From IMG/VR virus record IMGVR_UViG_3300042006_000188, positions 1 to 22,416 of that record: a DNA stretch of 22,416 bases; one strand, given 5' to 3'. A program made the position numbers and the translations under genes. The stretch is from a virus. Each line of letters opens with the position of its first letter. Within the stretch, counting starts at the first letter, position 1. Shown one piece after another: positions 1 through 22,416 of this stretch. A model generated the notes under the pieces. The model was not told the DNA's origin, did no database searches, and was given only the letters and a program-made list of their open reading frames with translations.

Positions 1-309
1 ACCGGTGCGGTCAAGCCCAAGGTCTCCCTCCGCAACGTCATCGCTGCGGCCAAGGCGGACCCCAAGCGCCCGCAGGGCCAGGGTCTTCACGAGTCCGACG
101 TCCGGCCGGTAGAGGCCGCGCTCGACATGCTCAACCTGCTGGACTCGGATTACGCCAAGGACGGCGCGTTCGGTTCACTGACCATCAAGGCGTACGCCAA
201 GTGGCAGCGGAGCCTGGGCTACAGCGGTGACGACGCCGACGGCATCCCCGGAGAGACGTCCCTGAAGAAGCTGGCGTCCAAGACCGGCAAGTTCCAGGTG
301 GTGGCGTGA
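1..309 (+). CDS. Endolysin, C-terminal part (peptidoglycan-binding domain); 5' end outside window
   Basis: The open frame runs from base 1 to the TGA at 307-309, so this is the last 102 residues of a protein that begins upstream. The visible part looks like a PG_binding_1-type domain: a helix starting near VRPVEAALDMLNLL, then DGAFGSLTIKAYAKWQRSLG, then DGIPGETSLKKLA. Actinophage endolysins commonly end with this pattern of a fGs.T..AY..wQ repeat followed by DGiPG. Its role would be to anchor a lytic enzyme to the host cell wall, and the catalytic domain is not in view. It overlaps the holin start by one base (TGATG at 307-311), which supports a lysis cassette. The family call is from motif recognition. 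A virion-associated hydrolase is a less likely alternative. Confidence 0.75.
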   Translation, partial: TGAVKPKVSLRNVIAAAKADPKRPQGQGLHESDVRPVEAALDMLNLLDSDYAKDGAFGSLTIKAYAKWQRSLGYSGDDADGIPGETSLKKLASKTGKFQVVA

Positions 310-566
310 TGGCGCAGCACGCGACGAAGGTTCCGGTAGAGAAGAAGGTCTCCATGGCCACCCTGGGTGCGTTCGGGGCATCGGCCGTGGTGGCCGTCCT
401 GAACGCCTGGGTGGGGAACGAGCAGCTCCTCGGATCCCTCCCGGGGTGGCTCCAGACGATCGTGATTGCCGTCGGGCCGACGGCGGTCACCTTTGTGAGT
501 GGCTATTTCGCCAAGCACACCCCCCGACCGGTCGAAGACGACACAGTGGCTCCCAAGAGCCTCTGA
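309..566 (+). CDS. Putative holin (two transmembrane helices)
   Basis: This 85-residue protein has a charged N-terminus (KVPVEKK), two hydrophobic segments at about residues 16-35 and 46-67, and a polar acidic tail (PVEDDTVAPKSL). Two short helices in a protein under 100 residues directly after an endolysin is the usual holin arrangement: it would form holes in the inner membrane that release or activate the endolysin. The ATG at 309 overlaps the previous stop by one base, suggesting translational coupling. A GTG at 306 would add one residue and cannot be excluded. A strong terminator follows 29 bases after the stop. No sequence family was confirmed, so the call rests on size, topology and neighbour. 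Confidence 0.7.
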   Translation: MAQHATKVPVEKKVSMATLGAFGASAVVAVLNAWVGNEQLLGSLPGWLQTIVIAVGPTAVTFVSGYFAKHTPRPVEDDTVAPKSL

Positions 567-594
567 GGTCCCTCCCCCGTACTCAGGGGCTCCC

Positions 595-641
595 GAAGCC
601 CTCCCGGAATGCTCGCCCGGCTCCCCTGGGAGGGCTTCTTT
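595..641 (+). terminator. Rho-independent terminator after lysis genes
   Basis: A perfect 11-bp stem pairs GAAGCCCTCCC (595-605) with GGGAGGGCTTC (628-638), with a 22-base loop and TTT following. It separates the lysis cassette from the head genes. Confidence 0.75.
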
Positions 642-642
642 G

Positions 643-680
643 CTGTCCTTGCCGGACCCTCTCCCGAGAAGAGGTGGAGG
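643..680 (+). repeat. Leader repeat, copy 1 (partner at 18428-18465)
   Basis: This 38-base stretch matches 18428-18465 at 31 of 38 positions by eye, without gaps. It includes CTGTCCTT, CCCTCTCC and GAAGAGGTGGA blocks at the same spacing. CCTCT (658-662) can pair with AGAGG (670-674). In this copy the 3' end, GGTGGAGG (673-680), is also the ribosome binding site of the protease gene. Confidence 0.55.
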
Positions 681-687
681 TGCGTCG

Positions 688-3600
688 ATGCTGAAGTACG
701 CGAGCGCTGTGATCATGACGGCGGATCTCGCCCCCAAGGGTGCGAGCCGTCGTGAACTGCGCCGTTTCGCCCACCGGCACCACTTCGACTACGAGGTGCG
801 GCCGGGGTTCCTGTACGTCCGCTCGCGGGCCATCTCCAGCCGGTGCAACGACAACTTCGACGAGTTCCCGGCCGAGGAGCTGGCGAAGGCGTACGCGACC
901 TTCATCGGCAAGCCGGTCTTCGTTAATCACGTCAACCATGATCATCGGCGGGCCCGGGGCGTGATCATCGACGCGGCCCTGCACAAGGACTCCAACCGCG
1001 ACGGCACGAAGGACTGGTGGGTCGAGGTCCTCCAGGAGGTGGACGCGGTCCGCTTCCCCCGGCTGGCCAAGGAGATCCTCGCGGGCAACATCGCGCGCAC
1101 CTCCATGGGCTGCGATGTTGCCTTCAGCGTCTGTTCTGCCTGCGGCAACAGGGCGACCACACCGGCCGAGTACTGCCAGCACATCCCCGGCTCCAAGGGC
1201 ATGATGCTGTATCGCAGGACGGCCTCCGGCCAGAAGGTCGGAGAGATCATCCGAGAGACCTGCTACGGCCTGAAGTTCTTCGAGAACTCCCTCCTGGTCG
1301 AGCCCCCGGCAGACCCCACGGCCCACTTCCTGGGTGTTGACACCCGGGGCCTTCAGTCGACGGCCATGCGCAAGGGCGCCCCGTTCGCGGACTACAAGGA
1401 CTTCGAGCAGTGCACCGAGGAGAACTCGGACAAAGACGACCCGTCGGACTACTGCGGCGAGATCAAGCACAAGACGGAGGACTCCAAGAAGGAGTCGGCC
1501 TACACGAACCCGTACGAGCACGACGACAAGACGGCAGGGAAGGATCCCCGCTTTGAGGGTGTGGGCCTGAAGCAGGACGACAACGGCTGGTACGTCACAA
1601 CCCACAGGGCCCGATCGGACTCCTACGAGAGCCCCGAGAAGATTCCCCAGTCCGTGGTGGACAAGATCGAGTCCACCGGCAAGCGGGTCACCCGGATCGA
1701 CCTGAAGGCCCTTGCAGCCCGCAAGAAGGCCTCTTCGCCCGACGGCTGGACCGAAGGCGAGTCCTTGGGGTGGGACGCGATCGGAGAGCGCCATCCAGAC
1801 ATCTACGGCGACCCGGAGGTCCACGAGGGCGCCGAAGGGGATGGCGATGGCATCGGCTGGGCTGCCAGTCACCTGGCACATGCCACCCCTAAGGACCCGG
1901 ATGCCGACGAGCACGGATCCTGGGACCTGACGTTCCATTCTGAGCACGTCGACCCGTACAACATCGACCACGCGCGTCATGGCGGCGCCTCCGACGGCCG
2001 GGTGCGGTACGCGGCCCAGGGCTACAAGGAGAACCCAGATCAGGTGCCTCCGCTCGTCCTGGTACACCGTCACGGCGTCTATCAAGTCGCCGACGGTCAT
2101 CACCGCGCCGAAGGGGCCAAGTTGGCCAACCAGAAGACCGTGCGCGCCTACGTCGCCTACTCGCCGTACCCCAACGAGCCCTCCAGCGACGGCGAGAGGG
2201 CTCCGTACCACGGCGCGAAGGAACACCCGGGCAAGCAGCCCCAGTGGGAGAAGGACTTCCAGGCCAAGCACGCCCGTAAGACGGCCGCCTGGAGCGGAAA
2301 CACTTACAACCCGGCGGAGTTTCCGCCTGACGCCCCGCACAACGCCGTTGCCTACCAGCCCGGCAACGGGGACTACAAGGTCTCCTGTGAGCGCGGCTGC
2401 ACGGACGCCAAGGGGTTCGCTGGCCACTGGGGTCAGCACGGTGCGGCAGGCCTTCTGATCCGCCACCAGGACCAGAACGGCACCCAGCGGTTCCTGATGC
2501 AGCAGCGGCACTTCCACATGCAGCACGGCGGCACCTGGTCCATTCCCGGTGGGGGCACCACTGCCGAAGAAGTCGGCAATCCCAAGCGGACCGCCTTCCG
2601 TGAAGCCAAGGAGGAGATGGGCCGGAACATCCCGGAACTCCGTGTCTCCCACACCCACCACGACGACCACGGCGGATGGGGCTACCACACGGTGGTTGCC
2701 GATACCCACCAGCCCTTCGTGCCCACCCACACGAGCAACGAGCACCTGGGTTCCGGCTGGTTCACGGCCAACGAGGTGGACAAGCTGAACCTGCACCCGG
2801 GGTTCAAGGAGTCCTGGGACAAGGTCAAGGACACCCTGAGCCAGCACCCCTGGCAGTCCCCCTACGGGAAGCAGGCCAAGCTGGCCTACGGCGAGCAGAA
2901 GGCCCCCATGGACGTCGACACCCTGCGCGAGGACGCCTGCCCCGTCTGCGGCGACCGCGACACCTTCGACGGCGACACCTGCGAGGTCTGCGGATACGTC
3001 GCCCCACCCAAGATCTTCCAGGACCCGGACCTGGAGAAGGCCCGTCAGATGGACCTGCGGAAGGACGTCGCAGAGTTCAACGACCCGGCCAACCCCAACC
3101 AGATCGGCCCGGACGGCCAGCCCGTTCAGGACCCGATGGATCCGAACGCCCTGGATGAGAACGGCAACCCGATCAACCCGGACGCTGCGGACCAGGAGAT
3201 GCAGCCCGGCATGCTCCCCGGAGAAGTACCGGCCGAGGTGCAGCCTGGCGGCGACCCCATGGACCCCGGAGCGCTCGGAGAGGAGGGCCAGATCCCCGAG
3301 GAGACGGGAGCACCTGTAGACCCGTCGATGCTCGGGCCGGACGGCCAGCCTCTGCCCCAGCAGCAGATGACGCTGCCGGACGGGACGCCGATCGGTCCGC
3401 AGACCCTCCCCGGGGATGCGACCACCAACATGGGCCAGCCGTTCACCCCGGGCCCGAACATGCCCGAGGGGCCCGGCGAGCCCGAAGGTCCCGAGGGTCC
3501 GGCGACCCCCGAGGATCTGGACGAGGACGGCCAGCCTGTCGACCCGGATGCGGGTCAGGGAGTTCCCGGGACGCCGGGAGACGGAGTGCCCGATCTGATG

Positions 3601-3795
3601 TGCCCCGCCTGCGGGTTCACCACAGAGGCCACTCAGCCGACCTCGGTCGACATGGACACCCAGGAGCTTCCGAACGTCGGCATGGCTCAGATGGACGGCG
3701 CCCAGGCGGGAGATGTCTGCCCGAACTGCGGATCCGCCCAGCTTCTGAGTCCGGCCGAGGTTCAGGGGCAAAGCAGCGTCCCGATGCCTGTCTGA
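688..3795 (+). CDS. Capsid maturation protease / scaffold-like protein with embedded ParB-like and Nudix domains
   Basis: A 1035-residue protein. The start at 688 is chosen because GGTGGAGG lies 7 bases upstream; the frame is open to 499 but that part reads through the terminator. Residues 1-215 resemble phage prohead proteases: GKPVFVNHVNHDH (candidate His 81/84), then ARTSMGCDV (candidate Ser139), then Cys149/152/163 with His165. Residues 450-490 look like a ParB/sulfiredoxin-type domain (LVLVHRHGVYQVADGHHRAE). Residues 583-700 are a Nudix-like domain whose box (about 620-645) ends in REAKEEMG, with a 2-3 residue insertion in the usual spacing. Cys751/754/765/768 form a zinc ribbon. Residues 790-965 are acidic, Pro/Gly-rich and scaffold-like with PDGQP repeats. 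Cys972/975 and 1011/1014 form another ribbon. It would process the head shell. The central domains are unusual for this family, whose members are generally much shorter. The protease call is inferred from motifs and position. Confidence 0.65.
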   Translation: MLKYASAVIMTADLAPKGASRRELRRFAHRHHFDYEVRPGFLYVRSRAISSRCNDNFDEFPAEELAKAYATFIGKPVFVNHVNHDHRRARGVIIDAALHKDSNRDGTKDWWVEVLQEVDAVRFPRLAKEILAGNIARTSMGCDVAFSVCSACGNRATTPAEYCQHIPGSKGMMLYRRTASGQKVGEIIRETCYGLKFFENSLLVEPPADPTAHFLGVDTRGLQSTAMRKGAPFADYKDFEQCTEENSDKDDPSDYCGEIKHKTEDSKKESAYTNPYEHDDKTAGKDPRFEGVGLKQDDNGWYVTTHRARSDSYESPEKIPQSVVDKIESTGKRVTRIDLKALAARKKASSPDGWTEGESLGWDAIGERHPDIYGDPEVHEGAEGDGDGIGWAASHLAHATPKDPDADEHGSWDLTFHSEHVDPYNIDHARHGGASDGRVRYAAQGYKENPDQVPPLVLVHRHGVYQVADGHHRAEGAKLANQKTVRAYVAYSPYPNEPSSDGERAPYHGAKEHPGKQPQWEKDFQAKHARKTAAWSGNTYNPAEFPPDAPHNAVAYQPGNGDYKVSCERGCTDAKGFAGHWGQHGAAGLLIRHQDQNGTQRFLMQQRHFHMQHGGTWSIPGGGTTAEEVGNPKRTAFREAKEEMGRNIPELRVSHTHHDDHGGWGYHTVVADTHQPFVPTHTSNEHLGSGWFTANEVDKLNLHPGFKESWDKVKDTLSQHPWQSPYGKQAKLAYGEQKAPMDVDTLREDACPVCGDRDTFDGDTCEVCGYVAPPKIFQDPDLEKARQMDLRKDVAEFNDPANPNQIGPDGQPVQDPMDPNALDENGNPINPDAADQEMQPGMLPGEVPAEVQPGGDPMDPGALGEEGQIPEETGAPVDPSMLGPDGQPLPQQQMTLPDGTPIGPQTLPGDATTNMGQPFTPGPNMPEGPGEPEGPEGPATPEDLDEDGQPVDPDAGQGVPGTPGDGVPDLMCPACGFTTEATQPTSVDMDTQELPNVGMAQMDGAQAGDVCPNCGSAQLLSPAEVQGQSSVPMPV

Positions 3796-3807
3796 CCAGA
3801 CCCCAGA

Positions 3808-3848
3808 CCCCGTAAGGGGTGAAGACCACCGTTCACGGCCTGCCGTGA
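3808..3848 (+). other. Paired small hairpins in the protease-scaffold gap
   Basis: CCCC-GTAA-GGGG (3808-3819) and TCACGG-CCTG-CCGTGA (3833-3848) form two adjacent stem-loops. Neither has a T tract, so they are more likely leader or RNA-processing structures than terminators. Confidence 0.35.
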
Positions 3849-3873
3849 GCCCCCACCAGAGGAAGTACATCTC

Positions 3874-4812
3874 ATGGGCAACAAGACCCAGTCGGGGAAC
3901 CGACCGCTCATGCAGGCCATGGCGTCCCAGCAGTCGATGCTGAACAAGATCGCGGCCCGCAACGAGGCCCTGGAGCACGACAACGCCGTGCTGAAGCTCC
4001 AGCTCGCATACGTCGCCCGTCTCGCCGGTGTCTCGGCCGAGCTGGACGCGATCCGCGCCAAGGCCAACGAGATGCGCAAGAAGGCCGACGCCGACAACCC
4101 GGCCCAGCCGGTGCCGAACCCGGCCTCCCAGCCCGCCACGGAGTCCACCGAGCAGGCGGCCACCCCGGAGGCGTACGACAACCCCAACCAGATCGGCCAG
4201 ACCCCGGGCGCCAACCAGGGTGTGGCGGCCGAGACCACGGCCACCCCGATGGATCCGGGTGTCACCCTCCCCACCGAGCCGTACAACAACCTGGTGGACG
4301 TCTCCGCGCCGGTCGCCGGTACCGAGACCCACACCCCGCCGGAGACGACCCGCATCGAGACCGACGTCCGCGTGGGCGACCCGATGAACCCGGAGACGGC
4401 CTACCCGCTGAACCCGGCCTTCGGCCCGTCGGCCCAGCAGGGCACCACGCCACCCCGTGACGGTGAGATGAGCCAGACCTCCTCGCACCGGACCATGGCG
4501 TCCATCCGCCTGGCCCGGCTCCAGATCGCAGCCGGAATCGCCCAGGGTGAGGACCTGGCGGTGGCGGCCAGCATCGAGGCCGACCGGACCATGACGGACG
4601 CGATGATCCGCCGGGAGATCACGACCCTGGACCGTGTGAACAAGGCGGCCACCCGGCAGGCCCGTCCCCAGAAGCTGGTTCCGCGTGCCGCCGCGAGCAC
4701 TCAGGGCGTCCAGCGGACCATGCCGTCCCTCGTGACCCAGCCCGGTCCGATCACCTCGGTGGCCGGTGCCGTCGGCTCGATCGACGAGGAAGCTGAGAGC
4801 CTGTTCGACTAG
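3874..4812 (+). CDS. Scaffold-like structural protein (N-terminal coiled coil, Pro/Thr-rich middle)
   Basis: A 312-residue protein with AGAGGAAG about 10 bases before the ATG. Residues 10-75 are helical with coiled-coil character (KIAARNEALEHDNAVLKLQL, then ELDAIRAKANEMRKK). Residues 76-210 are low-complexity, rich in Pro, Thr, Ala and Asn. Residues 210-275 are again helical (MASIRLARLQIAAGIAQGED). The acidic C-terminus ends SIDEEAESLFD. I recognise no named family. Its place between the protease and the capsid genes, together with its composition, suggests a scaffolding or internal head protein that shapes the procapsid and may be a protease substrate. A shared NPNQIG motif (also at protease residues 802-807) hints at a link with that protein's scaffold-like tail. 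A terminator follows the gene. Confidence 0.5.
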   Translation: MGNKTQSGNRPLMQAMASQQSMLNKIAARNEALEHDNAVLKLQLAYVARLAGVSAELDAIRAKANEMRKKADADNPAQPVPNPASQPATESTEQAATPEAYDNPNQIGQTPGANQGVAAETTATPMDPGVTLPTEPYNNLVDVSAPVAGTETHTPPETTRIETDVRVGDPMNPETAYPLNPAFGPSAQQGTTPPRDGEMSQTSSHRTMASIRLARLQIAAGIAQGEDLAVAASIEADRTMTDAMIRREITTLDRVNKAATRQARPQKLVPRAAASTQGVQRTMPSLVTQPGPITSVAGAVGSIDEEAESLFD

Positions 4813-4824
4813 GATCCCGCCTCA

Positions 4825-4873
4825 GTCTCGGCCCCCTCAACCAGCGCTCTGGGAGGGGGCCGAGACGCGTTTT
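4825..4873 (+). terminator. Strong intrinsic terminator
   Basis: A perfect 14-bp stem pairs GTCTCGGCCCCCTC (4825-4838) with GAGGGGGCCGAGAC (4853-4866), followed by GCGTTTT. It ends the protease/scaffold unit before the capsid genes. Confidence 0.85.
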
Positions 4874-4930
4874 CAGGACTTGATCCTGTCTTTCCCGGTG
4901 CGAGGCCACAGAGGGGGTGAGAAGGGCCCG

Positions 4931-4980
4931 TCTCGTATCGGACATCGAGCAGACGGCCCATATGTCCGAAACATACGAGA
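4931..4980 (+). promoter_or_regulatory. Long hairpin in the 5' leader, abutting the ribosome binding site
   Basis: TCTCGTAT (4931-4938) pairs with ATACGAGA (4973-4980), and CGGACAT (4939-4945) pairs with ATGTCCG (4962-4968). The only interruption is an AAAC bulge (4969-4972). That makes a 15-bp stem with a 16-base loop. The ribosome binding site GGGGAGGG (4983-4990) begins almost immediately after it. There is no T tract, so it reads as a translational or mRNA-stability element and not a terminator. Confidence 0.6.
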
Positions 4981-4995
4981 GAGGGGAGGGAAAGA

Positions 4996-5505
4996 ATGCT
5001 CCGTACCCGTATGGCCACTTCGTACATCAAGCGTACGATCAGGCCTCTCTACGGCTGGACGCAATCGACCCCCGCTTCCTGCTTCCTGGACCCCGCGTGG
5101 GACCGCTCGGTCAACATCTGGCCCGGCATGGTCTTCATGAAGACCGCCGGTGAGAACGTCACCCTGATCAACGCCACCGGAGTGCCCTACGGCCTCGGCG
5201 GCCTCTACGTCGGCGGCGACGGCATCGACGAGCCGCTGGACGCGGGCATCAACACCTTCGCGGTGTGGAAGCTCGCGCCGGACGCGGAGTTCGAGATCCT
5301 GGCCCCCGCCTTCGACACCACGGCGACGTGGACGGACCCCGGTGACGGCACCGAGGCTCTGATCTACGCCCAGACGGCTGGTGCCAACCGGGGCAAGCTG
5401 GTCCCGGCGGGTACCTCCGGCGCCTCCGCGCAGCCGGTCGCCCGCCTGCTCAAGGTCAACTCCGCCACGAAGATCACCATCGGTGGTCTCCGCCAGAAGT
5501 ACTAG
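4996..5505 (+). CDS. Probable capsid decoration/stabilisation protein
   Basis: A 169-residue protein. The ATG at 4996 is preceded by GGGGAGGG with 5-base spacing; a downstream ATG at 5011 (MATSYIKR) has no comparable site. The sequence is mostly short beta-type segments with many Gly/Ala/Thr residues (VTLINATGVPYGLGGLYVGG, AVWKLAPDAEFEILAPAF) and ends in a basic tail (TIGGLRQKY). There are no signal peptide or membrane segments. It lies 10 bases before the major capsid gene, and small beta-rich proteins at this position are usually head decoration proteins that bind the outer capsid surface. I did not recognise a specific family. The unusual leader hairpin suggests regulated or enhanced expression, as expected of a protein needed in hundreds of copies. 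Confidence 0.55.
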   Translation: MLRTRMATSYIKRTIRPLYGWTQSTPASCFLDPAWDRSVNIWPGMVFMKTAGENVTLINATGVPYGLGGLYVGGDGIDEPLDAGINTFAVWKLAPDAEFEILAPAFDTTATWTDPGDGTEALIYAQTAGANRGKLVPAGTSGASAQPVARLLKVNSATKITIGGLRQKY

Positions 5506-5515
5506 GAGCTGACCC

Positions 5516-6505
5516 ATGACGACTCAGACTCTCGCCACCACTTCGTCCCTCCGGGGACGCATCGCCCGCAAGTCGGACGACTACGCTTCCGCGATCATCG
5601 CCCGCCGCGAGAAGAGCGCCCCGCTCTCTCACGAGGCGAAGGTCCAGAAGATGGCGCTCATCCTCTCCGACGAGACCGGCGGCATCCGCCGTCTCGGCGT
5701 CGGCATGGTGGGCCCCATCCAGTTGAAGCTGCGCTACCAGGGCATCACCCGCAACGTGCTCGTGGAGGACCCGGTCACGCCGGGTACCCCCGTCGAGTAC
5801 GACGTCTGGGATGACCTGGGCCAGGCGTACATCATGTCCGGCACCGAGGGCGAAGTCCGCGTGACTCCGTTCGAGGGCAAGCGTGTTCCGGTGCGGTTCT
5901 TCCGCATCGCCTCGCGCCCGGCGATCCGCAAGGAAGACCTGTTCTACCTGCGTATCAACGCGGTCGAGCAGGCCCAGGACGAGACCAAGCAGGCCATCCT
6001 CAAGCAGGAGGACACCCGCCTGCTGGTCCTGCTCCAGGCCGCCCTGACGGACTACGCCACCCGGCCCGACCACACGGTCACGCCGAACCACAACATCACC
6101 GAGGCGTCGGGCTACCTGACGCCGGGCTCGCTGTACTCGGCCGTCGCCATGACGGACATGCACGAGCTTCAGTCGGCGCGGATCCTGATCAACCCGTTCG
6201 ACTTCCGCGACCTCTACCGGTGGGACATCAACCAGACCGGCTGGGCCTTCAAGGACCGCGTCGTCGCCGGTGAGACCATCACCAGCTTCGGTGAGTTCCA
6301 GATCCAGCGGTCGATCATCGTGCCCCAGGGCAAGGTGTTCCTCACGCCGGAGCCCAACTTCCTGGGCGTTTTCCCCGTCTTGTACAGCCTTGACGTGGAA
6401 GAGAACCATATGGTCGAAGCCTTCTGGAAGGGCTGGGTTTTCGACGAAATGGTCAACATGTCCATTTTGAACCCGCGCGGTATCGCCACCATCACGAAGG
6501 CCTAG
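5516..6505 (+). CDS. Major capsid protein
   Basis: A 329-residue protein with AGGAG (5504-5508) 7 bases before the ATG. The first 40 residues are basic and Ser/Thr-rich. A helical stretch follows (about 130-175, ending KQAILKQEDTRLLVLLQAAL), like the spine region of HK97-fold shell proteins. The C-terminal third has the alternating strands and loops expected of the P and A domains (VPQGKVFLTPEPNFLGVFPV, VEAFWKGWVFDEMVNMSILN). It would assemble the icosahedral shell. Position fits: it follows the protease, scaffold-like and decoration genes, and a 15-bp terminator follows it. No long N-terminal delta domain is present, which agrees with a separate scaffold. The assignment is by context plus fold-like pattern. 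Confidence 0.75.
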   Translation: MTTQTLATTSSLRGRIARKSDDYASAIIARREKSAPLSHEAKVQKMALILSDETGGIRRLGVGMVGPIQLKLRYQGITRNVLVEDPVTPGTPVEYDVWDDLGQAYIMSGTEGEVRVTPFEGKRVPVRFFRIASRPAIRKEDLFYLRINAVEQAQDETKQAILKQEDTRLLVLLQAALTDYATRPDHTVTPNHNITEASGYLTPGSLYSAVAMTDMHELQSARILINPFDFRDLYRWDINQTGWAFKDRVVAGETITSFGEFQIQRSIIVPQGKVFLTPEPNFLGVFPVLYSLDVEENHMVEAFWKGWVFDEMVNMSILNPRGIATITKA

Positions 6506-6523
6506 TCCGGCCCTACGGACACT

Positions 6524-6559
6524 GGAAGGCCCCCTCGGATCTCTCCGAGGGGGCCTTCC
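6524..6559 (+). terminator. Terminator after the major capsid gene
   Basis: A perfect 15-bp stem (6524-6538 with 6545-6559) with a six-base ATCTCT loop. It has almost no T tract, as often seen in high-GC actinophages. Confidence 0.8.
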
Positions 6560-6586
6560 CCCTGCCCTGCCGCGCCCTGCCCTGCC
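6560..6586 (+). repeat. Short direct repeat CCCTGCCCTGCC x2
   Basis: CCCTGCCCTGCC occurs at 6560-6571 and again at 6575-6586, a 15-base period, directly after the capsid terminator. The following bases (CATGCCCAGCCAAGCC) look like decayed copies. Confidence 0.6.
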
Positions 6587-6614
6587 ATGCCCAGCCAAGC
6601 CGCGCCCGGTGCAC

Positions 6615-6634
6615 TTGACGGTATCAGGGCCTAG
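6615..6634 (+). promoter_or_regulatory. TGA-N5-TCAGG dyad motif, site 1
   Basis: TTGACGGTATCAGGGCCTAG lies between the capsid terminator and the DUF3626-like gene. It shares the pattern YTGAYRNNRTCAGGNCC with sites at 8248, 12681 and 12788. TTGACG could serve as a -35 box, but no clear -10 follows at 16-18 bases. Confidence 0.45.
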
Positions 6635-6698
6635 CCGTCCTGTCCATCACCCTCACGGTGCCCCGAAGGGGTGAACAGTGCTTCGAGAGGATGCCGGT

Positions 6699-7925
6699 AT
6701 GCACGCGAGCCGTGAGTGGGTCCCGCCGAGACGGAACACCGAGGACCCGAACGTGCCGCCCCTGCCCGGCATGCCGGAGGCCAAGGTGCCCCGTATCACG
6801 CCCTTCCACAAGCTCTATCGCCAGTCCGGGAACCACGAGGTGTGGGGTCATCTGGCCCACCCGGATCTCCAGGAGCACAACCCATTCCTGAAGGACCACG
6901 ACAGGGAGTCCTTCAGCGGGCCCGGCTCTCAATGGCGCCAGGACCATGGCGGGTGGGCGGACAAGGAAGATGACTTCGAGGGTGATCCCGAGAGGATCCG
7001 GCGCCACATCCAGAACACTCTGGACAAGGCCTCTCCGGCCATCGCGATCGACACTCACCCCCTGCACCAGGTGCTGGACAGCGGCCGGGTGAAGTCCCAG
7101 TTCGAGACGCACTCTTCCGGCGGCATCCTGGCCCCGGACGAGCGCGAGAACGTCGAGCACAAGATGTTCGGCTATCCACTCGGCCTGCCCCATCATGCGC
7201 GGCCGATCTACGGCTACCTCACCAACGATCCGTCACAGCACCATCCCGGTGCCTATCCGTACGGCAGGCACACCCTGGTGCTGCATCGCCCCCGCGTCTG
7301 GCATCGGACGAGCGCCTTCATCGGCGACACCCTGGACCACCAGGGGTACGGCCACTCCGCGCACCCGGTGCAGGACTTCGGGCTTTCCGGATTCCACGAC
7401 CACGTGGACCCCCGGAAGTGGCGGCTGGACAAGTACGACTATGACCAGGACGTGCCCTACACCGAGGCCCACTTCCACGGCGGGGTCGGCCTCCGGGACA
7501 TCCACTACGCTGTACTACACAAGCCGGACGCCTCGGCATCCCGGTACGACGAGACCGGAATGCGGCGTCACGAGGCGCTGAAGCAGAAGCTGAATCACCA
7601 CAAGATCCCCTGGGTCGAGATGGAGAACGGCAAGCCGGGGGAGATGGAGCACCATCTCAGCCGTCTCATGCGCAACGCGGCGAAGGGGGCACACATGCAC
7701 AGCAACCAGTCCAAGGTCATCGGCCAGCAGGGCCCCGGCCGCTACCTGATCGACCTCGGCTACCACGACGAGAAAGGCCACCGCCAGGCCCAGATCGCTG
7801 ACACGAACACCGGTGAGCTGCATCCGCCCATGTCCAAGGACTCGATCCTGGCGCGCGGGTACTGGGACGAGCCGGACTTCGACGTGGATGTTCACGACGT
7901 CCTGCCGCACGTCACCCCGCAGTAG
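6699..7925 (+). CDS. DUF3626 / ADP-ribosyltransferase-like protein
   Basis: A 408-residue protein with GAGAGG (6685-6690) 8 bases before the ATG. The family hint comes from a chain of motifs: VLDSGRVKSQFETHSSGG (125-142), an E-x4-FG block (EHKMFGYP, 153-160), RPIYGYL (168-174), RTSAFIGDTL (203-212) and YTEAHFHGGVGLRDI (254-268). From memory, DUF3626 proteins carry the same order (QFET..S.G, RPkYG.L, gDS, EAQ.HG), which resembles the R-S-E layout of ADP-ribosyltransferases. If so, Arg168, Ser205 and Glu256 are the candidate active residues. The first 110 residues and the last 130 have no recognised domain. The protein is unusually rich in His and Asp. It sits between terminators and converges on a leftward regulator, so it is probably an accessory (moron-like) gene. 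Catalysis is inferred only. Confidence 0.5.
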   Translation: MHASREWVPPRRNTEDPNVPPLPGMPEAKVPRITPFHKLYRQSGNHEVWGHLAHPDLQEHNPFLKDHDRESFSGPGSQWRQDHGGWADKEDDFEGDPERIRRHIQNTLDKASPAIAIDTHPLHQVLDSGRVKSQFETHSSGGILAPDERENVEHKMFGYPLGLPHHARPIYGYLTNDPSQHHPGAYPYGRHTLVLHRPRVWHRTSAFIGDTLDHQGYGHSAHPVQDFGLSGFHDHVDPRKWRLDKYDYDQDVPYTEAHFHGGVGLRDIHYAVLHKPDASASRYDETGMRRHEALKQKLNHHKIPWVEMENGKPGEMEHHLSRLMRNAAKGAHMHSNQSKVIGQQGPGRYLIDLGYHDEKGHRQAQIADTNTGELHPPMSKDSILARGYWDEPDFDVDVHDVLPHVTPQ

Positions 7926-7927
7926 CG

Positions 7928-7953
7928 GAAGGCCCCTCCGGAGAGGGGCCTTC
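7928..7953. terminator. Bidirectional terminator between convergent genes
   Basis: An 11-bp perfect stem pairs GAAGGCCCCTC (7928-7938) with GAGGGGCCTTC (7943-7953) around a CGGA loop. It begins 3 bases after the rightward gene and lies 1 base past the leftward HTH gene, so it can serve both. Confidence 0.8.
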
Positions 7954-7954
7954 G

Positions 7955-8200
7955 TCATTCCCGGTCGATATGGACGCCGGTCTTCCGGACCCAGGTCCTC
8001 TCGAAGTTGATCACGTCCTCCAGCAGCCATATCCGGCCACAGTCGAGTTTCCGCCAGTGCGGACACCGTGCGGAAGTGATCTCCATGGCTCGCTGCTTGG
8101 ATACCTTCCAGCGTCTCGACAGCTCCGCGAGGCCCAGGACGCCCACCTTGGAGATGTCTACGAGTCGAGGCGGCGGGGCCTCTTCGTGCTTGTCTTCCAT
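7955..8200 (-). CDS. AlpA/excisionase-like winged HTH DNA-binding protein
   Basis: An 81-residue leftward protein, the only convincing minus-strand gene in the window. Residues 20-70 match actinobacterial HTH_17/AlpA-type proteins: LGLAELSRRWKVSKQRAMEI gives the helix-turn-helix, and a wing-like CGRIWLLEDVINFERTW follows. Such proteins bind DNA as small regulators or recombination directionality factors. No integrase is present here, so a transcriptional role is preferred. There is no Shine-Dalgarno site. Instead a promoter (TTGACG, 17-base spacer, GATGCT at 8235-8207) ends 6 bases before the ATG, predicting a leaderless mRNA. It converges on the DUF3626-like gene, sharing its terminator, and is flanked by dyad motifs it might bind. 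Reality of the gene is supported by the domain, promoter and terminator together. Confidence 0.75.
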   Translation of the reverse strand: MEDKHEEAPPPRLVDISKVGVLGLAELSRRWKVSKQRAMEITSARCPHWRKLDCGRIWLLEDVINFERTWVRKTGVHIDRE

Positions 8201-8206
8201 GGATCA

Positions 8207-8235
8207 AGCATCAGGCCTGGCGTTAACAGCGTCAA
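8207..8235 (-). promoter_or_regulatory. Leftward promoter of the HTH gene
   Basis: On the minus strand, TTGACG (8235-8230), 17 bases, then GATGCT (8212-8207). The -10 ends 6 bases before the ATG at 8200. The -35 overlaps a TGA-N5-TTA variant of the dyad motif, so autoregulation is possible. Confidence 0.5.
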
Positions 8236-8247
8236 CTGGAGGAGGGG

Positions 8248-8276
8248 TTGACAGTGTCAGGCCCTAGTGCAATGCT
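8248..8276 (+). promoter_or_regulatory. Rightward promoter with dyad motif, site 2
   Basis: TTGACA (8248-8253), a 17-base spacer, then AATGCT (8271-8276) preceded by TG (TGC extended -10). It mirrors the divergent leftward promoter in -35 box, spacing and ATGCT core. The -35 is part of TTGACAGTGTCAGGCCCTAG, site 2 of the recurring dyad motif; TGACA/TGTCA is a perfect half-site pair. Confidence 0.5.
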
Positions 8277-8282
8277 CTGGTC

Positions 8283-8385
8283 AACGCGCATTCACTCATT
8301 GGTTCTAACCGGAACATCCGTTCCCCCACGGTCCGGTCCGAGCCAGCGCGAGAAGAAGGGCCCGAACCCCCTCGGGCCCTTCTTC
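8283..8385 (+). ncRNA. Candidate short untranslated RNA between promoter and terminator
   Basis: The rightward promoter at 8248-8276 would start RNA near 8283. A 14-bp terminator hairpin ends at 8385, which leaves about 100 bases with no credible open frame or ribosome binding site. This is inference from the flanking signals; no RNA family is recognised. An attenuated leader of the gene at 8448 is the main alternative. Confidence 0.3.
8352..8385 (+). terminator. Intrinsic terminator upstream of the 8448 gene
   Basis: A perfect 14-bp stem pairs GAAGAAGGGCCCGA (8352-8365) with TCGGGCCCTTCTTC (8372-8385), with a 6-base loop. Confidence 0.8.
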
Positions 8386-8411
8386 CTGTTCGACGACCTA
8401 TGACTCCGCCT

Positions 8412-8435
8412 AAGAGATGAACGAACAGATCTCTT
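8412..8435 (+). promoter_or_regulatory. Leader hairpin next to the ribosome binding site
   Basis: AAGAGAT (8412-8418) pairs with ATCTCTT (8429-8435), with a 10-base loop. It ends 1 base before CGAGGAG (8437-8443 region), the ribosome binding site of the gene at 8448. Confidence 0.4.
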
Positions 8436-8447
8436 CGAGGAGTCCCC

Positions 8448-8978
8448 ATGCCTGTCGGAACGGTCGTTGCCCGCAACCTCATGGACGGGGTCACCGTCCT
8501 CGCCTCGGATGTGAAGGGCACCCACTCGGTCGAGTGGGGCGCCAGGAACGATCCCAACGGCGACGACATCCAGTTCATCCCAGGCGAGGTCGTGGAGTCC
8601 GTCGCCTTCCGACGCGCCCTCGCCCGTGGCGTGATCGAGCTGATGGACGACCAGTCCGACCCCGAGGTGACCGAAGCCCTCTCGCGCCAGGTCGACGCCT
8701 TCAAGCGTCGCCAGGAGGGCGCGAAGGAAGAGGTCGAGGTGACGATCGACCGACCCACCAGCCGGGACCAGGTCAGCGCCTTCTGTGTCGGCCCGGACTC
8801 TCGCGGCACCGGCAAGTGCGGGGTCCCGGTGGCCATTTCCGAGAAGAAGCTCAAGGACACGCCCCCGCTGTGCGGCCAGCACACGCATCTGGCGTCGCAG
8901 TACGTGCCGGAGGCCGTGAAGGGGCAGGAGGACCGTATGGAGTGGGTCCGGGTCACTCTCGGCACCCGCGAGGGCTAA
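8448..8978 (+). CDS. Hypothetical structural protein with a zinc-binding-like Cys/His cluster
   Basis: A 176-residue protein with GAGGAG about 6 bases before the ATG. The N-terminal 70 residues look like a small beta/alpha domain (VVARNLMDGVTVLASDVKGT, then VESVAFRRALARGVIEL). A charged linker follows. Residues 112-150 contain Cys, Cys, Cys and His in the order FC-VGPDSRGTGK-CG and LCGQH, which could hold one zinc ion. No named family is recognised. It is the first gene of the 8448-10976 unit, after the capsid gene and the accessory cassette, so a head-neck or minor head role is plausible. The next gene starts 21 bases downstream with its own AAGGAGAGA site. Confidence 0.45.
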   Translation: MPVGTVVARNLMDGVTVLASDVKGTHSVEWGARNDPNGDDIQFIPGEVVESVAFRRALARGVIELMDDQSDPEVTEALSRQVDAFKRRQEGAKEEVEVTIDRPTSRDQVSAFCVGPDSRGTGKCGVPVAISEKKLKDTPPLCGQHTHLASQYVPEAVKGQEDRMEWVRVTLGTREG

Positions 8979-8999
8979 CCCCCAAGGAGAGACGAGCAG

Positions 9000-9812
9000 A
9001 TGGCAGAGAAGTCCGAGAACGAGGCCAGCAAGACCGGTCAGGACGTGGAGACGCCGGAGACCGGCCAGGACGTCAAGCGGGACTCCCTGGGGGAGCCGTA
9101 TGGCGACTCCGAGAGCGGCACGGTCAGCACGGCCGACGCCCCGGCAGGACCCGACCAGACGACCGGCAGCTACCTGGAGTCCCAGGACCACGTACCGGAT
9201 CCGACGGCCCTCACGGGCACCCTGGAGACCTCCGGCACCGGCGGCGGTGTGCACGAGCGCCTGACTGGCACCACGAGGATCTTCGGTGCGGTGGAGGACG
9301 TGGCCCGGCGCGTGGAGTCGCTCATCAACGAGCGGACCGAGGCGCTGAAGGAAGAGGTGCGCGGGCTGCTGCTTCAGCAGGAGGCTTCCGCCAAGGCCGC
9401 ACAGATCCCGCAGCAGTCGGTGGAGGAGCACGGCCTCCCGACCCACCAGGGCAACATCATCGCCCCGCACAACGACACCGGAGCGGGTCAGGACGCCCCG
9501 CGTTCCGCCAACGTGGCCGGGTCGCCGGACGACGTGAGCGACGGCGTCACCCGTGTGGAGGAGCCCGCCAAGGACTCCTACCAGCAGACCACCATCGCCG
9601 GTGCCGGTGACCCGGGCAAGCCCGTGGCGGCGGCCAAGAAGGCCGAGTCCGAGGGCGCCACCGAGGAGCCCCGGGAAGACGAGAACAAGGACTTCAAGCA
9701 GGCGGCCGACGAGTACGAGCAGAAGCTCAAGGGCGCCATGGCCGGGAAGACGACTCCGGCCAAGAAGACCACCTCTCGCCGTCAGGGCAACACCGGCGGC
9801 ACCAAGAAGTAG
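9000..9812 (+). CDS. Low-complexity coiled-coil protein, probable virion component
   Basis: A 270-residue protein with AAGGAGAGA about 8 bases before the ATG. Residues 1-80 are polar and acidic with a repeated TGQDV (12-16 and 21-25). Residues 90-135 form one likely coiled coil (IFGAVEDVARRVESLINERT, then EALKEEVRGLLLQQEASAK). The rest is disordered, ending in a Lys/Thr-rich basic tail (AKKTTSRRQGNTGGTKK) that could bind DNA or RNA. No enzymatic motif is visible. The basic tail and order of genes allow an internal head protein or a scaffold for the neighbouring fibre proteins, but neither is shown. The next gene follows after 27 bases. Confidence 0.4.
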   Translation: MAEKSENEASKTGQDVETPETGQDVKRDSLGEPYGDSESGTVSTADAPAGPDQTTGSYLESQDHVPDPTALTGTLETSGTGGGVHERLTGTTRIFGAVEDVARRVESLINERTEALKEEVRGLLLQQEASAKAAQIPQQSVEEHGLPTHQGNIIAPHNDTGAGQDAPRSANVAGSPDDVSDGVTRVEEPAKDSYQQTTIAGAGDPGKPVAAAKKAESEGATEEPREDENKDFKQAADEYEQKLKGAMAGKTTPAKKTTSRRQGNTGGTKK

Positions 9813-9839
9813 GCCGAGAACCCGTAGGGGAGCAGCACC

Positions 9840-10976
9840 ATGACAACACCGCCCGGATACACGGGTAACCAGACCGACACTTCGGGCGTGTCCGGAAACA
9901 CCGGTGCTGCCCCCGACGGTACGCAGGACAACGCGTCCGTCACCGAGACCTCCACCCCGTCCGGCTACGGCGGCGACCCGGACACCGGACTCAAGCCGGA
10001 TCCGCTGGTTCAGGTCTCCACCGGCACCAGCGACACGTCCGGCACCAACAGCTCCAACGCGGGTCCGTTCACCGCGTCGAAGAACTACCTGACCGGCACC
10101 CCGGACACCCAGACCATCGGGTGGCCGCAGACGCCGGGGGTCACCCAGCCCTACCGGCCGCCCACCCAGGGCATTGGCTACATCAACGCCACCGGTGCGG
10201 CCGACACCACCTGGACCGACCGGCCGATCTCGAACGGCACCGCCCGGCCGGACTACGTGCAGAACATGACCGGCACCCTGGAGTCGGCCCTGATCGGCTC
10301 CACGGGCCCCACGAGCGCCCTGGTACCCGTCGCGCCCTCCGGGACCCCCACGGTGGTCACCGGGCCCCGTCAGGTGACCGTCTCGTGGAACACCGTGGCC
10401 GACCCGGACGTCACCGCCCCGGTGACCGGATACATCATCCTCGGATCCACCGGCGGCACCACCTACGTGGGCGACGGTGTCACCTCGGCCGTGGTGACCA
10501 ACCTGGACCCGAGCCGGACCTACCAGTTCCGCGTGCTGGCCCGGAACAAGAATGGCGACGGCCCGTACGGGGCCCTGTCCGCCGCTGTCCGTCCGTACAA
10601 CCCGGACGCGCCGGACGTCCTCAAGCCCGGCGGCCTGGACGCCTATTGGGCGCAGAACCCCATCTACAGCCCTGACGGCACCGTGAAGGCCGGTTCGGGC
10701 ACCCTGGGCACCCCGGGAGCCCCCACGGGCGTCACGCTCTCTGGTGGCGGTGCAGGCACCCTCAACGTCACCTGGGTCGCCCCGGCGGACGCCTCCGAGG
10801 TCCGGAGCTACACCGTCACGCTGTCCACCGGACAGACCAAGTCCGTGGCGGCAGGAACCCTCACGACGTCGTTCACCGGCCTGACGACCGGTACCGCGAC
10901 GACCGCCCGTGTCACCTCCGTCGGTAGTGTGGGCAGCACCCAGTCCGCCCCGTCCGCATCGGTCAACGTGCCGTAG
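9840..10976 (+). CDS. Minor structural protein with two fibronectin type III domains
   Basis: A 378-residue protein with AGGGGAGC about 7 bases before the ATG. Residues 1-160 are Gly/Thr/Ser/Pro-rich and probably extended. Residues 165-252 are an FN3 domain (VTVSWNTV..., TGYIILGS, NLDPSRTYQFRVLARNKNGD). Residues 292-378 are a second, more degenerate one (LNVTWVAPADASEVRSYTV, FTGLTTGT). FN3/Ig-like repeats in phage virions are usually surface-exposed on capsid, tail or fibres and are thought to help adhere to cell surfaces or glycans. It is followed by a 16-bp terminator. Its position before the neck and tail genes makes a head-surface or collar appendage more likely than a tail-tube extension, which is an inference. 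Confidence 0.65.
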   Translation: MTTPPGYTGNQTDTSGVSGNTGAAPDGTQDNASVTETSTPSGYGGDPDTGLKPDPLVQVSTGTSDTSGTNSSNAGPFTASKNYLTGTPDTQTIGWPQTPGVTQPYRPPTQGIGYINATGAADTTWTDRPISNGTARPDYVQNMTGTLESALIGSTGPTSALVPVAPSGTPTVVTGPRQVTVSWNTVADPDVTAPVTGYIILGSTGGTTYVGDGVTSAVVTNLDPSRTYQFRVLARNKNGDGPYGALSAAVRPYNPDAPDVLKPGGLDAYWAQNPIYSPDGTVKAGSGTLGTPGAPTGVTLSGGGAGTLNVTWVAPADASEVRSYTVTLSTGQTKSVAAGTLTTSFTGLTTGTATTARVTSVGSVGSTQSAPSASVNVP

Positions 10977-10991
10977 CCGGAACCCCCGGAC

Positions 10992-11036
10992 ACGAGGAGC
11001 CCTGGGTGAACCTGACACCCGGGGCTCCTCGTACTT
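10992..11036 (+). terminator. Intrinsic terminator after the FN3 gene
   Basis: A 16-bp stem (10992-11007 with 11017-11032) with one T.G pair and a 9-base loop, followed by ACTTCTGTT. Confidence 0.8.
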
Positions 11037-11122
11037 CTGTTGGTAGTCGGCCGGTTGATCCTGTCGATCCACACGGCTCCCCTCGGAAGGGCTGAGGGAG
11101 ACCACGAGAGGAACTGGAGCGG

Positions 11123-11785
11123 ATGTCCACACTCAGCCAGCACATGGCCCTGAAGATCCCTGACGGGTCGGACCCGTTCCTGCGGACCGACTTCGTTCAG
11201 AACTACAACACTCTGGACAAATATCCGGGCGCGTACGTCTGCACGTCCGCCACCCGTCCCTCCTGGAGCGCGAGCCAGGCGGGCATGCTGATCGTGGAGA
11301 CCGACACCCGCAGGACCATGCTGTGGACCGGGACCACTTGGCGCGAGATGCTCTACGGCCCGGCCGTGTGGTGGGGCTCGATGCGCCCCCAGGTCATGGT
11401 CGGTGCGGGCACGATGGTGACCTATGTCGTAGGCACCTTCACCGTGAACCGGCCCGGCTCCCTGCTCGGACTGACCACCACCGAGCACGCACTGCCGTGC
11501 CGGGGTTACATCGGCGCTAACACTCGCGTCATGATCGACGGCGCGGACGCGAACTTCGACGGCCCCAACCAGTTCGGCGAGTACGTGCAGACGGCGTTCC
11601 CGAACACCTCCACGTTCGGTACCGACCGCTGGTACCAGACCGTGTGTTCCATGGGTGTCCGCAACATCTCCGCCGGAACCCACTCCATCGGCATCCGCGT
11701 CACGACCCAGAGCGGCTCGAACACCCAGCTCAAGCTGACCTCGGTCCGTGCGATGGCGATGTTCGTCAACGCGACGGACCGCTAG
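11123..11785 (+). CDS. Fibre- or appendage-like minor structural protein
   Basis: A 220-residue protein; GAGAGGAAC and CTGGAG precede the ATG. Residues 1-75 carry the pattern RPSWSASQAGMLIVETDTRR followed by WTGTTWREM. This is common near the N-terminus of actinophage tail-fibre and minor tail proteins (RP.w...qaG..iyETDT....yw.G..W). Residues 80-220 look like a beta sandwich with ordered strands (YVVGTFTVNRPGSLLGLT, VRNISAGTHSIGIRVTTQSG, LKLTSVRAMAMFVNA) similar to carbohydrate-binding or trimeric fibre tips. It probably contributes to host surface contact. It lies between a terminator and the 11794 gene, with 8 bases between the two genes. Confidence 0.55.
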   Translation: MSTLSQHMALKIPDGSDPFLRTDFVQNYNTLDKYPGAYVCTSATRPSWSASQAGMLIVETDTRRTMLWTGTTWREMLYGPAVWWGSMRPQVMVGAGTMVTYVVGTFTVNRPGSLLGLTTTEHALPCRGYIGANTRVMIDGADANFDGPNQFGEYVQTAFPNTSTFGTDRWYQTVCSMGVRNISAGTHSIGIRVTTQSGSNTQLKLTSVRAMAMFVNATDR

Positions 11786-11793
11786 GAGTCCTC

Positions 11794-12663
11794 ATGACGC
11801 TCTACTGGAACGACCGGCAGTACGTCTCGCAGTACGCCATCGACACGGTGGGGCTGAACATCGTCAAGGACCAGCAGCCGCTGGATGCCGACGGGCCGGT
11901 CACCGTCCAGATGGTCAGCGAGGACACCGGCCAGATCATCTTCAACCGGACGGCCGATCACCTGGGGCTGGGCGACTACGCCACGGCCTTCAGCAGCGCC
12001 GAGACGTCGATCCCCGGCTCGTACACCATCCGGTGGGACTATGACATCGCCGGGGGACAGCAGTACTTCGAGGGCGGCGTAGAGATCGGTCCGGCCTCCC
12101 CGGCGTACGACAACCTGCCGGACCCCATGAAGGCCATCATCGAGTCGGTCTGGATCCGGATCGCCGACCTGATCGACTCGCCCGGCGGGGGCCCGAACGC
12201 CCTGACGTACGTTCAGAGCCGGTTCGGCCGGGGCCGGATCGCGGAACTCCTGCGCATCGCTCTGGGCCGGATGAACACTATGGCCCAGCCCTTCCAGAGC
12301 TACACCCTGGACGGCAACGGGGGAGCCCAGTTCCCCTACCAGCAGTGGGGTCCACTGCTGGAGAGCATGACGTGGATCGAGACGCTCAAGCACCTGATCC
12401 GGATCTACACCGAGCAGCCGAACTTCATCGGGTCCGGCAACGTCTCCCGGCTCGACCGACGGGACTACGTCCAGCGCTGGCGGGATGTCCTCATGGAGGA
12501 GGAGCAGCTCGTGAAGGAGCAGCTCCAGGTCTTCAAGATCGCCTCCATGGGCCTCGGAAGGCCTGCGGTACTGATCAGCGGCGGCGTGTATGGCAGGTAC
12601 GGCCCGACTCGTATGGCCGGAAGCATTGCCGCACGTCCGAGGTACTGGACGAGGTACTACTGA
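11794..12663 (+). CDS. Hypothetical neck/connector-like structural protein
   Basis: A 289-residue protein. The ATG at 11794 follows TAGGAGTCCTC, so AGGAG is 5 bases from the start; the frame extends upstream but overlaps the previous gene. Residues 1-100 look like an Ig-like beta domain (QPLDADGPVTVQMVSEDTGQ, SYTIRWDYDIAGGQQYFEGG). Residues 105-250 are helical (MKAIIESVWIRIADLIDSPG, LLRIALGRMNTMAQPF, MTWIETLKHLIRIYTEQPNF, WRDVLMEEEQLVKEQLQVFK), and the tail is basic (GRYGPTRMAGSIAARPRYWT). I recognise no named family. A beta domain joined to a helical bundle, in the head-to-neck region, suits a connector or an appendage adaptor. The terminal stop overlaps a 12-codon open frame. Confidence 0.45.
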   Translation: MTLYWNDRQYVSQYAIDTVGLNIVKDQQPLDADGPVTVQMVSEDTGQIIFNRTADHLGLGDYATAFSSAETSIPGSYTIRWDYDIAGGQQYFEGGVEIGPASPAYDNLPDPMKAIIESVWIRIADLIDSPGGGPNALTYVQSRFGRGRIAELLRIALGRMNTMAQPFQSYTLDGNGGAQFPYQQWGPLLESMTWIETLKHLIRIYTEQPNFIGSGNVSRLDRRDYVQRWRDVLMEEEQLVKEQLQVFKIASMGLGRPAVLISGGVYGRYGPTRMAGSIAARPRYWTRYY

Positions 12664-12681
12664 TGTCGGGCGTACTGGCAG

Positions 12682-12700
12682 TGATACAGTCAGGTCCGTG
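12682..12700 (+). promoter_or_regulatory. TGA-N5-TCAGG dyad motif, site 3
   Basis: TGATACAGTCAGGTCCGTG, 19 bases after the previous gene. It shares TCAGGTCC and the TGA half-site with site 4. It is followed by a GTGAAG/CTTCAC stem (12698-12703 with 12729-12734) and then a terminator. Confidence 0.45.
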
Positions 12701-12741
12701 AAGTAATCCGTTGTCTCGGAGGTTCCAGCTTCACCGGAGGG

Positions 12742-12770
12742 GCCCCACCTTGGTGGGGCTTCTTTCGTTT
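12742..12770 (+). terminator. Intrinsic terminator with T tract
   Basis: GCCCCAC (12742-12748), CTTG loop, GTGGGGC (12753-12759), then TTCTTTCGTTT. It is the best T-tract terminator in the window. Confidence 0.8.
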
Positions 12771-12993
12771 CACTCATCCGGGCGAACCTGATATCGTCAG
12801 GTCCAGTGCGGATGTAGCGTTTCCGCAACAGGCCTCGTTGGCGTCCACAGCGGCGGGGCCTGTTGCGTACCCGGGTTTTTAAATTCGGGTACCACGGAGC
12901 CCCTGTCTCTTGTGCCTCGGACGGGGGCTCCGTCGTGTCCAGAGGAGCGCAGGTCCTGTGAAGGGGTGAGAAGCGGCTCCCCAGGAGGATCTC
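12771..12993 (+). promoter_or_regulatory. Gene-free, hairpin-rich leader of the tail-spike gene
   Basis: Together with 12664-12770 this makes a 330-base gap with no convincing gene. It holds dyad motif site 4 (CTGATATCGTCAGGTCCAGTG core, 12788-12804), where CCTGA and TCAGG form a palindrome. Three stems follow: GCAACAGGCC/GGCCTGTTGC (12825-12834 with 12857-12866), GTACCCG/CGGGTAC (12867-12873 with 12886-12892, enclosing a TTTTTAAATT loop), and ACGGAGCCCC/GGGGCTCCGT (12894-12903 with 12924-12933). The ribosome binding site AGGAGG (12983-12988) closes the region. Confidence 0.55.
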
Positions 12994-14757
12994 TTGTCAT
13001 ACACCGTGACCATCAAGAGCGGGCTCGTAGACGTCGTCCTTCCGGACGGGAACCGCTACAAGGCAGGGGATACGGTCACCCTCTCGGACGAGGAATATGC
13101 CCAGCTCAGCGCGACCGCAGCCGCTGCGATCTTCGCGACCTCCACTGAGCAGTCCGACTCCGCATCAGATCCCTCGGCCTTCAACCCCCTCAACTACGGG
13201 GCCAAGGGCGACGGTGAGATGACGATCGACGCCATCATGACGTCGGGCAGCGCGGTGCTCACCAGCGCGAGCAACCCCTTCAGCTCCGATGACGTCGGCA
13301 AGCTGATCCTGGTCCACGGGGCCGGACCGGGCGGTGAGACGCTGGTCGGCACCATCAGCGGCTACACCAGCGCGGGACAGGTCACCCTCTCGGTGGCCGC
13401 GAGCACCACCCTGAGCACCGGCAAGGTGGCCATGTGGGCCACCGACGACAGCGACGCGTTCACGCTGGCCGTGAGCGCCGCAGTGGCCTACGCGCAGGCA
13501 CACAGCAACTCCGCGATCGTCCAGATCTCGTCGGCCCCGGGGAAGTTCTACGGAGCCGGTGGGGCGCCGACGACCGGTGGCACGACCAAGGGCAATGCTC
13601 TGATTCCCATCCCACCCGTACCGGCCACCGGCCCGAAGATCACGCTGACCATCACCGGTCCCTCGTCCGGGGCGGGAGTGCAGCACTGGCAGCAGAACTA
13701 CCCCAACACCACCGGGGCCACCATCGTCGGCTTCGGCGTCTTCGCCAACGCCACGGCCCAGGCCAACTCGATCAACGCCAACGGCAACCCCTGCGTCATC
13801 GGAGGACCCAGCCAGCCCGGCGGTTACGGGGTGAACCCCGGTGTCTTCAGCAACATGTACGTGGACATCCAGAACATGTCCATCCTCACCACGCACAGCC
13901 CCAACGGGTTCACCTACAGCGCCGTGGACCTCAGCGGCATCGCGTGTGCTCGGGTGAAAGACTTCGCCTACTCCACCACCGGCGTGGTGGCGGGCGGCAA
14001 CTACGGCAGCATCCCGGTCCTCGCCACCGGCGCGAGTGCGGGCCTGCTCCTGCCCGCCAACGGCAACAACGATCTGGTCCTGGTCAGCAACGTCCTGTGC
14101 GGCGGCGGCTACACGTACGGGCTGCTGGTCACTGAGCACACGGACATCTACGGCCTGCGCATCCTGTACTCGTGGGCGGCCCTGTGCCCGGTCGGCACCT
14201 ACTTCGGGTCCGTGGGTGCCGTCCACTCGATCAGCGGGACTCTGATCAGCATCGAGCAGTGCACCTACCTGATCCACATCGTGGGCCCCGGCTCCTCGGG
14301 TATCGGCCCCACCATGTACCTCAACATCGACACGGAGACCTCCACCCCGCGCTTCGGCGACCGCAGCAGCGGCACCGCCCTGGCGGCGGCTCGCGGTGAG
14401 GTGACCATCGCCGGACTCTTCACCGCTTCCGGACTCACGCTGGACGCCCCGGTCGGCTTCACCATCCGCAATGCGCAGAACTCGTATCCGATCAAGACGG
14501 TGACGGCTGCCTACACCGCGAACTCGTTCGACGAGGTGATCGTGGCCAACGCGGCCAGCGGAACCTTCACGGTCACCCTGCCGACGGCCGTGGGCCGCAC
14601 CCGGCCGATCACGGTCAAACGGATCAACGCCACGAACAACGTGACCGTGGGAACCACGAGCAGCCAGACCATCGACGGTGCGGCCTCGGTCACCCTGGCG
14701 TCCCAGTGGGACTCGGTCACCGTAGTGCCCTCCAGCGGCAACTGGATCAAGATCTAG
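12994..14757 (+). CDS. Tail-spike / fibre protein with pectate-lyase-like beta-helix
   Basis: A 587-residue protein starting at TTG, chosen because AGGAGG lies 5 bases upstream. Residues 1-50 are a small N-terminal domain (SYTVTIKSGLVDVVLPDGNR, LSDEEYAQL) that probably attaches it to the particle. From residue 61, SAFNPLNYGAKGDGEMTIDA is the entry motif of the Pectate_lyase_3-type right-handed beta-helix, and long Gly/Asn/Thr-rich repeats continue to about 490. Residues 500-587 look like a C-terminal trimerisation or binding domain (SGTFTVTLPTAVGRTRPITV, SQTIDGAASVTL). Such spikes bind, and often cut, surface polysaccharide, and typically form trimers. No catalytic residues can be fixed from sequence. 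It sits before the neck genes, not after the tape measure, so it may be a head or collar fibre. Confidence 0.75.
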   Translation: MSYTVTIKSGLVDVVLPDGNRYKAGDTVTLSDEEYAQLSATAAAAIFATSTEQSDSASDPSAFNPLNYGAKGDGEMTIDAIMTSGSAVLTSASNPFSSDDVGKLILVHGAGPGGETLVGTISGYTSAGQVTLSVAASTTLSTGKVAMWATDDSDAFTLAVSAAVAYAQAHSNSAIVQISSAPGKFYGAGGAPTTGGTTKGNALIPIPPVPATGPKITLTITGPSSGAGVQHWQQNYPNTTGATIVGFGVFANATAQANSINANGNPCVIGGPSQPGGYGVNPGVFSNMYVDIQNMSILTTHSPNGFTYSAVDLSGIACARVKDFAYSTTGVVAGGNYGSIPVLATGASAGLLLPANGNNDLVLVSNVLCGGGYTYGLLVTEHTDIYGLRILYSWAALCPVGTYFGSVGAVHSISGTLISIEQCTYLIHIVGPGSSGIGPTMYLNIDTETSTPRFGDRSSGTALAAARGEVTIAGLFTASGLTLDAPVGFTIRNAQNSYPIKTVTAAYTANSFDEVIVANAASGTFTVTLPTAVGRTRPITVKRINATNNVTVGTTSSQTIDGAASVTLASQWDSVTVVPSSGNWIKI

Positions 14758-14772
14758 GCCAGGAAGACGACG

Positions 14773-15480
14773 ATGCCGAGGTTCACCGCCCACCCCACAC
14801 CGCCGAACTCCCCTCCGGAGTTCCAGCCCTACTACGTCCGTCAGCCCCAGCGCTGGGCCGTCGACCAGGAGCGCCAGAGGCACTACCAGGCCCTGTACAG
14901 CATCGGCGAGTGGACGATGTTCTGCTTGATGTGGCACCTGGACGACTTCAAGCAAGGTCTGGTCGACCGGTGTTCGACCTGCTACGTGGCCAGCCGCTAC
15001 GCGAACGCCTACAAGCAGTCGGACCAGAACAAGTGCCCCGACTGCTACGGCACGACGTTCGACGGCGGCTTCCGGGCCATCATCGTGCGGCCCGCAGTCT
15101 TCTCGGACTCTGACGAGAACCAGCAGTTCCAGGCGCGCGGTGTGGTCGATGCGGATCAGCTCGACATGGAGTCCACCCCGGACTTCCGCGTCCGTACCGG
15201 CGACTACTGCTTCCGCTCCACCGGTCACCGGTTCTACCTCCGGGTGCCGGAGCGTGTGACACTCCGTACGGGCTTCGCGACGCCGTACCAGCGCTCCATG
15301 GCCGTCGGCTACAACCACGCCAGGGCGTCCCTGGAGGACCACAGCACCGTGGCGTACACGATTCCGCCGGTCGAGAAGGACCTCGTGGACATCCTGAACG
15401 TCTCGGCAACCCAGCCGCTGGACTTCAGCGCGTACGAGATCCTTCGCGCCCCCTTGATCCCCATCGACGACCTGGCCTAA
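14773..15480 (+). CDS. Zinc-ribbon structural protein, probable neck component
   Basis: A 235-residue protein; AGGAAG (14761-14766) precedes the ATG. Cys67/Cys70 (CSTC) and Cys88/Cys91 (CPDC) form a typical CxxC...CxxC zinc ribbon with 17 residues between pairs. The segment before it is helical and aromatic (HYQALYSIGEWTMFCLMWHL). After it, beta segments follow (FRAIIVRPAVFSD, DYCFRSTGHRFYLRVPERVT). I do not recognise a named family. The gene lies between the spike and the neck/tail completion genes, which suggests a head-tail joining role, with the zinc ribbon used for folding and not catalysis. It is separated from the next gene by only 11 bases. Confidence 0.5.
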   Translation: MPRFTAHPTPPNSPPEFQPYYVRQPQRWAVDQERQRHYQALYSIGEWTMFCLMWHLDDFKQGLVDRCSTCYVASRYANAYKQSDQNKCPDCYGTTFDGGFRAIIVRPAVFSDSDENQQFQARGVVDADQLDMESTPDFRVRTGDYCFRSTGHRFYLRVPERVTLRTGFATPYQRSMAVGYNHARASLEDHSTVAYTIPPVEKDLVDILNVSATQPLDFSAYEILRAPLIPIDDLA

Positions 15481-15491
15481 GGAATTTAAAA

Positions 15492-16262
15492 ATGGCATTG
15501 CTGTGGAAGAACGCCGCCGCCTTCCAGCGGGAGGGCATGGCCTGGTATGTCGAGCCGGGCGAGGAGCACTACGCCCAGACCGCGAAGCACGTCAAGAACG
15601 CCGGATTCGCGGGCTACGTCGACCATGACGCCGATACGCGGGCGGAGTACAACGAGGGTCAGAGCGGCGACGAGGGGGGATGGGATGAGGACCTCAACGA
15701 CCAGGCGCACGAGCAGGCGCTCACCTCGCGCGATCAGCGGCACTACGACGAGCACGACGACTACCCGGAGTCGTACTGGGGTCGCCAGGACCAGGCGTAT
15801 CAGCGACTGAAGGACCAGAAGGCCCGAGATGAAGAGCCGGACCACGAGGACAACGCCCTGAAGCGCTTCGTGGGCAACCACGGCACCAACACGGCCCACT
15901 GGCAGCAGCACGGGACCTATGGCGCGGTAAACCTCAAGCAGCCGGTCTACGCCACCCAGAGCCACGTCTCCCAGGCACACATCGACAAGTACCTGGCCGA
16001 TCCCGGCGCTACGAGTCACCACCGAATGAAGTACGGCGAGACGACGGGCAACAGCAACTACCTCGGTGACGGCGCCCCGATGTTCGTCACCCACGAGGGC
16101 CGCCTGCACGCCACCGAGGGACACCACCGGACGGCCGCAGCCCTCCAGCGCGGGGACAGCCACATCATGGGCTGGCACTACGACGCCGACCAGCACGGCT
16201 TCCCGGACGAAGAGGGGCGGATGCCCGACCATCCCGACTACGAAGATTCGGACGAGTGGTGA
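15492..16262 (+). CDS. ParB/sulfiredoxin-like 'GHHR' protein, paralogue A
   Basis: A 256-residue protein with AAGGAATTT before the ATG. The N-terminus ALLWKNAAAFQREGMAW is nearly shared with the next gene. Residues 30-125 are acidic and His/Asp-rich without a recognised fold. Residues 146-230 look like a ParB/Srx-like domain: NLKQPVYATQSHVSQAHIDK (first strand and helix), APMFVTHEGRLHATEGHHRT (central strands and the GHHR box at 210-213) and AAALQRG. ParB-fold proteins include DNA/CTP-binding, nuclease and phosphoryl-transfer enzymes. The dGxHR box usually contacts the nucleotide, so nucleotide binding is a reasonable guess and nothing firmer. It sits between neck genes and overlaps its paralogue by 4 bases. 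Confidence 0.55.
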   Translation: MALLWKNAAAFQREGMAWYVEPGEEHYAQTAKHVKNAGFAGYVDHDADTRAEYNEGQSGDEGGWDEDLNDQAHEQALTSRDQRHYDEHDDYPESYWGRQDQAYQRLKDQKARDEEPDHEDNALKRFVGNHGTNTAHWQQHGTYGAVNLKQPVYATQSHVSQAHIDKYLADPGATSHHRMKYGETTGNSNYLGDGAPMFVTHEGRLHATEGHHRTAAALQRGDSHIMGWHYDADQHGFPDEEGRMPDHPDYEDSDEW

Positions 16263-17053
16263 GCCTGCTATGGAGAAGGGCCGCTGCCTTCCAGCGGGAA
16301 GGAATGGCCTGGGATCTTCGTTCTGGAGAGCATCATCCAGAAGTGCACCACGTCCGAGACGTGGGTTTCGCTGGGCATGTCGACTTTCATCCACGCACCC
16401 TCCAGGAAGAGTTCGGTGGTCGGCCGGAGGGGCTGAAGGATCCCTGGGACGATCGCGATGATGACCTCCATCAGGAGACCGCGCCAGAGATGCATCCGGA
16501 GGAGCGGGCCCATATGGACGCGCATGGGGTGCCCCCGGAGTCCTACTACGACAGGCATGACGAGGCCTACGAGAAGGCGTTCAACGACAGGGAGGCAAGG
16601 GTCCGGCCGGACCATCACGATGATCGCCTGATGCGGTTCATCCGGAACTTCGGCACTGATGTGGCCCACTGGAACGAGCACGGCACCTTCGGCCCGATCA
16701 GCCTGAAGCAGCCGGTCTACGCCACTCAGAGCCACGTGTCGCAGACACACCTGGACAAGTACCACGCCGACCCGCAGGCGCAGTCCGCGAGGTTCGACGC
16801 GTTTGACCCCGACATGATCCAGCACCTTCCGGAACACCATGGCGACAAGGCCCCCATGTTCGTGACGCATCAGGGCCGTCTGCACACGATCGAGGGTCAC
16901 CACCGAGTTGGTGCAGCCCTTCAGCGAGGGGACGACAAGATCGACGGCTGGCACTTCAACGCCGACGAGAAGGGCTTTCCCCACAATCCCGAAGAGGATG
17001 ACGAGCACCGGGAGTTCTGGAAATCGAGAGGGCGCGACGGAGATCGGTGGTGA
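16259..17053 (+). CDS. ParB/sulfiredoxin-like 'GHHR' protein, paralogue B
   Basis: A 264-residue protein. The GTG at 16259 is preferred to the GTG at 16256 because MSLLWRRAAAFQREGMAW then aligns residue for residue with MALLWKNAAAFQREGMAW of paralogue A. It overlaps A's stop (GTGA), so translation is probably coupled. Conserved blocks are LKQPVYATQSHVSQTHLDKY (149-168), APMFVTHQGRLHTIEGHHRV (198-217, GHHR at 213-216), ALQRGDDKIDGWHFNADE, and the PESYYDRHDEAY region. The segments between these blocks differ strongly. The nucleotide sequence of the shared blocks is also close, which indicates tandem duplication followed by divergence. Function is unknown, and nucleotide binding is inferred from the ParB-like fold. 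Confidence 0.55.
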   Translation: MSLLWRRAAAFQREGMAWDLRSGEHHPEVHHVRDVGFAGHVDFHPRTLQEEFGGRPEGLKDPWDDRDDDLHQETAPEMHPEERAHMDAHGVPPESYYDRHDEAYEKAFNDREARVRPDHHDDRLMRFIRNFGTDVAHWNEHGTFGPISLKQPVYATQSHVSQTHLDKYHADPQAQSARFDAFDPDMIQHLPEHHGDKAPMFVTHQGRLHTIEGHHRVGAALQRGDDKIDGWHFNADEKGFPHNPEEDDEHREFWKSRGRDGDRW

Positions 17054-17059
17054 TTTGAC

Positions 17060-17770
17060 GTGTTGTTGGAGACGCAGGAGATGCGGCTCGCGGAACAACC
17101 CGACCGCATCATCATGATCGTCAAAGGACTGAATCCGGGACGGGCCCGTGCGGCTGCTCTGGCGGCCGTCCGCGAGGCCAGGCGGAAGATGCCGAAGATG
17201 TCCGGGGCCTCGGCCGCCCGGCTCCAGCCCCTGTACGGCAAGGGGTACTTCGGTATCTGGTGGGCCGACTCCTACGTCTGGTTCCAGGACCACGGCATCC
17301 GGCCGTTCACCATGCGCAGCCTCGCCGGAAAGACCATCCCGATGTGGATCGACGACCCCACTGGTGCGGAGAGGGCCAAGAACCCCAAGGCCAAGGTCCG
17401 TACCACCCAGTCCGGCAAGGTGCAGGTCCTGATCTTCCGGCGGGCCGCGAACATCGGCCAGAGGATCACGAAGTACGGCAAGGACAAGCGGACCGGTCAG
17501 CGGATCGTGGTCTCGGACAAGCCCGCGAGCTATCCCGGTGCTCCGGGCCGGATCGCCATGAGGGAGACCGGTCAGCCTTTCACCCGGGAGGGGAAGCAGG
17601 GCGGCCAGATCGCCCGGGGGAATGTCGGCGTACGGTGGCGCCACCCGGGGATCGCGCCCCGGTTGTTCCTGAACAATGCGTGCACGCTGGCCGCTCAGTG
17701 GAACGGCATCCTGCCGACCCGGGTGTACCTCTGTGACAGCAACTGGCGGCAGATCCTGGAGACTCGCTGA
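17060..17770 (+). CDS. HK97 gp10-like tail completion / neck protein
   Basis: A 236-residue protein. The GTG at 17060 is used, with GGTGGTGA upstream; an ATG at 17081 with GGAG 9 bases before it is a real alternative and would remove 7 residues. The N-terminal helix LNPGRARAAALAAVREARRK is followed by a region rich in aromatic residues (KGYFGIWWADSYVWFQDHGI) and a basic middle. The C-terminal GNVGVRWRHPGIAPRLFLNN resembles the 'hPG..p..Fl..A' ending of HK97 gp10-type neck proteins, which seal the head-tail junction. It is followed by the probable tail terminator with a one-base stop/start overlap (TGATG at 17768-17772), as in many neck modules. Confidence 0.55.
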   Translation: MLLETQEMRLAEQPDRIIMIVKGLNPGRARAAALAAVREARRKMPKMSGASAARLQPLYGKGYFGIWWADSYVWFQDHGIRPFTMRSLAGKTIPMWIDDPTGAERAKNPKAKVRTTQSGKVQVLIFRRAANIGQRITKYGKDKRTGQRIVVSDKPASYPGAPGRIAMRETGQPFTREGKQGGQIARGNVGVRWRHPGIAPRLFLNNACTLAAQWNGILPTRVYLCDSNWRQILETR

Positions 17771-18423
17771 TGTACATCGCTCCGTTGAAGACGCTCCTCG
17801 TGGAGGCCATTCAGGGGACCTTCGACAGCGTCTATCCCGTGGCCAAGTTCCGGAACGTTCACGCCAGTCTGGAGTATCCGGTCGACTCTCAGGACTATCC
17901 GTCGCTGTGGGTCGACTACGACGACACCCAGCCCCTCATGCGGGCCGGTGTGGCCCACCTGGAGGACGTGAGCCCCATCAACGGCACCACGGTGGCCCCG
18001 TTCACCCGGTGGCGCTTCCAGGGCTACGTCTCGGTCACGGCTGTTGCCCTGACCTCTCTGGAGAGGGACGAGCTGTTCGACGAGGTGGTGCGGGTCGTGG
18101 CCTTCGGCAACGAGGACTCCGTCATCGGCCGCTTCAAGGACCGGATCGCCAACAACGACCTGATCGCGGCCAACCTCCAGACGGACAAGATCGACGTGCG
18201 AGGCAGTGCTGCGGCCCCGGGCACCCCCTGGGGGACCGACGAGCTGATGTACGAACGCTCGCTGAACCTGGAGATCATCGGTGAGTTCGTGCCCGACCCG
18301 AGCACTGGAACTCTCATCCCGCTGTCCAGAATCGAGATCATCGCGGACCAGTACCTTCCGGGTCAGCCGAACAGCCCCTTTGCCGAAGACGCCATCGGGG
18401 GAACCTCGTCCGACTGGCATTGA
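17770..18423 (+). CDS. Probable tail terminator protein
   Basis: A 217-residue protein starting at the ATG that overlaps the previous stop by one base. It begins with a helix (MYIAPLKTLLVEAIQGTF), then alternates strands and helices (YPSLWVDYDD, RWRFQGYVSVTAVALTSLER, DELFDEVVRVVAFGNE), and ends in a second beta region (LNLEIIGEFVPDPSTG). This alpha/beta pattern fits tail terminator (gpU/gp15-like) proteins, which form a ring that stops tail-tube and sheath growth. The position directly before the sheath gene is the usual one in myoviruses. The family is not confirmed by sequence recognition. Confidence 0.5.
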   Translation: MYIAPLKTLLVEAIQGTFDSVYPVAKFRNVHASLEYPVDSQDYPSLWVDYDDTQPLMRAGVAHLEDVSPINGTTVAPFTRWRFQGYVSVTAVALTSLERDELFDEVVRVVAFGNEDSVIGRFKDRIANNDLIAANLQTDKIDVRGSAAAPGTPWGTDELMYERSLNLEIIGEFVPDPSTGTLIPLSRIEIIADQYLPGQPNSPFAEDAIGGTSSDWH

Positions 18424-18427
18424 CCTC

Positions 18428-18465
18428 CTGTCCTTCGGGGCCCCTCTCCTGGGAAGAGGTGGAAG
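18428..18465 (+). repeat. Leader repeat, copy 2 (partner at 643-680)
   Basis: It matches 643-680 at 31 of 38 positions. CCTCT (18443-18447) can pair with AGAGG (18455-18459). Here the repeat lies 35 bases before the sheath start and does not supply the ribosome binding site, which is GGAGGG at 18487-18492. Confidence 0.55.
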
Positions 18466-18499
18466 CTCGACCTAGCCACCGGTCCCGGAGGGTATATAA

Positions 18500-20071
18500 A
18501 TGCCGGATTTCACCAGTTACGTCCCGCCCGGGGTCTATGTCCAAGACACGTCGCTGCCGGTCGTCACGCCCACCACCGTCACGACGAACACCGTGACGAT
18601 CATCGGGCCTGCGGTCGGCTACCAGACGAACACCGAACAGGTCCTGGTCTACTGGAACTCCAACACCGCACTGGCCAAGCGCGGCATCTTCGTTTCCGCC
18701 GTCACCGGCCCTCCGGCCATCGGAGCCCCAGTCGTCAAGGACGCCAACGGCGTCACACAGATCTACGGCACCGACTACACCTTCGTGGTCGATGCATCGG
18801 GCACCGGCGGTGCGGCCAACGCCGTGACCTACATCAAGCGCCTTGGTCCCTCTGGCACTCCGTCGGGCCCCTCTCCGACGAGCGGCCTTGTGGATGGCGC
18901 TGCGGTCTTCATCACCTACAACTACGCGGACACCACGTACTTCACGCCGCAGGAGTTCACGGACCCGAGCCAGATCGCAGCCACCTATGGAGCGGCGGTC
19001 TCCAGCACCACTCCGTCGAACCCGAACGCCTCTCAGGTCGTCTGCGCGCTCACCCTGGCCGCCCAGATCGCCATGGCCAACGGTGCGAGCAACATCCTTG
19101 CCCTGCCGACCAACCCGGCCGACGGAACGATCAAGGAGCAGTTCGAGGCGGCCTACGCCAAGATCCTCACGAACTACAAGGCCCAGCTCATCGTCCCCCT
19201 GTTCGTGGATGCCACCCCCGAGGACACCGGCACCCCGGCTGACGCCCACACGGCCGATGCCGTCCTCGCGCTCATCCAGGACGCGAACAACCACTGCGTC
19301 AACGCCTCGGACGACGGCTACGGCCGGATCGCCTTCATCGGCTTCGAGACCAACTACGACGTGGCCACCCGGAACTACAACGTCGTGGCCCAGACGATCG
19401 ACTCGAAGCGCACGGTGCTGGCGTATCCGAACCAGATGAACTTCTACAACACCCGGCTGGCTCAGACCACCGTGGTGGCCGGGTACTACCTCGCGGCGGC
19501 CATGGCCGGACAGCTCGCGGGCGGAGACGTGGCCCGAGGCCTGACGAGCGTTACCGTGACGGGCTTCAACGGCATCCCTCCGGCCCTCGCACAGCTCCAG
19601 ACGAAGTCCTTCAAGGACAACCTGTCCCGGGCCGGTGTCTCGGTCGTGGAGCAGACCCGTACGGGCACGCTGTCGATCCGTCACGGGCTCACCACCGACA
19701 TGAGCAGCCTCACCACCCGTGAGGTCTCCATCGTCCGCACCGGTGATGTTCTCTTCGAGCTGGTGCAGACCGGCATGGATGCTGCTGGCCTGATCGGCGA
19801 GCCGATCGACGCCGACATGACCACCAAGGTCAAGGGCGCTCTGACCGGCATCCTGGAGCGGGCCGTCACCGACACCGTGATCCGCGCATACACCGACGTT
19901 GCGGTGAGGCAGCAGAGCCTGCCCTCCGGTGACCCCTCGGTGATCGAGGCCCAGTTCGCGTACGCCCCGCTGGTGCCGTTGAACTACATCACGGTGACCT
20001 TCGCCATCGACCTCAACTCGGGCGATATCACCGCGACCGACAACACCGACGACACCGCGACTGCGGCCTAA
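18500..20071 (+). CDS. Contractile tail sheath protein
   Basis: A 523-residue protein; GGAGGG and an AT-rich TATATAA spacer (7 bases) precede the ATG. The N-terminal PGVYVQDTS is the usual start of sheath proteins. Residues 150-330 contain the alpha/beta core (NILALPTNPADGTIKEQF, KAQLIVPLFVDATPEDTG, YGRIAFIGFE). The C-terminal domain has IRHGLTTDMSSLTTREVSIV and the final VPLNYITVTFAIDL, both typical of the conserved sheath C-terminus that wraps the tube. Sheath subunits contract to drive the tube through the cell envelope. Together with the tube gene 16 bases after it, this fixes the phage as a myovirus. It is the most secure functional assignment in the window. Confidence 0.92.
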   Translation: MPDFTSYVPPGVYVQDTSLPVVTPTTVTTNTVTIIGPAVGYQTNTEQVLVYWNSNTALAKRGIFVSAVTGPPAIGAPVVKDANGVTQIYGTDYTFVVDASGTGGAANAVTYIKRLGPSGTPSGPSPTSGLVDGAAVFITYNYADTTYFTPQEFTDPSQIAATYGAAVSSTTPSNPNASQVVCALTLAAQIAMANGASNILALPTNPADGTIKEQFEAAYAKILTNYKAQLIVPLFVDATPEDTGTPADAHTADAVLALIQDANNHCVNASDDGYGRIAFIGFETNYDVATRNYNVVAQTIDSKRTVLAYPNQMNFYNTRLAQTTVVAGYYLAAAMAGQLAGGDVARGLTSVTVTGFNGIPPALAQLQTKSFKDNLSRAGVSVVEQTRTGTLSIRHGLTTDMSSLTTREVSIVRTGDVLFELVQTGMDAAGLIGEPIDADMTTKVKGALTGILERAVTDTVIRAYTDVAVRQQSLPSGDPSVIEAQFAYAPLVPLNYITVTFAIDLNSGDITATDNTDDTATAA

Positions 20072-20087
20072 CCGAGAGGAGCTGTAG

Positions 20088-20594
20088 ATGCCTCAGACCA
20101 AGGTCAGGGTCGTAGGCTCAGGCTTCACGACCTTCTACTACAAGGGGAAGGGGATCGCCTTCTGCGAAGGGGTCGAAGACTCCGGCCAGCGGGCCTTCTC
20201 CGACCTCGGACAGCCGTACCAGTTCATCCAGCCGCTGGGTGCCTCGCACCCCGTGGAGATCGCCACCTCGCGCGTTCTCCAGGGCGGCACGCTGATCCTG
20301 ACGATCCGCGAACTCTGGAATGCACCGGTGTGGGCCCAGCTCTCCGGTCTGGCCGGGTCGAACAACATCGTGGACATCTTCCGCGCGCTGGCCAACGACC
20401 CCAACTACGTCACCTGCCAGACGGTGATCAAGCCTCCGGGGACCCAGGGCCAACCGGCCAAGTGGCGCGGCAAGAACTACCACAACTGCACCGTGGTGGA
20501 CATCAACGACGGCGACACCATCACGGTCGGGAGTCTCGCGGTGACAAAAGGGATCACCGTGGCGTACACGCACACCTCGGCCCTGAACAAGTAG
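20088..20594 (+). CDS. Tail tube protein
   Basis: A 168-residue protein with GAGAGGAG (20074-20081) 6 bases before the ATG. It is beta-rich (VRVVGSGFTTFYYKGKGIAF, RVLQGGTLILTIRELWNAPV, DTITVGSLAVTKGITVAYTH) with one helix (IVDIFRALANDPN), as in gp19-like tube subunits that stack as hexamers inside the sheath. The order sheath, tube, assembly chaperone, tape measure is standard for myoviruses and supports the call. The gene is shortly followed by the chaperone gene, 10 bases away. Confidence 0.85.
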   Translation: MPQTKVRVVGSGFTTFYYKGKGIAFCEGVEDSGQRAFSDLGQPYQFIQPLGASHPVEIATSRVLQGGTLILTIRELWNAPVWAQLSGLAGSNNIVDIFRALANDPNYVTCQTVIKPPGTQGQPAKWRGKNYHNCTVVDINDGDTITVGSLAVTKGITVAYTHTSALNK

Positions 20595-20604
20595 GGCGGA
20601 CGAG

Positions 20605-21141
20605 ATGAGCGAGCAGCAGGCGAGGGCCTACGATCCGACGGCACTGGCGCTGGAGCCCGAGGACGAGCCGGGGACCCTCCGCGACGAGGAGGGCAACCTG
20701 CTGCCCTCGTTCGATCCGAAGTTCACCGAGTCCTTCAAGGGCCTGCTGTACGTCGGGGCTCTGTCCGCAGACTTCACGTGGCTTCAGCACGACTTCAAGA
20801 TCCGGACCCTCCGGGACGGCGAGAAGCTGGCCATCGCGAAGATCATCAAGCCGTACTCGGACACCATCGGGGCCGACCGGGCGTACGCAGCGGCCATCGC
20901 CGCCATGTGCATCATGAGCGTGGACGGCGACGATCTGCCGACTCCGATCGGGGAGACCCGCAAGGCGGAGCAGTGGGGCCAGGAACGCTTCGACTACGTC
21001 AAGGACAACTGGCACGGCTCCACGATCGACCGGGTCTTCAACGAGTACGTGACGCTGGAGGACCTCGCCTACCGGGTTGTGGAAGCCCTGGGAAAAGCAT
21101 CGGCCCCCGAGGTCTCGAACCCTTCGTCGAGCGACATCTGA
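20605..21141 (+). CDS. Tail assembly chaperone, short form (gpG-like)
   Basis: A 178-residue protein; only a weak GGGCGGA precedes the ATG, so its translation may be coupled to the tube gene. The N-terminus is acidic (LEPEDEPGTLRDEEGNLLPS). Residues 45-100 contain a conserved-looking core (FTWLQHDFKIRTLRDGEKLA, YAAAIAAMCIMSVDGD), and the C-terminus is Ser-rich (NPSSSDI). The gene between the tube and the tape measure is normally a chaperone that coats the tape measure protein during tail assembly. The slippery heptamer GGGAAAA at 21090-21096 near its end allows an extended form, as with lambda G and G-T. Confidence 0.8.
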   Translation: MSEQQARAYDPTALALEPEDEPGTLRDEEGNLLPSFDPKFTESFKGLLYVGALSADFTWLQHDFKIRTLRDGEKLAIAKIIKPYSDTIGADRAYAAAIAAMCIMSVDGDDLPTPIGETRKAEQWGQERFDYVKDNWHGSTIDRVFNEYVTLEDLAYRVVEALGKASAPEVSNPSSSDI

Positions 21142-21614
21142 GGCTGGCTCAGGCTCGGGGGCTTCTCCAGGGGGACAACCTCTCCGAGGTGCAGATCCTC
21201 GGCCTGGAGTACCTCCGGTTTGCCGACGGCCTGGAGCGGACCGCCCGCATAGAGCGCGAGCAGGAGTTCCAGGAACAACTTCTGCTGACCGTGGCCAAGG
21301 CCGGTCTGGTGGCCTCTAACAACTACAAGGAGGAAGTCCTCTTCTCGGAGTACTTCCCCGAGTCCACCGACGAGGACGAGGTCGACTACTCCGACAACAG
21401 CGGGGTGGACTTCGAGGCGCCCTCCGAGGACGAGATGGACGTCCTGGCCCGGATGCTGGCCAACGACTCGATCACGATCGACGGAGCCCCACTGGAGGGC
21501 CCGGGGGCGGAGCAGGTCTCCTCTCCGGACGTGGAGGAGGACAACCTCCCCTCGCTGCCTCCACCGCGCGACTTCGATCCGACGCAGGTTGAGCAAGATA
21601 CGGAGTGGGTCTGA
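20605..21614 (+). CDS. Tail assembly chaperone, -1 frameshifted long form (gpG-T-like; join 20605..21096,21096..21614)
   Basis: Ribosomes slipping back one base at GGGAAAA (21090-21096, read G GGA AAA) would fuse the first 164 residues to a 172-residue extension and give 336 residues. The extension continues SIGPRGLEPFVERHLRL, then NLSEVQILGLEYLRFADGLE and EREQEFQEQLLLTVAKAGLV, and ends in an acidic region (STDEDEVDYSDNSGVDFEAP). It has no start codon with a ribosome binding site of its own near 21097. In other phages the long form recruits tail-tube subunits to the chaperone-coated tape measure. Its stop overlaps the next start by one base (TGATG). Codon use in the extension matches neighbouring genes. 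Confidence 0.8.
21090..21162 (+). promoter_or_regulatory. Programmed -1 ribosomal frameshift signal
   Basis: Slippery heptamer GGGAAAA at 21090-21096 in the correct phase (GGA AAA codons 163-164). After a 6-base spacer, GCCCCCGAG (21103-21111) pairs with CTCGGGGGC (21154-21162). The 42-base loop contains an inner CTCGA/TCGAG hairpin (21114-21118 with 21127-21131). The zero-frame stop (21139-21141) lies inside the loop. Confidence 0.8.
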
Positions 21615-22416
21615 TGGCAGACGGCGAGCCGGACAGCGGCGTCGGCGAAAACCTGGATCTTGGCCGCCTTTTCGCCCTGCTCGTGCGCGGCCAGGAGAAC
21701 ACCTCCAGGATCATGGGGGACATGCGGGACTCCATGCAGCGCTCGCTGCATATGGCCCAGTCCTTCATGACGGGTACTGGTTCCGCAGCGGCGGCCAGCT
21801 TCCGTGTCGGCATGGGTAGCCACAATCCGCTGGCCGGGCAGACCGTGGCAGGCACCACGGCGTCCGGGCCCGTGTACACCATCACGTCACTCCCTCCGAC
21901 TCCGGGGACCGGCGGGACGACGGCTTCGACCGGAACCCCGACCCCTCGGCGGCCCATGTGGGGTCTCCCGCCGATCGGTCAGGTCACCACCCAGTACCTC
22001 CAGAACAACACCACGATGCCGACGACTTCGGCGGGCTGGTCTGCGACCCTCGGCCAGTTGCGGGCCCAGACGATCCAGCAGACTCAGCGGAACTGGAGCC
22101 GATCGGCATTCGGTGTGTGGTCGCCGTACTGGAACTCCGGCGGGTCCGGTGGGTCCGGCAACAACGGTGGGGGCTCCGGAGGCGGCGGGGGAAACAACGG
22201 GGGCGGCGGGTCCGGTGGCTCTGGCGGCGGTGGGGGTGGCGGAGGCTTCGGCCCCGGTCCGTACGGCATGGGTCCTGCCGGTCTGCCTCCGAACCCCGTC
22301 TACTTCGGCGGGCCCGGCTCTCCGCACGGTCCCTACGGCCCGTACGGGCCCTACGGCGCAGCCGGTGGCGGTGGGGGCCACGGCGGAACGACAGGCGCCT
22401 ACGGGGCCAATCACGG
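21614..22416 (+). CDS. Tape measure protein, N-terminal part (runs off the window)
   Basis: The frame is open from the ATG at 21614, overlapping the previous stop, to the end of the window, about 267 codons. The N-terminus (LGRLFALLVRGQENTSRIMG, DMRDSMQRSLHMAQSFM) is helical, as in tape measure proteins. Residues 100-140 are Pro/Thr-rich. Residues 175-211 are almost only Gly, Ser and Asn, and residues 238-248 repeat PYG. Placement right after the frameshifted chaperone is the strongest evidence, since the tape measure follows it in nearly all long-tailed phages and sets tail length. The Gly-rich stretch is odd for the family, which is usually alpha-helical. The bulk of the protein, including any lytic or membrane domain, lies outside. 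Confidence 0.7.
   Translation, partial: MADGEPDSGVGENLDLGRLFALLVRGQENTSRIMGDMRDSMQRSLHMAQSFMTGTGSAAAASFRVGMGSHNPLAGQTVAGTTASGPVYTITSLPPTPGTGGTTASTGTPTPRRPMWGLPPIGQVTTQYLQNNTTMPTTSAGWSATLGQLRAQTIQQTQRNWSRSAFGVWSPYWNSGGSGGSGNNGGGSGGGGGNNGGGGSGGSGGGGGGGGFGPGPYGMGPAGLPPNPVYFGGPGSPHGPYGPYGPYGAAGGGGGHGGTTGAYGANH

Follow-up and report, generated by a model that had tools for sequence, protein, structure and literature searches.

A predicted phage head-maturation protease carries exchangeable enzyme-like cassettes between constant ends

The single open frame at 688-3795 encodes a protein of 1035 residues which we interpret, with moderate confidence, as a self-processing protease-cargo polyprotein: a predicted head-maturation protease at the N-terminus and a ribbon-containing tail at the C-terminus enclose small enzyme-like domains that may be cut free, packaged and delivered. 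The window, meaning the whole stretch of DNA analysed, is the 22,416-base IMG/VR record IMGVR_UViG_3300042006_000188 (G+C 66%), and all features given below lie on its + strand. The frame is uninterrupted, as an earlier sequence-only reading of this DNA had stated, and a Shine-Dalgarno-like AGGTGGAGG is found 5' of its ATG. Comparison with related loci leaves little doubt that the gene is a modular chassis in which cassettes are exchanged at a fixed place. In the best explanation the phage is an actinobacteriophage-type myovirus whose head-maturation protease serves as a cargo chassis, and that reading as a whole is held with reasonable, not high, confidence.

The N-terminal part of the protein (688-1353, residues 1-222) is assigned as a head-maturation protease from profiles, a conserved His/Ser pair and gene position. 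In the PHROG profile search, residues 57-206 matched PHROG 18299 (head-maturation protease) at 5e-22 and residues 28-255 matched PHROG 2774 at 3e-67; a profile search of this part against PDB sequences gave no relevant match. Identity in this block ranges from 60 to 94% among 21 relatives, in all of which the candidate catalytic residues His81 (928-930) and Ser139 (1102-1104) are invariant. Both had been named in the sequence-only reading together with His84, which is not invariant. The two Cys4 ribbons recognized in that reading were found at residues 751-768 and 972-1014, and an additional Cys3His ribbon (C149-x2-C152-x10-C163-x-H165) is embedded in the protease. The gene order, 5' to 3', is protease (688-3795), scaffold-like protein (3874-4812) and major capsid protein (5516-6505).

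Downstream of the protease we recognized four modules, two of them small and additional to those of the sequence-only reading (residues 227-268 and 282-345). Module 1 (1366-1491, residues 227-268), the YCG module (MRKGAPFADYKDF..DYCGEIKHKTE), recurs in relatives, where it stands alone, lies elsewhere (after DUF7178 in L021) or is missing (L004). Module 2 (1531-1722, residues 282-345) resembles PHROG 3666, a family of 62 amino acids, with a match over residues 276-331 at 5e-9. It precedes the ParB-like cassette here and follows it in L010 and L012.

Module 3 (1741-2265, residues 352-526) is a predicted ParB/sulfiredoxin-fold cassette. Residues 424-485 matched PHROG 1033 (ParB-like) at 3e-5, and the match to solved structures by sequence was weak. 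An AF2 model (pLDDT 75) was matched by Foldseek to ParB (6sdk, E 2.4e-4) and to sulfiredoxin (3cyi, E 2.6e-4), both with probability 1.00, and superposed on ParB/Srx structures with an rmsd of 2.6-3.6 over about 80 columns. The ParB-like domain of the sequence-only reading is upheld by these matches, with its GHHR motif shifted from 469-473 to 470-473, inside DGHHRA (2092-2109, residues 469-474). GHHR, the active-site Arg motif, is invariant in nine relatives. The ParB-like cassettes are under purifying selection, with omega of 0.07-0.39 from simple counting, a measure that is unreliable for the most distant pairs, in which base composition restricts synonymous change. The domain may have the NTPase or DNase activity of its superfamily.

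Module 4 (2359-2835, residues 558-716) is a Nudix domain by profile. Residues 586-704 matched PF00293 with an E value of 5e-10 and 39.9 bits against a curated Pfam cut-off of 21.1, and the cassette matched PHROG 1198 (MutT/Nudix) at 3e-13 and PDB 6uuf at 8e-19. The Nudix domain seen already from the letters is upheld by these matches, and its box ends in an intact REAKEEMG (2599-2622, residues 638-645). The spacing of the box, G-x5-E-x9-REAKEEMG, is two residues longer than the canonical x7 of Gx5Ex7REUxEExGU, the spacing found in L023 and L038. Loss of the catalytic Glu residues in relatives was looked for, and they are retained in the other Nudix carriers L023, L028 and L038 (REGLEEMH in L028). 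Module 4 may hydrolyse an NDP-linked substrate.

The tail consists of three parts. Tail module 1 (2881-3057; YGEQKAP..VDTLRE..CPVCGD..CEVCGY..) holds the first Cys4 ribbon and is conserved in nearly all relatives; in six loci it lies on a separate ORF, overlapping or adjacent. An acidic Pro/Gly-rich stretch follows (3058-3567, residues 791-960; D+E 20%, K+R 1%, P+G 36%), and then tail module 2 (3580-3792), which carries the second ribbon and ends with LSPAEVQG..; its match to PF14353 (CpXC), at 0.0018, is below the cut-off. The acidic tail had been described as scaffold-like. The acidic stretch is real, but it cannot make up the entire scaffold: a separate scaffold-like protein, conserved with homologues in 25 relatives, is encoded next at 3874-4812. 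The main scaffold of this phage is therefore not the tail. The product of that gene is a putative scaffold by its position, and most relatives have R-[TSA]-A near its C-terminus. The major capsid protein (5516-6505; PHROG 2522, 1.7e-102) has a candidate processing site near its N-terminus, RGRIA/RKSDDY, where the slash marks the candidate cut. In 21 of 23 relatives, [RK]-x-A stands in the same column directly before (R/K)KSDDY; of the remaining two, one has RKAA one residue earlier.

A viral-contig scan yielded 36 loci, and module profiles were applied to the 28 non-redundant members. Their proteins are 563 to 2013 residues long and are built alike: the protease comes first, the ribbon tail comes last where present, and any subset of modules stands between them in any order. 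L003 corresponds to the window protein without Nudix and module 2, and in L011 and L013 almost nothing separates protease from tail. The order in L010 and L012 is ParB-like cassette, module 2, DUF7178 and then, in L010, GNAT. Pfam searches placed DUF7178 in most relatives, Nudix in L023, L028 and L038, GNAT in L010, L024 and L038, and DUF6582 in L012. Among eight relatives of 140-160 kb, DUF7178 occurs as a single copy in seven, each time in the protease ORF, and Nudix as a single copy in four, always inside a giant open frame. In L021, protease, cassettes, tail and scaffold-like protein form one ORF of 1505 residues, unlike the window, where the scaffold is not fused. The chain is divided between two ORFs in six relatives and thus need not be one polypeptide. 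The sequence-only reading knew of no standard prohead protease with such a layout; these comparisons rule out a unique one, since the protease is constant and the middle exchanged throughout the 28 members. Nudix and ParB-like are two of many cassettes that can be swapped at a single fixed position in a widespread family of proteases. An assembly artefact is ruled out as well: protease and Nudix in one ORF recur in L023, L028 and L038, which come from other samples, and the gene is real.

DUF7178, a cassette of most relatives, probably has the HhH-GPD DNA-glycosylase fold, as predicted from its model (pLDDT 89). The best alignments were to 8-oxoguanine DNA glycosylases, with VIA-align Z scores of 11.4, 10.9 and 10.9, a top value in the range where helical folds may match by chance. 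The assignment is only probable, because Foldseek alone gave no significant match with this model. It is supported by Lys127 and Asp163, which are invariant in relatives and placed as expected for HhH-GPD enzymes.

The cassette borders coincide with a short peptide motif, [RK]TA or a variant of it. In the window protein, K-T-A precedes module 2 (1528-1536, residues 281-283), K-K-A lies at 1723-1731 (residues 346-348), where L003 has KTA, and R-K-T-A (residues 530-533; K531-T532-A533 at 2278-2286) precedes the Nudix cassette in the context HARKTA/AWSGN. K-L-A precedes the tail (2878-2886, residues 731-733), as at the joints of relatives: RKTA or RKLA occupies this joint in L003, L004, L010, L012 and L013, in the form RKLA/YGE or RKLA/FGE in L010, L012 and L013. 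In L003, which lacks Nudix, the tail follows directly after the RKTA point (YSRKTA/YGEQKAP). The joint after the protease is LQSTA in the window, with the basic residue absent.

Counts of the motif support this pattern. Linkers contained 39 distinct [RK]TA sites against 6.2+-2.5 in shuffles, and domain interiors seven against 4.2 expected; these enrichment figures are partly inflated because the relatives share ancestry, an effect which deduplication, a divergent subset and a held-out family lessen without abolishing it. When every tripeptide was scanned without bias, KTA and RTA led the frequent ones, and permuted control words were flat in the linkers. The divergent subset (n=14) had 11 KTA against 1.4 and 11 RTA against 1.9. 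The held-out family consists of second giant proteins (PHROG 2940/30974; gp76 of E3) encoded upstream of the protease in the relatives' loci, which carry Nudix, GNAT, Arr-type ADP-ribosyltransferase and intein modules. It was kept out of motif discovery, and [RK]TA occurred 32 times in it against 8.6+-2.7 expected. In 303 further genes from these loci, called with a simple ORF caller, [RK]TA was not enriched (31 vs 39.7+-5.9) and R[RK]TA was found 0 times against 2.5 expected. Enrichment of the motif is thus restricted to head-precursor proteins. The codons at the sites vary, which makes [RK]TA a feature of the peptide and rules out a DNA repeat. That neighbouring genes generally carry it in an N-terminal propeptide was not supported: their first 40 residues showed no enrichment. 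We consider it probable that the joint motif is a cleavage site of the protease. Another peptide, [ST]LxxL before the cargo, was weakly enriched (22 vs 12+-3.7) and is only suggestive as a capsid-targeting peptide.

These data are consistent with the following working. The protease and the ribbon tail would be the fixed parts that bring the protein into the core of the procapsid, a location which the L021 fusion supports, and small enzyme modules would be swapped as intact units in the region between them. During maturation, the protease would recognize [RK]-T-A, or in a looser form [RK]-x-A, and cut after it in three substrates: capsid protein, scaffold and the protease chain itself. Cuts at its own joints would turn the ParB-like and Nudix domains into individual enzymes within the head, where the folded domains may stay. 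On ejection they would accompany the DNA, and their early targets in the infected cell would be DNA, nucleotides or NDP-linked compounds. The suggestion that an enzyme is built into the procapsid is kept as the best reading, with its core location supported by L021; for packaging and delivery of the cassettes we see an even chance or slightly better. The cargo set (Nudix, ParB-like, probable DNA-glycosylase fold, GNAT and ADP-ribosyltransferase) resembles known injected repertoires. In its most general form the proposal makes the head-maturation protease a cargo-loading chassis, in which any small enzyme that recombines in frame into the internal slot would be co-assembled into the procapsid, freed at [RK]TA and delivered with the genome. 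One phage group would then have an exchangeable, self-processing effector payload in its capsid protease and also in the neighbouring giant protein; the chances of this we judge to be evenly balanced.

Release at the joints does not by itself mean packaging. Propeptides removed by prohead proteases are generally expected to exit the head (PMC10052503), so the cargo might be lost, not kept: the cassettes would act in the late-infected cell, or leave the prohead as fragments and be degraded, and the fusion would serve only for co-expression at the assembly site. The relatives with two ORFs fit such a scheme, in which strict co-packaging may not matter. It accounts poorly for a motif common to three head-precursor families and not enriched in the control genes, or for similar enzyme kinds in the gene adjoining the protease, and we regard it as unlikely. 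The almost fourfold span in chain length between constant flanks would suit cassettes that are structural filler, spacers tuning core volume or scaffold geometry, whose enzymatic residues are of little importance. We find this very improbable, given that catalytic motifs are kept (Nudix Glu, ParB GHHR, DUF7178 Lys127 and Asp163), that omega of the ParB-like cassettes is low and that minimal versions lacking cassettes exist (L011, L013).

The chain might also not be cut at all. The N4 virion RNA polymerase is packaged uncut despite a peptidase domain (PMC5512222), and a motif at cassette borders could be mere linker composition bias or a recombination scar in a tethered multidomain protein. Differing codons at the sites and the lack of enrichment of permuted words speak against this, and the capsid protein, which exchanges no cassettes, has a conserved [RK]-x-A that matches; an uncut chain is accordingly a doubtful explanation.

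The protease-cargo polyprotein fits the idea of polyvalent proteins, already described as phage and plasmid proteins of 2-15 disparate domains, including ParB, GNAT, ART and peptidase domains, which are probably packaged, often have a processing peptidase and are predicted to be injected (Iyer et al. 2017, PMC5512222). As in those proteins, several disparate domains (here protease, ParB-like and Nudix) share one tailed-phage chain with a peptidase predicted to process it. Their usual peptidase is a zincin, and the rare assemblin-like (head-type) peptidase is always C-terminal (PMC5512222), whereas the head protease here is N-terminal (residues 1-222) and fixed, with an internal cargo slot. The present protein is a variant with an N-terminal head protease as chassis. 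It differs further in two of its common kinds of cargo and in that chain and capsid protein have a processing motif in common, which is new here; in the text of PMC5512222 Nudix appears a single time, next to or fused with an InPase domain, and glycosylase never. In a survey of phage protein mosaicism, 'capsid assembly' is among the classes with sequence-based mosaicism, and the passages found in it say nothing of head-maturation proteases (Smug et al. 2023, PMC10684548). Our literature search found no virion proteomics or experimental cleavage data on this phage group, and no paper that pairs a capsid maturation protease with Nudix, describes the fusion or names DUF7178.

The closest named counterparts are the large head-protease genes (PHROG 2774) of E3, LinStu (Bxz1-type), Skog and Stormageddon. 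Their products have both ends as in the window protein, the protease and a YGE.(K/E)AP..VDTLRE tail, with an insert between, and the genes have the same order relative to the capsid protein gene. Unlike the window, these phages have no separate scaffold-like gene between the protease and capsid genes, and their inserts differ from that of the window: LinStu and Skog have an L5 gp82-type domain (PF25735) between protease and tail. The database records consulted for these genes do not comment on the insert slot. Protease and scaffold-side sequence also share one chain in phage lambda C/Nu3 and herpesvirus UL26, unlike the window with its separate scaffold-like gene, and we know of no exchangeable enzyme cassettes in those fusions. 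In SPN3US/phiKZ-like and T4 heads, many head proteins, ejected ones included, are cut at a short motif by the prohead protease, as proposed here; their cargo has separate genes and enters by means of a propeptide at its N-terminus or a targeting sequence, whereas here it is fused to the protease.

If the proposal is true, head-maturation proteolysis and injected effector proteins are united in one polypeptide, and the [RK]TA joints give a simple rule to find processed head proteins and hidden cargo in a large, mostly unannotated phage group which includes Bxz1-type mycobacteriophages. It would also explain the annotation of head genes in these phages as 'endolysin' or 'tRNA synthetase', and would suggest a natural slot to load proteins into phage heads. 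Close-match scans of 84,980 genomes gave no cellular origin for either the ParB-like or the Nudix cassette, and searches with either cassette alone gave no named phage with the same cassette at E 1e-5. A search with the whole protein also matched phages of Erwinia, Dickeya and others. The YCG module also occurs in gp97 of ScoobyDoobyDoo and, N-terminally, in gp37 of HRTV-4.

The chain of protease, exchangeable cassettes and ribbon tail was found both fused and split among the viral loci compared with the window. At L021, a single ORF of 1505 aa (7998-12515) contains protease, cassettes and tail together with the scaffold-like protein, which is normally separate. In L023, L024, L026, L028, L030 and L033, the chain consists of two overlapping or adjacent ORFs, the first containing protease and cassettes and the second the tail with or without more cassettes. 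This break may stem from fission of the gene, from frameshifting or from an error in sequencing. HRTV-4 gp37, from a haloarchaeal virus (L044 3998-5581), has the small YCG module at its N-terminus and looks like a protease-scaffold fusion. The presence of this module in an archaeal virus protein argues that it is old and mobile.

Two near-complete relatives encode a further type of giant ORF (1421-1988 aa), at L046 (1810-6072, minus strand) and L047 (639-6602, plus strand). A Nudix domain is found in both and a 2'-5' RNA ligase domain in that of L046. The L046 ORF starts with MSQTLTELFTTAAHKTAAPAEE, which looks like a targeting peptide followed by the joint motif. By eye, stretches resembling ParB, ADP-ribosyltransferase and GNAT domains were also seen in these two ORFs. 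Within the second giant protein family (PHROG 2940/30974), an Arr-type rifampin ADP-ribosyltransferase domain was detected at L006 103-3888 (Arr-ms, 1.6e-5) and L009 113-3937 (Arr-ms, 6e-11).

Some head proteases carry other annotations. The protease of Eggerthella phage LE2-3 (LE23_71, L042 11914-15027) is annotated as a tRNA synthetase; its intein-type domains follow the Ser motif (TVSMG) immediately, starting near residue 139. Another intein-type insertion lies within L033 2130-6209. Skog gene 158 (L040 11953-15201) is annotated as a LysM-like endolysin, a label that looks displaced from the LysM-like gene immediately preceding it.

In the window, tandem plus-strand paralogues with ParB-like GHHR motifs (15492-16262 and 16256-17053) have a common N-terminus, LLW..AAAFQREGMAW, and the second matches PHROG 1033 at 0.029. 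It is possible that these proteins are cargo encoded separately. Directly 3' of the capsid gene, a 415-aa plus-strand protein (6678-7925) matches PHROG 8314 (4e-11) and DUF3626 (2e-5, under the cut-off). A small minus-strand protein (7958-8203) with a helix-turn-helix-like stretch, LSRRWKVSKQRAMEIT, has counterparts in the same location in L003 and L006.

Follow-up and report, generated by a model that had tools for sequence, protein, structure and literature searches.

What two adjacent genes for similar ParB-like proteins may do inside the neck gene block of a phage is the question raised by positions 15492 to 17053 of the DNA analyzed here. The whole stretch (the "window") is a virus record of 22,416 bases from a phage with a contractile tail. 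Compared as DNA, the gene for its major head protein matches its counterpart in Rhodococcus phage E3 at about 74% identity and a part of the counterpart in Mycobacterium phage Phabba at 78%. Streptomyces is probably the host, because the neck-module gene phrog_2819 has a 65% match in the Streptomyces phage-plasmid pRLB1-9.1 and further matches in contigs of Streptomyces sp. MH60 and A0642.

Two paralogous genes in the neck module

On the plus strand, which carries all features of the window described here, the neck module reads zinc-ribbon protein gene (phrog_2806; 14773..15480, PHROG E 5e-18), slot 1, phrog_2819 gene (17060..17770, E 6e-14), slot 2, phrog_2748 gene (17770..18423, E 2e-26), and tail sheath gene (18500..20071). 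The two genes, "A" and "B," fill slot 1, which is bordered upstream by the zinc-ribbon gene and downstream by phrog_2819; slot 2, between phrog_2819 and phrog_2748, is empty in the window, with a gap of 5 bases. The sheath was assigned with a profile that recovered the annotated sheaths of Phabba, Pupper, Skog, Myrna, and Stormageddon, Phabba's own sheath being one of the profile rows. The first-pass annotation had placed A and B between a zinc-ribbon gene and a "gp10-like" neck gene; the position holds, and no Pfam match gives phrog_2819 that name. In two other loci (L127:1556-3022 and L136:5251-6414), ORFs that read as intein-like seem to split the phrog_2819 gene.

A (15492..16262, 256 aa; delimited by ORF, BLASTP, model, and fold searches) and B (16259..17053, 264 aa) both encode tagged ParB/Srx-like proteins. 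For B, the GTG at 16259 is more likely the start than 16256, because it yields a 4-base overlap with A (16259-16262) and the N-terminal tag MSLLW; with this start, the overlap noted before stands. The proteins are identical at 116 of 243 positions (48%; BLASTP, 208 bits, E 1e-71) over almost their full length, which is more than short chance matches would give, so that by sequence they are true paralogues in tandem. Their alignment contains the blocks AAAFQREGMAW, LKQPVYATQSHVSQ, and GHHR, as had been seen. These blocks are also shared in the DNA, with 77% identity inside and 49% outside, but roughly to the extent predicted by the protein blocks: the same codon is used at identical residues in 68% of the cases in the blocks and 50% outside, compared to 75% between A and its orthologue in L003. 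This comparison of codons and DNA gave no clear sign of a recent gene conversion between A and B.

The nearest relatives, L003 and L004, possess one gene at the same place, 78% identical to A. In a tree of A/B relatives, A grouped with this single copy and not with B (support 83/96), so that B is no fresh copy of A; the other branches of this tree lacked resolution, and its row L071_C had been cut at wrong coordinates. Both neck slots of L005 are empty; its homologue of A (51%) is located far away from the neck, as the C-terminal module of a 1102-aa ORF. By eye, this ORF (L005:3379-6687) contains ART, GNAT, nucleotidyltransferase, and ParB-like modules; in another frame, it includes a 194-aa HNH/endonuclease VII-like ORF (L005:4980-5564), perhaps an intron-borne endonuclease, and an ORF nearby with a HELAH motif (L005:8571-9635) reads like an ArdC-type antirestriction protein. 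No match to A or B appeared by tblastn among 50,697 phage records at an E value up to 0.1. Pfam, NCBIfam, and PHROGs provided no name for either protein, the best result being a ParB-like PHROG on B at E 0.029.

Assignment of a fold relied on an AlphaFold model of A (pLDDT 78.6, pTM 0.73). A Foldseek search of the PDB listed 47 matches with a best E value of only 0.12, nearly all of them sulfiredoxin, ParB, Noc, SbnI, SerK, PadC, KorB, or their kin. VIA-align placed residues 133-242 with nearly all of its 32 rows in the ParB/Srx superfamily, at a best Z of 6.1 that calls for caution, being below 8, and a profile search of solved structures found ParB (4umk) at E 0.4 only. The G-x-x-R-type pocket motif is present as G210 H211 H212 R213, invariant in 12 of 12 aligned relatives. 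Despite modest single scores, the consistent match list and the GHHR motif make it likely that the C-terminal halves of A and B form a ParB/Srx-type domain, in agreement with the fold proposed from the sequence. This region comprises 15888..16217 in A (residues about 133-242, GHHR at 210-213) and approximately 16658..16993 in B, as judged by alignment to A and the phrog_1033 ParB-like match (E 0.029, residues 150-236). Both proteins consist of one ParB-like domain and a helical region and lack the two or more disparate domains of a polyvalent protein.

A GHHR-type domain inside the head maturation protease had been suggested as a third use of this fold. The protease ORF (685-3795) indeed contains a ParB-like segment at 1957..2142 (residues 425-486, phrog_1033 E 2.9e-5) that aligned with the A/B profile in hhalign over 39 columns across GHHR with a probability of 85.7, and the homologous ORF of pRLB1-9.1 is annotated as ParB/RepB/Spo0J. 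The count of three is beside the point, because relatives have one to five tagged genes in the slots, some without a ParB domain. Behind the ParB-like segment, the window's protease ORF continues with a NUDIX domain (Pfam E 5e-10) and that of pRLB1-9.1 (L067:19589-23065) with a DUF7178-like stretch, seen by eye; this position may be read as a second exchangeable effector slot.

A modular N-terminal tag in two fixed slots

The N termini of A, MALLWKNAAAFQREGMAW (15492..15545), and B, MSLLWRRAAAFQREGMAW (16259..16312), agree with the tag patterns. Judged from the sequences, the general tag is formed by the first 5-8 residues, M-S-L-L-W-x-x-A, often followed by [AG]-x-W. The idea of a shared N terminus acting as a packaging or targeting tag survives in that the tag occurs on differing bodies, but AAAFQREGMAW is not its general form: AAAFQREG is confined to the A/B subfamily, and the [AG]-x-W behind it is the only element with a wider distribution. 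In the models, the confident part of the fold excludes the tag, the pLDDT being below 50 for residues 1-23 of A, where a short helix was predicted at low confidence for residues 3-14, and for residues 1-19 of a "ParB-ART" cargo, the model of which was poor (pLDDT 62.7) and was kept out of the fold search. The tag codons vary (AGC, TCC, AGT, and TCG for S; CTG, CTC, TTG, CTT, and CTA for L) while the residues are maintained, which indicates conservation at the protein level and argues against a DNA or RNA element. An ORF 3' of the window's major head protein gene (6678-7925; phrog_8314, DUF3626 at E 2e-5 without reaching the cut-off) possesses no MSLLW.

Two relatives, L016 and L017, have phrog_2819 surrounded by small genes, three in L016 and four in L017, nearly all of which start with MSLLW but differ in their bodies. 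The DNA pattern ATGAGYCTSCTSTGGARRNNNGC for MSLLW[KR]xA, built from three contigs, was run on 2.9 million viral contigs and gave 10 matches in 8 contigs, 7 of them new. All 10 matches started ORFs of 126-261 aa, and every match on the gene maps of the new contigs was located at the neck slots, two of these contigs (G006 and G008) being near-identical phages. A codon-permuted control pattern matched in 3 contigs, at the start of ORFs of 12, 12, and 67 aa. When 15 whole records (1.42 Mb) were searched with a relaxed tag pattern, all 18 matches were in neck slots, Phabba, E3, and G003 had no match, and the reversed pattern gave none in any of these records. Because the loci in which the relaxed and strict expressions were counted had partly served to design them, the scan with ATGAGYCTSCTSTGGARRNNNGC is the cleaner test.

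To avoid selection on the tag, neck modules were also gathered by alignment of phrog_2819, which gave 69 viral contigs and 2 contigs of Streptomyces genomes. Together with the window and pRLB1-9.1, these were 73 loci in 59 clusters at 97% DNA identity, 54 of which had complete flanks and were used, while 5 with missing flanks were dropped. The zinc-ribbon gene is at the same place in all 54, which had been chosen for having it. Tagged ORFs, 43 in total, were found in 24 of the 54 modules. Tag-bearing starts amounted to 47 of 839 in the slots and 36 of 13,999 elsewhere (odds ratio 23, Fisher 4e-37), and the strict form, M-x(0-2)-[ST]-L-[LV]-W, started 34 ORFs in the slots, which make up 72,219 of the 686,792 bases in this count, and none outside. 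All tagged modules have a phrog_2819 protein with at least 57% identity to that of the window; below this value, 0 of 17 modules had a tag.

The slots behave as a polymorphic cassette with 0 to 5 tagged genes: one in L003 and L004, two in the window, three in L016, four in L017, and five on the L022 contig. A gene of 97 aa in L035 is among the tagged ones. Untagged genes are also housed, such as thyX in the Streptomyces phage-plasmid clade, annotated in site 1 of pRLB1-9.1 (L067:30632-31411) and present as a thyX-like gene, by reading, in site 1 of L081, L083, L088, L090, L091, L092, L098, L127, and L138. Another untagged slot gene (L034, 10328-10582) looks like that of a small membrane protein.

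The tag variant follows, as far as the sequences tell, the phage as well as the cargo. Tags on different cargo differed in 2.3 of 7 positions in near phages and 3.3 of 7 in far phages, and for such pairs the tag distance correlated with the phage distance (Spearman 0.30; 15 of 2000 permutations as high). In the phage-plasmid clade, TLVWSE[IQ] or TLVWSQI starts the ParB-ART genes, and TLVWSEI is also found on the ParB-like gene of L087.

Cargo bodies and possible functions

Without their first 22 residues, the 43 bodies fell into 6 groups, with 25 ParB-like bodies, 14 "ART" or "ParB-ART" bodies, and 4 singletons, one of which is a zinc-ribbon-like protein of 88 aa with sub-threshold matches. 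When the profiles of the ParB-like (A3) and ParB-ART (A4) proteins were compared by hhalign, they matched in columns 1-29 only, which is the tag (E 8e-6); a short N terminus is common to otherwise dissimilar small proteins. The ParB-like bodies may share descent, in which case their N termini would be alike in part through ordinary homology. In the ParB-ART cargo of L029 and L036, the C-terminal domain scored 30.1 and 33.5 against the Pfam Arr-ms cut-off of 25, with minus-strand references including the stop codon, but reached only 32 against the NCBIfam equivalog cut-off of 130. By its Pfam score, the domain resembles the Arr rifampin ADP-ribosyltransferase, although the cargo version is fused to the tag and to another N-terminal half. 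No match to the L036 protein was found by tblastn in the phage records at E values up to 0.01.

The duplication, the fold class, the modular tag, the fixed slots, and the variable bodies are results of the sequence and structure computations. With a probability of roughly 0.6, they mean that A and B are members of a rotating set of tagged cargo proteins, similar to the internal proteins of T4, which are targeted to the particle by their tag and injected. Small accessory cargo genes would occupy two slots of the neck module in Streptomyces-type contractile-tail phages and phage-plasmids, each cargo joining a short N-terminal tag to a variable body. The cargo would be made late alongside the structural proteins, carried into the particle by the tag as the targeting sequence, possibly trimmed by the phage protease, and delivered into the host together with the phage DNA. 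There, the body may act on nucleotides, DNA, or defence proteins of the host; in A and B, this would be a nucleotide-pocket domain of the ParB/Srx type, and in relatives an Arr-like ADP-ribosyltransferase. We infer virion location, late expression, trimming, injection, and a host target for the tagged proteins; titles and abstract openings of the open-licence papers listed by literature searches contained no virion proteomics, expression, or injection data and no MSLLW tag for actinophages. The site in the particle could be the neck or tail instead of the capsid, because the tagged genes adjoin neck and sheath genes, not head genes.

The location within the neck gene block could also mean that the tagged proteins have an accessory structural role in the neck. 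The tag would then be a helix for docking to phrog_2819 or to the sheath terminator, and the ParB- or ART-like folds would be inert spacers or assembly factors. All genes with the strict tag pattern flank phrog_2819, and the predicted tag helix would suit such a role. A structural part would be poorly served by 0 to 5 copies, varied bodies, and the lack of any tagged gene in 30 of the 54 modules, and the ParB-type GHHR motif and an Arr-ms domain above the Pfam cut-off point to enzymes; this explanation is unlikely. Slightly less probable still is that the tagged genes are late morons acting in the infected cell, in superinfection exclusion or takeover, and that the tag addresses the membrane or a host partner. 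The slots do accept an ordinary metabolic gene, thyX, and a gene resembling that of a small membrane protein (L034), but these two carry no tag, whereas the tagged genes are all situated in the structural block, and in the T4 counterpart, as far as PMC3012670 and PMC12373910 describe it, this layout marks packaged proteins.

That A and B arose simply when a ParB-like gene was duplicated locally, and that their common N terminus reflects homology without a separate function, would agree with their 48% identity along the length and with the 25 of 43 tagged bodies grouping as ParB-like. We regard this as improbable: the tag is also attached to ART, zinc-ribbon-like, and unassigned bodies, it is the sole segment aligned between the two main cargo classes, and A groups with the single copy of L003 and L004 and not with B. 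A ParB-like domain in proteins whose nearest named relatives include Streptomyces phage-plasmids might finally suggest partition proteins of a phage-plasmid. In a partition ParB, DNA-binding (HTH) and dimerization domains come after the N-domain. The ParB-like domain of A ends at about residue 242 of 256, which leaves no room for them, and neither domain follows it; moreover, pRLB1-9.1 has its own ParA gene elsewhere, L036 has a ParA-like gene elsewhere by sequence reading, and a partition function is very improbable. ParA-family partition-like genes were seen within the tail gene block of phage-plasmid relatives (L036:5100-6763 and L066:8568-10282).

Cultured relatives and comparison with known systems

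Tagged cargo proteins may have counterparts in cultured phages. Cluster C mycobacteriophages possess a ParB-like gene, phrog_3131 (Nappy gp126, I3 gp129; 188 phage records), the product of which is named "ParB-like nuclease domain protein" in some records. In Nappy, gp126 is found in the corresponding slot, with the zinc-ribbon gene on one side and the following neck gene on the other. These proteins resemble A and B in the slot, as placed in Nappy, and in a ParB-like GNHR motif found by sequence reading, but they have no MSLLW tag, show hardly any variation (99% or more in 187 of the 188), and gave no tblastn match from A or B.

A second N-terminal motif, TAREQ...L-x-PW-[RH], was found in mycobacterial and Gordonia relatives on Phabba gp212, Pupper gp109, Skog gp173, and Tonenili gp239, gp240, and gp245, and as a variant on Phabba gp229. 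It sits on differing proteins of one phage, three in Tonenili and two in Phabba. The Tonenili proteins gp245, gp240, and gp239 (L139:14768-15145, 17085-18683, and 18676-19977) start with (V/T)TAREQ(A/F)EML-x-PW and differ in their bodies. In Tonenili gp245, PHROG profiles of different families meet on only these first 20-40 residues, and in Phabba gp212 two of three profiles meet roughly there. As in the Streptomyces-type system, one N terminus is on differing proteins, and several contain W-R-T-A as in MSLLWRTA; different are the greater length of the motif compared to MSLLWxxA and the position of several carrier genes near the capsid gene instead of the neck. A 30-residue query from Pupper found 202 records, most single hits being listed at E 2 to 7, weak when taken alone. 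A DNA pattern for LAPWRTA was discarded as a search for the mycobacterial tag, since only 2 of 21 loci had it at a plausible N terminus with the TAREQ motif (L048 and L059, the latter being Skog by its N terminus); most others were within an unrelated enzyme with LAPWRTAAECIDW. Phabba gp212, named "ParB C-terminal domain," was rejected as a same-place homologue because it is ART-like by sequence and on the other side of the zinc-ribbon gene.

A broader reading, for and against which the odds appear even, is that an N-terminal address code directs exchangeable nucleotide-using effectors into the particles of contractile-tail phages of actinobacteria, to be delivered together with the DNA. The code would be LLW[KR]xA in the Streptomyces-type phages and TAREQ...PWRTA in the mycobacterial and Gordonia relatives, and the effectors would be ParB/Srx-like proteins, Arr-like and other ADP-ribosyltransferases, and DUF7178 proteins. 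Phage-injected effectors are hard to recognize because their bodies diverge fast; if the cargo reading is true, they could be found by the tag alone, as in the scan of the viral contigs with ATGAGYCTSCTSTGGARRNNNGC, and such a mark, as in T4, would make it easy to search a large group of actinophages that is for the most part without annotation. This raises the question for the laboratory of whether a short N terminus loads proteins into particles, which relatives among the phages of Mycobacterium smegmatis, with 188 records of the slot gene and three Tonenili proteins that share an N terminus, make testable in existing systems.

The domain of A and B has a precedent in proteins of the DdrB type. 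Iyer et al. 2017 (PMC5512222) describe ParB/Srx domains of this type in phage late genes beside virion genes, locate processed DdrB in the P1 head, and give, with the polyvalent proteins, examples of virion-linked phage effectors that contain ART domains and domains of the ParB type; marks of the DdrB-like ParB lineage are a D/N at the end of strand 2 and an extra helix with a tyrosine. The likeness consists of a ParB/Srx domain near virion genes and of the A homologue of L005 inside a multi-module ORF. In contrast to DdrB, which was compared by its description, and to the polyvalent proteins, A and B are single-domain proteins with their own tag.

The layout of the system is closest to that of the internal proteins of T4. 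As far as described in PMC3012670 and PMC12373910, these proteins have only the capsid-targeting sequence in common and include injected anti-restriction proteins, and restriction enzymes were identified as the targets of Ip1 and Ip2. Ip1, Ip2, and Ip3 and the tagged cargo share the architecture, namely a short common N terminus, dissimilar small proteins, and variable loci. They differ in fold classes, and the system of the window is one of actinobacterial hosts, situated at the neck module and known from its genes. If the tagged proteins are indeed packaged and injected, another lineage of phages would have its own counterpart of the T4 internal-protein system, and its cassette site would be the neck gene block.
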